Positions 1 through 64,000 of a stretch of 64,000 bases of DNA are shown in pieces. The stretch is taken from positions 186,001 to 250,000 of the forward strand of contig NZ_CANMEU010000002.1 of assembly GCF_947497045.1 (NCBI RefSeq), given 5' to 3'. The stretch is from an uncultured Tateyamaria sp. GTDB taxonomy: Bacteria; Pseudomonadota; Alphaproteobacteria; Rhodobacterales; Rhodobacteraceae. Each line of letters begins with the position of its first letter. Position 1 is the first letter of the stretch. The notes under the pieces were generated by a model. The model did no database searches and was not told the origin of the DNA. It saw nothing but the letters and a program-made list of their open reading frames with translations. The translations under genes and the position numbers were made by a program.

Positions 1-660
1 ATAGGTATAGGCCCCACCGCTGATTGCCCCCTGCTCGATGCTCTCTTTCAGCGCCTCTTCGTCCGCTGAGAGAAGCTCACGCAAGTCCGGCTCGTCCATC
101 TGCAACTCGATCACACCCGCACCGGATGCGGCCAGCAGAAAGCGCACCTGCACCTCCTGAATGGCACGCACCGCAGTGCCCGCACTGTCCGATGCCGCGT
201 TCATCCGCTTGATATAGTCAAGGCGCGGGCTGTCGAGCGCCTCAAGACCCGCCACGATCGCCTCACCGCTTTCCTGTTTCAGCGCGTCATCCTCTTTCAT
301 ATGCGAGGCGTTCTCCGCCTCCACGAGGCGCTGGCCCAGATCGGTGGCGTAAAACTCTGCCGCGTGGGTCAGCATATCGTCCTCAAGGGTCTCCTCGAGG
401 ATATCGAGGGCCATGTCGTGCATCGTGTCAGTGGCAAAGACTTCGGTTGTGAGCCGCGTCCACTCGGTGCCGAAATCCTCGGCCTCAAGGCCCAGCATCT
501 GGGGGGCGGAACTGGCTGACAGGCGGATGCTTTCCAGCGCCACATCAAAGCCCGTCACCTCAAGAAAGTCCTGCAACTTGGCCCGGTCCGCCGCCAGAAC
601 AGCACCCGGCAGGGTCAGGCAAAGGGTCAAAACGGTCAGGCCATAACGAAGTGCGCGCAT
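1..660 (-). CDS. DUF2059-family secreted protein (3' end outside window)
   Basis: An open frame of 220 codons starts at an ATG whose complement is at 658-660 and continues off the left edge, so the C-terminus is missing. The N-terminus is a clear Sec signal peptide (hydrophobic run to LPGAVLA, then ADR). Further in, a helical segment with the pattern AAEFYATDLGQRLVEAE is characteristic of DUF2059, a periplasmic all-helical family of unknown function. It is divergent from tRNA-Ser with about 190 bp between. Family assignment is fairly secure; the function is unknown. Confidence 0.8.
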   Translation of the reverse strand, partial: MRALRYGLTVLTLCLTLPGAVLAADRAKLQDFLEVTGFDVALESIRLSASSAPQMLGLEAEDFGTEWTRLTTEVFATDTMHDMALDILEETLEDDMLTHAAEFYATDLGQRLVEAENASHMKEDDALKQESGEAIVAGLEALDSPRLDYIKRMNAASDSAGTAVRAIQEVQVRFLLAASGAGVIELQMDEPDLRELLSADEEALKESIEQGAISGGAYTY

Positions 661-807
661 GTCTATCCTCTTACGTGATGTGGCGAGTTCCAACTAAAGT
701 GGCGGTGAGGGGCGGCAATGTCACCCCCAGTGGCCGAAATTTCGCGTGTGCCACGGGCGTTCATGGCCTGTCGCGCCACAGATGCACCGGTCAGTGCAAA
801 AAGCGTC

Positions 808-836
808 TTGCCCTTGGCTCACAGAGGCTCTAGTTG
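808..836 (+). promoter_or_regulatory. Probable sigma-70 promoter of tRNA-Ser
   Basis: TTGCCC (808-813) and TAGTTG (831-836) are separated by 17 bp. Transcription would begin near 843, about 12 bp before the tRNA 5' end. The -10 match is modest, so this is a prediction only. Confidence 0.4.
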
Positions 837-854
837 GGCGCACCAGACCCCCGC

Positions 855-944
855 GGAGAGGTGCCGGAGTGGTCGAACGGGGCGGTCTCGAAAACCGTTG
901 AGCCTTCACGGGTTCCCAGGGTTCGAATCCCTGTCTCTCCGCCA
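855..944 (+). tRNA. tRNA-Ser(CGA)
   Basis: A class II tRNA of 90 nt including encoded CCA. The acceptor stem pairs GGAGAG (855-860) with CTCTCC (935-940), followed by discriminator G and CCA at 942-944. The anticodon loop CTCGAAA gives anticodon CGA, reading UCG. A long variable arm precedes the T arm, whose loop reads TTCGAAT, as expected for tRNA-Ser. Confidence 0.95.
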
Positions 945-1085
945 TCTTCTTTCTTGCGCTACCGCCTTCGGCTACTTGAGCGCGGTGGCTCGGGTCCGGA
1001 CTTTGTCCGAACCACTCCGCCATTCTTTCTTTGTAGCACCAATGACTTTAGCGGCCCAAGCGCACCTTGCCTTTGGCTGCACCAT

Positions 1086-2174
1086 TCACCGCGCCATCCG
1101 ATACACCGTGCCATTTCCGACCGAGATGAACAGGATGCTCCCGTCTGGTGCCTCCACGATGTCACGTACGCGCGCCGTTTCGTCCCCTTCGATCTGTTCG
1201 ACCTCGCGCGCATCTTCACCCGATATCTCAAGGCGCGAGATATAGTTGAACTTGAGCGAGCCGACGAACATGTCACCCTTCCATTCCGGAAACATATCAC
1301 CCTGATAGACCATCAATCCAGACGGCGCGATGGAGGGGTCCCAATAGTGCGCGGGCTGCTCCATTCCCGGGGCGGACGTGCCATCGCCGATCTTGCCGCC
1401 TGAATAATGCACGCCATAGGAAATCACCGGCCAGCCGAAATTCGCACCCTTTTGCACGCGGTTCACCTCGTCCCCGCCGCGCGCCCCATGCTCGGCGGTC
1501 CACAATGTGCCCTGCGCATCCAGACCCGCCCCTTGGGGGTTGCGGTGGCCATAGGACCAGATCTCGGGCAGCACATCCGCCTGCCCCACAAACGGATTGT
1601 CGTCCGGCACCGTGCCGTCGCGATTCACCCGCACAATCGAGCCGTTGTGCAGGGTCCGATCCTGCGCAGAAGGGCGGTCGCCGCGATCCCCGATGGTCAC
1701 ATAGAGCTTGCCATCCGTGCCCTCGACCACACGACTGCCAAAATGGCGGTTGGTGTTGCCCCCCGGCGCGCTTTCAAACAGGTCGCGCAGGTTTTCAAGG
1801 CGGCTGCCATCCGTGCTCAACTCCGCCGCGGCCAGCGCCGTGCCGGACCCACCGCCTTGCGGTTTGGAATAGGTCAGGAAAAGGGTGCGCGTGGTCGCAA
1901 AATCACGGGCCAGAGTGATGTCGAGCAAACCGCCTTGCCCCTCAGCCGCCACACGCGGAACACCCCGCACCCGAGAGGCAGCACTGTCAGCGATGCGCAC
2001 AAGGTTGCCGGCCCGCTCGGTCACCAAAAGACTGCCATCGGGCAATTGCACGACGGCCCATGGCTGATCCAGCCCGGTGACCACCGCAGCGGTGGTCACA
2101 CCGCCCTGGTCGGTGTTCAGCGCCAGTACGATCCCGGGGGTCATCATAGCTGCACATATCAACAGTGTTCGCAT
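1086..2174 (-). CDS. PQQ-dependent sugar (sorbosone/aldose) dehydrogenase family protein
   Basis: Encodes 362 residues with an N-terminal signal peptide (MRTLLICAAMMTPGIVLALN), so it is periplasmic. The body is a six-bladed beta-propeller of the glucose/sorbosone dehydrogenase (Asd/YliI) family. Typical pieces are GLDQPWAVVQLPDGSLLVTER at the first blade, RHFGSRVV with its conserved His, GDRGDRPSAQD, and SYGHRNPQG followed by WTAEHGARGGDE. The family oxidises aldose sugars with PQQ as cofactor. The start has a strong ribosome site, AAGGAGAG, six bases upstream. It stands alone between the tRNA and the divergent transporter operon. The true substrate cannot be read from the sequence. Confidence 0.88.
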   Translation of the reverse strand: MRTLLICAAMMTPGIVLALNTDQGGVTTAAVVTGLDQPWAVVQLPDGSLLVTERAGNLVRIADSAASRVRGVPRVAAEGQGGLLDITLARDFATTRTLFLTYSKPQGGGSGTALAAAELSTDGSRLENLRDLFESAPGGNTNRHFGSRVVEGTDGKLYVTIGDRGDRPSAQDRTLHNGSIVRVNRDGTVPDDNPFVGQADVLPEIWSYGHRNPQGAGLDAQGTLWTAEHGARGGDEVNRVQKGANFGWPVISYGVHYSGGKIGDGTSAPGMEQPAHYWDPSIAPSGLMVYQGDMFPEWKGDMFVGSLKFNYISRLEISGEDAREVEQIEGDETARVRDIVEAPDGSILFISVGNGTVYRMAR

Positions 2175-2330
2175 TTTGGCTCTCCTTTGACGGGTTTTCT
2201 TTCAAGGTAGAGAGATCGCCCCCCACATCCACCCACATTCCCGTGGGTCACGGCCCATTATTCGACTTTTCATTTGGATTTTCGGCGCATAGGCTCCGCG
2301 CCAGGAAAAAATTCCACAGGGAGTAACGAA

Positions 2331-3527
2331 ATGAAAAAATTGATGATGGCTTCGGCCGCAACGGCTCTGATGGCGGGCACCGCATTTGCGGATGGCCACG
2401 CCACAGAGGTCAAGATCGGCGTAATTCTCGGTTTCACCGGGCCGCTGGAATCGATCACACCCGCCATGGGCGCAGGTGCTGAAATGGCAATGGCCGAGGT
2501 GACCGCATCCGGCGCGCTGCTGGATTCCGCGACCGTTACATCGGTGCGCGGTGACAGCACATGTATCGATGCGGGTGCGGCGACGGCTGCCGCCGAACGT
2601 CTGATCACATCGGATGGCGTGCACGGCATCATGGGCGCGGATTGCTCGGGTGTGACCGGCGCGATCCTGCAAAACGTGGCCCGTGCGAACGGAGTTGTGA
2701 TGATTTCACCCTCCGCCACATCGCCCGGTCTGTCGACAGCCGAAGATGACGGGCTGTTCTTCCGCACAGCCCCTTCGGACGCGCGTCAGGGCGTGATCAT
2801 CACCAACATCCTCCAGGATCGCGGTGTGAACGAAGTCGCGTTGACCTACACCAACAACGACTACGGCAAGGGTCTGGCGGATGCGTTCCAGGCCGAGTTC
2901 GAAAAAGCCGGTGGCACCGTCACGATTTCGGCAGCCCATGAAGACGGCAAGGCAGACTACTCTGCTGAAGTCGGCGCATTGGCCTCGGGTGGCGGTGAAA
3001 CGCTGGTTGTCGCGGGCTATGTCGACCAAGGTGGGTCGGGCATCGTGCGCGCCGCTCTCGACACAGGCGCGTTCGACACGTTCTACTTCCCCGACGGGAT
3101 GGTGGGTGCCAAGCTGAACGAGAACTTCGGCGAAGAGCTGAACGGATCCTATGGTGCCTATCCCGGCACGGACAGCCCCGGCGCGGCAAGCTTTGTCGAA
3201 CTGGCCGAAGCGGCTGGTTTTGATGGCACAGGTGCCTTCGCACCCGAAAGCTATGACGCCGCTGCCCTGCTGATGTTTGCAATGCAGGCCGCCAACTCGA
3301 CCGACAGCGCCGCGTACAAAGAGCACGTGTTTGACGTGGCCAACGCGCCCGGCGTGCAGATCTTCCCCGGTGAGCTGGCCAAGGGTCTGGAGCTGATCAA
3401 GGCAGGCGAAGACATCGACTATGTCGGTGCCTCGGCTGTGGAACTGATCGGCCCCGGTGAATCGGCGGGCAACTATCAGGAAATCGAATTTGCCGACGGC
3501 GTCTATTCGACCATCAAATACCGCTGA
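2331..3527 (+). CDS. ABC transporter substrate-binding protein, branched-chain amino acid type
   Basis: A periplasmic type I binding protein (Peripla_BP_6/LivK-like) of 398 residues. The start at 2331 is preferred because AGGGAG lies just upstream and the signal peptide MKKLMMASAATALMAGTAFA begins there; the frame is open further upstream. Domain one begins VKIGVILGFTGPLES, and the family signature continues with a GIMGADCSGVTGA loop that contacts ligand. It is the first gene of the importer made up of the downstream ATPases and permeases, but a stable hairpin separates it from them. That arrangement lets the binding protein be made in excess. The ligand could be a branched-chain or other hydrophobic amino acid, or an amide. 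Confidence 0.9.
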   Translation: MKKLMMASAATALMAGTAFADGHATEVKIGVILGFTGPLESITPAMGAGAEMAMAEVTASGALLDSATVTSVRGDSTCIDAGAATAAAERLITSDGVHGIMGADCSGVTGAILQNVARANGVVMISPSATSPGLSTAEDDGLFFRTAPSDARQGVIITNILQDRGVNEVALTYTNNDYGKGLADAFQAEFEKAGGTVTISAAHEDGKADYSAEVGALASGGGETLVVAGYVDQGGSGIVRAALDTGAFDTFYFPDGMVGAKLNENFGEELNGSYGAYPGTDSPGAASFVELAEAAGFDGTGAFAPESYDAAALLMFAMQAANSTDSAAYKEHVFDVANAPGVQIFPGELAKGLELIKAGEDIDYVGASAVELIGPGESAGNYQEIEFADGVYSTIKYR

Positions 3528-3547
3528 TCGAAAGATCGGCGAACAAG

Positions 3548-3576
3548 CAGCCCGAGGCGAAATCCTCGGGCTGTTT
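3548..3576 (+). terminator. Intercistronic hairpin after the binding-protein gene
   Basis: A perfect 10-bp stem, CAGCCCGAGG (3548-3557) with CCTCGGGCTG (3564-3573), has a 6-nt loop and is followed by only three T residues. It probably acts as a partial terminator or 3' mRNA stabiliser between the binding-protein gene and livG, a common arrangement in importer operons. Confidence 0.7.
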
Positions 3577-3629
3577 CAATATCTTGAAGACCGCTTTTAA
3601 AGCTGCGCAAGGCACAATCGGGGAAATAT

Positions 3630-4412
3630 ATGATTGTCGTTGACGACATTCACAAACATTTTGGCGGCTTTCACGCGGTGGACGGGGCAACCCTGACCAT
3701 TGAACCGGGATCCATCACCGGGCTGATCGGTCCGAATGGCGCAGGAAAGACCACACTTTTCAATGTGATCGCAGGTGTTCTTCAACCAACGTCGGGCCGT
3801 GTCACCATGGACGGTGAGGATATCACCGGCCTGCCGCCCCACACACTGTTTCACAAGGGGCTGTTGCGCACCTTCCAGATCGCGCATGAGTTTTCTTCGA
3901 TGAGTTGCCGCGAGAACCTGATGATGGTGCCGGGCGATCAGGTGGGCGAAACGCTCTGGAATACATGGTTCGGGCGCAAGCGGATCGCGGATGCCGAACG
4001 TGCGCTGGCGGCCAAGGCCGATGAGGTCCTTGAATTCCTCACGATCGAACATCTGGCCGATCACAAGGCCGGTCAGGTGTCGGGCGGGCAGAAAAAGCTG
4101 CTCGAACTCGGGCGGACCATGATGGTGGACGCCAAGATCGTGTTTCTGGACGAGGTTGGCGCGGGTGTGAACCGCACCCTTCTGAACACCATTGGCGACG
4201 CGATCTTGCGGCTCAATCAGGAGCGCAACTACACCTTTGTGGTGATCGAACATGACATGGATTTCATCGGTCGCATTTGCGACCCCGTGATCTGCATGGC
4301 CGAGGGCAAGGTCTTGGCCGAAGGCACCCTGGCTGAGATCAAGGCCAACGAACAGGTCATCGAGGCCTATCTGGGCACGGGCCTGAAAAACAAAGACAAG
4401 GTGGGCGCATGA
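3630..4412 (+). CDS. livG: ABC transporter ATP-binding protein LivG
   Basis: A 260-residue nucleotide-binding subunit of a branched-chain amino acid type importer. The Walker A motif GPNGAGKT is at residues 34-41, the signature is VSGGQKK, Walker B is FLDEVGAGVN and the switch His is in VIEHDMDF. The long insertion after the Q-loop is typical of LivG. Walker B has Val where most family members have Pro after the catalytic Glu, a tolerated change. It is followed by livF after a 112-bp gap that contains a palindromic repeat. It works as a heterodimer with LivF on the inner face of the membrane. Confidence 0.92.
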   Translation: MIVVDDIHKHFGGFHAVDGATLTIEPGSITGLIGPNGAGKTTLFNVIAGVLQPTSGRVTMDGEDITGLPPHTLFHKGLLRTFQIAHEFSSMSCRENLMMVPGDQVGETLWNTWFGRKRIADAERALAAKADEVLEFLTIEHLADHKAGQVSGGQKKLLELGRTMMVDAKIVFLDEVGAGVNRTLLNTIGDAILRLNQERNYTFVVIEHDMDFIGRICDPVICMAEGKVLAEGTLAEIKANEQVIEAYLGTGLKNKDKVGA

Positions 4413-4449
4413 TCCTGTTTCGAATTGGCACAGCCAATCCGACCGATGC

Positions 4450-4499
4450 GAGGGGCGCTGCCCCTCGCGCTCCCCGCGGTATTTCTGGTCAAAAGAAAC
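4450..4499 (+). repeat. Intergenic palindromic repeat, family A, copy 1
   Basis: A hairpin of GAGGGGC (4450-4456), loop GCT, GCCCCTC (4460-4466) is followed by a conserved tail reading CCCGCGGTATTT, C, TGGTC, AAAAGAAAC. The same tail, with a different but equally palindromic head, is present at 34412-34461. It lies between livG and livF, inside the operon. Confidence 0.8.
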
Positions 4500-4524
4500 A
4501 TAACCGGTCTTGGGGAGGTGACGC

Positions 4525-5349
4525 ATGAGCGGCGATCCCTATCAGGACACCCGCGGCAATCGCGATGCTTCGATTGCGAATCCCAAAGGGGCCGGGGCGT
4601 TGCGCCCCTCACCCGGCACAGGTCAGGTGATGGACACAGGTTCGGCCTTTCTGATCGGGGATACGATGACGGGCGGGTACGGCGCGGGCCCCGACATCCT
4701 GCATGACTGCACGATTGCGGTGAACCCGGGCGAGATTGCCGTGATTGTCGGCCCCAACGGTGCGGGCAAATCCACCGCAATGAAGGCGGTGTTCGGGATG
4801 CTGAATGTACGCCAGGGGTCGGTGCGGCTGGATGGTGAGGATATCACATCCCTGTCCCCCCAGGACCGGGTCAGCAAGGGCATGGGGTTTGTGCCCCAGA
4901 CCTCGAACATCTTTACCTCGATGACCGTCGAGGAAAACCTGGAGATGGGGGCCTTTATCCGTCGTGACGATTTTCGGAGCACCATGGCGCAGGTCTATGA
5001 TCTGTTCCCGATCCTCAAGGAAAAACGCAATCAGGCCGCCGGCGAGTTGTCGGGCGGCCAACGCCAGCAGGTCGCCGTGGGCCGCGCGCTGATGACCCAG
5101 CCCAAGGTGTTGATGCTGGATGAGCCGACGGCTGGCGTCAGCCCCATCGTCATGGACGAGCTGTTTGACCGGATCATCGAGGTGGCCCGCACCGGCATCC
5201 CGATCCTGATGGTGGAACAGAACGCCCGCCAAGCCCTTGAGATCGCGGACAAAGGCTATGTTCTGGTGCAGGGGCGCAATGCGTTTACGGGGACGGGCAA
5301 GGAATTGCTGGCCGATCCCGAAGTGCGCAAATCGTTTTTGGGGGGATGA
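4525..5349 (+). CDS. livF: ABC transporter ATP-binding protein LivF (N-terminally extended)
   Basis: The second ATPase of the importer, 274 residues. Walker A GPNGAGKST is at residues 76-84, signature LSGGQRQQ, Walker B LMLDEPTAGVS, and VEQNARQALE is the typical LivF switch region. LivF usually has about 235 residues; here roughly 38 extra residues rich in Gly, Pro and Asp precede the first strand. The start at 4525 is supported by GGGGAGGTG just upstream. An ATG at 4630 would give a normal-length protein but has a poorly spaced ribosome site. A small GC hairpin (4594-4608) lies within the extension. The stop overlaps the next start by ATGA. Confidence 0.9.
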   Translation: MSGDPYQDTRGNRDASIANPKGAGALRPSPGTGQVMDTGSAFLIGDTMTGGYGAGPDILHDCTIAVNPGEIAVIVGPNGAGKSTAMKAVFGMLNVRQGSVRLDGEDITSLSPQDRVSKGMGFVPQTSNIFTSMTVEENLEMGAFIRRDDFRSTMAQVYDLFPILKEKRNQAAGELSGGQRQQVAVGRALMTQPKVLMLDEPTAGVSPIVMDELFDRIIEVARTGIPILMVEQNARQALEIADKGYVLVQGRNAFTGTGKELLADPEVRKSFLGG

Positions 5350-5783
5350 GGATGAGTCTTCGCATCTTTGCTACCGCCTTCGGCATACTGACGGCTGTCC
5401 CGGTCGCTGCGAACACCTATGCCTGTCAGAGCAATGAATTTTGCGTTTGTGAATCGGAGAAAGGCTGCCTTGGACTGGAGCAATATTTGCCGGATGCGCC
5501 AAAGCAAATCTGCGCTCAGAACACCCGTACGTTTGAGGCGATTGTGCGCTCACGTGGGATCGACGTCAAAGGCAAAGACATTGATATCTCTTTCAAGGAA
5601 GCACGCCCGCATTTCAACGATTTCGATTGGTACCAGGCCGGCGCAACGGCGGATCGTGGGTTGATAAACTTGAGCTGCAATAATGAGAGTGTTCAGGCTG
5701 ATTTCGTACTCCGGCAGATGGCAGAAAATTCGGCTAACAACCATGTCTGGAAATATGCCGGAACCTGTAAGGTGATCGAATAA
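5346..5783 (+). CDS. Small secreted cysteine-rich protein of unknown function within the liv operon
   Basis: Encodes 145 residues with a Sec signal peptide ending near AANTYA, followed by five Cys in the first third of the mature part (CQSNEFCVCESEKGC and another at QICAQN) and two more near the C-terminus. It would be a small disulfide-bonded periplasmic protein. Its start overlaps the livF stop (ATGA), and its stop overlaps the livH start by one base, so it is translationally embedded between ATPase and permease genes. A start at 5352 is equally possible. I recognise no family. The context suggests, but does not prove, a role with the transporter. Confidence 0.75.
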   Translation: MRMSLRIFATAFGILTAVPVAANTYACQSNEFCVCESEKGCLGLEQYLPDAPKQICAQNTRTFEAIVRSRGIDVKGKDIDISFKEARPHFNDFDWYQAGATADRGLINLSCNNESVQADFVLRQMAENSANNHVWKYAGTCKVIE

Positions 5784-6793
5784 TGGACCTCCTAAACGCC
5801 ATTGTGGCTCTCTCGAACTTTGTTCTGATCCCGGCCATTGCCTACGGCTCGCAGCTGGCCCTTGGCGCGCTTGGGGTCACGCTGATTTACGGCATCCTGC
5901 GGTTTTCGAACTTCGCCCATGGCGACACGATGGCCTTCGGCACGATGTGCACGATCCTTGTCACATGGGCCTTTCAGAGTATCGGGATCTCCGGCGGGCC
6001 GCTGCCCACGGCCCTGCTCGCCCTGCCCTTTGGCATTGCGGGCTGTGCGGCGCTGATCCTCGCGACCGACCGGGGCATCTACAAATTCTACCGGACCCAA
6101 AAGGCCAAGCCGGTGATTTTTGTCATCGTCTCGCTTGGGGTGATGTTCATAATGAATGGCCTTGTGCGCTTTATCATCGGCCCTGACGATCAGCGGTTTT
6201 CGGATGGGGAGCGGTTCATCATTTCAGTGCGTGACTTCAAGGCGCTGACGGGGCTGAAGGAGGGGCTGGCGATCAAGACGACCCAAGGCATCACGGTGAT
6301 CACTGCCGTGATTGTGGTAGCGCTGCTGTTTTATTTCCTCAACCGCACGCGCACGGGCAAATCCATGCGCGCCTATTCCGATAACGAAGACCTCGCGCTG
6401 CTGTCAGGCATCAATCCCGAACGGGTTGTGATGGTCACATGGCTGATCGTGGCGGCGTTGGCGACGATTGCGGGTGTGCTCTATGGGCTTGATAAGTCCT
6501 TCAAGCCATTCGTTTATTTCCAGCTTCTGTTGCCGATCTTTGCTGCGGCCATCGTGGGTGGGCTTGGATCCCCCATCGGGGCCATCGCGGGGGGCTTTGT
6601 AATCGCATTTTCCGAAGTCACCATCACTTATGCCTGGAAGAAGGTTGCCACCTACGCCCTGCCCGACGCGCTGGCACCGGACGGCTTGGCGCAGCTTTTG
6701 TCGACCGACTACAAATTTGCGGTCAGCTTTGTGATCCTGCTGATCGTGCTGCTTTTTCGGCCCACGGGTCTGTTCGCGGGGAAATCGGTATGA
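5783..6793 (+). CDS. livH: Branched-chain amino acid ABC transporter permease LivH
   Basis: A 336-residue inner-membrane permease with about eight hydrophobic segments. Family landmarks are LALGALGVTLIYGILRFSNF near the N-terminus and the coupling region GKSMRAYSDNEDLALLSGIN, followed by the glycine-rich stretch IVGGLGSPIGAIAGG. It pairs with LivM to form the channel. The start overlaps the stop of the small secreted protein by one base. The end overlaps livM by ATGA, so the two permeases are translationally coupled. Confidence 0.92.
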   Translation: MDLLNAIVALSNFVLIPAIAYGSQLALGALGVTLIYGILRFSNFAHGDTMAFGTMCTILVTWAFQSIGISGGPLPTALLALPFGIAGCAALILATDRGIYKFYRTQKAKPVIFVIVSLGVMFIMNGLVRFIIGPDDQRFSDGERFIISVRDFKALTGLKEGLAIKTTQGITVITAVIVVALLFYFLNRTRTGKSMRAYSDNEDLALLSGINPERVVMVTWLIVAALATIAGVLYGLDKSFKPFVYFQLLLPIFAAAIVGGLGSPIGAIAGGFVIAFSEVTITYAWKKVATYALPDALAPDGLAQLLSTDYKFAVSFVILLIVLLFRPTGLFAGKSV

Positions 6794-8094
6794 CCGACAC
6801 GCAACGCAATATCCTCTATTTCGGGTTCATCGCCGTGCTGATCATTGGCACCGGCTTTATCCAAAGTTGGAACTCGGCGCTGTTTGTGCTGAATTTTGGG
6901 CTGATTTCGGCGATCATGGCCCTGGGTGTAAACCTGCAATGGGGCTTTGCCGGGCTGTTTAATGTCGGCATCATGGGCTTTGTCGCCCTTGGCGGCCTTG
7001 CGACCGTGTTGATTTCCATGCCGCCCGAGCCGGAGGCCTGGGCGGCCGGGGGCACGCGTGTCATCATCTCACTGATCTTGGGTGCGGCCACAATCGTGGG
7101 TGCGATCCTCGCATATGGCGCGCTGCCCAAGGGGCGCATGCGCACCATCGCAATGATTGCCATCCTGTTCATCGGTTTTTTTGTCTACCGCGCCGTCTTT
7201 GATGGTGGCGTACAGGCGGTCGAGGCGATCAATCCGGCCAATGCGGGCTATCTGGGCGGGCTTGGCCTGCCGGTGCTGATCGCATGGCCCGTGGGCGGAT
7301 TGCTGGCTGCGGGGGCGGCGTGGATTATCGGCAAGACGGCCTTGGGCCTGCGCTCGGACTACCTTGCCATCGCAACCCTCGGCATTGCGGAGATCATTAT
7401 TGCGGTCCTCAAGAACGAGGATTGGCTGGCGCGCGGTGTCAAGAATGTCGTCGGCCTGCCCCGCCCTGCCCCCTACGAAATCAACCTGCAAAACGATCCC
7501 GCCTTTGTTGAACAGGCCGCGGGCTTTGGGCTGGATCCGGTCTTTGCCTCAACTATCTGGGTCAAGCTGATCTATGCGGGTCTTTTTGCGGCCGTACTGA
7601 TCGTGCTGTTCGTGCTGGCCCAACGGGCGCTGCATTCCCCCTGGGGGCGGATGATGCGCGCGATCCGCGACAATGAGGTCGCCGCCGAGGCCATGGGCAA
7701 GGACGTGACCGCGCGCCACTTGCAGGTGTTTGTGCTCGGCTCGGCGATCTGCGGAATTGCGGGGGCGATGATGACGACGCTGGACGGACAGTTGACGCCC
7801 GGCACCTACCAGCCGCTGCGCTTTACCTTCCTTGTGTGGGTGATGGTGATCGTGGGCGGATCGGGCAACAATCTGGGCGCGGTCTTGGGCGGCTTCCTGA
7901 TCTGGTGGCTCTGGGTGATGGTCGAGCCGATCGGTCTGGGCCTGATGCAATTGGTGACGTCGGGCATGGCCGAAGGGTATTGGCTGCGCACTCATCTGCT
8001 GGAGTCGGCGGCGCACATGCGGTTGCTGACGATGGGGCTCGTGTTGCTGCTGGTGCTGCGGTTCAGCCCGCGCGGGTTGATCCCGGAGCGTTAG
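6790..8094 (+). CDS. livM: Branched-chain amino acid ABC transporter permease LivM
   Basis: The second permease, 434 residues, longer than many LivM proteins because of extra hydrophobic and loop segments between residues 80 and 150. The diagnostic features are NLQWGFAGLFNVG after the second helix, TALGLRSDYLAIATLG, the coupling motif GRMMRAIRDNEVAAEAMGKD, and the C-terminal RFSPRGLIPER. It completes the importer. A weak hairpin at 8174 is the only termination signal seen downstream. Confidence 0.92.
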   Translation: MTDTQRNILYFGFIAVLIIGTGFIQSWNSALFVLNFGLISAIMALGVNLQWGFAGLFNVGIMGFVALGGLATVLISMPPEPEAWAAGGTRVIISLILGAATIVGAILAYGALPKGRMRTIAMIAILFIGFFVYRAVFDGGVQAVEAINPANAGYLGGLGLPVLIAWPVGGLLAAGAAWIIGKTALGLRSDYLAIATLGIAEIIIAVLKNEDWLARGVKNVVGLPRPAPYEINLQNDPAFVEQAAGFGLDPVFASTIWVKLIYAGLFAAVLIVLFVLAQRALHSPWGRMMRAIRDNEVAAEAMGKDVTARHLQVFVLGSAICGIAGAMMTTLDGQLTPGTYQPLRFTFLVWVMVIVGGSGNNLGAVLGGFLIWWLWVMVEPIGLGLMQLVTSGMAEGYWLRTHLLESAAHMRLLTMGLVLLLVLRFSPRGLIPER

Positions 8095-8173
8095 GTTCGG
8101 GCTCGGCGAGCGTGGGTACGGATCGGGGTCAATTGGGCGGACAAACTGAGTATTCGTAGCCTTTGCGCCAACG

Positions 8174-8190
8174 CCCGCTTTGCGGGATTT
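8174..8190 (+). terminator. Weak hairpin after livM
   Basis: CCCGC (8174-8178), TTT loop, GCGGG (8182-8186), then ATTT. The stem is short and the T-run poor, so this is at best a weak terminator for the importer operon. Confidence 0.3.
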
Positions 8191-8282
8191 ACTGCCGTTC
8201 AAGAAAAATCAATCAACGTCGGCTTTTTAAAAACTATTTGACCGTAGAATCTACAACCTGGGCTCTCCCTGAATTTTACCAC

Positions 8283-8310
8283 TTGATTAATTAACTAAGT
8301 AGTTTATTAT
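8283..8310 (+). promoter_or_regulatory. Promoter with embedded inverted repeat for the arsR cassette
   Basis: TTGATT (8283-8288), a 16-bp spacer, and TATTAT (8305-8310). The predicted start point falls at or next to the ATG at 8318, so the mRNA may be leaderless. The spacer contains the inverted repeat AACTA (8293-8297), AG, TAGTT (8300-8304), a likely operator for the ArsR protein encoded next, implying autoregulation. The region is conspicuously AT-rich compared with its surroundings. Confidence 0.55.
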
Positions 8311-8317
8311 ATGTGAC

Positions 8318-8656
8318 ATGAACCATTCCGATCAACTTGACGCGACCTTTGCCGCGCTGGCCAATCCAACTCGGAGAGCAATCCTTGCGCATTTGGCGCA
8401 GGGCGAAGCGACGGTGAATGCGTTGGCAGAGCCATTCGACATGAGCCTGCCTGCGATCTCGAAACACATCCGTGTTCTCGAAAATGCTGGCCTAATCACA
8501 CGTGGGCGCGACGCGCAATTTCGTCCCTGCACATTGAATACACAGCCACTAGAAGTCGTCGCCAACTGGACCGATCAATATCGCCACATTTGGGATGCGC
8601 GCTTTGATGTGATGGCCGGTATTCTCCAAACAATGAAAGACACAAACGATGAGTGA
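8318..8656 (+). CDS. ArsR/SmtB-family transcriptional regulator
   Basis: A 112-residue winged-helix repressor. The helix-turn-helix lies around residues 35-65 (ALANPTRRAILAHL, then MSLPAISKHIRVLENAGLI). No Cys cluster of the metal-sensing type is visible; the only Cys is in FRPCTLN. It therefore resembles the SRPBCC-linked, non-metal subgroup of the family. The gene overlaps the following SRPBCC gene by 8 bp. A repressor controlling its own operon through the repeat in the promoter is the simplest reading. Confidence 0.88.
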   Translation: MNHSDQLDATFAALANPTRRAILAHLAQGEATVNALAEPFDMSLPAISKHIRVLENAGLITRGRDAQFRPCTLNTQPLEVVANWTDQYRHIWDARFDVMAGILQTMKDTNDE

Positions 8657-9134
8657 ACAACCAAACTGGGTACGGGTAGAGCGTGAATTCGATGCGCCCA
8701 TCGAAACGGTCTGGAGCATGTGGGTTGATCCGGACATGTTCAAGAAATGGTATGGACCGATGGGCATGTCAGTGCCGACAGCGGAAATGAATGTTGTCGT
8801 GGGGGGCATTCGGAAGGTTTGTATGGAAATGACATCACCAGAGCGCACGATGTCGATGTGGTTCACCGGTGTCTATAAAGAAGTCAATCGGCCATCCCGC
8901 CTCGTCTACACAGAAAGCATGTGCGACGCAGACGGCACGATTATTTCGCCGCAAAGCATGGGCATGCCAGAGGGCCATCCTGACATCACCGAAGTAATCG
9001 TCGAGCTGAGTGAAACGGATGGTAAGACGCGCGTGACGATGGTTCATGTTGGCGTTGTTGCCGGAACTGCCGGGGATGGCGGATGGAACCAAGCCATCGA
9101 CAAATTGGCAGACCTCCTGGGAAAGCCAGAATGA
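8649..9134 (+). CDS. SRPBCC (AHSA1-like) domain protein
   Basis: A 161-residue START/Bet v1-like fold protein of the activator-of-Hsp90-ATPase-1-like family. It begins VRVEREFDAPIETVWSMWVD, continues with the KWYGPMGMSVPTAEMNVVVGG strand region, and ends with a long C-terminal helix (GGWNQAIDKLADLLG). Such proteins bind hydrophobic ligands in a cavity. Pairing with an ArsR regulator is a very common arrangement, though the ligand is usually unknown. It overlaps the downstream membrane-protein gene by ATGA. Confidence 0.88.
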   Translation: MSEQPNWVRVEREFDAPIETVWSMWVDPDMFKKWYGPMGMSVPTAEMNVVVGGIRKVCMEMTSPERTMSMWFTGVYKEVNRPSRLVYTESMCDADGTIISPQSMGMPEGHPDITEVIVELSETDGKTRVTMVHVGVVAGTAGDGGWNQAIDKLADLLGKPE

Positions 9135-9538
9135 TGGCCACAACTGTACATGCCGTATCAGTCCTTGCATTTATGGGCGTCAGCTTTGCGGCGCAGGGTC
9201 TGTCCCATTTCATGGTGAACAAGGATCATTTCGCGGCGATATCCTATTTGCGCGAAAATCCGATCATTCCAATGGGTTTTGCTGCGATGGTTATGCAGGG
9301 GCTGATTATGTCAGTTGCTTTGCGCGCATGGCGGGAAGGCGACGCTACGATTGCGAATGGCTTCGCGATTGCTGCTGCCTTTGGCGTCTTCCTGATCGCC
9401 TACATCACTTTGGTCGAACCTGCAAAGTACGAAACGCCGGACATATTCGCATGGATCAGAGTTGAAGCGTTCGTTGGTCTTGTGCAGTTCTCGGCTTTCG
9501 GCATCCTTTTGGGGCTCATCCACAGCAAGCTTGGCTGA
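9131..9538 (+). CDS. Small integral membrane protein
   Basis: The start at 9131 overlaps the preceding stop (ATGA) and gives 135 residues; the frame is open further upstream, but that would sit inside the SRPBCC gene. Four hydrophobic segments are visible, with conserved-looking FAAQGLSHFMVNKDHF between the first two. It resembles small DUF-type membrane proteins often found with ArsR/SRPBCC genes. The function is not recognisable. Confidence 0.75.
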   Translation: MMATTVHAVSVLAFMGVSFAAQGLSHFMVNKDHFAAISYLRENPIIPMGFAAMVMQGLIMSVALRAWREGDATIANGFAIAAAFGVFLIAYITLVEPAKYETPDIFAWIRVEAFVGLVQFSAFGILLGLIHSKLG

Positions 9539-9638
9539 CAAACACCGACAAGGCATCCTCCGACCCGACCTCAGGGTGCCTCTTGCGAACCGAATCCGGC
9601 GCTTATGTTGCCAGATGAGAAAACTCAAGGAGCCAGAA

Positions 9639-10058
9639 ATGAGCGACGTTGCGACACCGCATGTCCGCTGGAAGCCGATCCCCCGCGGCCTCAAGGTGCT
9701 ATCGATTGTCATGGTACTATGGGCAATTGGGTCGGCTATGAACCTACCGACCTTGATGGCGAAAGGATTGCCCGTGTTGGGCACGTTCGTATTTGGAACC
9801 ACCGCCCTCCTTGTAGTAATGTTTCTCGATTTCATTGGACCATTGGTATTCTTCTACGCTTTGTGGAACAGAAAACCCTGGGGGCTTCCTTGGGCTTTTT
9901 TCTACATTGGTCTGTTCCTTCTAAATGGGGGTGTCGCGTTATTTACTTTGGCGGATCAGCTTGGAATGACACAGATCGCGATACCGAACCTTGTCAGCAT
10001 GGTTTTCCTTGCTCTGATCTACTGGAATAGGTCTTATTTTGCTGTTTTGAACCAATAG
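9639..10058 (+). CDS. Small multi-pass membrane protein, unknown
   Basis: A 139-residue protein starting at 9639 behind AAGGAGCC. The hydrophobic segments suggest four membrane passes, with the cytoplasmic loop ALWNRKPWGLPWAF. Codon use is noticeably more AT-rich than in the flanking genes, as in the other members of the 8.3-10.1 kb cassette, which may have been acquired as a unit. The gap from the preceding gene is 100 bp, so it may be the last gene of that operon. No family recognised. Confidence 0.65.
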   Translation: MSDVATPHVRWKPIPRGLKVLSIVMVLWAIGSAMNLPTLMAKGLPVLGTFVFGTTALLVVMFLDFIGPLVFFYALWNRKPWGLPWAFFYIGLFLLNGGVALFTLADQLGMTQIAIPNLVSMVFLALIYWNRSYFAVLNQ

Positions 10059-10239
10059 CCCTTTGCCCAGTATCAATCCGGCTTGGCTTGGCTCAAATTA
10101 CCGTAACTTCATAGTTAACGTTCATGCTACCCAAAGCATCCGTGACTCTGGGCTCAGAGCGGGCCTCGAATGCGGCGCAGCATCGCTGTTGTCCAAGCTG
10201 TTTGCTACGACGAGAACGGCCCCGAACAGCCGTCCACCT

Positions 10240-11781
10240 TCACCGCCCCTTGAACAGTCCGCCCAATATCCCGCGCACCATGCGCCTGCCGGTCACCCCT
10301 GTCAGTTCCTTCACCACCATCTTGGTCATCGCCTCACCAAAGCCGGGCGCGGATCGTGTGTTGCGCGAGGTGGAGCGTGTCACGCGGGTGCCCGCATACC
10401 GCCGACCTGCGTTAAATTCACGCAAGACAGGCCCGCCTTCTTCGGCCTTTTCCTCGGACATAGCGGCCTCGCTTGCCGCCTTGTCAGCACGGGCCTTGAG
10501 AATTTCGAAGGCCGATTTTCGATCAAGGGGTGCGTCGTATTTCCCGGCCATGTCGCCTGCCGCCATATGTGCGGCACGCTCGGCCTTGGTGACCGGGCCC
10601 AACTGGGATGAGGGGGGCCGGATCAACGTACGCTCGACGATCCCCGGCACGCCTTTCTTTTGCAGCATGGACGTCACGGCCTCGCCCACGCCAACTTCGC
10701 GAATGGCCTCTTCGGTCGAAAAACGGGGGTTCTCGCGATACGTCTCGGCCGCCATGCGCAATTCCTTGCGGTCCTTGGCGGTGAAGGCGCGCAAGGCGTG
10801 CTGAAAGCGGTTGCCAAGCTGGCCCAGAATATCCTCGGGCACATCCGCCGGGTTTTGCGTGATGAAATAGACCCCCACCCCTTTGGAGCGGATGAGGCGG
10901 GCGACCTGTTCAACCTTGTCGACAAGCGCCTTGGGGGCGTCCTCGAACAGCAGATGCGCCTCGTCAAAGAAAAAGACCAGCTTGGGTTTGTCCGGGTCAC
11001 CCACCTCGGGCAATTCCTCGAACAGTTCCGACAGCAACCACAACAGGAAGGTCGCATAAAGGCCGGGTGCACCCATCAGCTTGTCCGCGGCGAGGATGTT
11101 GATCATGCCGCGCCCGTCCGCATCCGCACGCATCAGGTCCGCGAGTTCCAGCGCCGGTTCGCCAAACAGGCCCGCCCCGCCCTGATTTTCGAGCACCAGC
11201 AGGCGGCGCTGGATGGCCCCGATGGATTGGGTCGACACATTGCCATAGCGCAAGGACAGCGATTTCGCATTCTCACCGATCCACACCAGCAGCGCTTGCA
11301 GGTCCTTGAGGTCCAGCAGCGGCAGGCCCTCCTCATCCGAGAGACGGAAGGCAATGTTGAGAATGCCCTCTTGTGCCTCGGTCAACTCCAGCAGCCGGGC
11401 CAGCAGCAAGGGGCCCATTTCGGTGATCGTGGTGCGCACCGGGTGGCCCTGATCACCAAACAGATCCCAGAACGTGACGGGACAAGCGTGATAGGCATAA
11501 TCCGCAAAGCCGATCTTGGCCGCGCGTTCGGTGAAGGGGCCGTGCAATTTGTGCTCTGGCGTGCCGGACTTGGCGAGGCCGGACAGATCCCCTTTGACGT
11601 CTGACAGGAACACCGGGACGCCTGCATTGGAAAACCCTTCGGCGAGGATTTGCAAGGTCACAGTCTTACCCGTGCCCGTCGCCCCGGCGATCAGTCCGTG
11701 ACGGTTGGCATATTTCAGGGTCAATCCTTGGGACGTGCCGTAGTCCAGGCCGCCGCCGCCGATAAAGATGTCGTCGCTCAT
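10240..11781 (-). CDS. HerA/YjgR-like DUF853 ATPase
   Basis: A 513-residue P-loop ATPase of the YjgR (DUF853, helicase HerA-like) family. Walker A GATGTGKT is near residue 36, Walker B VFFFDEAHLLF is central, and the arginine-finger region QNPADVPEDILGQLGNRFQHALRA is visible. The C-terminus (GGLFKGR) is typical of the family. YjgR is a hexameric, FtsK/HerA-like protein whose cellular role is unclear. I chose the ATG at 11781 because the family starts at MSDDIFIGGG; in-frame ATGs at 11802 and 11823 are possible. It is transcribed away from the candidate small RNAs in the adjacent gap. Confidence 0.88.
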   Translation of the reverse strand: MSDDIFIGGGGLDYGTSQGLTLKYANRHGLIAGATGTGKTVTLQILAEGFSNAGVPVFLSDVKGDLSGLAKSGTPEHKLHGPFTERAAKIGFADYAYHACPVTFWDLFGDQGHPVRTTITEMGPLLLARLLELTEAQEGILNIAFRLSDEEGLPLLDLKDLQALLVWIGENAKSLSLRYGNVSTQSIGAIQRRLLVLENQGGAGLFGEPALELADLMRADADGRGMINILAADKLMGAPGLYATFLLWLLSELFEELPEVGDPDKPKLVFFFDEAHLLFEDAPKALVDKVEQVARLIRSKGVGVYFITQNPADVPEDILGQLGNRFQHALRAFTAKDRKELRMAAETYRENPRFSTEEAIREVGVGEAVTSMLQKKGVPGIVERTLIRPPSSQLGPVTKAERAAHMAAGDMAGKYDAPLDRKSAFEILKARADKAASEAAMSEEKAEEGGPVLREFNAGRRYAGTRVTRSTSRNTRSAPGFGEAMTKMVVKELTGVTGRRMVRGILGGLFKGR

Positions 11782-11831
11782 GTGTGTTAACCTTTTGTCC
11801 ATGGGCACTGTCGCCCCGACCATACAAAGTT

Positions 11832-11934
11832 AACACTTGGGTGCCATAGTGTTCTTGTTCCCGCCTACGAGTCCTCCTGGCGTGGAACATTTCCTCCCTG
11901 TCAGACTGGCCGCGCCTTGTGCGCGGCCTTTTTT
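11832..11934 (+). ncRNA. Candidate anti-Shine-Dalgarno small RNA (CCUCC-motif type)
   Basis: Three structures lie in a row. First is a hairpin AACACT/AGTGTT (11832-11853). Second is a 10-bp stem, TGTTCC plus CGCC (11856-11865) with GGCG and GGAACA (11879-11889, one bulged T), whose 13-nt loop carries CCTCCT at 11873-11878. Third is a linker with TTTCCTCCC (11890-11898) before a near-perfect intrinsic terminator. Loop-exposed CCUCC motifs complementary to ribosome binding sites, plus a rho-independent terminator, are hallmarks of alphaproteobacterial stress sRNAs (CcsR/Cuckoo-RNA and alpha-r14 types). The 5' end is not defined and no sure promoter was seen. Confidence 0.55.
11908..11934 (+). 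terminator. Strong rho-independent terminator
   Basis: GGCCGCGC (11908-11915), a 5-nt loop, GCGCGGCC (11921-11928), then six T. There is no protein-coding gene upstream on this strand, which is the main argument for a small RNA ending here. Confidence 0.85.
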
Positions 11935-11983
11935 CCAAACACGCGCTGGCACAGAATGTGACCGGATTGGCACGGATTAGCTG

Positions 11984-12012
11984 TTGACCGCTGACAGGTC
12001 CTCTCGTAACGT
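11984..12012 (+). promoter_or_regulatory. Promoter of second candidate small RNA
   Basis: TTGACC (11984-11989), exactly 17 bp, TAACGT (12007-12012). It points at a short structured transcript ending at the terminator at 12057-12085. Confidence 0.5.
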
Positions 12013-12017
12013 CACCA

Positions 12018-12085
12018 CCAATAAGTCGGCCAGTCCGACGGGGAGAAAAATACTTGAAAAAGGGGGCTTTGGGGCCTCCTTTTTT
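12018..12085 (+). ncRNA. Candidate small RNA (about 68 nt)
   Basis: Downstream of a good promoter, the predicted transcript has a GTCGG (12025-12029), loop CCAGT, CCGAC (12035-12039) hairpin, an A-rich single-stranded stretch around 12044-12056, and ends in an intrinsic terminator. No convincing reading frame is present. It could instead be a terminated leader for the ialB-like gene 110 bp further on. Confidence 0.45.
12057..12085 (+). terminator. Rho-independent terminator
   Basis: An 11-bp stem of AAAAAGGGGGC (12057-12067) with GCCTCCTTTTT (12074-12084) including one G-U pair, a 6-nt loop, and a T-run. Confidence 0.75.
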
Positions 12086-12195
12086 GCGTTTCAGCGTTCG
12101 TCCGCCGTGCCTGCATCAAATCTTTACGCTTTGGCCCTGACAGCGGGTTCCGGGCGTGCTATCTCGCCTGCAAAATGAAACAAGACGGATCTGAT

Positions 12196-12834
12196 ATGCG
12201 TATTTCTCTGATTGCCTTGTCGATGGCATTTTTGTTGCCTGCCGCGCTGATGGCACAATCCACAGACACCGAAACCACAGATACAGACGCGCCCGCCACC
12301 GAGGCAGAAGCCGACGCCGGGACCGGCGGGTCCTCGATCGAGGATCAGCTGAGCCTTGGTGAAGACGCCAGCGGCCCGCAGGTGGGCCAGAACTATGTCG
12401 CCGAGAAGATTGGCGATTGGGAAATGCGCTGCATCAGGACCGAAGACGGCGAAGACCCCTGCCAGATGTATCAGCTGATGCAGGATGACGAGGGTACGCC
12501 GGTCGCCGAAATCTCGATCTTCCGCCTGCCCGAAGGTGGCCGTGCCGTTGCGGGTGCCACGATCATCGTTCCACTGGAAACCTCGCTGCCCCAGCAATTG
12601 ACCATTCAGGTCGATGGTGGTCAGGCGCGCCGGTATCCTTATGCGTTCTGCAATTCCATCGGGTGCTATTCGCGCGTGGGCATGGTTGCCGAAGAGGTGG
12701 CCTCGTTCAGGAATGGCAACGCGGCCAAGGTGACCTTGGTACCAGCACAGGCTCCCGACCAGAAGGTCGAACTGGAATTGTCGCTGACCGGCTTCACAGC
12801 GTCCTACAACAAGACGACAATCGCGCAGAACTGA
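12196..12834 (+). CDS. Invasion-associated locus B (IalB) family protein
   Basis: A periplasmic protein of 212 residues with signal peptide MRISLIALSMAFLLPAALMA. An upstream ATG at 12175 is in frame, but the signal peptide reads better from 12196. After an acidic, Thr/Ala-rich linker the IalB domain shows IGDWEMRCIRTEDGEDPCQM with two Cys, GRAVAGATIIVPLETSLPQ, and a second Cys pair in FCNSIGCYSRVG. IalB-type proteins are named from Bartonella erythrocyte invasion, but in free-living alphaproteobacteria the role is not established. The gene is followed by a bidirectional terminator. Confidence 0.85.
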   Translation: MRISLIALSMAFLLPAALMAQSTDTETTDTDAPATEAEADAGTGGSSIEDQLSLGEDASGPQVGQNYVAEKIGDWEMRCIRTEDGEDPCQMYQLMQDDEGTPVAEISIFRLPEGGRAVAGATIIVPLETSLPQQLTIQVDGGQARRYPYAFCNSIGCYSRVGMVAEEVASFRNGNAAKVTLVPAQAPDQKVELELSLTGFTASYNKTTIAQN

Positions 12835-12855
12835 GCGCTGTTGATTGCATCTTTG

Positions 12856-12887
12856 AAAGGCCATCCCGCGATCCGGGGTGGCCTTTT
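12856..12887. terminator. Bidirectional terminator between ialB-like gene and fabF
   Basis: A 13-bp stem, AAAGGCCATCCCG (12856-12868) with CGGGGTGGCCTTT (12874-12886), has A and T runs at its ends, serving convergent genes on both strands. Confidence 0.8.
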
Positions 12888-12893
12888 CGCGTT

Positions 12894-14102
12894 TCAGACC
12901 CGGCGCATGGCAATGACCGCGTTCATACCCCCGAAAGCAAAGGCATTTGACAGGGCCACATCGATCTTGGTCTCGCGCGCTTCGTTTGGCACAACGTCAA
13001 GCGCACACTCGGGGTCAGGCTCCTCGTAGCCGATGGTGGGTGCAATCACCCCGTCGCGCAGCGCCATGATGCAGGCCAGCAATTCGACAGCCCCGGTGCC
13101 GCCAATCAAGTGCCCGTGCATGGATTTGGTAGATGAGATCATCAGCTTGTCCGCATGCGGCCCAAACACATCCGCCACAGCGGCGCATTCGGTCTTGTCG
13201 TTGGCGGCGGTGCCGGTGCCATGCGCATTGATATAGCCGACCTGATCGGCATTAATGCGGGCATCGGCCAAAGCCCCTGACATGGCCCGCGCCGCCCCAT
13301 TCTTGGACGGCATCACGATATCTGCGGCATCCGAGGACATCGCAAACCCGACCACCTCGCACAGGATATCCGCACCCCGCGCACGGGCGCGTTGATACTC
13401 TTCGAATACGAACACCCCCGCCCCTTCGCCCTGCACCATACCGTTGCGATTGGCCGAAAACGGACGGCACGCGTCCTTGGACATGACGCGCAAACCTTCC
13501 CACGCCTTGACCCCGCCAAAGCACAGCATGGATTCCGATCCGCCTGTCACCATGGCCGGGGCCATGCCCGTGCGCACCATCTGAAAGGCCTGGGCCATGG
13601 CGTGATTGGACGAGGCACAGGCCGTCGAGACGGTAAAGGATGGGCCCTTGAGGTTATATTCCATGCTCACATGAGAGGCCGCGGCATTGTTCATCAACTT
13701 GGGCACGACAAAGGGATGCACCCGGTTCTTGCCCTCTTCATATACTGAGCGATAATTGGCATCCCACGTGCTGACGCCGCCGCCTGCGGTGCCCAGAACG
13801 ACCCCCGATTTCGCCGCAAGTTCGCCTGTAAAGGTCAGCCCGGATTGCGCGATGGCCTCTTTGGCGGCGGCCAGCGTGAATTGGGTAAAGCGGTCATAGA
13901 GGCTCATCTGTTGGCGGTTGTAGCGCCCTTCGGCCTCAAACCCGTGCACCTGACCGCCAATCTTGATCGACAGCCGGTCCACATCCTGAAAGTCAAGCGC
14001 ACCAATCCCGCAGCGCCCCTCGCGCATCGCCTCAAGCGTGTCGGCAACATCGTGACCAAGGGCGTTGACCGTGCCGGCCCCCGTGATGACAACGCGGTGC
14101 AT
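12894..14102 (-). CDS. 3-oxoacyl-ACP synthase II (KAS II, FabF-like)
   Basis: A 402-residue condensing enzyme extending acyl-ACP with malonyl-ACP. The active-site Cys162 is in VSTACASSNHA, His294 in NAHGTGT and His331 in SMHGHLIGGTG; all three catalytic residues are intact. The start overlaps the stop of the acyl carrier protein gene by one base, so the two are translationally coupled. Linkage to a private ACP and lpxD, away from the usual fab cluster, suggests a specialised acyl chain, perhaps for lipid A or an outer-membrane lipid, rather than bulk fatty acid synthesis. That role is inference. Confidence 0.92.
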   Translation of the reverse strand: MHRVVITGAGTVNALGHDVADTLEAMREGRCGIGALDFQDVDRLSIKIGGQVHGFEAEGRYNRQQMSLYDRFTQFTLAAAKEAIAQSGLTFTGELAAKSGVVLGTAGGGVSTWDANYRSVYEEGKNRVHPFVVPKLMNNAAASHVSMEYNLKGPSFTVSTACASSNHAMAQAFQMVRTGMAPAMVTGGSESMLCFGGVKAWEGLRVMSKDACRPFSANRNGMVQGEGAGVFVFEEYQRARARGADILCEVVGFAMSSDAADIVMPSKNGAARAMSGALADARINADQVGYINAHGTGTAANDKTECAAVADVFGPHADKLMISSTKSMHGHLIGGTGAVELLACIMALRDGVIAPTIGYEEPDPECALDVVPNEARETKIDVALSNAFAFGGMNAVIAMRRV

Positions 14103-14362
14103 CAGGGGATCTCGCCCGCGATCAACGTCTCGATCCCGGCAATAATCGAGCGCACGGTCGAGATATCAAAATCGCTTTTGGTCGGCTCGTTGGCGTTGAA
14201 GGGGATCGATATGTCGAACTCTTCTTCGATCGCAAATATGCTTTCGACCAACCCCAGACTGTCAATCCCGAGATCCTCAAGCGTACTGTCCAGATGGACA
14301 TCACCCGGTTCAAGCACCGCCTGTTCAGCGACGATTTCAATCACCTTGTCCTGCACGCTCAT
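14102..14362 (-). CDS. Acyl carrier protein (specialised)
   Basis: An 86-residue acidic ACP. The phosphopantetheine attachment Ser35 lies in LGIDSLGLVE, and the rest shows the four-helix ACP pattern (FAIEEEFDISIPFN). It is not the general AcpP: the tail is longer and the partner genes differ. It lies between lpxD (33-bp gap) and the KAS II gene (1-bp overlap). The setting resembles lipid A acyl-modification clusters with dedicated ACPs such as AcpXL, but the sequence does not match AcpXL closely enough for me to name it. Confidence 0.9.
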   Translation of the reverse strand: MSVQDKVIEIVAEQAVLEPGDVHLDSTLEDLGIDSLGLVESIFAIEEEFDISIPFNANEPTKSDFDISTVRSIIAGIETLIAGEIP

Positions 14363-14395
14363 GGCAGCCGCCCCTTTGCCCGTTCTGGCGTTGAT

Positions 14396-15487
14396 TTAGT
14401 CACTGGGGTCCGCCTTGAAAACCGCTTTCTTGAGGTCTGCGATGTCGCGCAAATAGCGGGGCAGTCGGCGCAGGGCCTTGTAAGTATCGATCTGCCCTTT
14501 CATTTCGGTGGCGGGATAGCCCATCATCACCTTTCCCGTATGCACCGAACTCAGCACTTTGGAACCCGCGGTGATCACCACCCGATCCCCGATTTTCAGA
14601 TTATCAGCAACGCCGACCTGTCCGGCACAGACCACGAAATTGCCCATCGTGGTGGACCCTGCGATGCCGACCAGAGCGCAAAGCAGATTGTCGGTGCCGA
14701 TGACCACATTATGCCCGATTTGAACCAGCGCGTCGATTTTGGTGCGCGCGCCGATGCGGGTCGCGCGGATGGTGCCATTGTCGACCGTCGTATTTGACCC
14801 GATTTCGACATCATCCGCAATCTCGACGCTGCCGAGGCTCGCGATCCGGGCCCAGGCCTGGTCTGCGCTCTCCCCCTGCTCGCCAAGGGTTTCGCGCACC
14901 GACTCGGCTCCACTTTTTTCCGGCGTCACAAAGGAAAACCCGTCGCCTCCGACGCGCGCGCCGGGGTGGGCGATGAACCGTGCCCCGATCCGCACCTTGG
15001 CCCCGATGCTGACATGTTCGCGCAAGAAGGTCCCCGGCCCCAGATGCGCTTGCCAGCCGACATAACAGAGCGGTCCGATCACCGACCCGTCGCCAATCAC
15101 TGCCTCCGCACCGATCACCGCCCCCGGGCCGATGCTCACACCCGCCCCGATTTGGGCTGTAGGGTCGATGATTGCCGCGCCGTGAATGCCGGGCGCAAAG
15201 CCTTGGCCCTGATCCATCATAGACGTCAGCCGCGACATCGCAAAGCGCGGGCGCACAGGCAGGATCGCAGCCTTGAGGCCGAGGGCCTGCCAATCCGCAT
15301 CCGCCCAGAGCATTGCGGCTTCGGCCCGGCCCTCTTTCAAGGTCGCGGCGTATTTTGGTGTCCCCGCGAGTGCGAGGTCGCCGACACCGGCATCGCCCGG
15401 CTCCGCCAATGCGGTTATGGTCAGGCTTGTGTCACCCACGGCCTGTGCCTCAAGGGCGGTGGCCAAAGCGCCAATCGTATATTGCAT
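14396..15487 (-). CDS. lpxD: UDP-3-O-acylglucosamine N-acyltransferase LpxD
   Basis: A 363-residue acyltransferase adding the N-linked 3-hydroxyacyl chain in lipid A synthesis. An N-terminal uridine-binding domain (residues 1-105) precedes a left-handed beta-helix of hexapeptide repeats ([20 protein letters not shown] and many more). The catalytic His sits in [11 protein letters not shown]. The ATG at 15487 has GAGGGGG just upstream; a TTG three bases earlier is less likely. It is isolated from the usual bamA-lpxD-fabZ-lpxA cluster, so it may be a second copy with a special role, tied to the ACP and KAS genes downstream. Confidence 0.9.
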
Positions 15488-15516
15488 CAATGCCCCCTCA
15501 TGTTCAGGGGCATGAC

Positions 15517-17139
15517 TTACCCCTGAACCGCGCGCAGAGCCACCCCCGCATTGGACAGCTCACGCCAGACCTTGGCATCCCGGCCATAGATGTCGCGGCG
15601 GTATTGGGTGTGCCCTTTGGCAGTGGTAAAGGCGGTGCGGTAGATGATGTGCACCGGCACGGGCGACTTCAGATCAACCCGCGTTTCGCGGCCCGTGGCC
15701 AGCACCGACTGAAAATACTTTTCCGGGTTGGCTTCCTGCTTGGCCAGCAGCGCGTAGGCAAAGTCGAACGGATCAGCCAGACGCACGCAGCCATGGCTAT
15801 AGGCACGCACCTCGCGACCAAAGAGGTTCTTGGCCGGTGTGTCATGCAGATAGATGTTATGCACGTTGGGGAACATGAATTTCACCAACCCCAATGCGTT
15901 GCCTTTGCTGGGCGGTTGGCGCATCGCGAAGGGGAACGTCTTCTCGGTATATTGCGAGAAATTCACAGCACCCCGGTTCACTTTGCGCCCTTTGCTGTCG
16001 GTAATTTCAATGTGCTTGACCGCATTGCGGTTGCGTTTCAGCGCAGGCAGATACTCCTTGGTAACAATGGAGCGGGGAACATACCAGCTTGGGTTGATCA
16101 CCATGAATTCCATCACATCGGAGAATTCAGGCGTCGGGCGATCATCCTTGTTGGCCCCAACCACCGAACGCGTCTGGAACGTGACCTTGCCATTGTCGAT
16201 CACCTTGGCGGTAAAATCGGGGATGTTCACCAGAATGTGGCGTTTGCCACGCTCCTGATTGACCCACCGCTCCCGCTCCATCGCGACGATGATGGATTGT
16301 AGACGGGCCTGCACATCCTTGTTGATTTCTGCCATCGTGCCGGCACCGGCAACACCGTCCGCGGACAGACCATGGGCAAGCTGGAATTGCTGCACACCCG
16401 ATTGCATCGCCGCATCATATGTCTGGCTGTTGGTCCGCTTGAGAAAGCCCATAGCGATCAGCCGGTTGCGCATCGCCACGACTTCGCCCCCCGACTGGCC
16501 CGGTTTCAGCGCCTTGGCCGGAACGCGTGCACCCCACCCACCTTTGGACAGCAGCCGCTCCATCCGCAGCTTTTCCTTCATCAAGGCATTGTATTCCATA
16601 GTCTTTGGGGCAAGCGCCTTGAAAAAACCGCCCGGTGAGGATTTGGAGAAGTTCACCAGATAGGACGTGCGATCCCGGTAGGGCACCTGACGCACAATGG
16701 CGCGGTCCACACGGCTTGGGACCAGAACACCCGTCTGCAGATCTCGTGCATATTGCAGAAAGGTCCGGCTCAACTCGACCTCAACCAGACCGCGATCCCG
16801 CTCGGTCTTGGCCGCTTTCATCTTGGCCTGCAATCCGGCGGCATCATAACGCGCTGTCGGCAGCCCGTGATTGCCCGCCCCGTCCAGCGCCTTGAACAGT
16901 GCAGACCGACGCTGACGTTCCTTGCCAGACCGACCCGTCCACAGACTGGCATATCCGTTCGCCTTGTAGAACGCCGCGATATCCGCGTCGCGTGCGGCGG
17001 CTTCGGCCACGGCTTGCTTGAATGCTGTGACCTGTGCGGTCGCCGTTTGAGGCATCCCGGTCAGGACCAAAGCCAGCGTCACCGCCAGCAGCGTTGCCCA
17101 AATGCGGGGCCTCCAGAAAGTCGAAACGGTCACGGTCAT
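15517..17139 (-). CDS. L,D-transpeptidase, YcbB/LdtD type
   Basis: A 540-residue murein cross-linking enzyme. The signal peptide ends near PQTATAQ. A scaffold domain follows, then a peptidoglycan-binding helix bundle (around residues 235-285, with [17 protein letters not shown]). The YkuD catalytic domain ends in [11 protein letters not shown] with nucleophile Cys451. Such enzymes make 3-3 cross-links in the periplasm. A ribosome site GAGGTG precedes the start. It lies divergent from a DUF882 peptidase gene, an association seen in many proteobacteria (ycbB-ycbK), and 29 bp upstream of lpxD, so it may head the envelope operon. Confidence 0.92.
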
Positions 17140-17460
17140 ATTGCACCTCGTAAAATAAATCTCTTGCCAGTGGGTAAATATATCTCAAATCAGATTGTGG
17201 AGTGTCCATTCACAACCCCAACATTTAGCGAAGTTGGCCCCGTCTGATGCGCATGTGCATCGCTGGCCGGGGCCTGCGCCACAAAAGATCCAATTTGCGC
17301 AAGAATCTGCCAAAATCAGTTGCGATGAAATGTGTGACAGATTCAGCACTTGGTAAACGAATCGTCCTATGACATAGATATGGTGCATCTGGGGACGAGA
17401 TGAATAGACCCGTGTAACATCATGGGCAGGCAGCAGGCAGGCGTACGGGGCGCGCAGTAA
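17140..17460. other. Divergent intergenic region with a stable nested hairpin
   Basis: This 321-bp gap separates the divergent transpeptidase and DUF882 genes and must hold both promoters. It contains a nested hairpin: GGCCCCG (17236-17242) with CGGGGCC (17268-17274), and inside it GATGC (17246-17250) with GCATC (17257-17261). There is no T-run, so it is not a simple terminator. No convincing reading frame was seen. Confidence 0.5.
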
Positions 17461-18030
17461 ATGACACATGAAATCTCTTCGGGTATGACCCGCCGCGCAC
17501 TTATGGGCGCATTTGCGGCAACAGCGATCACAGCCGCACCGACCTACTCCAACGCAGCAGGATTTCTGCGCGGATCAGGCGATATTCGCCGCCTCCGGAT
17601 GTATTCCGGTCGGACAGGCGAGCGGATCGACATGATTTATTGGATCGAGGGCGACTACATCAAGGACGCGGTACAGGAAGTGAATCACTTCATGCGCGAC
17701 TGGCGCACGGATGATGTGAAAAACATGGACCTGCGAACGGTCGATATTATGGCCGCCGCACATAATCTGCTGGAGGCTGACGAACCCTATATGTTGCTGT
17801 CAGGCTATCGCAGCCCGAAAACCAACGCGATGTTGCGCTCGCGCAGCCGTGGTGTGGCCAAGAATTCGCTGCACATGAAAGGGCAAGCCGCTGATCTGCG
17901 CCTGTCCACGCGGTCAGTCAGTCAGATGGCGCGCGCCGCTGTTGCCTGTCGCGGCGGTGGGGTCGGAAAATATTCCGGCTCGAATTTTGTGCATATGGAT
18001 TGCGGCGTCGTGCGCAGTTGGGGCGGCTGA
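17461..18030 (+). CDS. DUF882 / YcbK-like murein peptidase (M15 family), Tat-exported
   Basis: A 189-residue protein with a twin-arginine leader (MTRRALMG followed by a hydrophobic stretch). The peptidase_M15_2 core carries SGYRSPKTN, then SLHMKGQAADL with metal ligands His138 and Asp145, and HMDCG with His178, all conserved zinc-binding positions. YcbK/MepK-type enzymes cut peptide cross-links in murein. Its position divergent from an L,D-transpeptidase fits a role in editing 3-3 cross-links. The stop codon is part of the terminator stem that follows. Confidence 0.9.
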   Translation: MTHEISSGMTRRALMGAFAATAITAAPTYSNAAGFLRGSGDIRRLRMYSGRTGERIDMIYWIEGDYIKDAVQEVNHFMRDWRTDDVKNMDLRTVDIMAAAHNLLEADEPYMLLSGYRSPKTNAMLRSRSRGVAKNSLHMKGQAADLRLSTRSVSQMARAAVACRGGGVGKYSGSNFVHMDCGVVRSWGG

Positions 18031-18048
18031 CTTTAAGCGGCCCTTTTT
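18021..18048 (+). terminator. Terminator overlapping the DUF882 stop codon
   Basis: GGGCGGCT (18021-18028) pairs with AGCGGCCC (18036-18043) with one mismatch, followed by five T. The stop codon is within the stem. Confidence 0.6.
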
Positions 18049-18062
18049 GATATGTACTGACA

Positions 18063-18093
18063 GGCGTGTTCCAAATGGGTTCGCGCCTTTTTT
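18063..18093 (+). terminator. Second tandem terminator
   Basis: GGCGTG (18063-18068) with CGCGCC (18082-18087), then six T. It backs up the previous terminator before the convergent restriction gene. Confidence 0.5.
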
Positions 18094-18164
18094 GTGTGTC
18101 GGGATCGGAACAACGCTCAATGTCTCGACGCGCCTTGCCACGATAGCGCGAGTAAGGCCCTCCA

Positions 18165-19022
18165 CTATGATCGACGGATCGGCGTCGGGCTGCTCTTTTT
18201 CTGCTCGACCCCACCGCGCGAGATGGATGTGGCACGCACGGTCTCGGCCCCCTGATGCCCCACTTCGATCTCGACCCGGTTCAATTCGGTGTCCAGACCA
18301 CCAAAGCACTGGTGCATCGCATCAAGAATACCAACGTCCGAGAGCGTATTAACGCGCGGTTTTGGATTGTTGCGGGGGCTGGGAACGGTGCCGGGAAACA
18401 GATAGATGCACGGGGGTGGTACGCGATATGGGCCGACCTCGGTCAGCCGGGTCTGATCCGTTGCCAGTTTCGGACAAGGTCGGGCCAGCGTGCCACAAAT
18501 CCAGTCCCAGACAACCAGCCCGTCGATGCGCTGATTTCGGTCGATCATCTCGGCACTCAACCGGGTGTGGATGCCGGACCACACGTTGTGGCGGGGATCG
18601 GCACCTGGATTGCTGCACACGCTCCAAACGATGAACTCATCCGCGTGCGGAGGACGTTCAAAGATGTTCGTGTTGTTCCCGTCCAGACACCCTTTCAACT
18701 CGATGATTGCGGTTCGTCCGGTGTTGAGCGTCACAAAATAGTCGTGGCGGTTTGCCTCACCCGCCGACCCCCAATCCGTGATATAGCCGCCCTCCTGCAT
18801 ATGGCTGAGGACCAGCGAAACAAAATCCCGCTTCTCCTTCATCGACGCGGAAAACTGGCCTCTGATACGTTCAATCGTGCCTCGGAACAGGCCCGACTGA
18901 TAAAAGTCCTGCTCGTCGAGACCATGATCGCCAAGCGTGTGCGCCTGGGTCTTGAGCACCTCGGCGAACTCCAGGATCTTCTTGCGCAACTCGGCGTTCT
19001 TTTCGCAGGGTATTTCGCTCAC
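18165..19022 (-). CDS. Probable type II restriction endonuclease
   Basis: A 285-residue protein whose GTG start overlaps the stop of a C5-methyltransferase gene (GTGA). A PD-(D/E)XK nuclease core is visible: Asp94 in NRHDYFVTLN followed by IIELK with Glu108 and Lys110. The N-terminal part is helical; the middle has VVWDWICGTLARPCPKL. I do not recognise a named isoschizomer family. The function rests on the tight coupling to the methyltransferase and on the catalytic motif. The recognition sequence is unknown. Confidence 0.75.
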   Translation of the reverse strand: MSEIPCEKNAELRKKILEFAEVLKTQAHTLGDHGLDEQDFYQSGLFRGTIERIRGQFSASMKEKRDFVSLVLSHMQEGGYITDWGSAGEANRHDYFVTLNTGRTAIIELKGCLDGNNTNIFERPPHADEFIVWSVCSNPGADPRHNVWSGIHTRLSAEMIDRNQRIDGLVVWDWICGTLARPCPKLATDQTRLTEVGPYRVPPPCIYLFPGTVPSPRNNPKPRVNTLSDVGILDAMHQCFGGLDTELNRVEIEVGHQGAETVRATSISRGGVEQKKSSPTPIRRS

Positions 19023-20164
19023 GCGCGCACCCGGCTTTGGGCGAGTGCGGTTTCTGAAATCAGCTTTTCAAACAGATGCTTGGCGATATAGCGCACGACC
19101 GGAACCACAACGCCATCACCGGTCAGGTGGTAGGCCTCATTATAACGCGCGGGCAGCGCGTAGGTGTCAGGCAGCCCCATCAGGCGCGCTGTCTCACGCG
19201 TCGAAATCAATCGCGATCTGATCTTTTTACCCTCGACCACCATGATCAACTGGCGCGATGACCCACCCGCAGGTGTGCGCAGGCACCCGGCAATCTCGTC
19301 AAAGCGGATTTCGGCGCGTTGCACCTTGATCCCATGTTCATGCCGCGTGCGTTTGTAGATCGTTCCGACCATTTTCACGCCAGCCGCCTTGGCCGTCTCG
19401 ACCTTGGCCAGGTTCACCTCTGACATCATCGACAGCAGCGTGGTTGTCTCGGACGCGCTGTGCCACTTGGTGGAGGTCGGCGTGTCCTCGACGAAATCAG
19501 CGAACTTGGTTTTGCGCCTTGGCGGGGTTGGCATGGACCACCACAGCCAGTCGTTCTGCAACACGCCCGGCAATCTGCCAAAGGCGTTTTTCAGACTGGT
19601 CGGGTGCCAAGGGGCTTTGGGTGCCTCGCAGATCGCCATGGGAGGCACCGTCACATCCGCGCGCACGGCGATGATGAAAAGGCGCGGTCGCGATTGCGGC
19701 ACGAAATGCACCGCATCCGCAACAATCGCGCCGTATCGATAGCCAAGACTGCTGAGTGCCTCACAAATCGCTGTAAAATCCGCACCCTTGTGGGAGGTCA
19801 GCGTCCCAAGCACGTTTTCCAAAGCGATGATGCGCGGCGCGCGCCCCTCGTCGCGCAGCGCCTGAATGTGGTGAATAAAGGGCCAGAAGGTTCCGGAGCG
19901 GTCACCTCTCAGCCCCGCGCCCTCGCCCGCCAAAGACAGATCCTGACACGGGAAGGACCCCCACACCATATCAGGTTCGCCGGGCATGTCTTCGGGTGCG
20001 ATGTTGCGGATATCATCAACGATCAGATGGTCGTCGCCCCAGTTCCGGCGATATGTCTCGGCTTTCTTGTGATCGAAATCATTGGCGAGAAGGCACTGCC
20101 ACCCCTCACCAAGACCGGCCAGGGCCATGCCCCCACCCGCAAAGAACTCATAGAAACTACGCAA
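19019..20164 (-). CDS. DNA (cytosine-5-)-methyltransferase
   Basis: A 381-residue Dcm-type enzyme that methylates cytosine at C5. Motif I is FFAGGGMALAG (residues 7-17), motif IV FPCQDLS with catalytic Cys73, motif VI LENV (115-118), motif VIII QSRPRLF (157-163), a target-recognition region in the middle, motif IX RETARLMG and motif X GDGVVVPVV. All key motifs are intact. It overlaps the endonuclease gene by 4 bp, so modification is translated first and restriction is coupled to it. The pair lies 97 bp from the 3' end of tRNA-Arg, a typical insertion site for mobile DNA. Confidence 0.95.
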   Translation of the reverse strand: MRSFYEFFAGGGMALAGLGEGWQCLLANDFDHKKAETYRRNWGDDHLIVDDIRNIAPEDMPGEPDMVWGSFPCQDLSLAGEGAGLRGDRSGTFWPFIHHIQALRDEGRAPRIIALENVLGTLTSHKGADFTAICEALSSLGYRYGAIVADAVHFVPQSRPRLFIIAVRADVTVPPMAICEAPKAPWHPTSLKNAFGRLPGVLQNDWLWWSMPTPPRRKTKFADFVEDTPTSTKWHSASETTTLLSMMSEVNLAKVETAKAAGVKMVGTIYKRTRHEHGIKVQRAEIRFDEIAGCLRTPAGGSSRQLIMVVEGKKIRSRLISTRETARLMGLPDTYALPARYNEAYHLTGDGVVVPVVRYIAKHLFEKLISETALAQSRVRA

Positions 20165-20260
20165 AGCCTGTGACCCCCGCTTTGCCCAAATAGATCAGAC
20201 CAACGAGAACTAAGCAAGAACACATTGGGACATGTTTCCTGATCCGGTGCGGGAAAAAGG

Positions 20261-20337
20261 TGGCGATCGCACCAGGATTCGAACCTGGGACCTCTGCCTT
20301 CGGAGGGCAGCGCTCTATCCAGCTGAGCTATGCGACC
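20261..20337 (-). tRNA. tRNA-Arg(CCG)
   Basis: A 77-nt gene including encoded CCA. The acceptor stem pairs GGTCGCA with TGCGATC (one G-U), then discriminator G and CCA. The anticodon loop CTCCGAA gives CCG, reading CGG. The T loop is TTCGAAT. The 3' end faces the restriction-modification genes. Confidence 0.95.
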
Positions 20338-20495
20338 ACGTGTTGGTGCGTTTTCGGTGCCAGCGCACGTCATTCGCGATGGTTTTGCCTTCAGCCCTCC
20401 GAGCGCCGCGCGCCATCCAGCCAAAGGATCACTGCCCGGCGGTATAGCGGGGTGCCGAAGGTGCTGCAATTGCTAATCTCGCGCGATGCGGTGCC

Positions 20496-21716
20496 TCAGG
20501 CAAACAGATCGTGCGCCAGTTCCAGTGCGTCGATCAGCACGTCGACCTCATCCGTGGTGTTGTACATCGCGAAGGATGCGCGGCACGTGGCCGTCAGCCC
20601 CAGATGCTCCATCAATGGGCCGGTGCAATGCTGACCCGCACGCACCGCGACCCCCTTTTTGTCAAGGATGGTCGAGATGTCATGCGCATGCCCGGCCCCA
20701 TCCAGCGTGAACGAAAAAATCGCGCCTTTGTCGGGGGTTGTACCCTGTACTTGAAGCCAGTTGAGACCGTTCAGCCGGTCCACCGCATAGTCGCGTAACC
20801 GATCCTCATGGGCCTGGATCGCATCCATACCGTGGCCCATCATATAGTCGATCGCCACGCCAAGGCCGATCATCTGCACGATACCGGGCGTGCCCGCCTC
20901 GAACCGCATTGGGCCGTCATTATAGGTCACCGCATCTTTGGCGACCTCCTTGATCATGTCCCCGCCCCCGATAAAGGGGCGCATTTCGGTCATCCGCTCC
21001 GCCTTGACATAGATCGCGCCGGACCCGGACGGACCATAGAGTTTGTGTCCTGTGATCGCATAGAAATCTGCATCGATATCCTGCACATCCACCGGCATGT
21101 GCACCGCGGCTTGCGAGCCATCAACCAGGACAGGCACACCGCGTTCATGCGCGGCAGCGCAGATCGTTTTCACATCGACCTTGGTGCCAAGCACGTTGGA
21201 CATATGGGTCACGGCAATCAGCTTGGTTTTGGGCCCAATCGCGTCAATGACCTTTTGCGGGTCAAGCGCGCCTGTCGCATCCACATCCACCCATTTCAGC
21301 ACCACACCCTGCCGTTCGCGCAGGAAATGCCAGGGCACGATATTGGCGTGGTGTTCCATCACGCTGAGGATGATCTCGTCGCCCGCCTCAAGGCGCGGCA
21401 TGGCCCACCCATAGGCGACCATGTTGATGCCTTCGGTGGTGCCGGAGTTGAAGATGATCTCGTCTTCGGAGCCCGCATTCAGGAACTTGGTGATCTTGGC
21501 GCGCACGGATTCATAGTTGTCCGTGGCAAGGTTCGACAGAAAGTGCAGACCCCGGTGGACGTTGGCATATTCCTCGGAATAGGCGCGCGAAATGGCGTCG
21601 ATCACCACCTGCGGTTTCTGCGCCGAGGCCCCGTTGTCGAGGTAGACAAGCGGCTTGCCATTCACCTCGCGTGACAAGATAGGAAAATCGGCACGAATGC
21701 GATTTACGTCATACAT
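20496..21716 (-). CDS. sufS: SufS cysteine desulfurase
   Basis: A 406-residue class V PLP enzyme that removes sulfur from cysteine for Fe-S assembly. The cofactor Lys lies in AITGHKLYGPSG, the active-site Cys in VRAGQHCTGP on the long loop typical of group II (SufS) enzymes. It is the last gene of the suf operon, starting one base after the preceding stop. This is one of two desulfurases in the operon. No sufE, sufT (DUF59) or sufA gene follows; a tRNA and a restriction-modification pair occupy the downstream position. Confidence 0.93.
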   Translation of the reverse strand: MYDVNRIRADFPILSREVNGKPLVYLDNGASAQKPQVVIDAISRAYSEEYANVHRGLHFLSNLATDNYESVRAKITKFLNAGSEDEIIFNSGTTEGINMVAYGWAMPRLEAGDEIILSVMEHHANIVPWHFLRERQGVVLKWVDVDATGALDPQKVIDAIGPKTKLIAVTHMSNVLGTKVDVKTICAAAHERGVPVLVDGSQAAVHMPVDVQDIDADFYAITGHKLYGPSGSGAIYVKAERMTEMRPFIGGGDMIKEVAKDAVTYNDGPMRFEAGTPGIVQMIGLGVAIDYMMGHGMDAIQAHEDRLRDYAVDRLNGLNWLQVQGTTPDKGAIFSFTLDGAGHAHDISTILDKKGVAVRAGQHCTGPLMEHLGLTATCRASFAMYNTTDEVDVLIDALELAHDLFA

Positions 21717-21717
21717 A

Positions 21718-22314
21718 TCAAAGTCCTCCGGCTGACACGCCCATCACGGTCAGGATCAGCATCAGTCCGATAAAGACACCCACCACGACCGCAACCAGCA
21801 GTCCAAGCGCGTGCAAAAGAGAGTCAAATCGCAAGGCTGCGCTGATGAAATGCAGCATCAGCCAAAAGGCCAGGATCATCACGCCCAGGGCGGCAAGTCC
21901 CGCAAGGGTCGGCACCACAAAGCTGAGCAGCAGGATCGCGGCCTGCGCCACTGCGCGTAGCGCCTGAAGCCAGACCAGCAAGACCAGCAGATCGCTCATT
22001 TCACCCTGCCCGCCCATCGCGCGCCCCGCCCAGAACAGTCCCTGCACCATCACAACCAGCCCGCCCGCGATCAGGACGAACAGCAATATGGGTCGCTCAA
22101 GCAGGGCCAGAACCGGCAGCGCCGCGCGCGCGACATCATCAACCGCTTGCCCTGCCAGGACGACGGGCCCGGTGGCCAGTATCGCGTTGATCGCCGCCAC
22201 CGCACACAGCGCCATGTAAAGCGTTGTGCGGTCCACGTCCCAACCCATGATCCGGTCCGCCGTGCCCTTGGGGTCGCGCACCGTATCAACGGCCAGTTGC
22301 GTCCAATTGATCAT
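21718..22314 (-). CDS. YIP1-family membrane protein
   Basis: A 198-residue membrane protein starting at 22314, where ATGA overlaps the previous stop. It has a soluble N-terminal helix (WTQLAVDTVRDPKGTADRIMG), then five hydrophobic segments as in the bacterial YIP1 (DUF1282-like) family. The function in bacteria is unknown. It is fixed inside the suf operon between sufD and sufS, together with another membrane protein of similar make-up, in an arrangement I associate with Rhodobacterales. Confidence 0.75.
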   Translation of the reverse strand: MINWTQLAVDTVRDPKGTADRIMGWDVDRTTLYMALCAVAAINAILATGPVVLAGQAVDDVARAALPVLALLERPILLFVLIAGGLVVMVQGLFWAGRAMGGQGEMSDLLVLLVWLQALRAVAQAAILLLSFVVPTLAGLAALGVMILAFWLMLHFISAALRFDSLLHALGLLVAVVVGVFIGLMLILTVMGVSAGGL

Positions 22315-22793
22315 GTGCGCCGCTCCTGCGCGATATCGCCACCGATCCAGAACCACAAAAACACGCAGCACCAGATCAGCCCGACGATCTGCGTCTCAAG
22401 GCCCGGTCCGACAAATCCGGCAACCAACCCATGCAGCAGGATCAGCGGGGTCGAGGCAAACAGCGCCCAAAACAGCGCCAGTCGGGCACCATAGGCATCA
22501 CCACGTCCGCCAAGCACACGGCCAATCCCGCGCACCAGAAACGCAATCGCGTAAAACAGAAGCGGGGCGATGAACAGCCACGCCATCAGGGTCGCCCCCA
22601 TCAGCATATCAAGGTCCTGCCCGGTCAGATGGGCCTCGCGCGACAGCCGGGGCAACTGCGCCACAAAGATCAGCGCACAGGCCCCCATCAGATAGGCCAG
22701 TGCCCGGTCCTCGCGTTGGCCAAGGTCAAGCAAACGGCGGATCACCCGGCCCGGCCCCCGATAGGTCGCGGCAATATTGTGGGTCAGCGCCAT
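22311..22793 (-). CDS. Multi-pass membrane protein, probable YIP1-like
   Basis: A 160-residue protein with four to five hydrophobic segments after an amphipathic N-terminus (GRVIRRLLDLGQREDRALAY). It overlaps sufD by one base and the next gene by four, so it is co-translated with the suf genes. The general layout resembles the following YIP1-type protein and may represent an old duplication. There is no direct evidence for a role in Fe-S assembly. Confidence 0.7.
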   Translation of the reverse strand: MALTHNIAATYRGPGRVIRRLLDLGQREDRALAYLMGACALIFVAQLPRLSREAHLTGQDLDMLMGATLMAWLFIAPLLFYAIAFLVRGIGRVLGGRGDAYGARLALFWALFASTPLILLHGLVAGFVGPGLETQIVGLIWCCVFLWFWIGGDIAQERRT

Positions 22794-24073
22794 CAGCCCC
22801 GATGCCGCTCCAGCCAGCCCTCAAGGCGATCCACGATCACATCGCGCAGCCCTTCGTCTTCGATCTCCTCAACCGCTTCGGCGAGGAACGCAAGGGTCAG
22901 CAGGTCGGTTGCGAGCGCCTCCGGCACGCCGCGCGAGCGCAGGTAGAACAGCGCCTCTTCGTCAATCGCGCCCGAGGTCGAGCCGTGCGAACACACCACA
23001 TCATCGGCATAGATTTCCAACTCGGGCTTGGCAAGGAACTCGCTGTCGCCATCCAGCAAAAGCGATTGGCTGATCTGATAGCCATCCGTCTTTTGCGCGC
23101 CCGCCTTGACGAGAATCTTGCCCTGAAACACGCCCACGGCTCCGTTGCGCAGGACTTTCTTGAAGACCTGACGGCTTTCGCAGCGTTCCGCATCATGGGT
23201 TATGAACACCGTGTCATCGTGATGGAAATCACCGTCCCCGACACAGGCACCGGCCACATGGGCAATCGCATCATCGCCGGTCAACTCGATCACGCATTCA
23301 TTGCGTGTCAGCCGTCCGTTCACGGTCAACGTAAAGGATTTGAAGGTCGACTCTGTGCCCAAGCGCGCAAAAAGATGCGTCGCAGCGCGGCGTTCATGGT
23401 CACGCCCCTGCGCGCGCACATGGTGGAAGGTGGCGGTGTCAGCAATGTCGACCTCCATCACCTTGTTGAACCGGGCCGCGGCAGGCCCATTTTCAAGCAC
23501 AGTCAGTTCGGCCCCCGCATCCAGCTTGATCACGTGGTGCAGGATCGCATCCGACGCCTCGTCGCTGTGATTGTAGACAAGGCTGATCGGTTTGGGGGCC
23601 TTACCCGTCACATGGATCAGCACACCATCGGTGGCAAAAGCCGTGTTCAACGTGGCCAGGGGGCGCGGCACCGGCGTTTGGCCGCGCGCCTCAAGGACAC
23701 CGTAAACGCCTTTGGCCCAGTGGATATCCGCGCCCGCCCCGGCCAGCCGCTCAATGCTGAGGTGATCCATCGCAAGCGGGTCGGACGCATCGGCGTTGAA
23801 CACCCCATCGTCAAACACGACCGATAACGTGTCGGTTCCCTCGAACAGCGCAGCCTCGCCCGCATCAAAGAGAGCCGCTTGTGGCGCGTCGGCTTGGGTC
23901 AGCGCATCGGGGCGGGTGAATTTCCAGTATTCATCGCGCCGTTCAGGCAAGCCCATGGCGCGCAGCCGGGCCACCGCGTCCGAACGTGTCGACGCAGACC
24001 ATCCGTCTGTTTGCAAGTTCAGGCCAGCGATCCGCGCTTCGGTCGCATTCTGTTTTTCTGCGGTCGCGCTCAT
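22793..24073 (-). CDS. sufD: SufD, Fe-S cluster scaffold subunit
   Basis: A 426-residue SufBD-family protein forming the SufBC2D scaffold complex. The beta-helix core contains the pattern TFHHVRAQGRDHERRAATH, and the C-terminus ends with the family motif DVVCSHGSTSGAIDEEALFY and LRSRGVPEALA, including the conserved Cys-His. I use the ATG at 24073, which overlaps the sufC stop by one base; a GTG three bases upstream is the alternative. Membrane-protein genes follow instead of sufS directly. Confidence 0.92.
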   Translation of the reverse strand: MSATAEKQNATEARIAGLNLQTDGWSASTRSDAVARLRAMGLPERRDEYWKFTRPDALTQADAPQAALFDAGEAALFEGTDTLSVVFDDGVFNADASDPLAMDHLSIERLAGAGADIHWAKGVYGVLEARGQTPVPRPLATLNTAFATDGVLIHVTGKAPKPISLVYNHSDEASDAILHHVIKLDAGAELTVLENGPAAARFNKVMEVDIADTATFHHVRAQGRDHERRAATHLFARLGTESTFKSFTLTVNGRLTRNECVIELTGDDAIAHVAGACVGDGDFHHDDTVFITHDAERCESRQVFKKVLRNGAVGVFQGKILVKAGAQKTDGYQISQSLLLDGDSEFLAKPELEIYADDVVCSHGSTSGAIDEEALFYLRSRGVPEALATDLLTLAFLAEAVEEIEDEGLRDVIVDRLEGWLERHRG

Positions 24074-24828
24074 CACGCCACCTCAGCCAAGATATCGGCA
24101 TACCCGTTGTTTTCAACTTCAAGCGCCAGTTCGGGCCCGCCGGTTTTCACGATGCGGCCATCCGCCATGATGTGCACCACATCGGGTTTGATATGGTCCA
24201 GCAGGCGCTGATAGTGGGTGATCACAAGGAATCCACGGCCCTCATTGCGCAGCGCATTCACGCCTTCGGCCACCAGCTTCATCGCGTCAACGTCCAACCC
24301 CGAATCCGTTTCATCCAGAATGCACATCTTGGGTTCAAGCATGGCCATCTGCAGGATTTCGTTGCGCTTTTTCTCACCACCGGAGAAGCCGACATTGACG
24401 GGACGTTTCAGCATATCGGCGTCGATCTTGAGTTCCCTGGCGCGGGCGCGCACGACTTTGAGGAACTCCGCCGCGCTCATTTCGTCCTCGCCGCGCGCCT
24501 TGCGCTGTGCATTCACCGCCGTGCGCAGAAAGGTCATGTTGCCAACACCGGGAATTTCGACAGGATATTGAAAGGCGAGGAACAGGCCGGCAGCGGCGCG
24601 CTCTTCGGGCTCAATATCAAGCAGATCAATATCCCCCAGATGGGCGGTGCCGTCGGTCACCTCATAACCATCCTTGCCCGACAACACATAGGACAGCGTC
24701 GACTTGCCCGACCCGTTGGGCCCCATGATGGCATGCACCTTGCCCGCCTCGACACTCAGGTCGACACCTTTGAGGATCTGCTTGTCCTCTTCTTCGAGTT
24801 TCACATGCAAGTTTCTGATGTTAAGCAT
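24073..24828 (-). CDS. sufC: SufC, Fe-S assembly ATPase
   Basis: A 251-residue ABC-type ATPase driving conformational change in SufBC2D. Walker A GPNGSGKST is near residue 35, signature FSGGEKKRNE, Walker B CILDETDSGLD, and HYQRLLD is the SufC-specific switch region. It is preceded by the ybjQ-like gene (31-bp gap) and overlaps sufD by one base. Confidence 0.95.
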   Translation of the reverse strand: MLNIRNLHVKLEEEDKQILKGVDLSVEAGKVHAIMGPNGSGKSTLSYVLSGKDGYEVTDGTAHLGDIDLLDIEPEERAAAGLFLAFQYPVEIPGVGNMTFLRTAVNAQRKARGEDEMSAAEFLKVVRARARELKIDADMLKRPVNVGFSGGEKKRNEILQMAMLEPKMCILDETDSGLDVDAMKLVAEGVNALRNEGRGFLVITHYQRLLDHIKPDVVHIMADGRIVKTGGPELALEVENNGYADILAEVA

Positions 24829-24859
24829 TTTTCTTCTTCCTTTGGCGCATGATGCGCGT

Positions 24860-25174
24860 TTATCCGATGATCACGGCGGTGCCCGAAACGGACACCATCA
24901 GCATGCTGTCCCCAACCACTTCATAGTCGAGGTCGATGCCGACAACCGCGTTGGCACCTGCCTGCGCGGCGCGCTCTTCCAATTCCTGCATGGCCGTGTC
25001 GCGCGCATCCTGTAGCTTGGATTCGTAAGCGCCCGAACGACCCCCGATGATGTCCGTGATACCCGCAAAGAAATCGCGCACCACATTGGCCCCCATGATC
25101 GCTTCGCCCACGACAATGCCGCGATAGTCCGTGATCTTGTAGCCCTCGACGGTGTTTGTGGTGGTCAGGATCAT
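24860..25174 (-). CDS. YbjQ-family (UPF0145) protein
   Basis: A 104-residue protein of the heavy-metal-binding-domain YbjQ family, with the family start [21 protein letters not shown], a middle [21 protein letters not shown] and the C-terminal [10 protein letters not shown]. These proteins form pentameric rings; the function is unclear. The start overlaps the stop of a small membrane-protein gene by ATGA. It is carried inside the suf operon between sufB and sufC. Confidence 0.9.
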
Positions 25175-25377
25175 GCCACGCCCCCACTGAGATAGCTGTA
25201 AAGCATCATTGCCAGCAACGCGGCCCCCGCCGCTGCCGAGGCGATCACGAAGGGCGAGCCGCCAAGCAATCCGGTCGAGGTCTTGCCCTTACGTTTGCGC
25301 ATATAAAGCCCGATCAGCGTGCCGATAAACACACCCACAGCGGCCCCTGCGGACTGTTGAACAAGGTCCTGGATCAT
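25171..25377 (-). CDS. Small two-helix membrane protein in suf operon
   Basis: A 68-residue protein with two hydrophobic segments separated by a basic loop, [12 protein letters not shown]. It overlaps both neighbours by four bases (ATGA), good evidence that it is translated. No family recognised. The basic loop suggests a cytoplasmic hairpin orientation. Confidence 0.7.
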
Positions 25378-25586
25378 CTGTCGTCATCCGTCCCGGACTT
25401 GGGCGCAAACACAAACCATGCCGCACGCGCAGCCCCGCCTGTCATCGCACCTGCAACGGCAAAACCAACCATCAACGATGGTGCCAAGATCGCCCCCAAC
25501 CCGGCACCCAGCAAAGCGCCAAGGGCGACCCAACCCAGCATCGTTGCCGGAATATTGGGGGCCTTATGATCCTTTGATCCGACCAC
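25374..25586 (-). CDS. Small glycine/alanine-rich membrane protein in suf operon
   Basis: A 70-residue protein starting at GTG, two bases after the sufB stop. Two hydrophobic Gly/Ala-rich segments (GWVALGALLGAGLGAILA and VGFAVAGAMTGGAA) are followed by a short polar tail. It is coupled to the next small membrane-protein gene by ATGA. The function is unknown. Confidence 0.65.
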   Translation of the reverse strand: MVGSKDHKAPNIPATMLGWVALGALLGAGLGAILAPSLMVGFAVAGAMTGGAARAAWFVFAPKSGTDDDR

Positions 25587-25588
25587 GA

Positions 25589-27124
<1,536 letters not shown>

Positions 27125-27144
27125 TTCCCTCTGTGCTGCACGCT

Positions 27145-28194
27145 TTAAGCGGCGCGCGCCTCGTGTTTCTTCAACTTTTGCGTCCATGCGTCGGCAAAGC
27201 GCAATACATCCTGTTCCGTCGTTTCCAGCCCAAGCGACACGCGGATCGCGTGGCCCGCAACATCCTCAAATCCCATGGCCGTCAGCACCTTGCTGGCCTT
27301 GACCTTGCCACTTGAACAAGCGGATCCGGCTGAAATCGCAAAGCCCGCCAGATCCATCTGCATCACCTGCGTTTCCCCCTTCCATCCCGGAGTCGCAAAG
27401 CAGGTCGTGTTGGGAAGCCGGTGCGCTTCTTTCCCGATAAAAATAGTCGTATTTGAGGCAGCCTCAAGAGCACATTCTAGAATATTTCTAAGTTTCTCGA
27501 TTTTCGCCCACGCACCTGCCTCAACGTCAGCCTGCGCCGCCGCCGCCGCTGCACCAAATCCGGCAATGCCCACGATGTTTTCGGTGCCCGACCGGCGGCC
27601 CATCTCCTGACCACCGCCGCGCAAGGCCGGGGTCACATCAAGGCCCCGGCGGATCACCAGCGCGCCAACGCCTTTGGGTCCGCCAAGCTTGTGCGCGGAA
27701 ATCAACGCCATATCGATGCCGGATGCGTCGAAATCAACCGCAACCTTGCCCAGGGCCTGGGTCATGTCGCACACTGCGGTGCCCATAGGGACGTCTTGCA
27801 TGACGCCCGTCTCTGAATTAGCCATTTGGAGCGCACTGGCAGCAGGCTCATCCAGCACAACAGTGCCGCGCCGATCCACGCTCAACCGATCCTCGACCCA
27901 TGCGCCGACCGCATCATGCTCAACCGGGGCCGCGACCAGCTCACGCCCCGCACAGGCCAACGCGGCCGCCTCGGTCGCGCTGGAGACAAACACGATGTCC
28001 GCCTCCACCGCACCCATCGCACGGGCCACCTGCGCGCGCGCCGCCTCGACCAATGATTTCGCCGCGCGCCCTTCGGCATGCACAGAGGACGGATTGCCAA
28101 TCACATCCATCGCCGCAACCATCGCCGCACGCGCCTCTACCCTCAACGGAGTGGTGGCATTGTGATCAAGATAAATGCGACTCACCTGATCCAT
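27145..28194 (-). CDS. Cysteine desulfurase, NifS/IscS type
   Basis: A 349-residue group I class V aminotransferase. It begins [11 protein letters not shown], the PLP Lys is in [15 protein letters not shown], and the flexible loop carries the sulfur-accepting Cys in [11 protein letters not shown]. It is shorter than classical IscS (about 400 residues), as in the alphaproteobacterial suf-linked desulfurase. It follows iscR after a palindromic repeat and precedes sufB. It works with SufS as a second sulfur donor in the same operon. Confidence 0.92.
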
Positions 28195-28196
28195 CT

Positions 28197-28246
28197 TTCA
28201 TCTTGCAAAGAAAACTCCGGGGGTTTGGGGGCTGGCCCCCATCCCG
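28197..28246 (-). repeat. Intergenic palindromic repeat, family B, copy 1
   Basis: It reads, on the plus strand, TTCATCTTGC (28197-28206), six bases, AAACTCCGG, then the hairpin GGGGGC (28227-28232), TG, GCCCCC (28235-28240). On the minus strand this is a hairpin followed by CCGGAGTTT and GCAAGATGAA, matching the element at 45630-45740. It fills the iscR-desulfurase gap within the operon. Confidence 0.8.
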
Positions 28247-28248
28247 CA

Positions 28249-28710
28249 CTACGCCTCATCCACCACCGCCATCAGGTTGGGCACCGCCGGACACGGCACA
28301 AGATCGTTGCCAATCACATCCGACAGACGGGTCTGGTGCAAAAACACATAGACATGCGCACTCAACCCCTCCCAAAGCCGATTGGTCAGCGATTGCGCCC
28401 GCGACCCGGACGCCGCCCCCGAGGCCCCGGCCCCCTTGTGCATGGCATCAACCTTTTCATCGACGGCCTCAAGAATGTCGGCGACACGAATGTCAGAGGC
28501 CGAGCGGGCCAGACGATAACCGCCCCCCGGCCCGCGCACCGATTGCACAAGATTGGCGCGGCGCAATTTCACGAACAACTGTTCAAGATAAGGCAGCGAA
28601 ATATCCTGACGGCTCGAAATATCGCTGAGGCTGACCAGATGATCGCCCGGCTGCAAAGCGATGTCCGCCAACGCGACCATCGCATACCGCCCCTTTGTTG
28701 AAAGTTTCAT
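28249..28710 (-). CDS. iscR: Rrf2-family regulator IscR
   Basis: A 153-residue winged-helix regulator of Fe-S assembly genes. The DNA-binding part shows KLSTKGRYAMVALADIA and SLPYLEQLFVKLRRANLV, then the wing VRGPGGGYRLAR. The three-Cys cluster site of enterobacterial IscR (around residues 92-104) is absent; only Cys140 in LVPCPAVPN remains. That matches the single-Cys IscR known from Rhodobacter sphaeroides, a repressor with a different cluster ligation. It is the first gene of the suf operon and likely autoregulates it. Confidence 0.92.
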   Translation of the reverse strand: MKLSTKGRYAMVALADIALQPGDHLVSLSDISSRQDISLPYLEQLFVKLRRANLVQSVRGPGGGYRLARSASDIRVADILEAVDEKVDAMHKGAGASGAASGSRAQSLTNRLWEGLSAHVYVFLHQTRLSDVIGNDLVPCPAVPNLMAVVDEA

Positions 28711-28792
28711 CGCCTATCCACCCCCAATTGACGTCACAGCCTATTGGCCATACATCCGTTTTCACCGCAGGACCACGACCCTGCCCAGTAAT

Positions 28793-28807
28793 TTAGAAAC
28801 GTTCTAA
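28793..28807. promoter_or_regulatory. Irr/ICE-like palindrome upstream of iscR-suf
   Basis: TTAGAA (28793-28798), ACG, TTCTAA (28802-28807) is a perfect 6-bp inverted repeat. It sits 83 bp from the iscR start and 64 bp from the divergent hydrolase start. The form resembles the iron control element bound by Irr in alphaproteobacteria. Binding is inferred from pattern only; IscR is the other candidate. Confidence 0.55.
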
Positions 28808-28870
28808 GGTATCCGATCAATTTCGTCAAGAAATCGGACCCTCAAAAAACGCGCGAGGACAGACACGCAT

Positions 28871-29524
28871 ATGCCCGAGGTCATTTTTCCCGGACCCGAA
28901 GGCCGCCTCGAAGGCCGCTACCACCCTCAAAAAGAACGTGACGCGCCTATCGCGATTGTGTTGCACCCCCATCCCCAATTTGGCGGGACGATGAATCACA
29001 AGGTGGTGCATTCGCTGCATTACGCATTCTTCAACATGGGGTTCACGGTGTTGCGGTTTAACTTTCGCGGCGTGGGGCGCAGTCAGGGTGAATACGATCA
29101 GGGGATCGGCGAGTTGTCCGACGCCGCCTCCGCTCTCGATTATCTGCAATCCATGAACAACAACTCGAAACATTGCTGGGTCGCAGGCTTCAGCTTTGGC
29201 GCATGGATCGGGATGCAGCTTCTGATGCGCCGCCCCGAAATCACCGGGTTCATCAGCGTCTCACCCCCCGCCAACATGTACGACTTTTCGTTTCTGGCCC
29301 CCTGCCCCTCATCGGGCCTGATCATCAACGGCACAGCTGACCGCGTTGCACCGCCTGCCGACACCGAGGGCCTTGTGAACAAACTGCACGAGCAAAAGGG
29401 CATCACCATCACCCACACCCAGATTGAGGGGGCCGGGCACTTCTTCGAAGAACCACACATGGATACGCTGATCAGCCACACCACCGACTACGTCAAACGC
29501 CGCCTGACCGAGACATCCCGCTGA
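28871..29524 (+). CDS. Alpha/beta hydrolase
   Basis: A 217-residue serine hydrolase of the dienelactone-hydrolase-like group. The oxyanion strand is VLHPHPQFGGTMNHKV, the nucleophile Ser is in GFSFGAW, the acid is in NGTADRVAPP and the His in GAGHFFEEP. It lacks a signal peptide and is cytoplasmic. Very similar proteins are widespread in alphaproteobacteria without a known substrate. It is divergent from iscR and overlaps the next small gene by one base. Confidence 0.88.
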   Translation: MPEVIFPGPEGRLEGRYHPQKERDAPIAIVLHPHPQFGGTMNHKVVHSLHYAFFNMGFTVLRFNFRGVGRSQGEYDQGIGELSDAASALDYLQSMNNNSKHCWVAGFSFGAWIGMQLLMRRPEITGFISVSPPANMYDFSFLAPCPSSGLIINGTADRVAPPADTEGLVNKLHEQKGITITHTQIEGAGHFFEEPHMDTLISHTTDYVKRRLTETSR

Positions 29525-29763
29525 TGGCCGATCCTGTTGTTGTCGAAATGGCGAACCGGCTGGCCGAGGAATGTCTGGCGGTGCAGGGCGAGGTCGGGGA
29601 CGACCGCCTGTTCATGCAGGTCGGCGATGTGCTTGGCGCATCCTCCCAGACATTGGAAGAGGCGTTTCTGACAGCGGTGCGGACACGTATGGCCAATGAC
29701 GCAGGCCGCCGCTTTCTGGCGCAAAAACTCAAAGCACATCAAGCCGCAGCCAAATCCGAGTGA
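29524..29763 (+). CDS. Small helical protein, unknown
   Basis: A 79-residue, mostly helical, soluble protein (MADPVVVEMANRLAEECLAV at the start, RRFLAQKLKAHQAAAK at the end). It overlaps the upstream hydrolase by one base and the downstream HD gene by four (GTGA), indicating real translation in a three-gene operon. No family recognised. Confidence 0.65.
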   Translation: MADPVVVEMANRLAEECLAVQGEVGDDRLFMQVGDVLGASSQTLEEAFLTAVRTRMANDAGRRFLAQKLKAHQAAAKSE

Positions 29764-30341
29764 GCAGGCTTGACCAGCAAATCGCCTTTCTGGATGAGGC
29801 GGACAAACTGAAATCGATCACCCGCGCCACGACCCTGGCTGATGCCAGCCGTGCGGAAAACAGCGCTGAACACTCCTGGCATCTGACGCTCTATGCGCTG
29901 GTTCTGGCGGATCAGGCGGGCCCTGACGTTGACATCAACCGCGTGATCAGGATGCTGATCCTGCACGATCTGGTAGAGATCGACGCCGGTGACCATCCGA
30001 TCTTTGATGAGGTTGACGCAGCCGCCGTGGCCGCACAGGAACAGACCGCCGCCGACCGCATCTATGGTTTGTTGCCCGCGGATATCGGCACCGATCTGCG
30101 CGCGATCTGGGAAGAGTTCGAAGCCGCCCAGACCCCCACGGCCCAATTCGCCAAGGCACTGGACAGATTTCAACCGCCCATGCTGAACCTCGCTTCGGGC
30201 GGGGGCAGTTGGACAGACTATGACGTGACCGAGGCGATGATCGCCGAGCGCGTCGGCACCAAGATCGCACGGGGTGCACCGGCGCTGTGGACCTATGCGC
30301 GGCACAGGATCGCTGCATTCTTTGCCACGCGGGCATCATAG
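29760..30341 (+). CDS. HD-domain phosphohydrolase (HDDC2/YfbR-like)
   Basis: A 193-residue protein with a GTG start inside the previous stop. The HD metal site is intact: AEHSWH, then MLILHDLVEIDAGD, and a later Asp in the helix KALDRFQPPMLN. Relatives hydrolyse 5'-deoxynucleotides or related phosphates. Length and motif spacing fit HDDC2-type proteins. The substrate is not predictable here. Confidence 0.85.
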   Translation: MSRLDQQIAFLDEADKLKSITRATTLADASRAENSAEHSWHLTLYALVLADQAGPDVDINRVIRMLILHDLVEIDAGDHPIFDEVDAAAVAAQEQTAADRIYGLLPADIGTDLRAIWEEFEAAQTPTAQFAKALDRFQPPMLNLASGGGSWTDYDVTEAMIAERVGTKIARGAPALWTYARHRIAAFFATRAS

Positions 30342-30658
30342 GAACGCCCTGCAAACAGGATGCGGACCGATAGGCATGCCCGACCATGGACACTCCGAAA
30401 TTGCATTGGCATCGTCCGGACAGGTTCGAGACGCGGACCTTTGTCGGCGCATATGACCGTGCGATGGCAGAAAACAGCCGTTCGCGCGGACGTCACGAAA
30501 ATCGACAAAGCCCGACTATACCGCCGCGCCCATACGGGTATGATGCGGCTCTGTAATGCGTCACAAAACCTCAGTATACAATCGCATACACGGCTTCCAA
30601 TTCAGCCGCAGACGCGCTATGCGCTGCGCGAAACGCACATAACCCAAAGGACCCGCCC
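30342..30658. other. Intergenic region upstream of icd
   Basis: This 317-bp gap contains no convincing gene on either strand. A TATACA at 30575-30580 could be a -10 element for icd, but the matching -35 is poor. A purine-rich ribosome site (AAAGGA) lies just before the icd start. Confidence 0.4.
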
Positions 30659-31873
30659 ATGACCAAGATCAAGGTAGAAAACCCCATCGTCGAGATGGAT
30701 GGCGATGAAATGACCCGCATCATCTGGGATTTCATCAAGAAAAAGCTGATCACACCCTACCTTGATCTGGACCTGCTCTACTACGATCTGGGCATCGAGG
30801 CGCGTGACGAGACGAACGACCAGATTACCATCGACTCCGCCGAAAAGACCAAAGAGGTCGGTGTCGCCGTCAAATGCGCGACCATCACGCCCGATGAGGC
30901 CCGCGTCGAGGAATTCGGCCTCAAGCAGATGTGGCGCAGCCCCAACGGCACCATCCGCAACATCCTGGGCGGCGTTGTCTTCCGCCAGCCGATCATCTGC
31001 TCGAACGTGCCGCGCCTTGTGCCCGGCTGGACCCAGCCCATCGTGATCGGCCGCCACGCCTTCGGGGATCAGTACCGCGCCACCGACATGAAATTCCCCG
31101 GCCCCGGCACGCTGACCATGAAGTTCGTCGGCGAAGACGGCACCGTGGACGAGCGCGAAGTGTTCAAGGCCCCCTCCTCGGGCGTCTACATGGGCATGTA
31201 CAACCTTGATGACAGCATCCGCGACTTTGCGCGCGCCTCGCTCAACTATGGTCTGAACCTTGGCTGGCCGGTGTACCTGTCAACCAAGAACACGATCCTG
31301 AAACAGTATGACGGTCAGTTCATGCTGATCTTCCAGGAGATCTTTGAGACCGAGTTCGAGGCCAAGTTCAAAGAGGCGGGCATCACCTACGAACACCGCC
31401 TGATTGACGACATGGTGGCGGCCGCAATGAAATGGTCCGGCGGCTTCGTCTGGGCCTGTAAAAACTATGACGGGGATGTGCAGTCCGACACGGTTGCGCA
31501 GGGGTTCGGCTCGCTTGGCCTGATGACGTCGCAACTGATGACACCCGATGGGAAAATCGTCGAGGCCGAAGCGGCCCACGGCACCGTCACCCGCCACTAC
31601 CGCCAGCACCAGAAGGGCGAGGAAACCTCGACCAACTCCATCGCGTCGATCTATGCGTGGACCGGTGGCCTCAAGCACCGCGCCAAACTCGATGACAACG
31701 CGCCCCTGATGAACTTTGCCGAAACGCTCGAAAAGGTCATCGTGGACACGGTCGAAAGCGGGCACATGACCAAGGACCTCGCACTGCTGGTTGGCCCCGA
31801 TCAGAAATGGCTGACCACGATGGGTTTCCTTGAAAAGATCGACGAAAACCTGAATGCGGCACTGGCCGGGTAA
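30659..31873 (+). CDS. icd: NADP-dependent isocitrate dehydrogenase
   Basis: A 404-residue monofunctional eukaryote-like isocitrate dehydrogenase of the TCA cycle, making 2-oxoglutarate, CO2 and NADPH. Landmarks are [20 protein letters not shown] at the start, the substrate-binding [10 protein letters not shown], the central [29 protein letters not shown] with metal ligands, and [13 protein letters not shown] with the NADP site. It is monocistronic with its own terminator. Confidence 0.96.
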
Positions 31874-31896
31874 ACCGGTTCAAGTTTTTTTGCACC

Positions 31897-31927
31897 AAAG
31901 GGTCCGGTCACCGCCGGGCCCTTTTTT
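31897..31927 (+). terminator. Rho-independent terminator of icd
   Basis: AAGGGTCCGG (31898-31907), 6-nt loop, CCGGGCCCTT (31914-31923) with one G-U pair, then six T (31922-31927). Confidence 0.85.
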
Positions 31928-32170
31928 ATGACCGGAAACCATATCATCAAGCAGCGCATCTGTCTGCTCGGTCATCACCGCGCGACAGCCGGCCCCGCAC
32001 GCGACATGCTCGGAGGCTTCTTGGCCGGTGTCAGCCTGTGGGGCGCAAAACCTCTGACGTCGCATGCGAAAGGATCGAGGGGCAAGCGCAACGCATTGCG
32101 ACGCGGCTTGATTTCACTCTGGTGCATCCGGAGATTTGCCCGATCCGGGGCTGAACACTGGGGGTGCACC
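31928..32170. other. Intergenic region between icd terminator and SMR transporter gene
   Basis: The frame of the SMR gene stays open back to 31928, but the extra 81 codons would be rich in Arg, Cys and Trp and add nothing known to the family. I treat the stretch as non-coding. No RNA structure was recognised. Confidence 0.45.
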
Positions 32171-32506
32171 ATGCCGCTTCACTACGTCTATCTGATCCTT
32201 GCGGTGACGGCTGAAACCATCGGCACTACCGCGTTGCAGGCCAGCAATCAGTTCACGCGGTTCGGGCCAACCGTGGTTGTCGTCCTCGCCTACGGGGTGG
32301 CGTTTTACTTCCTTGGCATCGCGCTCAAGTACATCCCCGTCGGGATCGCCTATGCGCTGTGGTCCGGCCTTGGCATCGTGTTGATTGCGCTGATCGGCTT
32401 TGCCGTGTTTGGCCAAAGACTGGACGGGGCCGCGCTGTTGGGTCTTGGGCTGATCGTCGCGGGCATTGTGGTCATTCAGGTGTTCTCGGACACCGCGACA
32501 CACTAG
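32171..32506 (+). CDS. SMR-family multidrug efflux transporter
   Basis: A 111-residue protein with four membrane helices. The essential Glu lies in LILAVTAETIGTTALQAS, and the family pattern continues with IPVGIAYALWSGLGIVLIALIGF and the QRLDGAALLGLGLIVAG helix. EmrE-like proteins export cationic compounds or guanidinium in exchange for protons. The start at 32171 gives the standard length. Confidence 0.92.
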   Translation: MPLHYVYLILAVTAETIGTTALQASNQFTRFGPTVVVVLAYGVAFYFLGIALKYIPVGIAYALWSGLGIVLIALIGFAVFGQRLDGAALLGLGLIVAGIVVIQVFSDTATH

Positions 32507-32589
32507 ACCTTTCTTTCTGCGGCGCGGCACGCTATGGGCCGCACAACCGCCCGCTCCCTCGGGTTTCGAACGCACCAAAGAGGCCCGAC

Positions 32590-34407
32590 ATGGATCTGCG
32601 CAATATCGCCATCATCGCACACGTTGACCACGGCAAGACGACGCTTGTGGACGAGCTGCTGAAACAATCCGGCACCTACCGCGAAAATCAGGCCACGACC
32701 GAACGCGCCATGGACAGCAATGACCTTGAGCGCGAACGCGGGATCACCATCTTTGCCAAGCCCACATCCGTGGAGTGGAAAGGCACGCGCATCAACATCG
32801 TGGACACCCCCGGCCACGCCGATTTCGGCGGCGAGGTCGAGCGGATTCTGTCGATGGTCGACGGTGTGGTGCTGCTGGTGGATGCCGCTGAAGGGCCGAT
32901 GCCGCAGACGAAATTCGTGACCTCCAAAGCGTTGAAACTGGGTTTGCGCCCCATCGTGGTGGTCAACAAGGTCGACAAACCCGATGGCGAACCTGACCGG
33001 GCACTGGACGAATGTTTTGACCTGTTTGCAAACCTTGACGCGACGGACGAGCAGTTGGATTTCCCTTCCATGTACGCTTCGGGCCGTGCCGGTTGGGCTG
33101 ACCACGAACTGGACGGGCCGCGCAACGGCCTTGATGCATTGTTCGATCTGATCCTTGATCACGTCCCTGCCCCCGCGCAGCTTGCGGATGCGGACAAGCC
33201 GTTCACCATGCTTGCCACAACCCTTGGCGGTGATCCGTTTCTGGGCCGTTTGCTAACGGGCCGCGTTGAGTCCGGCACATTGAAAGCGGGCCAAACCATC
33301 AAGGCGATGTCGCGCGACGGCACGTTGATCGAAAACTTCCGCTGCACCAAAATCCTCGCCTTCCGTGGTCTGGACCAGACGGCCATTGACGTGGCCGAAG
33401 CAGGCGACATCGTGTCCATTGCGGGCATGACCAAGGCGACCGTGGCCGACACGCTGGCCGAGCAATCTGTCGCGGACGCGATCCCTGCCCAACCCATTGA
33501 TCCGCCCACCATCACCGTCACTTTCGGCATCAACGACTCCCCCCTCGCAGGCCGGGACGGCAAAAAGGTCCAGTCGCGCGTGATCCGGGACCGCCTGATG
33601 AAAGAGGCGGAATCCAATGTCGCCATCAAGATCAGCGATACGCCTGGCGGTGACGCGTTCGAAGTGGCGGGACGCGGCGAATTGCAGATGGGTGTGCTGA
33701 TCGAAAACATGCGCCGCGAGGGTTTTGAGCTGTCCATCTCGCGCCCACAGGTGCTGTTTCAAGAAATCGACGGCGTGCGCCACGAGCCCATCGAAGAAGC
33801 CACCATCGACGTCGACGACGAATATTCCGGCGCGGTGATCGAAAAGCTGACAGGCACCCGCAAAGGCGAATTGGTCGAGATGAAGCCCGCCGGGGCCGGC
33901 AAGACGCGCATCGTGGCCCACGTGCCGTCGCGCGGGCTGATCGGCTATCACGGTGAATTCCTGACCGACACGCGCGGCACGGGCGTACTGAACCGCGTCT
34001 TTCACGAATGGGCACCGCACAAAGGTGCCATTCCGGGCCGCCGCGCGGGTGTGCTGATCTCGATGGAAAACGGGCAGTCCGTCGCCTTTGCGCTCTGGAA
34101 CCTCGAAGAGCGGGGCCGCATGTTCATCGGGGCGCAGGCCGACGTCTATACCGGCATGATCATCGGCGAGCACAGCCGGAACAACGATCTTGAGGTGAAC
34201 CCGCTGAAGGGCAAGAAACTGACCAACGTGCGGGCGTCGGGTACGGACGAAGCGGTACGCCTGACGACGCCGATCACCATGTCGCTGGAAGAGGCGATTG
34301 CCTATATCGACGATGATGAGTTGGTGGAAGTGACACCGAACGCGATCCGGCTGCGCAAGCGGTTTCTGGATCCGCATGAACGCAAACGCATGGCGCGCGC
34401 TGGCTAA
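32590..34407 (+). CDS. typA: Translational GTPase TypA/BipA
   Basis: A 605-residue ribosome-binding GTPase. G1 is AHVDHGKTT (10-18), switch region ERERGITI, G3 DTPGHADF, G4 NKVDKP. The later domains include the EF-G-like [20 protein letters not shown] and the BipA-specific C-terminus [19 protein letters not shown]. It acts in ribosome assembly and stress or cold adaptation. The start at 32590 matches the family N-terminus. A family A palindrome follows the stop. Confidence 0.95.
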
Positions 34408-34411
34408 GGTC

Positions 34412-34461
34412 GGGTCTGGGGCGGTGCCCCAGACCCCGCGGTATTTTTGGTCAAAAGAAAC
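34412..34461 (+). repeat. Intergenic palindromic repeat, family A, copy 2
   Basis: An 11-bp hairpin, GGGTCTGGGGC (34412-34422) with GCCCCAGACCC (34426-34436), is followed by the tail CGCGGTATTTTTGGTC and AAAAGAAAC. The tail is nearly identical to copy 1 at 4450-4499, while the hairpin arms differ in sequence but keep pairing. It sits exactly between convergent typA and the DUF1330 stop. Confidence 0.8.
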
Positions 34462-34749
34462 CTATTCGGTCGTTTCCACGATCATCAGTTCGCGTTCTGA
34501 TGCGCCTTTGGCATGGGCCAAGGCCGCTTGATAGGCGGCGGAGTGATAGCATTTTTCCGCCGTTTCGACATCGGGGAATTTCGCCACCACATTACGCGGG
34601 CGATCCTTGCCTTCAAGTTGCACATAGCGCCCGCCGCGCGCAATGAAGGTTCCGCCGTGATCGGCAATGGCGACGGTGGCCCCTGCGGCGTATTTTTTAT
34701 ACGCCTCTTCGTCGGTGACAGTGACATGTGCAATCCAGAGTGCTGGCAT
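34462..34749 (-). CDS. DUF1330 domain protein
   Basis: A 95-residue protein of the DUF1330 dimeric ferredoxin-like fold family (ALWIAHVTVTDEEAYKKYA, then GGRYVQLEGKDRPRNVVAKFPD, and the C-terminal ELMIVETTE). A strong GGAGG ribosome site precedes the ATG at 34749. It lies directly after alaS, with the two genes practically abutting, so it is probably co-transcribed. The biochemical role of the family is unknown. Confidence 0.9.
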   Translation of the reverse strand: MPALWIAHVTVTDEEAYKKYAAGATVAIADHGGTFIARGGRYVQLEGKDRPRNVVAKFPDVETAEKCYHSAAYQAALAHAKGASERELMIVETTE

Positions 34750-34750
34750 C

Positions 34751-37405
34751 CTATCCTCCCATGATGGCTTGTGCTGCGGTGATGGCAGCGGCGGCGTTGC
34801 TGGCATCCTTGGCACCACCCTGTGCCAGATCAGGTCGACCGCCCCCGCCTTTCCCGCCCAGTTCTGCGACGGCCGCCTTGACCAGATCAACCGCACTGAG
34901 GCTGTCCACCTTATCCTGGGTGACGCCTGCGGCGATGGCAACCTTGCCGTCTGTATCTGCGATCAACAACACAGCGCCACTGCCAATCCGTTGTTTATGT
35001 TCGTCAATCAAGGCAGGCAGGTCCTTGCCCGTGACGCCGCTCACCACCTGCGCGATGAAAGCTGTCCCGTTGATATCCTGCACCTCTGGTGCCGATTGAC
35101 CACCGCCCGTCATCGCCAAATCGCGGCGCAATTGTGCGATCTCACCGGTGAGGGCCCTGCGCTCTTCCAACAGCAGCTTGAGACGCGCAGGCACGTCTTG
35201 AGCCGGGGCCTTCAACGCGGTCGCCGCCTGTGCAAGCAGTTGATCCTGTGCCCGCAGATGGTCCATTGCGGCCTGCCCGGTCAATGCCTCGATCCGGCGC
35301 ACGCCGGCGCTTGATGCACTGTCACCAAGCGTCACAAACGCACCGATCTCACCGGTTTGCCGCACATGGGTCCCGCCGCACAACTCCAGCGAATAGGTGT
35401 CCCCACCTGCCCCCTTGCCGGAGTCTGCGTGTTTGCCCATCGACACGACCCGTACCTCGTCGCCGTATTTCTCGCCAAACAGCGCCTGAGCACCCAAAGC
35501 GCGCGCATCGTCCGGCGTCATAACCCGCGTCTCAACCGCACTGTTCTGCCGGATATAAGCGTTCACCTCCGCCTCGACCTGCTGCAACTCGTCCGAAGAC
35601 AAGGCCTTGGTGTGGCTGAAATCGAAACGGAGCCGATCCGGCGCGTTCAGCGAGCCGCGCTGTGCCACATGTCCGCCCAACATCTGGCGCAGCGCCTCAT
35701 GTAGCAAATGGGTTGCTGAGTGATTGGCCTGAATGGCCTCACGACGCGTGCGATCCACTTCAAGAACGGCGGCTTCCCCTTTGGAAAGACTCCCTTTTAC
35801 CACCTCGGCAACATGGACGAAGACATCTGCTGTCTTACGCGTATCGACGACTCGCGCCTCGCCATTTTCGGTGCGGATGAGGCCCGTATCCCCGACCTGC
35901 CCACCGCTTTCAGCATAAAACGGGGTTTGGTTCAGTGCGATATGCACCGTCGTGCCTGCCTCGGCCGACATCGTCTGTACCCTGTCAACGACCAGCGCGG
36001 TGATCTGCGCCTCGGCTGTTTCAGTGTCGTAGCCGAGGAAATCCGTCGCCCCGTTGGCGTCCGCCACATCAAACCAAACCGCTGCATCCACGGCCTCACC
36101 CGACCCGGACCAGGCCGCGCGCGCCTTGGCCTTCTGTTCGGTCATGGCCGCGTCAAAGCCATCCGTGTCGACGCCGTGACCCTTTTCACGCAGGGCATCT
36201 TGGGTCAGGTCCAGCGGAAAACCATAGGTATCGTAGAGCTTGAACGCCGCGGCACCGGGCAGATCAGCGCCCTCACTTAGGCCACTGACCTCCTCATCGA
36301 GCAGCTTCAAACCACGCTCAAGGGTCTGTTTGAACCGGGTCTCTTCCGCCTCCAGAGTTTCGGCAATCATGGCCTGGGCCCGCCCAAGTTCGGGGTATGC
36401 GACCCCCATCTGACGGACCAGCGCAGGCACAAGTTGATGCATGACCGGATCTTTTGCACCCAACAAATGCGCATGTCGCATCGCACGGCGCATGATCCGA
36501 CGCAGCACATAACCGCGCCCATCGTTCGAGGGCATCACCCCGTCCGCAATCAAAAACGAGGTCGAGCGCAAGTGGTCCGCGATGACACGATGATGCACAT
36601 TTTGATCGCCATAGGGATCGACGCCCGTAGCCTGTGCGGAGGCCTCGATCAGCAACTTGAACAGATCGGTGTCATAGTTGTCATGGCTGCCCTGCAAAAG
36701 CGCGCCGATCCGTTCCAACCCCATGCCTGTATCGATCGACTGCATATCGAGATCGACCATCGAGCCGTCCTCGAACTGCTCGTTCTGCATGAAAACGATA
36801 TTCCAGATTTCGATAAACCGGTCACCATCTTCTTCGGGGCTGCCCGGAGGACCGCCCCAGATGTGATCCCCATGGTCATAAAAAATCTCGGTACAGGGGC
36901 CGCACGGCCCGGTCGGACCCATTTGCCAAAAATTGTCCGAGGTGGCGATCCGAATGATACGTTCTTCGGGGACACCAAGTTTCTTCCAGATATCAAAGGC
37001 TTGGTCATCGGTATGGTACACCGTGACATAGAGCCGGTCCTTCGGAATACCAAACTCACCAGTGATCAGGTTCCACGCGAACGGGATCGCCTCTTCTTTG
37101 AAGTAGTCCCCAAAGCTGAAGTTGCCGAGCATCTCGAAAAACGTGTGATGGCGCGCTGTGTAACCGACATTGTCCAGATCATTGTGTTTGCCCCCCGCCC
37201 GCACGCATTTTTGCGCGCTTGTCGCGCGCGTGTAGTTCCGCTTTTCCAAGCCGGTAAACAGGTTCTTGAACTGCACCATACCCGAGTTCACGAACATCAA
37301 TGTGGGGTCGTTACGCGGTACAAGCGGGCTGGACGGCACGACCGCATGCCCTTGTTTTTCAAAGTAATTCAGAAAGGTTGAGCGGATATCGTTGAGCGAT
37401 TGCAT
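34751..37405 (-). CDS. alaS: Alanyl-tRNA synthetase
   Basis: An 884-residue class II synthetase. The N-terminal catalytic domain shows [19 protein letters not shown] and [14 protein letters not shown], and [19 protein letters not shown] contains motif 2. The editing domain has the metal site [12 protein letters not shown] and ELCGGTHV. The C-terminal region ends with the glycine-rich [12 protein letters not shown] of the DHHA1 domain. The start at 37405 gives the standard N-terminus. Nothing unusual. Confidence 0.97.
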
Positions 37406-37568
37406 GTCGTCTGCTCCGAAACGTCTTTGGGTTGTCCTGACATACCGCCGCCACCACCGACTGTCCACAAACGAAACAGGCTGCCACCGTCGTGACAGCC
37501 CGCTCCGGGTATTGTCCGTGTTCCGTCGAACACGTCAGGGATTTCTGGGCATCCCCTGACCCAACTGT

Positions 37569-38648
37569 TTATGCCTCGAGAATATCGTCGTCTTCGGCTT
37601 TCTCTCCGGGTGGCATGTCAAAATCGAGACCGTGTGCCGCGCGAATTTTGTCTTCGATTTCAATGGCCATATGGGTGTTTTCTTTCAGGAAAGCCTTCGC
37701 GTTTTCACGCCCCTGCCCGATCCGCTCATCCCCGTAGCTGAACCACGATCCTGATTTTTCGACAACGCCAGCTTTGACACCCAAATCCAGCAGTTCACCC
37801 ATTTTCGAGATGCCCTCACCGTACATGATGTCAAATTCGACCTGCTTGAACGGCGGTGCTACCTTGTTTTTGACGACTTTCACGCGGGTTGCGTTGCCAA
37901 CAACTTCGTCGCGATCCTTCAGCGCGCCGATCCGGCGAATATCAAGCCGAACAGACGAGTAGAACTTCAGCGCGTTGCCCCCGGTGGTGGTTTCAGGCGA
38001 GCCAAACATGACACCGATTTTCATCCGGATTTGGTTGATGAAAATAACCATACAATTTGAGCGGCTGATCGATCCGGTCAGTTTGCGCATGGCCTGGCTC
38101 ATCAGACGCGCCTGAACGCCGACGCTGCTGTCGCCCATGTCGCCTTCGAGTTCTGATTTGGGCGTGAGCGCGGCCACCGAATCGACCACAACCATATTGA
38201 CCGCACCAGAGCGCACGAGCGTGTCAGTAATTTCCAGCGCCTGCTCCCCGGTATCGGGCTGCGAAATCAGCAACTCGTCAATATCAACGCCCAGCTTTCT
38301 GGCGTATTGCGGGTCAAGCGCGTGTTCGGCATCCACAAAGGCGCAAACGCCGCCGGATTTCTGCTGCTCTGCGACGCAGTGGAGCGTCAATGTCGTCTTA
38401 CCCGATGATTCCGGGCCATAAATCTCGATGATCCGCCCCATTGGCAATCCACCGATGCCAAGCGCGATGTCCAGGCCAAGGCTGCCTGTCGAGCTGGCCT
38501 TGATGTCCTGCACCGCACCTTCGGCCCCGAGTTTCATGATCGACCCTTTGCCAAACTGGCGTTCGATCTGGGCCAAAGCGCTGTCCAGCGCCTTTTGTTT
38601 GTCTGCTGATTTCTTGTCTGTCATTGTCAAAAGGTCTGCCGTTGCCAT
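37569..38648 (-). CDS. recA: Recombinase RecA
   Basis: A 359-residue RecA. Walker A is GPESSGKTT, Walker [10 protein letters not shown], followed by [21 protein letters not shown] (loop L2). The acidic C-terminal tail ([11 protein letters not shown]) is present. It catalyses strand exchange and LexA self-cleavage. A LexA-type box lies 62 bp upstream of the start, implying SOS induction. A ribosome site, AAGGA, precedes the ATG. Confidence 0.97.
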
Positions 38649-38709
38649 GGTTTTTTCCTTTGTGTCATACCCGCTTCAAACCGGCAATCGATACCGTGCC
38701 CTTGGCGAT

Positions 38710-38724
38710 GTTCCCATTGTGTTC
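38710..38724. promoter_or_regulatory. LexA (SOS) box upstream of recA
   Basis: The direct repeat GTTC (38710-38713), CCATTGT, GTTC (38721-38724) is exactly the alphaproteobacterial LexA consensus GTTC-N7-GTTC and stands in the recA promoter region. Confidence 0.85.
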
Positions 38725-38843
38725 CTTATGAGATCAAAAGAAGAACATTTCAATTAAAATCTCTACATCTATCTTTTGCCTGAACATATTAAGGAGTAGT
38801 TTACAGGCCAAAGAGACATGAAAAATGATGATCGGACAGGCAC

Positions 38844-39443
38844 ATGTTGGTATTTTACAAGGCGAAGCTGGCGTTTCTGTCCGTGCCCAAGACCGGCACC
38901 ACCGCTTATGAGACTGCGTTGCGCCCGCACGCGGATCTGGTCATTTCCGAACCCGCCATGCTGAAACATGCGCCCGTTTATCGATACAATCGGTTCGTGC
39001 GGCCAATGTTTTTAAGGGTTTGCGACGTCGAACTTGAGGTGATGGCCGTGATGCGCGAGCCGATCAGTTGGCTTGGCAGTTGGTGGCGGTATCGCCAACG
39101 CCCGTTTATGAAAGGCAAACCAAATGCGACACATGGGATAAGTTTCGACGATTTCGTCCTCGCTTATATGAAAGGACAAAAGCCCCCTTTCGCCGACGTC
39201 GGAAGCCAGTTCAGGTTTCTTGAAACACAACCTAACGGAACGGGCGTGACGCATTTGTTTCGGTATGAAGATCCTGATCGCCTCAAGTCATTTTTGACGG
39301 ATCGGCTTGACGTCACATTCGAGTTGGCACGCGAGAACGTGTCGCCATCACTTCCTCAACAGCTGTCTCGGGATGTCGAACAACGCTTTCGCCGTAAATT
39401 TGCAGAAGATTTTGAGTTGTATGACAGCATTCCAACGGCCTGA
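38844..39443 (+). CDS. Sulfotransferase family protein
   Basis: A 199-residue protein with the PAPS-binding 5' phosphosulfate loop FLSVPKTGTTAYETAL near the N-terminus and the 3'-phosphate site VMREPISWLGSWWRYR. It is shorter than most sulfotransferases and may transfer sulfate to a glycan or small molecule. It stands alone between divergent recA and convergent cckA. Similar short sulfotransferases are common in marine Rhodobacterales; the acceptor is unknown. Confidence 0.82.
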   Translation: MLVFYKAKLAFLSVPKTGTTAYETALRPHADLVISEPAMLKHAPVYRYNRFVRPMFLRVCDVELEVMAVMREPISWLGSWWRYRQRPFMKGKPNATHGISFDDFVLAYMKGQKPPFADVGSQFRFLETQPNGTGVTHLFRYEDPDRLKSFLTDRLDVTFELARENVSPSLPQQLSRDVEQRFRRKFAEDFELYDSIPTA

Positions 39444-39449
39444 GGGCTG

Positions 39450-41786
39450 TCAGTGAAGCTGTTTGTGAACTGTCTCGGCCAGATCATTCAATGAAAACGG
39501 TTTGGGCAGGAACACCGAATTTGGAATACTGTCTTGCTGATCGCTCAGCCTGTCTTCGGCATATCCCGAGACAAAGACGACCCGCACTTCGGGGCGCTCA
39601 ACCAGCGCCTCTTTCACCCAACTTGGCCCATCTTTGCCCGGCATGACCACGTCCGTGACAAACAGATCCACGTTCAAACTCACATCTTCCAGAGTCTTCA
39701 GGGCGGCTTCGGCAGAGTCTGCCTCAAGCACCGTATAGCCTCGCAGCCGCAGCGCGCGACTGGCGAAGGCGCGCACCGGCGCTTCATCCTCAACCAACAA
39801 GATGACACCATCGCCGTGCTTCGGCTCAGAAGCGACAACCGGCTTGGCCACCTTCTTCGGCTTCTCCGCCGTCTGTTCGAGCACAGGGAACATGATTGAA
39901 AAACAGGTGCCTTCATCCAATTTGCTGTCGACGAAAATGAAGCCGCCGGTTTGCTTCACGATGCCATAGGCCGTGGACAACCCCAGACCCGTCCCCTCAC
40001 CCGTGCGTTTTGTGGTATAAAATGGCTCAAACACTTTTTGAAGTTTGTCCGCCGGGATACCGACACCCGCATCTTTCACGCGCAGACATACATAATCGCC
40101 AACGGGCACACTCACGCGGTCACGTTCCAGCGGTTCGGTCAGGGTCATGCATTCGGTTTCAATCTCGATTACCCCGCCCTCGCGCATTGCGTCGCGCGCA
40201 TTGACGACAAGGTTCATCAGCACCTGTTCCAATTGGCGTTTATCTGCACGAATCGGTTTGAGAACCGGATCATGTGTCAGGCTCAAGCTCACCTTTTCAC
40301 CAACCAACCGGTTCAACAGATGTGTCAGATCAGACATCGTATCACGCAAATCCAGTTCTTCGGGGCGTAGCGTTTGCTTGCGCGAGAACGCAAGAAGCTG
40401 GCCGACCAATGCAGCGGCGCGATTGGCGTTCTGATTGATCTGAACCAGGTCGCTATAGTCGGAATCACCCTGATCGTGACGCAGCAACAGCAAGTCGCAG
40501 TGGCCCGAGATCGCCGTAAGCAAGTTATTGAAATCATGCGCCACCCCGCCAGCCAGCTGGCCAATGGCCTGCATCTTCTGGCTTTGCACGAATTGCGCCT
40601 CAAGGGTTTTCAATTCAGTCGCATCCGCGAGCACGCCGACAATAGACACTTCATCAAGGTCATTCATGCGGTTCAGCGCAACCTGAACAAACATCTCTTT
40701 GTCCGTCCGTTTCAGTCGCAGAAATTCCGATTGCTGAACCGCGCGACCTGATATCGTTTCACCGAGCCAGTCGGAAATCGGTCGCCCCAACCCTTCCATG
40801 ATGGCCGAAATGTGCACTCCCTCGACAAGGTCGGCCCCAACAAGATCAGCCCCTTTGCGGTTGAAACTGCGCACTGTTCCATCCGGTGAAAACCGCACCA
40901 GCGGAACAGGCAAATCCTCAAAGGAAGACCATGCACCGGCATCTGCCTTGCCCCCCGACGGCGGCAGCAAATAGACCGCTGTGCGCCCGGCACCTGCATC
41001 AACGCGCGTCGCCAAGACCTCGACCGGCCCCTCGGCCGTTGCGATACCATTGGTTTGTCCATAGGCCACGGGCAACTTGTCAAATACCGCATCCAGCGAT
41101 TTGACGCGCCCCCCGATCAAGGTGCGCGCAGGCTCGTTCATGTACAAAATCGCGCCCGTGCGCCCAATCATAATCATCGGCAAGCCCGGGCCATCTGCGC
41201 CGCGTCCCTGACCGGTGTCAGGCACCGCCTCAAGCCGCCACAACAGCTTGGAATCGCCCATGTCATGCACTGCCAACCGCATGTGACCCTTGCGCGTCAC
41301 AATATCTTCGCGTGCGGATCCTGCATCTTTGGCCGCACCTTGAAGGCGGAACAATATCCCGCCAGGATTGGCAAACGTGTTGCGCAACGTGCCCGCAAGT
41401 GTCTCGCCACCGCGCGTGCCATACGCCTTGCGCGCCGCTGCATTGGCGCGCACAACTTCGCCGTCCTGATCACAGACAAAGCTGGGCGAGGCATCTTTTT
41501 CGATAAAGCCCGACACCGCCTCAATGGTCATATTGCGCCGCGCGGTCGCCTTGCGCGTCGCAAACATCACCGCGAGCCCCAAACCAAGCAGGCCCAAAGA
41601 TGCCGTGGTCAGGCCCATCTGGATCATCCGCTCAGGGGCCAGCGCCGCCATCACCCCCAGCAACACCGCCGCCCCCAGCACACTGTAGGCATGTGTACTG
41701 CGCATCTGCGAAAACCGAGAGTTCGTGGCCGGAGAGAGCGCGCTGTCGGTCACCAAAAACCTCATCCTTATCGATTCGTTGCACAT
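39450..41786 (-). CDS. cckA: Cell-cycle hybrid histidine kinase CckA
   Basis: A 778-residue hybrid kinase. Two membrane segments (residues about 35-77) are followed by PAS-type domains, the HisKA box QLAGGVAHDFNNLL with His417, an HATPase domain (NLVVNARDAM, GTGLGLSTAYGIVKQTGG) and a receiver domain with Asp712 in VTDVVMPGKDG. The layout and the VAHDFNN box are those of CckA, which phosphorylates CtrA through ChpT. In Rhodobacterales this pathway governs motility and gene-transfer-agent production rather than viability. A start at 41765 is possible. Confidence 0.92.
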   Translation of the reverse strand: MCNESIRMRFLVTDSALSPATNSRFSQMRSTHAYSVLGAAVLLGVMAALAPERMIQMGLTTASLGLLGLGLAVMFATRKATARRNMTIEAVSGFIEKDASPSFVCDQDGEVVRANAAARKAYGTRGGETLAGTLRNTFANPGGILFRLQGAAKDAGSAREDIVTRKGHMRLAVHDMGDSKLLWRLEAVPDTGQGRGADGPGLPMIMIGRTGAILYMNEPARTLIGGRVKSLDAVFDKLPVAYGQTNGIATAEGPVEVLATRVDAGAGRTAVYLLPPSGGKADAGAWSSFEDLPVPLVRFSPDGTVRSFNRKGADLVGADLVEGVHISAIMEGLGRPISDWLGETISGRAVQQSEFLRLKRTDKEMFVQVALNRMNDLDEVSIVGVLADATELKTLEAQFVQSQKMQAIGQLAGGVAHDFNNLLTAISGHCDLLLLRHDQGDSDYSDLVQINQNANRAAALVGQLLAFSRKQTLRPEELDLRDTMSDLTHLLNRLVGEKVSLSLTHDPVLKPIRADKRQLEQVLMNLVVNARDAMREGGVIEIETECMTLTEPLERDRVSVPVGDYVCLRVKDAGVGIPADKLQKVFEPFYTTKRTGEGTGLGLSTAYGIVKQTGGFIFVDSKLDEGTCFSIMFPVLEQTAEKPKKVAKPVVASEPKHGDGVILLVEDEAPVRAFASRALRLRGYTVLEADSAEAALKTLEDVSLNVDLFVTDVVMPGKDGPSWVKEALVERPEVRVVFVSGYAEDRLSDQQDSIPNSVFLPKPFSLNDLAETVHKQLH

Positions 41787-41896
41787 GTTGTGCCTGCAAA
41801 CCTGTTAACTGCGACTTAATCGACGCATAAAACAGGCGCTCGGAGCACCTTAACACAACCCTACCGATTGTATCTATACTTTAGGTTGTGCTGCCT

Positions 41897-43054
41897 TCAG
41901 CGGCGGGCGAGCTGCGCCAGAAAGAAACCATCACCCAGATCATCAACAGGCCAACGGGTCACGCTCAAGACGTCCCAATCCGGGTTTGCCGCTAGAAACC
42001 AGTCGATCTGGACCTCGTTCTCGTCCCTCAAAATCGAGCATGTCGCATAGGCCAACACGCCCGTTCGTGCCACCAAAGGCGCGGCCGATTGCAGGACGGA
42101 GCGTTGCAACGCCACGAGGTCGTCCAGCCGTGCAGGTGTCAGCGTCCATTTCGCCTCGGGGGCGCGGCGCCATGTGCCAGCTCCCGAACAAGGCGCATCG
42201 CAAAGAACAAGATCAAAAGGTGCGCTGTGGCCGACCGCGTCGGCGGCCAAAACCTCGATCATATGCCCGCCTCTTGCAGCGCGCTCGGGCAGATCCCGCA
42301 TCCTTGAGGGGTTGATGTCATGGGCGCTGACTGTCCAGCCCTGCGCTGCCAGGGCCAACGCCTTGCCCCCGCCGCCCGCACAATAATCAAGGGCACGGCC
42401 CTGCCCCGTCAACTGCGCGATAGCGGCCTGACCGGAGGCATCCTGTAGCTCAACCAACCCCTCGTTGAACGCCCGCGCACCGCGGACCCGCCGCGGCCCT
42501 TCAATTACGGTTAACGCACTCGCGGCGCGGGCATTGGGCGCAGTCTCGACCCCGTCAGAGGCAAGCGCAATTCGGGCAGCCGCCACATCTGTTCTGGCAG
42601 TGTTGACCCGCAAGGTCACCGGGGCGCGTTCGCTCAATGCCATTGCAGTGGCCTCTGCGCTATCACCAAGGCTGTCTTCGAAGGTTCGGACTAGCCAATC
42701 CGGCATATCCCATTGATCGCCTTGCGTTTCCGGTGCTTGACCCGCAGCGCGCTCAGCAGCGCTCAGCGGTGGGGGGGCGTGTCCGACCCCGTCAAAGACC
42801 GCATCCAAATGCAGACCTGCCGCGCGCATCCGCCCGATCATGCGCGCACGACCCGTGACCCCGCCACCGCGCAGCGCATCGCTGCGCCAGTGACGCAAGG
42901 CATCAAACACGTGATCGCGGATCGCGGCACGGTCTTTTGACCCGGCAAAGCGGTTGCCCCGCGCCCACCGGGTCAGCGTCTGTTCCGCCGGTTGGCCAGC
43001 CACAATCGCATCCAGAATTTCGATGGCCGCGGCCACGCGTGCGCCGGGTGTCAT
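41897..43054 (-). CDS. RsmB-family RNA (cytosine-5) methyltransferase
   Basis: A 385-residue NOL1/NOP2/Sun family enzyme. An N-terminal NusB-like helical domain (RVAAAIEILDAIVAGQ) precedes the Rossmann methyltransferase with ALDYCAGGGGKALALA (SAM site), LCDAPCSGAGTWRR and YATCSILRDENE, whose Cys339 is the catalytic nucleophile. It likely modifies 16S rRNA C967 or a related site. It is transcribed in the same direction as guaB, with 44 bp between. Confidence 0.9.
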   Translation of the reverse strand: MTPGARVAAAIEILDAIVAGQPAEQTLTRWARGNRFAGSKDRAAIRDHVFDALRHWRSDALRGGGVTGRARMIGRMRAAGLHLDAVFDGVGHAPPPLSAAERAAGQAPETQGDQWDMPDWLVRTFEDSLGDSAEATAMALSERAPVTLRVNTARTDVAAARIALASDGVETAPNARAASALTVIEGPRRVRGARAFNEGLVELQDASGQAAIAQLTGQGRALDYCAGGGGKALALAAQGWTVSAHDINPSRMRDLPERAARGGHMIEVLAADAVGHSAPFDLVLCDAPCSGAGTWRRAPEAKWTLTPARLDDLVALQRSVLQSAAPLVARTGVLAYATCSILRDENEVQIDWFLAANPDWDVLSVTRWPVDDLGDGFFLAQLARR

Positions 43055-43098
43055 GGCTCCGCCTTTACTTTAATAAAGAACTACAAGCTATTGATTTA

Positions 43099-45622
<2,524 letters not shown>

Positions 45623-45629
45623 TTCCGGC

Positions 45630-45740
45630 GGGGTCAGGGGGCCAGCCCCCTCGGCCTGCGGCCTCACCCCGGAGTTTGCCGGGCAAGATGAAGAGAGGAT
45701 CCCCGTGCTTCATCTTGCCAGATAAACTCCCCCCGGAGGG
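45630..45740. repeat. Composite inverted pair of family B repeats
   Basis: The left element has the hairpin GGGGGC/GCCCCC (45637-45650), then GGAGTTT (45671-45677) and GGCAAGATGAAG (45682-45693). The right element is its mirror image, CTTCATCTTGCC (45708-45719) and AAACTCC (45724-45730). Together they can fold into one large cruciform with 12-bp and 7-bp arms around a 14-nt loop. Copy 1 of the family is in the suf operon at 28197-28246. Confidence 0.85.
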
Positions 45741-45850
45741 CCGGTTTCCATCAAAATACGACACTGCATTTTGAGGAGATGTCGTTTGTCCCCTTTCGCA
45801 CAGCCTGCGCCCCGGTATTGTGGCCCAAATCCAAAGACCCGAGGCCCCGC

Positions 45851-47896
45851 ATGCGCACCGATCCACTTGTCGTTTTCACCCCGTCCGGCAAACGCGGACA
45901 CTTTCCCGCCGGCACGCCGATCCTGACAGCGGCCCGCCAATTGGGTGTTGATCTCGATTCCGTCTGTGGCGGGCGCGGTATCTGTTCAAAATGCCAGATC
46001 ACGCCAAGCTATGGCGAGTTTTCCAAGCACGGTGTCACGGTCGAGGCGGATGCCCTGTCCGACTGGAACACCGTCGAAGAGCGCTACAAATCCAAGCGCG
46101 GCCTGATCGACGGGCGCCGCCTTGGCTGTCAGGCCACCGTGCAGGGCGACGTTGTGATCGACGTGCCGCCGGAAAGTCAGGTGCACAAGCAAGTGGTGCG
46201 CAAACGGGCCGAGGCGCGCGATATCACCATGAACCCCTCGACCAAGCTTTATTATGTCGAGGTCGAAGAGCCGGACATGCACGAACCGTCAGGCGATCTG
46301 GAACGTCTTGCGCGCGCCATTGAGGCCGAATGGGGCATCACGAATATTCATGCCGATCTGCATATCCTTCAGACCCTGCAACCTGTGCTGCGCAAGGGGG
46401 CGTGGAAAGTCACCGCGGCGATCCATCTGGGCGATGCCGAAAACGCGCCCCGCATCATGCATGTCTGGCCCGGCTATTACGAGGGGTCGGTCTATGGCCT
46501 TGCCGTCGATCTTGGCTCGACCACCATTGCCGCCCATCTGTGCGACCTGATCTCGGGCGAGGTCGTGGCCTCATCCGGCATTATGAACCCCCAGATCCGC
46601 TTTGGCGAAGACCTGATGAGCCGGGTAAGCTACGGGATGATGAACGCCGGGGGGGCCGCCGAGATGACCCGCGCCGTGCGCGAAGGCATGAACGCGCTCT
46701 TTACCCAGATCGCGACCGAGGCCCAGATCGACAAAGGGCTGATCGTGGATGCGGTCTTTGTGTGCAATCCGGTCATGCACCACCTGTTCCTCGGGATCGA
46801 CCCGTTCGAATTGGGACAGGCCCCATTTGCGCTCGCCACCTCCAACAGCATGCGCCTGCGCGCCGATGATCTTGACCTGAACATCCACCCTTCGGCCCGC
46901 ATCTATCTGCTGCCTTGCATCGCGGGCCATGTGGGCGCGGATGCCGCAGCCGTTGCCCTCAGCGAAGCCCCCGACAAATCCGAGGACCTCGTCCTGGTCG
47001 TGGATGTGGGCACCAACGCTGAGATCCTGCTTGGGAACAAGGACAGGGTACTGGCCTGTTCCTCGCCCACCGGTCCGGCCTTTGAGGGGGCCCAGATCAC
47101 CTCGGGCCAGCGCGCCGCCCCGGGGGCCATTGAGCGGGTCGAGATCGATCCCGTGACCAAAGAACCCCGCTTTCGCATCATCGGGGTCGATCTGTGGTCG
47201 AACGAGGATGGCTTTGAAGAGGCCGCCGCAGGCAGCGGGATCACTGGCATTTGCGGCTCGGGCATTATAGAGGCAATTGCCGAAATGCGGCTTGTCGGTG
47301 TACTGGACCCGTCGGGGCTGATCGGCAGCGCCGCCCAGACCGGAACCGCCCGGTGCATCGAGGACGGGCGCACCCATTCCTATGTGCTCTACGACGGGAC
47401 GGCCACGGGCGGGCGGCGCATCACCGTCACCAATCCCGACATTCGCGCCATCCAGATGGCCAAGGCCGCCCTCTATTCCGGGGCGCGCCTGCTCATGGAC
47501 AAGTTCGAGGTCGACCGCGTCGACCGCGTGGTGCTGGCCGGGGCCTTTGGCGCACATATCTCGTCCAAACACGCCATGGTGCTGGGCATGATCCCCGATG
47601 TGCCGCTGGACAAGGTCACATCGGCAGGCAACGCCGCCGGAACCGGCGCACGCATCGCCTTGCTGAACCGTGATGCCCGCCACGAGATCGAGGAAACCGT
47701 GCGCCGCATCCACAAAGTCGAAACCGCGATCGAGCCGCGGTTCCAGGAGCATTTCGTGAATGCCTCTGCCATTCCCAATTCTGTCGATCCGTTTCCGATT
47801 TTGAACAGCGTTGTGGCGTTGCCTGATGTCAGTTTCAACACCGGCGGCGACAGTGAAGGTGGTGGCGGGCGTCGCCGCCGGAGGCGCGCAGGATAA
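45851..47896 (+). CDS. RACo-like ASKHA-domain ferredoxin (corrinoid activation protein)
   Basis: A 681-residue protein. The N-terminal 2Fe-2S ferredoxin domain has cluster ligands Cys39, Cys45, Cys48 (VCGGRGICSKC) and Cys93. A linker and a large C-terminal ASKHA ATPase domain (DUF4445) follow, with GLAVDLGSTTIAAHL, VVDVGTNAEILLGN, GSGITGICGSGIIEAIAEM and VLAGAFGAHI. Such proteins reductively reactivate cobalamin in corrinoid methyltransferases. No corrinoid protein or methyltransferase of that type is adjacent, so it would act on partners encoded elsewhere. The tail ends in a run of Gly and Arg. Confidence 0.88.
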   Translation: MRTDPLVVFTPSGKRGHFPAGTPILTAARQLGVDLDSVCGGRGICSKCQITPSYGEFSKHGVTVEADALSDWNTVEERYKSKRGLIDGRRLGCQATVQGDVVIDVPPESQVHKQVVRKRAEARDITMNPSTKLYYVEVEEPDMHEPSGDLERLARAIEAEWGITNIHADLHILQTLQPVLRKGAWKVTAAIHLGDAENAPRIMHVWPGYYEGSVYGLAVDLGSTTIAAHLCDLISGEVVASSGIMNPQIRFGEDLMSRVSYGMMNAGGAAEMTRAVREGMNALFTQIATEAQIDKGLIVDAVFVCNPVMHHLFLGIDPFELGQAPFALATSNSMRLRADDLDLNIHPSARIYLLPCIAGHVGADAAAVALSEAPDKSEDLVLVVDVGTNAEILLGNKDRVLACSSPTGPAFEGAQITSGQRAAPGAIERVEIDPVTKEPRFRIIGVDLWSNEDGFEEAAAGSGITGICGSGIIEAIAEMRLVGVLDPSGLIGSAAQTGTARCIEDGRTHSYVLYDGTATGGRRITVTNPDIRAIQMAKAALYSGARLLMDKFEVDRVDRVVLAGAFGAHISSKHAMVLGMIPDVPLDKVTSAGNAAGTGARIALLNRDARHEIEETVRRIHKVETAIEPRFQEHFVNASAIPNSVDPFPILNSVVALPDVSFNTGGDSEGGGGRRRRRRAG

Positions 47897-47921
47897 TGAA
47901 CCCTCAACGCAGGTGCATGGC

Positions 47922-48758
47922 ATGAATCACGATCAGGAAGAATTCTGGGACGCAAGTGCGGGGCCGGCATGGGTTGCCTTGCAAGGGCAAATGGATGCGC
48001 TGATCCAGCCCGTTCTGGATCTTGTGCTTGAGCGTGCGGGCCTGCGCCCTGGTGAGCGCGTGCTCGACATCGGCTGCGGCACCGGGGCGAGCGTTTTGCA
48101 GGCGCTGGATCAGGTAGGTGATAGGGGCCATGTCACGGGCGTAGATATTGCTGCATCGATGTTGGAACTGGCCAAAGGGCGACTTGGTGGGCGCGCGAAT
48201 GTCGACCTATTGAAGAGTGACGCGCAAACCCATGTTTTTACGACGGATTACGACGCCCTTATCTCGCGCTTTGGGGTCATGTTCTTTGCCGACACCACAG
48301 CCGCTTTCGCCAATATGGCGCGCGCCCTGGCACCGGGCGGGCGGATCATCTGCGCGGCTTGGGGGCCTGCCCCGCACAATCCCTGGTTCATGGAGCCCGC
48401 AGGCGCGGCAGCGGATGTGCTTGGGTCAATGCCCAAAGTGGATCGCACGGAACCCGGCCCCTTTGCCTTTGAAGATGCAGCACGGACCTGCGCACTACTG
48501 CAAGCGGCGGGGCTGGAGGATATTCAGGCCACGCAGATCGACCTGCACCTCACGCCCTTAGGTGACCTCAGCCAAGCTGCCGATCTGTGCTGTCAGATCG
48601 GCCCGGCAGACCGGGCGCTGCGCCATCACGAGGCAAATCCGGCCCAACGCCGTGCTGTGGCTGACCGCATCGCGGCCCGTTTCGCGCAATATCAAGAGGG
48701 CGACAACTTGCGCATCCCGGCCTCCATCAATCTGTTCACCGCGCGCAAATCGACTTGA
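47922..48758 (+). CDS. Class I SAM-dependent methyltransferase
   Basis: A 278-residue methyltransferase with motif I VLDIGCGTGASVLQ, motif II VTGVDIAASML and the later RALAPGGRIICAAWG. It is of the UbiE/COQ5-like small-molecule type. The substrate is unknown. The start at 47922 has AGG at suitable spacing and lies 25 bp after the RACo-like gene, so the two may form an operon. The stop codon overlaps the -35 element of the following tRNA promoter. Confidence 0.85.
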   Translation: MNHDQEEFWDASAGPAWVALQGQMDALIQPVLDLVLERAGLRPGERVLDIGCGTGASVLQALDQVGDRGHVTGVDIAASMLELAKGRLGGRANVDLLKSDAQTHVFTTDYDALISRFGVMFFADTTAAFANMARALAPGGRIICAAWGPAPHNPWFMEPAGAAADVLGSMPKVDRTEPGPFAFEDAARTCALLQAAGLEDIQATQIDLHLTPLGDLSQAADLCCQIGPADRALRHHEANPAQRRAVADRIAARFAQYQEGDNLRIPASINLFTARKST

Positions 48759-48783
48759 CGCCATTGGCGTGCTTGCCTATCCC
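48755..48783 (+). promoter_or_regulatory. Promoter of tRNA-Gly
   Basis: TTGACG (48755-48760), exactly 17 bp, TATCCC (48778-48783). The start point would be about 5 bp before the tRNA. The -35 overlaps the stop codon of the preceding gene. Confidence 0.6.
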
Positions 48784-48794
48784 ACCCTCAGCGC

Positions 48795-48868
48795 GCGGGT
48801 ATGGTGAAAAGGTATCACGGCAGCTTCCCAAGCTTTAGTTACGAGTTCGATTCTCGTTACCCGCTCCA
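48795..48868 (+). tRNA. tRNA-Gly(CCC)
   Basis: 74 nt with encoded CCA. The acceptor stem pairs GCGGGTA with TACCCGC perfectly, discriminator T. The D arm pairs GTGA with TCAC, the anticodon loop TTCCCAA gives CCC, and the T arm pairs ACGAG with CTCGT around TTCGATT. The anticodon stem has a C-U mismatch at 28-42 and a G-U at 27-43. Confidence 0.9.
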
Positions 48869-48964
48869 GCCTTCTCTTCACAAGTTCGACACGCCCGCTC
48901 ACCGTCGCGCGAGGTGGCTGACCCATGGCTTGCCGCCATCGCATCCCCGCGCCATGTCTGGATC

Positions 48965-49213
48965 ATGGCACAGACGCACCCCTCCATATGGTCCATCGCG
49001 ACAGACCCGACCGTCATGCGGCGCGCCACCAAGATTGCGCTGGTCGTGGGCATCGTGATTGCGCTGATCAACCACGGGGACAAGATCGCGGGCGGCACCA
49101 TGACCACCATCGCATGGGCCAAGTGCATGCTGACCTTCCTTGTGCCCTACTCCGTCTCCACCTACTCTTCGGTCATGGCCGTGCGGGATCGGCTGCAAAC
49201 CCTCGGAGAGTAA
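48965..49213 (+). CDS. Small membrane protein, probable NrtS-type nitrate/nitrite transporter
   Basis: An 82-residue protein with two membrane segments: TKIALVVGIVIALINHGDKI and AKCMLTFLVPYSVSTYSSVM. The INHGD and LTFLVPYSVSTY signatures fit the NrtS family, small nitrate/nitrite transporters first described in cyanobacteria, where two subunits act together. Only one is seen here, implying a homo-oligomer or an unrelated role. The start may be at 48914 instead. It ends 6 bp before the sulfatase gene and probably shares its transcript. Confidence 0.65.
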   Translation: MAQTHPSIWSIATDPTVMRRATKIALVVGIVIALINHGDKIAGGTMTTIAWAKCMLTFLVPYSVSTYSSVMAVRDRLQTLGE

Positions 49214-49219
49214 CCCGAT

Positions 49220-50866
49220 TTGAACATTCTGTTCGTGATGTATGACCAGCTGCGGTTCGACTATCTGAGCTGTGCGGGCCATCCGACCCTGCACACCCCC
49301 AATTTTGACCATGTGGCGGCCATGGGCGTGCGCTTTACCAATGCCTATGTGCAATCGCCCATCTGTGGCGGGTCGCGTATGTGCTATTACACCGGGCGTT
49401 ATGCGGCCAGCCACGGGGCGCATTGGAACGGCTTTCCGCTGCGGGTGGGCGAGCAAACCATGGGTGATCATCTGCGCGCGCTTGGCATGTCCTGCCATCT
49501 GATCGGCAAGACGCATATGAAAGTCGATGCGGCTGGTATGGAGCGGCTTGGGCTGGACGCTGACAGCGTCATCGGGGTGCGCCAATCCGAATGCGGCTTT
49601 GATCCATGGGTGCGCGATGACGGGCTTTGGGCCGAAGGGCCGGACGGTTTTTATGACGAAAAACGAAGCCCTTACAACGAATACCTCAAGTCCAGGGGAT
49701 ATGACGGCACCAACCCCTGGGCGGATTATGCCAATGCAGGCATCAAGGACGGCCAGATCGCGTCGGGCTGGATGTTTGACAACACCGATCTGCCCGCCAA
49801 TATCCGCGAAGAAGACAGCGAGACACCCTGGCTGACCTCAGAGGCGATCACGTTCATCGACGCGACCCATGGCCCGTGGTGCGCGCATCTGAGCTATATC
49901 AAGCCGCACTGGCCCTACATTGTGCCCGAACCCTATGCCTCGATGTATGGTCCCGAACACATCCCCGCGCCGATGCGCGACGCGGCTGAGCGCGAGGATG
50001 CCCACCCGATCCTTGACGCCTTTATGAACGGCCCCGTGGGCCGCGCCTTTCAGGATGAGGAGGTTCGCGCCAAGGTGATCCCCGCCTATATGGGCCTGAT
50101 CAAGCAATGCGATGACCAGTTGGGCCGCCTGCTCGACCACCTGGAGGCGACAGGGCAGATGGAGCACACCATGATCGTGCTCACCTCGGATCATGGCGAC
50201 TATCTGGGCGATCATTGGCTGGGCGAAAAGAACCTGTTTCACGACCCCTCGGTCAAGGTGCCGATGATCCTCTATGACCCGCGCAGCGACGCGGATGACA
50301 CACGCGGCACCGTGTCGGACGTACTGGTCGAATCGATTGACCTGGCCGCAACCTTTGTCGAGGCCGCAGGCGGCACGGTTCCCGATCACATCATCGAGGG
50401 GCGCAGCCTGATGCCATGGGTGCATGGGAACACGCCCGAGTGGCGGGACTACGTGATCTCGGAATACGACTTTTCCGCCCAGGCCCCCGCAGTCAAACTG
50501 GGGCTTGCCCCGCGTGACTGCCGCCTGTTCATGGTCTTTGACGGACGCTACAAACTGATGCACTGCGCCGCCGACAGCTTGCGCGACATGCTGTTTGACC
50601 TGCAAGACGATCCGCAGGAACTGCACGATCTGTGCAAGGGGAACACCCACCGGGACGTCGTTGCACGGCTGACCGGATATCTGCATGAGTGGGGGTTGCG
50701 CATGTCGCAGCGGGTCACAAAATCGGAAGCCGACATCGTGGCGTCACGCGGGGCCTCGACCGGCAAGGGAATCCTGCCCTTCCTCAAGGATGGCAGCGAG
50801 GTCGACGCGCGGCTGACCGAAAAATATCGCGGCCCCGCCCGGCAAAATCACCTCCCCAAAGACTAG
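49220..50866 (+). CDS. Sulfatase / phosphonate monoester hydrolase family protein
   Basis: A 548-residue alkaline-phosphatase-superfamily hydrolase, apparently starting at TTG because the first strand NILFVMYDQLR must be included. Metal ligands include Asp9 and the later SDHGDYLGDH. The nucleophile motif is CGGSR at residues 49-53 (SPICGGSRMCYYTGRY). Formylglycine maturation normally needs Cys-x-Pro/Ala-x-Arg, so the third-position Gly is atypical. No signal peptide is present, as in cytoplasmic phosphonate monoesterases and choline sulfatases. Substrate unknown. It follows the NrtS-like gene closely. Confidence 0.85.
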   Translation: MNILFVMYDQLRFDYLSCAGHPTLHTPNFDHVAAMGVRFTNAYVQSPICGGSRMCYYTGRYAASHGAHWNGFPLRVGEQTMGDHLRALGMSCHLIGKTHMKVDAAGMERLGLDADSVIGVRQSECGFDPWVRDDGLWAEGPDGFYDEKRSPYNEYLKSRGYDGTNPWADYANAGIKDGQIASGWMFDNTDLPANIREEDSETPWLTSEAITFIDATHGPWCAHLSYIKPHWPYIVPEPYASMYGPEHIPAPMRDAAEREDAHPILDAFMNGPVGRAFQDEEVRAKVIPAYMGLIKQCDDQLGRLLDHLEATGQMEHTMIVLTSDHGDYLGDHWLGEKNLFHDPSVKVPMILYDPRSDADDTRGTVSDVLVESIDLAATFVEAAGGTVPDHIIEGRSLMPWVHGNTPEWRDYVISEYDFSAQAPAVKLGLAPRDCRLFMVFDGRYKLMHCAADSLRDMLFDLQDDPQELHDLCKGNTHRDVVARLTGYLHEWGLRMSQRVTKSEADIVASRGASTGKGILPFLKDGSEVDARLTEKYRGPARQNHLPKD

Positions 50867-51019
50867 AACGTATCGGCAAAGACCCGCCAGTATCTCGCGC
50901 CATACGAGAATAACGCTCCTGTCTTTCTGCGGCCATGTCACAAATGTGTTGAGAAGCCGGGCTAAGCCCTGACCACGCGCTATTTCGCGCCTCAGCAATC
51001 CAACAGTACGGAGCCAGAT

Positions 51020-52927
51020 ATGAAAGATATCGATCAAGCCGCCATGTCCCCAGATGATTGGGATGAGATGATCTCTCCCCGCCCTGACGTGCAGGATTTC
51101 GACCGCGTGGTCGAAGCGGCGATTTCACGTCGTGGCTTTATGAACGGTGTCATTGCGTTTGGGTCGGGGGCCGCCGTGATGGGCACATCCATGCTCAAGG
51201 GCACGACTGCCATGGCGGGGCAATCGGACCGCTTTGCCTTCGAACAACTGCCGATCCAGACAGACGGCACCGTCCATGTCCCCGAAGGCTACGAATGGAA
51301 GATACTGGTGCGGTGGGGTGATCCGCTGTTTTCGGACGCACCTGCATTTGATGCCACCACCGGCATCCCCACAGAAGGTTCTGACCGGGTGTTCGGCGAA
51401 AACACCGATGGGATGGAGCTGTTCAACATCGGTGGCGGTACCGAATTGCTGGTTGTGAACTCGGAATATGTGAACACCACAACGAACCTGCCCCAGAACG
51501 AAGAAGGCAAGGTCGCCTCAGCCGAAGACGTGTTGCGCCTGCAAAACTTTCAGGGTGTGTCCGTCATGGAAGTCACCGAGGGCGAAAACGGGTGGGAGGT
51601 CGTGATCGACAGCCCCTATAACCGCCGCATCCACCACAACACGCCCATGACAATCGATGGTCCCGCCGCAGGCCACGACCTGCTCAAGACCGAGGCCGAT
51701 CCGACCGGCACTGCGTCTTTGGGCACGTTCAACAATTGCGGCTCGGGACGCACGCCGTGGGGGACGTACCTGACCTGTGAAGAAAATTTCAACGGCTATT
51801 TCGGTGCCACCGAAGTGCCTGAACTGGACGAGGCGACCGCCGCCGGGTTCATCCGCTATGGCGTAAACACCGAAGTCGACCCCAACCGCTACAACTACCA
51901 CGGGTTCGACGCGCGTTTTGACATCTCCAAAAACCCGAACGAACCGCACCGGGCCGGATATATCGTCGAGATCGACCCGGCCAAGCCTGACAGCACCCCC
52001 GTCAAGCACACCGCCTTGGGCCGTTTCAAACACGAGAATGCAGCTTATGCGCTCGCCCCCGATGGCCGGGTCGCCGTCTATATGGGCGATGATGAACGGG
52101 GCGAGTTCATGTACAAGTGGCTCAGCCGTGACAAATACGTGCCCGGCGGCGACACCTCGACCTTGCTGAGCGAGGGCCAGCTTTATGCGGCCAGGTTCAA
52201 CGATGACATGTCCGGTGAATGGGTTGCCCTGACCCCCGCTGCAACCGGCATGGATGCCGCCCAGATCGCGATCTTCAGCCGTATGGCCGCCTCTGCGGTG
52301 GGGGCCACGACAATGGACCGCCCCGAATGGGTCGCTGTGAACCCCACAGCGGTCGAGGCCTATTGCTGCCTGACCAACAACAAGAACCGGGGCGTGAAAC
52401 CCAATGCGGGCGGGGATGACACATCCGCCAATGGCCCCAACCCGCGGGAAGAAAACAACTTTGGGCAGATCGTACGCTGGCGCCCCGATGGGGACAACCA
52501 CGCGTCCAACACGTTTGAATGGGACCTTTATGTGATGGCCGGCAACCCGGTTGTGCATGGCGACACCGCCTATGGCGGGTCGGCAAATGTGAATGAGGGC
52601 AATATGTTCAACTCACCCGACGGGATGCAGTTCGACACAACCGGCATCATGTGGATCCAGACGGATGGTGACGACGAGAATGAGGGCGAGTTTGCGGGCA
52701 TGGGCAACAACCAGATGCTGGCAGGTGATCCGGTGACGGGCGAAATCCGCCGCTTTCTGACAGGTCCGAACGGAGCCGAGGTGACGGGGCTCACATGGTC
52801 CAGTGACCGGCGCACGATGTTTGTCGGCATCCAGCACCCCGACGCCCCCTTCCCGGACGGCGAAGGCTCCCTGCCCCGCTCGGCCATTGTGGCGGTGAAG
52901 CGGTCAGATGGGGCGCTGGTCGGGTAG
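51020..52927 (+). CDS. phoX: PhoX-family alkaline phosphatase (DUF839), Tat-exported
   Basis: A 635-residue phosphatase typical of marine bacteria for scavenging organic phosphate. A twin-arginine signal (SRRGFMNGVIAFGSG) starts near residue 37, after an unusually long acidic leader. The body shows VNSEYVNTTT, NNCGSGRTPWGTYLTCEENF with the Ca/Fe-binding Cys and Glu, YHGFDARFD, GRFKHENAAYA and RPEWVAVNP. PhoX uses Fe-Ca cofactors in the periplasm. A good ribosome site, GGAG, precedes the start. No clear Pho box was identified. Confidence 0.92.
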   Translation: MKDIDQAAMSPDDWDEMISPRPDVQDFDRVVEAAISRRGFMNGVIAFGSGAAVMGTSMLKGTTAMAGQSDRFAFEQLPIQTDGTVHVPEGYEWKILVRWGDPLFSDAPAFDATTGIPTEGSDRVFGENTDGMELFNIGGGTELLVVNSEYVNTTTNLPQNEEGKVASAEDVLRLQNFQGVSVMEVTEGENGWEVVIDSPYNRRIHHNTPMTIDGPAAGHDLLKTEADPTGTASLGTFNNCGSGRTPWGTYLTCEENFNGYFGATEVPELDEATAAGFIRYGVNTEVDPNRYNYHGFDARFDISKNPNEPHRAGYIVEIDPAKPDSTPVKHTALGRFKHENAAYALAPDGRVAVYMGDDERGEFMYKWLSRDKYVPGGDTSTLLSEGQLYAARFNDDMSGEWVALTPAATGMDAAQIAIFSRMAASAVGATTMDRPEWVAVNPTAVEAYCCLTNNKNRGVKPNAGGDDTSANGPNPREENNFGQIVRWRPDGDNHASNTFEWDLYVMAGNPVVHGDTAYGGSANVNEGNMFNSPDGMQFDTTGIMWIQTDGDDENEGEFAGMGNNQMLAGDPVTGEIRRFLTGPNGAEVTGLTWSSDRRTMFVGIQHPDAPFPDGEGSLPRSAIVAVKRSDGALVG

Positions 52928-53009
52928 GTAAGCACGGCCGGGCTGCATTGACGACACTGACGGGTGCAGAGCAATCTGCGCCCGTTTGTTCGACGCGCAT
53001 GTTCATGCC

Positions 53010-53723
53010 TTAATCCTCGTGCCGGGCATTGATCCGGCGTGACACCGAATAGGGGCCGTCCGGCTTGGTTCGGTCGAGGCGGAACAGTGTCGCGGTGCTA
53101 TAGCTGCCCTCAAGGGACGCCGCCGCCATCATCACCAGCAAAGTCGCGTTTGGAACGGTCTTGGTCGACAGGCTGTCCACCACCTCAAAGGTGAATTGGT
53201 CCGCGTCGATGGTCAACGTGCCCTGCCCGTCCTCAAACAGGATCGGCACAAGCCCATCCGGCGGGATCGCAACGATTTCATCGGAAACCATATCCGATAC
53301 CGGCAAGTCAAGAGTGGCCAGCGCCCCCTCATCCATACCTTGCGCGATCAGATCAGGGGCCGCGCGCAGATAGACACTTTCCTGCAAGGCCAGGCAGCGC
53401 AATCCATAATCCCGATAGATCGGCCACTCACTCGGGGCGTCCGGCTCCAATGCCGCAGCACGTGCCGCAAAGAAGGATGGGCAGGACGACACAGCGATCT
53501 CGCGTCCCGTATCTGCCCCTTCCTGAATGATGAACTGATCCTGCCATTGCGCGGTCAAGAGTTGTTCAATCGCGTCTGGCGCATTTGCCGCCCCATCAAG
53601 CACAAAGAAACGTTCAAACCCGGACGGGGCCAGTGTCGGCAATTCATCCGCATGACCCTCATACCCTGCTGCGATGGCCAAGCAGACCAAGGGTGCGCGG
53701 GCCAGATATCGGTAAGAGATCAT
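53010..53723 (-). CDS. Secreted protein of unknown function
   Basis: A 237-residue protein with a signal peptide (VCLAIAAGYEGHA), one Cys pair in the mature chain (SSCPSFF and GLRCLAL) and a mixed alpha/beta profile. Its start overlaps the stop of the lysozyme-like gene (ATGA), so the two are translationally coupled. No family recognised. An inhibitor, receptor or partner of the coupled lysozyme is conceivable but untested. Confidence 0.65.
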   Translation of the reverse strand: MISYRYLARAPLVCLAIAAGYEGHADELPTLAPSGFERFFVLDGAANAPDAIEQLLTAQWQDQFIIQEGADTGREIAVSSCPSFFAARAAALEPDAPSEWPIYRDYGLRCLALQESVYLRAAPDLIAQGMDEGALATLDLPVSDMVSDEIVAIPPDGLVPILFEDGQGTLTIDADQFTFEVVDSLSTKTVPNATLLVMMAAASLEGSYSTATLFRLDRTKPDGPYSVSRRINARHED

Positions 53724-54301
53724 TTTTCATCTCCAGTGTCGTCCGCGGACTTCTTGGCTTCGCCTTCAAAGAGACCTTTGACAAAGGCATTGCGCGTGCC
53801 CGAAATCCCCTTGCGTTTGCATTCGCTGGCCGCTTTCGTCCAGTCCTTGTCCTTGACCGCCTTCACGAAGGTCGGGAATTTTTTGCGCAGGTTTGTCATG
53901 CCGAGGTTAAAGATCATGTCGAACAGGGCCAGTCGCACATCTTCGGAATAGGACGCGAAATCAGGAAATATCTTTTTGAGTTCCGTGCGAAAGCTCTTGA
54001 TATGCGCACTCATCTGCGCCTCGATCTTTGAGGAAGGCAATGTCAGGCTCTTGTCATGTTTGTAGGCGCTGGCCTTGAACCCTTTGCCCTTGGCAACAAC
54101 CGCATCCCAATCCGTCTTGATATCGGCCGCGCTGGCCGCCGCATTTTTGGCATTCACGAATGACAGCTTTTGAGCAGCTGCCAGATTTGGCAGCATGTGC
54201 CCTACGCCGACGGTCACCTTGCCAACACTGTCGAGATACATGTGCGGGATTTTGCCTTCGTACAGAACAAGCTTTTTCTTCAGTCGACTTTCAAGGCCCA
54301 T
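53720..54301 (-). CDS. T4-lysozyme-fold (GH24/pesticin-like) protein
   Basis: A 193-residue protein whose N-terminus carries the catalytic layout of phage T4 lysozyme: Glu15 (LYEGK), Asp24 (YLDSVG), Thr30 (KVTVGVGH). The spacing 9 and 6 is the same as E11-D20-T26 in T4 lysozyme. A later helix, LALFDMIFNLGM, also matches. There is no signal peptide; the N-terminus and C-terminal tail are charged and Lys-rich. It is not in a phage context. It could be a murein hydrolase that leaves through a holin-like or secretion route. It is coupled to a secreted protein gene. Confidence 0.8.
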   Translation of the reverse strand: MGLESRLKKKLVLYEGKIPHMYLDSVGKVTVGVGHMLPNLAAAQKLSFVNAKNAAASAADIKTDWDAVVAKGKGFKASAYKHDKSLTLPSSKIEAQMSAHIKSFRTELKKIFPDFASYSEDVRLALFDMIFNLGMTNLRKKFPTFVKAVKDKDWTKAASECKRKGISGTRNAFVKGLFEGEAKKSADDTGDEK

Positions 54302-54428
54302 AACAATGCGATCCAGACAATTGCTTCAATCAATGATGGAACTGTTGCACCGTCTTGAGGAGGTGACAAGCTGGTTGTGCCCGCCCACAGGCCCTGCAGA
54401 ATGCGCCCCGCCAACGTGCCTGCCCGCC

Positions 54429-56597
54429 TTAGCGTTCAAGTGTCGTCAAAATGCGGCTGTCCAGTGAATTGAGTGATCCAAGACGTTGGGCCAGTGCATC
54501 CGCATATCCACCCGCGGATTCCGTTGTCGGACGCACCCCATCAAATATCTGGCGGTCCGAGTGGATGACGATGATCTTGGTTTTGCCCAAGGACGTATCA
54601 TCAACCAGAAAGGCCAGCTTGCTGCCGTCCTGCCCGTCGGCTGCACTGTGCGCCACCCGAAGCCTCAGGTCGCCCCCGCGCCCGCCGCGCAGGTCCGCAA
54701 GGCTGTTGTCGGCCATAAAAAGGTTTGGCAGCAGGTGAAACACATTGCCCGAGACATCCAAGGCAGACACGAACAGATACCCGTCAGTCATCTCGGACGG
54801 GATGATGATTTCGATGACCGGATTCTGGCCAACATAAAAATCGCCCGTGGGGTTGAGCGTGCCGTCAGCCCCGTTCCTGAACTCGATACCAACGCCAGCC
54901 TCGGGGACATTTGGCAGAACGCCATCAATCAGACACAGCGTGGGGTTCAGAATGTCGACCTCAAGGGCGAGGCTGCGGTCCCCGATGGCCTCTGTCAACT
55001 GATCCGATAGGCTGTCGCGGCTTGCGGCACTGTCCAGCCGCCCGGCCACAAGCACCTGCCCCCCGTTTGGATAGCCCGTCAGCGGCGCGTCCATGACGTC
55101 CAGATCGCCGCAGTTTTGATGGGCTTGCAGGATCGGAGCCAGGGTCTGCGGGTCCAGAAACCGGGGGCCAAGGTCGATGCGTGCCACCACGTCGAGCGCG
55201 CCCTTGATATCCCCTTCGGTCAGGGCTGCGGTCAGCGTGTCCTGTTCCGTTTTATCGTAGGTCAGCCCGCTTATCTGGACGCGCTGCGCATCTGCGTGTA
55301 CCCGCCAGTCGGGCAGATGGCTGACCGCATCGACAAGGCGCAAAACATCAGCGTCCCAACTGGGCGGTATGTCCCCGGTGGCCAAGGTCAACTCGGTGGT
55401 GCCGCCCGATTGCCCGACCAGACTGTCCAACGCATCGCGGGCCGTTTCGGAGGGGACATGACCCACCGCCAACGGCTGTTCGTTTTCGGCGCGCGACACC
55501 ACCAGCGTGTAGGGATCGACCACCGGGTATTGCGGGCCAAGCAAGCCGTCCAAAGCACCTGATACGTAAGCGCCCGCGCCAATGGCTGCGACGGCGAGTA
55601 CAGCCAGAATGGGCACGATGCCCCGCCGCTTGGACGGCGTAACGGGGGGCGGCGTAGTCTCGACTGGTGCGATGGGGGCCTGTGTGACAGTCGATGCCTC
55701 AGGCCTTGCGTCCGGAGCGGGACGGCGCACGACAACGGTACGGTCCTCGTCAGCGGTATCGGGGGGCGCGAGCGCATCCAGGACGGCTTGGGCAGTTTGC
55801 AGACGATCTTCGCGATCCGGCGTCGTCATCCGGTCGATCAGGGATTTCAGCGGCTCGGGAACGCCGCTTGTGTCGAGGGGCTGCGCCTTGATCTTGACCA
55901 CATCCATAAGGTTGTTGCCGATATTGGGCTTTTTGCCGCGAAAGGTGGACAGCAGCAACGCCCCCAAAGCGTAGATATCGGCGCGCGCGTCGGTCTGCCC
56001 GCTCAGCTGTTCGGGGGCGGCATAGGCGTATTTGCCCGCAAACTCATTGCCCACAATCGTTTCGGCACCGGGGTTGGTGTCCTTGGCGATGCCAAAGTCG
56101 ATGATCACCGCGTCATTGGGATCACCATCGCGCAGGATGATGTTGTCGGGCGACAGATCGCGGTGAACGATATTCTTGCGATGGGCCGCGACCAGACCTT
56201 CGGCCACCCGGCGCGCCACGATCAACAGGTCCTGAGCCGACATTCCACCGTCCCTGAGCTTGCGATCCAGACCGGGGCCGTCGACATAATCCATCACCAG
56301 ATAGACATGCCCATCATCGGTGCGTTGGTTGTCGTAATAGCGCACAATCGCATCATGGCGGATTTCGCGCATCTCTTCTTCGCGGGTCATCAGCGCCAGA
56401 AAGGCTTCGTCGCGCGAAAACTCGGTGCGCAGGGCCTTGACCGCCACGACACGACCCGAAATCTCGCTTTTGGCGCGATAGACTTCGGATGTGCCGCCAA
56501 GGCCCAGCACCTTGTCGATGCGATAGGTGTTGTTGAGCACATCCCCGATCTGAAAGATGCCGCGATTGGCCCTGGAACTCACAATCGGCCCTCGCAT
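54429..56597 (-). CDS. Membrane Ser/Thr protein kinase with DUF4384-like C-terminal domain
   Basis: A 722-residue protein. The kinase domain (about 24-280) has glycine loop GLGGTSEVY, Lys54 (VAVKALR), HRDLSPDN with Asp147, DFG Asp167 and APEQ. The HRD loop has Ser where Lys is usual. A Pro/Thr-rich juxtamembrane stretch (280-325) and one membrane helix (326-346) follow. The exterior part includes a tandem BON-like stretch and, near 595-700, a DUF4384-like domain (GDFYVGQNPVIEIIIPSEM, GYLFVSALDVSGNVFHLLPN). Transmembrane signalling from envelope to cytoplasm is likely. It precedes the ompA-like gene's end by 31 bp. Confidence 0.85.
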   Translation of the reverse strand: MRGPIVSSRANRGIFQIGDVLNNTYRIDKVLGLGGTSEVYRAKSEISGRVVAVKALRTEFSRDEAFLALMTREEEMREIRHDAIVRYYDNQRTDDGHVYLVMDYVDGPGLDRKLRDGGMSAQDLLIVARRVAEGLVAAHRKNIVHRDLSPDNIILRDGDPNDAVIIDFGIAKDTNPGAETIVGNEFAGKYAYAAPEQLSGQTDARADIYALGALLLSTFRGKKPNIGNNLMDVVKIKAQPLDTSGVPEPLKSLIDRMTTPDREDRLQTAQAVLDALAPPDTADEDRTVVVRRPAPDARPEASTVTQAPIAPVETTPPPVTPSKRRGIVPILAVLAVAAIGAGAYVSGALDGLLGPQYPVVDPYTLVVSRAENEQPLAVGHVPSETARDALDSLVGQSGGTTELTLATGDIPPSWDADVLRLVDAVSHLPDWRVHADAQRVQISGLTYDKTEQDTLTAALTEGDIKGALDVVARIDLGPRFLDPQTLAPILQAHQNCGDLDVMDAPLTGYPNGGQVLVAGRLDSAASRDSLSDQLTEAIGDRSLALEVDILNPTLCLIDGVLPNVPEAGVGIEFRNGADGTLNPTGDFYVGQNPVIEIIIPSEMTDGYLFVSALDVSGNVFHLLPNLFMADNSLADLRGGRGGDLRLRVAHSAADGQDGSKLAFLVDDTSLGKTKIIVIHSDRQIFDGVRPTTESAGGYADALAQRLGSLNSLDSRILTTLER

Positions 56598-56628
56598 CGG
56601 ATCTTGGTGCCAGAGCCCATGTCCACGC

Positions 56629-57231
56629 TTAGCTCAACGCTTGGAATTCGACGCGCCGATTGACATCGCCCAAGGGATCATCAGGGTCAAACGGGAACCG
56701 CTCGCCCGCGCCCACCGCCTCCATCCGCTCGGCTGGATAGCCGCAATCAGTGATCAGAAAACGCTTCACCTCTTCGGCGCGCAGCTTTGAAAGGCGTTCA
56801 TTATAGCTGGTCGAGCCTGACGCATCGGTATGCCCCAGAATGCGTATCTTTTGGACGTCAGCCGCCTTGAGCGCGTCACATAACGCCCCCAGTTTCGGCC
56901 TTTGATCAGCGCGCAACGCGGCGGAGTCAAAATCGAAGGCCACATTGACGTTCACCTGCTCGTCCCTTGGGACAATCGCGGCAAGCTCTTCCGCCACCGG
57001 CGCATTGGTGGTCGTGGTCGCGGCGACCGTGGTGTCATTGGTCGTGGCGGTGTCTGTCGTTGCGGTCTGGGTGCTTGGCGTTGCAATCACCAGCCCGCGC
57101 GTTTTCTGCTTTTTGAAATTTTCCGTCATCTCTTCGACGGTTTGGTCGGCCGCGTTTTGCGCCATGGCGGGGGCGTGGAGGCCAGTAAGGCTGACCGTGG
57201 CTGCGACCAGAAATGTGTCGAGGCGTATCAT
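56629..57231 (-). CDS. OmpA-family peptidoglycan-binding protein
   Basis: A 200-residue protein with a signal peptide (MIRLDTFLVAATVSLTGLHAPAMA), a Thr/Ala-rich low-complexity linker (around 45-75) and a C-terminal OmpA domain: NVAFDFDSAALR, ILGHTDASGSTSYNERLSKLRAEEV with the Asp and Arg that bind diaminopimelate, and NRRVEF. It anchors something to murein in the periplasm. It is upstream of and in line with the Ser/Thr kinase, forming a likely two- to four-gene operon, and divergent from the caspase-lectin gene. Confidence 0.9.
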   Translation of the reverse strand: MIRLDTFLVAATVSLTGLHAPAMAQNAADQTVEEMTENFKKQKTRGLVIATPSTQTATTDTATTNDTTVAATTTTNAPVAEELAAIVPRDEQVNVNVAFDFDSAALRADQRPKLGALCDALKAADVQKIRILGHTDASGSTSYNERLSKLRAEEVKRFLITDCGYPAERMEAVGAGERFPFDPDDPLGDVNRRVEFQALS

Positions 57232-57375
57232 TGGAATTCCTTCATAAAAATATATGAGCAATCTGCCCAAAGCCTATCGCAACGGGCGACACATGCCAAA
57301 TTTTTTCGCCGCAGTGGCTCGGGGTACGCTGGCCGGGTGGTCAACCTCTCTGTCCTTCTTGCGTCCAGCATTTTG

Positions 57376-57403
57376 TTGCGACATTCGATCTGACGCGGAT
57401 AAC
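57376..57403 (+). promoter_or_regulatory. Possible promoter of the caspase-lectin gene
   Basis: TTGCGA (57376-57381), 16 bp, GATAAC (57398-57403), then about 30 bp to the start codon. The match is moderate. Confidence 0.35.
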
Positions 57404-57432
57404 ATTCCCCTACGTCAAGCGGAGACTTCGCC

Positions 57433-59223
57433 ATGATTCGACTGAATTTTCAAATACTGATCGCACTGCTTTTTCTGGTTGGCGGCATGTCGCCGGCCAC
57501 GGCCGAAAAGCGCACCGCATTCCTGTTGGGCAATGGTGCCTATGCGCATGCCGCCAACCTGCAAAACCCCTCTGCCGACGTCCGATTGATCGGCGGGGTG
57601 CTCGAAAGCCTCGATTTCGACGTCACCCTGCACGAGAACCTCACGCGCGCCGAAATCGGCCAAAGCCTGTCGCAGTTTCTGGACGATAACGAGAATGCGG
57701 ACGTCACATTCGTCTACCTTGCAGGGCACGGGATGCAGTTTGAAGGGCGCAATTACTTCCTTGGCACCGATGCAAAGCTGAGCACCGAATTTGATATTCC
57801 ATCCGAGACCACGCCGATCGACGCCATCATCAAGGCGATCCAGAAAACCGCACATGCCTCGTTGATCTTTGTGGATGCCTGCCGCGACAATCCGCTGGCC
57901 AATGCGTTCTATCAGGACAATTTTTCCGAAAGCCGGGCATTGCAAACCCGTGGGCTTGTGCCGCTCAGGGCGTCTGCGCAAGGTGCGATGGTGGTCTTTT
58001 CGGCCTCACCCGGTCAGGTCGCCTATGATGGGGCGGGCGCGAATTCACCCTTTGCCGCCTCGGTTGCACGCCATCTGGACACTCCGAATTCCGAGATCCT
58101 CAGCGTAATGAAGCGCGTCATCGGTGACGTCAAGCTCGAGACCGAGGACAAGCAGATCCCGATCATCAACAACGACTTGGCAACTGAAATTTACCTGCGC
58201 ATCGGCGAAGGTGAAGCGGGCCAGACCCTCGCCTTTCAACGCGAGCAGGCGCTTTATGAGGCGGTGCGCGAAATGAACTCTCTGCGCGGCTGGTCCGTGT
58301 TTCTGGACCGCTTTCCCGACAGCCAGTTCGCGGGCCTTGCCGAACAGGAACGCGACGCCCTTGCCCGATCCGAAAACATCACGGTCGCAAATCTCGCGAG
58401 CGAGAGCACGGATCGCGGCAGCGACCAAGGGACCCTTGGGCTGAGCGTGGCCGACATCCGTTTGATCCAGACGAAACTTGCCACCCTGGGCTATGATGCG
58501 GGGATCGCGGACGGGGTGATGGGCGACAAGACCCGCAAATCCATCGCGGATTTCCAGCAGGCCAACCAGTTGCCTTCGACCGGGATAATGACCGAGTTTA
58601 CGGTGCGCGCGATGGATATCGACGTCTCGGGCCTCGAGGTCAGCACCATCCCGATCTATTCGTCCCTTGATGCGCGCAAATGGGCTCCTGATGCGCTCGT
58701 GCAGGTCGAAACGGATCCGCGGCTGATCCGGGCCGCCGAGGTCCTGAAGGACTGGGAAATCCTGTACGGATGGTACGGCGATCATCTCTATATCGGGGTG
58801 CTGGCATGGCGCATGAAGTGGCCCGAAGCACAGGCCTTGGCCGAACGCGCGGGCGGATATCTTGCGGTGATGGGTGACGCGGAAGAGAACGATTTCGTCT
58901 ACCAGCTTGTCAGCCGGGATGATCGGTTTTGGCAGGTCAGCAACGCAGGCCAGGGGCGTCACAGTTACGGACCCACCTTTGGGTTCTACCAGAAGAAAGA
59001 AGGCCGCGAGCCGGATGGCGGCTGGTCATGGGTCAACGACCAGCCCGTGTCCTTTACAAACTGGGCCTATGGAAACCCCAACAACGGGGTCGATTATGAC
59101 AGCGAATATGCGACTTTTTACCGATGGACCAAGGATATGGACCTCGAAAAATTCACTGGCAACGAGTGGAACGATGTGGACCTGCCCCGCACCGGCCGCG
59201 CCTTTATCATCGAGATTGAGTGA
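57433..59223 (+). CDS. Secreted caspase-like protein fused to peptidoglycan-binding and C-type-lectin domains
   Basis: A 596-residue protein. A signal peptide (1-24) is followed by a caspase/C14 domain with catalytic His99 (YLAGHGMQ) and Cys150 (FVDACRDNP). A helical stretch (260-320), a PG_binding_1 domain (339-394: LIQTKLATLGYDAGIADG, SIADFQQANQLPSTG) and a C-terminal C-type lectin fold (about 448-596) follow. The lectin shows WPEAQALAERAGGYLAV, EENDFVYQL, GGWSWVNDQPVSFTNWAYG and EWNDVDLP. Bacterial caspases act in stress or defence proteolysis; lectin modules bind sugars. The domain order suggests a protease held at murein that senses or binds glycan. The caspase and lectin calls are direct pattern matches; the role is inference. 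Confidence 0.82.
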   Translation: MIRLNFQILIALLFLVGGMSPATAEKRTAFLLGNGAYAHAANLQNPSADVRLIGGVLESLDFDVTLHENLTRAEIGQSLSQFLDDNENADVTFVYLAGHGMQFEGRNYFLGTDAKLSTEFDIPSETTPIDAIIKAIQKTAHASLIFVDACRDNPLANAFYQDNFSESRALQTRGLVPLRASAQGAMVVFSASPGQVAYDGAGANSPFAASVARHLDTPNSEILSVMKRVIGDVKLETEDKQIPIINNDLATEIYLRIGEGEAGQTLAFQREQALYEAVREMNSLRGWSVFLDRFPDSQFAGLAEQERDALARSENITVANLASESTDRGSDQGTLGLSVADIRLIQTKLATLGYDAGIADGVMGDKTRKSIADFQQANQLPSTGIMTEFTVRAMDIDVSGLEVSTIPIYSSLDARKWAPDALVQVETDPRLIRAAEVLKDWEILYGWYGDHLYIGVLAWRMKWPEAQALAERAGGYLAVMGDAEENDFVYQLVSRDDRFWQVSNAGQGRHSYGPTFGFYQKKEGREPDGGWSWVNDQPVSFTNWAYGNPNNGVDYDSEYATFYRWTKDMDLEKFTGNEWNDVDLPRTGRAFIIEIE

Positions 59224-59253
59224 TCGCGCGTGCGGGCCTGTTTACCCTGCACA

Positions 59254-60180
59254 TCATACCACGCGCATCGCCCCATAGGCCCGGTGCCCCGGAAAGGTCG
59301 ACTTGAAATATCTGGAGGCCACCGCATCCAGCGCGTCAAGGCCAAGATCCAGCGCCGCGTTCAACTGCACCCCAAGTGCCTCGGTCCGCGCCGCCCGCGC
59401 CTGGCCGTCGGTATAATGGGGCGCGATCCGCTCGGACCAGAAATAATCCATCCATCCGTAATCCGCCACCTTGGCGATGTCGAACCCGTCAAGGGCGGCC
59501 ATCACACAGCCGAGGCGCGCACCGAATATGGCCCAGTCCCCACGTTCCACATCCGCCCCGACCGAGCACCACACCTTGAGCCGATCAAGGTTGCGCGGCC
59601 CGATATGCGTCGCAAGTGCCTCGGCCCGTGGCAAGTCCGGATAGGCGTCATAGGCGATCTGACCATCGGCGAGGTTCAGCTTGACCCCTTCGCGAAATCC
59701 GGCCCGAAACGCCTGGTAGTCTGACCCCGTGACAATCACCTCGGACAGTAACCGGTTCACCTGATAATATGGCACCGTCCAGCAGAAATCGACGGCCCCT
59801 CTGGGGCCTGCCGCGTTCTCGTGGGTCTGGAGGGTCCGCAGCGTGCTGCGCGGCCAGATTTTCACCCCGCCATTGCCATAGCACAGCCCGTTCACGCCGT
59901 TGCGCGCGCTGAATGAAAACACCCGTGCCCGATCCCGTGGCGCGATGTCAAAGCGCGCTGACAGAAATTCCGGGTCCAGAAGCACGTTGTCCGCATCTAT
60001 CGTGATCACATGCGGCGAGACGCAGACCTCTCCGGCGCGGCGATGTGCAGCGTCAAACCCTTTGATCCCCGCCACCCGGCGCGTGCGGGGCACCACCTTC
60101 TGGATGCGCTCAAAATGGTCCTCCGCATTGGGCTCATCAAAGCTGAGGAACACCACGTCACAGGTGCCAAGATCAATCAT
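59254..60180 (-). CDS. Glycosyltransferase-like protein (GT-A type), function uncertain
   Basis: A 308-residue protein starting at 60180, where ATGA overlaps the stop of the upstream gene. The N-terminal part reads DVVFLSFDEPNAEDHFERIQ, followed by HVITIDADNVLLD, a DxD-like motif as in nucleotide-sugar transferases. The rest contains NGVNGLCYGNGGVKIWPRS and VDFCWTVPYYQVNRL. Probably adds a sugar to a surface or secreted glycan. Family not certain. It is the last of three overlapping genes. Confidence 0.65.
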   Translation of the reverse strand: MIDLGTCDVVFLSFDEPNAEDHFERIQKVVPRTRRVAGIKGFDAAHRRAGEVCVSPHVITIDADNVLLDPEFLSARFDIAPRDRARVFSFSARNGVNGLCYGNGGVKIWPRSTLRTLQTHENAAGPRGAVDFCWTVPYYQVNRLLSEVIVTGSDYQAFRAGFREGVKLNLADGQIAYDAYPDLPRAEALATHIGPRNLDRLKVWCSVGADVERGDWAIFGARLGCVMAALDGFDIAKVADYGWMDYFWSERIAPHYTDGQARAARTEALGVQLNAALDLGLDALDAVASRYFKSTFPGHRAYGAMRVV

Positions 60181-60629
60181 GGCACTCCCCATTCGGCGTG
60201 AGGGCCCAAGGTGATGATCGCGGCAGGATGCCATTTGTCCCGCAACAGGATCCGCCGCCACGCAAGATAGCTGCGCCAGTCGATCTCGGGCGCAAGGGGC
60301 GCATTGAGGGCCGCGTTTGGCAGGGTGTCATAGGCCAGATTTTCCGCGATCAGGGGCCGGTAATCGACCAGATCGACGATGAACACCGGCACCATTTCCT
60401 TGGTTCTTGCCGTCTCGCGCACCGTGTCCAGATAGGGTGCGATCTGGTCCCAGTGCAGCCCTGTGACATCGACAAGCATGATCGACATGAACCGGTCACT
60501 GTGCAGCAATCCCTCGACCTGCGCGCTGTCTGCGTTGAAGGGCCATGCCGCCTCAAACGCGTCGGCGGGGCGTTCCGATCCGTCGGCCCGGTCAGCGTTG
60601 TCATCAGGGGGGATGGCATCAAATGTCAT
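60177..60629 (-). CDS. Unknown protein between two glycosyltransferase genes
   Basis: A 150-residue soluble protein overlapping both neighbours by ATGA, so translation is well supported although the product is not recognised. It begins acidic (IPPDDNADRADGSERPADAF) and continues with alternating strands and helices (SIMLVDVTGLHWDQI, VPVFIVDLVDYRPLI). It may be an accessory or acceptor-handling subunit of the flanking enzymes. Confidence 0.6.
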   Translation of the reverse strand: MTFDAIPPDDNADRADGSERPADAFEAAWPFNADSAQVEGLLHSDRFMSIMLVDVTGLHWDQIAPYLDTVRETARTKEMVPVFIVDLVDYRPLIAENLAYDTLPNAALNAPLAPEIDWRSYLAWRRILLRDKWHPAAIITLGPHAEWGVP

Positions 60630-61693
60630 GGTCCAAGCACCCTGGCAGGGCGCGTCCGAGCAGCGAGTTCTGTAAACAGCGCCCGCCATGATGCCCCCAA
60701 GACGGCCCAGTCGCGCGCCCGGCTGACCTGCGCCGCTGCCTTGCCGCGCGCGGCCCAAACCGCCGGTCCCTCAGCCAAGGCGGTGCCCAATGCCTCCGCC
60801 AACGCATCTGCCTCGAACAGCACCCCGGTCGAGGGCATGGTCACCACGTCCCGCAATCCGGGCGTGTCTGTGCCCAACACGCCACGCCCGAGGGTCTGCG
60901 CCAGAATGGCCGAGCCGGATGTCAGGGAGTCGGTATAGGGCAGCACCGCCATATCAGCGGCCCCATGCACCTGTGCAAGATCGGCAGTATCCAGAAATTC
61001 CATCCGGGTCATAATGCGTGGATCATCCGGGATCGACAGATCCTCCACGTCAGAGGCCCGGCGACCGGCAAGGATCAGCCGATCATCCGGCCCGGCCACC
61101 TGTCGGAACGCGTCAACAAGGGTGCCGGGGGCCTTGTAGGCGCGCATCTGCCCCGCCAGCAGCAGCACCATATGCGCGTCGTCCAACCCCAATGCGGCAC
61201 GGGCCGTGGCGCGCGGAACAACAGGATAGATCCCATCGTAATTGCCATGCGCAATGACGCGCACCTTGTCCAAGGGCAGCGTGTGATGCGCCATCGCCGC
61301 CGCCAGGGCAGGCAGCGAGTGCACGTGCACCACATCCGCCAGTGCCAGCAGGCCGTTGCGGATCTGTGCGGCTGCCGCGCGCTCTCGCGGGTTGTGGGGC
61401 ATAAGATTGTGCATGCTCCACACGATCCGCCCGCCCCGGTCGCGAAAGGCGGACAAGGCATCCAGAAGCCCCTGGGGTGTCATGGTACCGTTGGAGATGG
61501 CCGCCGTCTCCCAATGCAGATGCAGGACGCGGCCAGCGCTCGGCTCTGACCCAAGGCCTGCGATATCTGCCAGCGGGGTCGTAAGGACGGAGGGCCCTAG
61601 GGACCGATAAAGCAGGTCCTGATAAGGATTAAAGTCACGGTAGTCCGGGTAGAAGCACACCTCAACCGGACCGGGAGAAACGGCATTGAACAT
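60626..61693 (-). CDS. Glycosyltransferase family 4-like protein
   Basis: A 355-residue GT-B enzyme. The start is placed at 61693 (MFNAVSPGPVEVCFYPDYRD); the frame is open upstream to 61909, but that would overlap the divergent gene. Signs of the family are WSMHNLMPHNPRERAAAAQI in the N-domain and VLLLAGQMRAYKAPGTLVDA at the domain border. The nucleotide-sugar region MAVLPYTDSLTSGSAILAQT follows. It probably builds a surface polysaccharide or glycosylates a protein. Coupled by ATGA to the next gene. Confidence 0.82.
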   Translation of the reverse strand: MFNAVSPGPVEVCFYPDYRDFNPYQDLLYRSLGPSVLTTPLADIAGLGSEPSAGRVLHLHWETAAISNGTMTPQGLLDALSAFRDRGGRIVWSMHNLMPHNPRERAAAAQIRNGLLALADVVHVHSLPALAAAMAHHTLPLDKVRVIAHGNYDGIYPVVPRATARAALGLDDAHMVLLLAGQMRAYKAPGTLVDAFRQVAGPDDRLILAGRRASDVEDLSIPDDPRIMTRMEFLDTADLAQVHGAADMAVLPYTDSLTSGSAILAQTLGRGVLGTDTPGLRDVVTMPSTGVLFEADALAEALGTALAEGPAVWAARGKAAAQVSRARDWAVLGASWRALFTELAARTRPARVLGP

Positions 61694-61811
61694 GCCCAAC
61701 TCTGGCACAGGCGGCGCGTTTTGGCGAGACCACGCCGATGCGCGAGGGGCCTCAGTTGACTCGATCAGGTGCCGGTTTCTATCCTTTGACCCAGGGTAAG
61801 GGGGCCTTCTC

Positions 61812-62135
61812 ATGCGCAGTTGGATTGTGGGACAATTGGTTTTGCTGATCGGCGTCATCGGTTTACCGGGGGCCGTGCGGGCCCAAACCTTTGGCAGCGA
61901 TACGTTCACAACACAGGCTCAGGCCGAGAATTATCTGCGCCAAAGCCCGACCGGCCCCCGCGCTAAAGCGGCGTTCATGGCCATCGTGGAATTCCAGCTG
62001 GCGCGCGAAAACCCAGGTTTTTCTCGCTCTGACATCGCTCAAAGCGTCAATCTCTCGGTGCCGGGACGCTCCGCCAGCCCCGGCCAGACCACCGGTAACA
62101 CTCAACGAGATGATGGCCGTGGGGATCTTTACTAA
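61812..62135 (+). CDS. Small secreted protein preceding a caspase-like gene
   Basis: A 107-residue protein with a signal peptide (VLLIGVIGLPGAVRA) and a helical mature part (TTQAQAENYLRQSPTGPRAK, FQLARENPGFSRSDI). Its 3' end overlaps the following caspase gene by 26 bp, implying co-translation. No family recognised. Confidence 0.65.
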   Translation: MRSWIVGQLVLLIGVIGLPGAVRAQTFGSDTFTTQAQAENYLRQSPTGPRAKAAFMAIVEFQLARENPGFSRSDIAQSVNLSVPGRSASPGQTTGNTQRDDGRGDLY

Positions 62136-64000
62136 CCATCTGCCGCGCCCCCGGTTTGGGGCATCGTTTCAGCGGCCCGCGCTGGCCTGCTGCGTTGTGC
62201 TGGCCGCAATCACGGTCGGATCCGCCACCCTGTCCCAAGACAACACCGCGCCGCAAAAAGCGTCCCGCGTGGCCCTCGTCATCGGCAATTCCGCCTATCA
62301 AAATGTCGAACCTCTGCCCAATCCGGCCAACGATGCGCGACTTATTGCCGAAAAGCTGTGGGAGTCCGGTTTCGAGGTGATCGAGAGCATTGATGCGGAT
62401 CGCGAGACGATGCTGGCCGACCTCGCCACCTTCCGCAGCCGCCTGCGCGAGGGCAGTGAGGCATTGTTCTTTTATGCGGGCCACGGGGTGCAGGTGGGCG
62501 GGCGCAATTACCTGTTGCCGATCTCGGTCGCACCGTCTTCGATCGATGATCTGCGCGCCCAGTCGGTGGATGCGCAACTGTTCGTGGACATCATGGATGG
62601 CTCTGGCGCGCGGCTGAACATCGTGCTGCTGGATGCCTGCCGCAACAACCCGTTTGTGGACATCACCAGTCAGGATGCGGACGAGATCGCGACCCGCGCC
62701 ATCACCATCGGGCAGTCGCGCGATGAGGTGCAGCGCGGGCTGGTCCTGCTGTCCGAGGCCTCGACCGGTGGGCTGGCCGAGATGACGGCCGGTGACAGCG
62801 AAACGATGATCAGCTTTGCCACTGCCCCCGGCGCGGTCGCCTTTGACGGTGTCGGCCAGCACAGCCCCTACACCGCCTCTATCGCCGAAACTATCGACGA
62901 GCCGGGCCTGGAACTGGCCGAGCTGTTTCGCCGTGTGCGCGGCGGCGTGCGCGAACGCACCGACGGCCAGCAGATCGCCTGGACCACCAGCACGCTGGAA
63001 AACCCGTTCTATTTCAAGCCCGACACCGCCAATCTGCGCGGTGCGACAACCGGGCTCGGGGCCGAAGGCGACACATTGGGCACCCTGCCCCCGCAGCGTA
63101 TCGTGGACCGTATCTTCTGGCGTGCGATCGAGGGGTCCGACCGGTTGGACGCGTTCGAGGCCTATATCAAGACCAGCCCGGATGGGGCCTTTGCCGCGGA
63201 CGCAAGCGCGCGCATCGCGGCCTTGGGGGGGGTACCGGACGCTGTGCGCGCACCCGACCCCGCCCTGCCGGCCTTGCAACCCCGGACCGAGGCCGCACAA
63301 ACCGACTTTCGCGCAGATGTCATTGCGCGGCTCGACAGCGACGCTCACGCGGTTCCGATTGGGGTTGGTCCGTCTCGGGTCGCCCTGTCAGATCAGGGCG
63401 CGGATGGGTGGGTCTATGTGTCGCGCGCACCGCGCTTGGGCGAGATCCGCGCCGCAGATGGCACCCCATTGGCACAGGGGGCTGTGCATTACGTGCGCGT
63501 CGGTGACATGTCGGAATTCGAACCCCATGTAGGCTCCAACGGCGGGCGCGAAACGCTTGAGGGCAAAGTGCTGGGCGAAGGTGGTGCGACCGAGCCGGTC
63601 GCGGTTGACGTCGAAAGCTATGTCGATGCCTGCGACATGCTGGCGGGCAACCCCTATGACAGCGAACGGGTCACGGCGGGCACGCGCCAGTTCATTCTTG
63701 ACCGAAACTTTGAAGGGGCCATCGTCGTGTGCGAGTTGGCCATCGCCCGTTACCCCGATGTGGTGCGGTTCTGGGCGCAACTGGCGCGCGCCTATCGCGC
63801 AGCGGGCCGCTATGAAGACGCACGTGTCTGGCAGGTCCGCGCGGTCGAGGCGGGATATATCAACGCCATGGTCTATCTGGGCCAGATGCATCTGGATGGA
63901 CAGGCCGTCGCGCAGGACTTTGAACGGGCCTACGCGTTGTTTGAAGCGGCTGCGGCTGCGGGCGACACAGCGGCGCTGACCGCGCTGGCCTGGGTCCACC
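62110..64000 (+). CDS. Caspase-like protein with helical repeats (3' end outside window)
   Basis: An open frame of 630 codons running off the right edge. After a membrane or signal segment (residues 23-42) comes a caspase/C14 domain with ALVIGNSAYQNVEPLPNPAND, catalytic His125 (FYAGHGVQ) and Cys177 (LLDACRNNP), typical of bacterial orthocaspases. The domain continues to about residue 300. The C-terminal part visible here has helical TPR/Sel1-like repeats (YPDVVRFWAQLARAYRAAGR, MVYLGQMHLDGQAV). Starts at 62110 and 62113 are adjacent ATGs. It is probably periplasmic or membrane-anchored. Confidence 0.85.
   Translation, partial: MMAVGIFTNHLPRPRFGASFQRPALACCVVLAAITVGSATLSQDNTAPQKASRVALVIGNSAYQNVEPLPNPANDARLIAEKLWESGFEVIESIDADRETMLADLATFRSRLREGSEALFFYAGHGVQVGGRNYLLPISVAPSSIDDLRAQSVDAQLFVDIMDGSGARLNIVLLDACRNNPFVDITSQDADEIATRAITIGQSRDEVQRGLVLLSEASTGGLAEMTAGDSETMISFATAPGAVAFDGVGQHSPYTASIAETIDEPGLELAELFRRVRGGVRERTDGQQIAWTTSTLENPFYFKPDTANLRGATTGLGAEGDTLGTLPPQRIVDRIFWRAIEGSDRLDAFEAYIKTSPDGAFAADASARIAALGGVPDAVRAPDPALPALQPRTEAAQTDFRADVIARLDSDAHAVPIGVGPSRVALSDQGADGWVYVSRAPRLGEIRAADGTPLAQGAVHYVRVGDMSEFEPHVGSNGGRETLEGKVLGEGGATEPVAVDVESYVDACDMLAGNPYDSERVTAGTRQFILDRNFEGAIVVCELAIARYPDVVRFWAQLARAYRAAGRYEDARVWQVRAVEAGYINAMVYLGQMHLDGQAVAQDFERAYALFEAAAAAGDTAALTALAWVH

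Follow-up and report, generated by a model that had tools for sequence, protein, structure and literature searches.

A predicted exported caspase homologue with peptidoglycan-binding and C-type-lectin-like domains, encoded beside a T6SS-type kinase in Tateyamaria

In the window, a stretch of 64,000 nucleotides from an uncultured Tateyamaria sp., a gene on the plus strand (57433..59223, ATG start) encodes a protein of 596 aa, predicted to be exported, in which Pfam searches and alignment identify caspase, PG_binding_1 and C-type-lectin-like domains. This caspase is most likely a partner of a PpkA-type T6SS kinase and of a murein-binding OmpA protein encoded divergently. The tie between caspases and this T6SS control kinase recurs in related genomes, and we consider it a more interesting result than the protein itself. 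To our knowledge, little is known of what bacterial caspase homologues do outside the cytoplasm, and the recurrent genomic tie of exported caspases to a T6SS kinase offers a concrete, testable role for them. The open-access literature, screened by titles and abstract beginnings (subscription papers fall mostly outside this scope), yielded no description of such a link. What can be established from sequence is the domain anatomy, the conserved catalytic dyad, the co-location of the genes and the absence of the kinase-OmpA pair from the T6SS cluster of its own genome.

Domain anatomy of the caspase protein

The protein comprises a putative signal peptide (approximately residues 1-24), a caspase domain (26-252), a probably helical linker (approximately 257-338), a PG_binding_1 module (340-394) and a C-type-lectin-like domain (CTLD; 443-596). 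Profile searches matched all three domains: Peptidase_C14 over residues 26-252 (E = 3.9e-35), PG_binding_1 (PF01471) over residues 340-394 (E = 2e-15) and, with a modest score, Lectin_C over residues 461-557 (E = 3.1e-5; 25.1 bits against a gathering score of 22.6). A profile of the full-length family reaches the paracaspase MALT1, caspases and PG-binding domains. The intact active site reported in the preliminary description is borne out: His99 lies in an AGHG motif, Cys150, the sole cysteine of the protein, lies in DACRDNP, and both residues are invariant in all 109 aligned family sequences, the window protein included (those of at least 540 aa among the 120 listed, the 11 shorter ones having been dropped). 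The signal peptide and the PG_binding_1 module described there are likewise supported. The N-terminus is a hydrophobic segment that ends in SPATA directly before EK, with the consensus AxAE across the family, and in a one-by-one domain scan at E <= 1e-3, Peptidase_C14 was detected in 71 of 71 members, PG_binding_1 in 69 and Lectin_C in 48 (the 71 scanned members form a subset of the 120 listed sequences, themselves a subset of the 176 found).

The protein is most likely an orthocaspase with an intact active site that is exported to the periplasm, the simplest location for it, and held to murein through PG_binding_1, with the CTLD as the putative ligand-sensing part. This architecture is a new variant built from known parts. 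A putative peptidoglycan-binding domain has been described in 11 of 671 prokaryotic caspase homologues, for which an extracellular location was suggested (PMC3501461); the window protein shares with these the combination of a caspase and a putative murein-binding domain but adds the CTLD and the T6SS-kinase context, and the word 'lectin' is absent from the main text of that paper. Cyanobacterial caspase-CLec proteins, which are diversified by DGRs (PMC7517822), also have an orthocaspase N-terminus and a C-terminal C-type-lectin-like domain. Compared with these proteins as characterized in that source, the window protein differs in its predicted export, its murein-binding module, its conserved CTLD and the lack of a DGR template in the stretches searched.

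The kinase-OmpA pair and its T6SS context

The gene divergent from the caspase gene, 162 bp away, encodes an exported OmpA-domain, murein-binding protein (56629..57270, minus strand; OmpA E = 2.4e-18), the listed TTG start of which is probably too early. It is accompanied on the same strand by a gene for a transmembrane Ser/Thr kinase (54429..56597), with the kinase domain at approximately residues 17-290 and one predicted transmembrane helix (324-350), which would leave the C-terminus in the periplasm (topology by hydropathy alone). On the other side of the caspase gene, three minus-strand genes follow: a conserved neighbour (59254..60261; no Pfam match) that is probably a glycosyltransferase, a second conserved neighbour (60177..60758; no Pfam match) that overlaps the adjoining genes and has an uncertain start, and a glycosyltransferase (60626..61909; Glyco_trans_1_4, E = 5.9e-11) with a true start that is probably later. 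Beyond these, on the plus strand, lies a second caspase gene (62110..64000; Peptidase_C14, E = 1.1e-33), which starts at a chosen ATG and runs 1,064 bp past the window end (equivalent to 62110-65064). Its predicted exported product has TPR/Sel1-like repeats (Sel1, 28.3 bits, below the cut-off of 30.7; TPR_19, 27.9 bits) and a PG_binding-like end. The window genome encodes two caspases, and this locus holds both.

Two further Tateyamaria genomes (L003 and L005) share the gene order of the locus. A Cribrihabitans locus (L072) retains the caspase and the downstream genes, and the kinase and OmpA genes are absent from that 20-kb stretch. The preliminary description had read the protein as a glycan-triggered protease at the cell surface; this reading is partly supported, and the context, with its T6SS-type kinase, OmpA protein, glycosyltransferases and second caspase, points to envelope signalling.

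Some features of the locus are recorded here in their own right. The interval between PhoX and the kinase (53010-54301) holds a gene with a phage-lysozyme domain and one for a small protein, neither of which occurs there in the close relative L003; for its absence from L003, the former was rejected as a member of the module. A small exported ORF of 107 aa (61812-62135) overlaps the start of the second caspase, and a similar small ORF is present in L005. The N-terminus of the OmpA protein carries, directly after the signal peptide, a conserved KQKTRGL-like segment (33 of 36 by a loose pattern). As evidence of caspase cleavage this segment was dismissed, since it is also present in most loci without a nearby caspase; it is possibly a candidate cleavage site, or a mere family trait.

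Loci of related kinases were selected by homology to the kinase C-terminus, independently of caspases. Of the 295 genomes searched, 83 gave a match, which in 44 (the window genome and G240 included) was at E < 1e-20, and 40 of the 42 other strong loci were analysed (G206 and G247 were left out). Of the 40 loci, 33 have an OmpA gene within 500 bp of the kinase; within 5 kb, an M15 peptidase gene is present in 31 and a caspase gene in 22. In the 31 loci closest by E-value (L109-L139), a cut that was drawn after the M15 pattern had been seen, the corresponding counts are 31 for OmpA, 31 for the M15 murein peptidase and 20 for caspases, and in the nine more distant loci they are 2, 0 and 2. The M15 model was built on eight of these loci, in all of which Pfam Peptidase_M15_4 confirmed the assignment.

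Genes for Fha/TagH, TssK, TssL, TssM and PP2C lie on the other side of the kinase. TssM was found in 25 of the 31 closest stretches, at least one T6SS gene in 26 and none in five (L112, L124, L129, L133 and L134); six of the nine distant loci had a T6SS gene match. The T6SS gene names rest on NCBIfam and Pfam searches of L111 and of the cluster on contig C12 of the window genome (see below), and the PP2C proteins score under the NCBIfam cut-off (188 and 207.7 against 230), the one on C12 being above the Pfam PP2C_2 cut-off. With OmpA and M15 genes in all 31 and T6SS genes in 26 of the 31 closest loci, the kinase at 54429-56597 is, by its genomic context in relatives, of the T6SS PpkA type.

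The proximity of caspases to these kinases exceeds the expectation derived from the number of caspases per genome (108 in 31 genomes; computed for the 31 closest loci only). Of the 31 genomes, 16 have a caspase domain within 5 kb of the kinase match, where 0.29 would be expected, and 28 have one within 50 kb, where 2.41 would be expected; these figures overstate the evidence because related genomes are not independent. The count of 16 is measured from domain match to domain match and that of 20 by the edges of the caspase gene. Eleven of the 31 closest kinase loci lack a caspase within 5 kb, and some of the contigs end nearby. In the caspase tree, the caspases beside kinases fall into several clades. 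On the T6SS side of the kinase match, at a distance of 28-42 kb, 13 of the 31 genomes have a caspase, often with another 3-8 kb away on the opposite side, so that, as far as gene positions indicate, caspases may flank both ends of the T6SS cluster.

This last arrangement would also suit a periplasmic defence or self-destruct protease that digests incoming effectors or mediates programmed lysis when the envelope is breached, as part of a defence island travelling with T6SS genes, and orthocaspases have been discussed in relation to cell death in the portion of the literature represented by PMC3501461. We consider such a role unlikely: a PADLOC search for known defence systems returned only kinase-domain matches to several systems and weak matches to the OmpA domain and the caspase (32.3 bits for the latter), and a signal peptide and a murein tether are unusual for a cytoplasmic suicide protease. 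That the caspase is itself an effector delivered by the T6SS, in keeping with the T6SS linkage by gene position of other caspases in relatives, is very improbable given a predicted Sec-type signal peptide conserved across the family.

The arrangement in several Tateyamaria genomes differs from that of other genera. In the window genome, the only M15 homologue found is on contig C12, inside a T6SS cluster that comprises TssA, the sheath small subunit, TssF, TssG, TssH, TssK, TssL, TssM, Fha and PP2C, with a partial match to the large sheath subunit under its cut-off. In this cluster M15 comes directly after PP2C, at a distance of 101 bp, and the customary position of the kinase-OmpA pair is vacant. 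The same order of PP2C and M15 without the pair was found in G403, G240, G406 and G398, the last of which has no kinase match, whereas G409 retains the T6SS order of other genera. The displaced pair adjoins an exported caspase in four of four Tateyamaria genomes: it lies beside the caspase-PGB-CTLD gene in the window genome, G403 (L003) and G240 (L005/L071), and beside a different caspase, CTLD-less by Pfam, in G406 (G404, with a distant kinase of 32% identity and no adjacent OmpA match, was left out of this count). Judging by gene order, the pair has moved out of the T6SS cluster in these four genomes. In G231, a single run contains T6SS genes, the kinase, OmpA and M15, along with two caspases and relatives (33% identity) of two window neighbours; given this run, the block in the window looks as if it were a detached T6SS flank.

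Such relocated pairs, beside two different caspases, together with the observed-versus-expected counts, argue against genomic hitchhiking, in which caspases and T6SS genes would share variable regions with no functional coupling. The abundance of caspases speaks for it (42 of the 108 matches in the 31 genomes are within 50 kb of the kinase match, and several clades are involved), and on balance we regard hitchhiking as quite unlikely. The linkage of the caspase-PGB-CTLD protein to the kinase was seen only in the three Tateyamaria genomes named above (the window genome, G403 and G240) and, being confined to them, could be recent or passive. The caspase-CTLD family as a whole does not seem tied to the kinase, judging from the Cribrihabitans locus (L072) and from G055 and G082, two genomes with caspase-CTLDs that are absent from the list of 83 kinase-matching genomes and that, going by their handle numbers, were among those searched.

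A possible protease input to the PpkA pathway

TagR may have an FGE/SUMF1 (CTL-like) fold; searches on this point gave no confirmation. In Pseudomonas, TagR is a periplasmic activator of PpkA (PMC6657622); RtkS of Serratia is periplasmic and binds the periplasmic domain of PpkA (PMC6082577), and TssW of Acidovorax binds PpkA (PMC12607579). Taken together, these accounts present the proteins that bind or activate PpkA as periplasmic or outer-membrane and as different between lineages. An exported caspase encoded beside a PpkA-OmpA pair fits that position. The likeness of the window caspase to TagR, RtkS and TssW, all exported and acting on or binding PpkA, is one of proposed role; it differs from them in being a protease homologue, no protease being described among those three in the sources cited.

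We tentatively favour, at a probability somewhat short of even, the reading that the caspase acts as a protease in the periplasm and is linked to the PpkA pathway. Envelope damage or a glycan ligand would be felt through the tail formed by the CTLD and the PG_binding_1 module, and ligand or damage at this module would activate the caspase. The caspase would then cut a periplasmic substrate, for which the kinase ectodomain (residues 351-722) and the N-terminal segment of the OmpA protein are candidates, and the cut might set kinase activity and thereby T6SS assembly or firing. The caspase would in this way be comparable in role to TagR, RtkS and TssW as a periplasmic input, but one built on a protease.

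A wider version of this proposal, which we hold to be doubtful at present, is that exported, murein-anchored caspases serve as protease-based inputs of the T6SS threonine-phosphorylation pathway in Rhodobacteraceae. These caspases would carry exchangeable sensing tails (Sel1-PGB, PGB-CTLD and others), the kinase-OmpA pair would stay with a caspase after leaving the T6SS cluster, and the sensing of envelope damage or glycans would be converted to firing by limited proteolysis. The genomic link suggests that the varied periplasmic inputs of PpkA may include proteases.

The lectin-like domain and the spread of the family

The preliminary description had assigned the protein a complete C-type-lectin-like C-terminus. 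The lectin-like assignment stands: in addition to the Lectin_C match, a profile built from 16 CTLDs matches solved C-type lectins, such as the macrophage mannose receptor (E = 1.6e-12). 'Complete' is too strong because the Pfam match of the window protein spans only positions 3-82 of the 107 in the model. Animal C-type lectins carry conserved disulfide cysteines; these were sought in the sequence of the window CTLD and are absent, the domain containing no cysteine, and 82 of 109 family CTLDs are cysteine-free. The motifs of calcium site 2 in C-type lectins are EPN/QPD and WND; the window CTLD has NPN and WND at these places, and the motifs vary across the family. The calcium-ligand positions are partly kept, with Asn580 in 28 and Asp581 in 104 of 109 members.

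Between the window CTLD and that of L003, there are four amino-acid-changing and 46 silent codon differences (a count with no formal test), and by this comparison the domain looks conserved by selection. DGR-driven variation of the CTLD was considered and rejected: searches of the window and of six further stretches found no template copy, the only reverse transcriptase lies on another contig, and the amino-acid changes are few. That reverse transcriptase, a protein of 553 aa (L189, G000:C10) for which no CTLD link was found, is the sole match of its kind in the genome.

These properties bear on the possibility that the protein is a self-contained, glycan-triggered envelope protease, in which the CTLD watches a glycan of the cell itself or of a neighbour, possibly a product of the glycosyltransferases encoded alongside, and cutting by the caspase is local, with no need of the kinase. 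Such a protease is conceivable and rather unlikely in our judgment. In its favour, the neighbouring genes of glycosyltransferase type persist in two further Tateyamaria genomes as well as in Cribrihabitans, in the latter without kinase or OmpA genes in the stretch, relatives without a listed kinase match exist, and the CTLD shows few amino-acid changes. Against it, there is no known sugar ligand, calcium ligands are only partly kept, disulfides are lacking, and the recurrent kinase-OmpA-caspase grouping would be left unexplained.

When proteins were searched for the family, with the best 7997 candidates scored, 176 clusters matched at E <= 1e-10. Tateyamaria, Cribrihabitans, Sulfitobacter, Ruegeria and Frigidibacter are among the sources named in the 120 listed; the family is called Rhodobacteraceae here from source names, the tree labels of the named loci being Roseobacteraceae or Paracoccaceae. 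The CTLD is present in 18 of 394 genomes of Rhodobacteraceae. In a class-wide sample, with at most 10 candidates scored per genome, CTLD matches were found in 7 of 385 genomes and were strong only in the window genome and G055, both of the same family. The full caspase-PGB-CTLD protein occurs in 3 of 20 genomes of the genus. Thus, on these counts, the architecture is rare across the class and settled within its own family, in agreement with the rarity of caspase-lectin proteins noted earlier. In G055, a caspase island (C1:970000-1009999; L037 and L038) holds seven caspases within approximately 25 kb, with tails that include PGB-CTLD, SH3, LprI, DUF4384 and NADase_transloc.

The window CTLD is the sole Lectin_C match of its genome. 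The search of 394 genomes yielded 25 CTLD loci, which encode 14 caspase proteins, four proteins in which a cyclase, a transmembrane helix and a CTLD are joined, four short exported CTLD proteins (L056-L058 and L060) and three others. The cyclase proteins (L052:748-1944, plus; L054:1492-2709, minus; L055:1387-2544, minus; L059:721-1920, plus) carry a CTLD as in the window caspase; Pfam detected Guanylate_cyc in four of four and Lectin_C in three, and the helix is predicted by hydropathy. The fusion of the CTLD to a cyclase through a predicted transmembrane helix in four genomes fits a periplasmic sensor module. Assignment of the window protein to the EACC1-associated caspases (NF047832), a model that we take to be tied to System 4, was rejected (42.9 bits against a cut-off of 140). 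System 4 is a membrane two-gene conflict system in which the caspase is sometimes replaced by a cNMP cyclase (PMC7159879); on that account, caspase and cyclase alternate there on a shared part much as they do here on the CTLD, whereas the window locus has different partner genes.

A tree of the CTLDs was set aside because three of its rows (L053, L065 and L066) held wrong fragments. In the caspase tree of 63 rows, which has long branches and weak deep forks and of which only the starred groups were used, the 19 CTLD-bearing caspases split into two groups of 15 and four. With at least two changes indicated by starred branches, the CTLD tail of these caspases was apparently exchanged or gained on two occasions. 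In two genomes (L041 and L042), the group of four adjoins CHASE2-cyclase and DUF928 genes.
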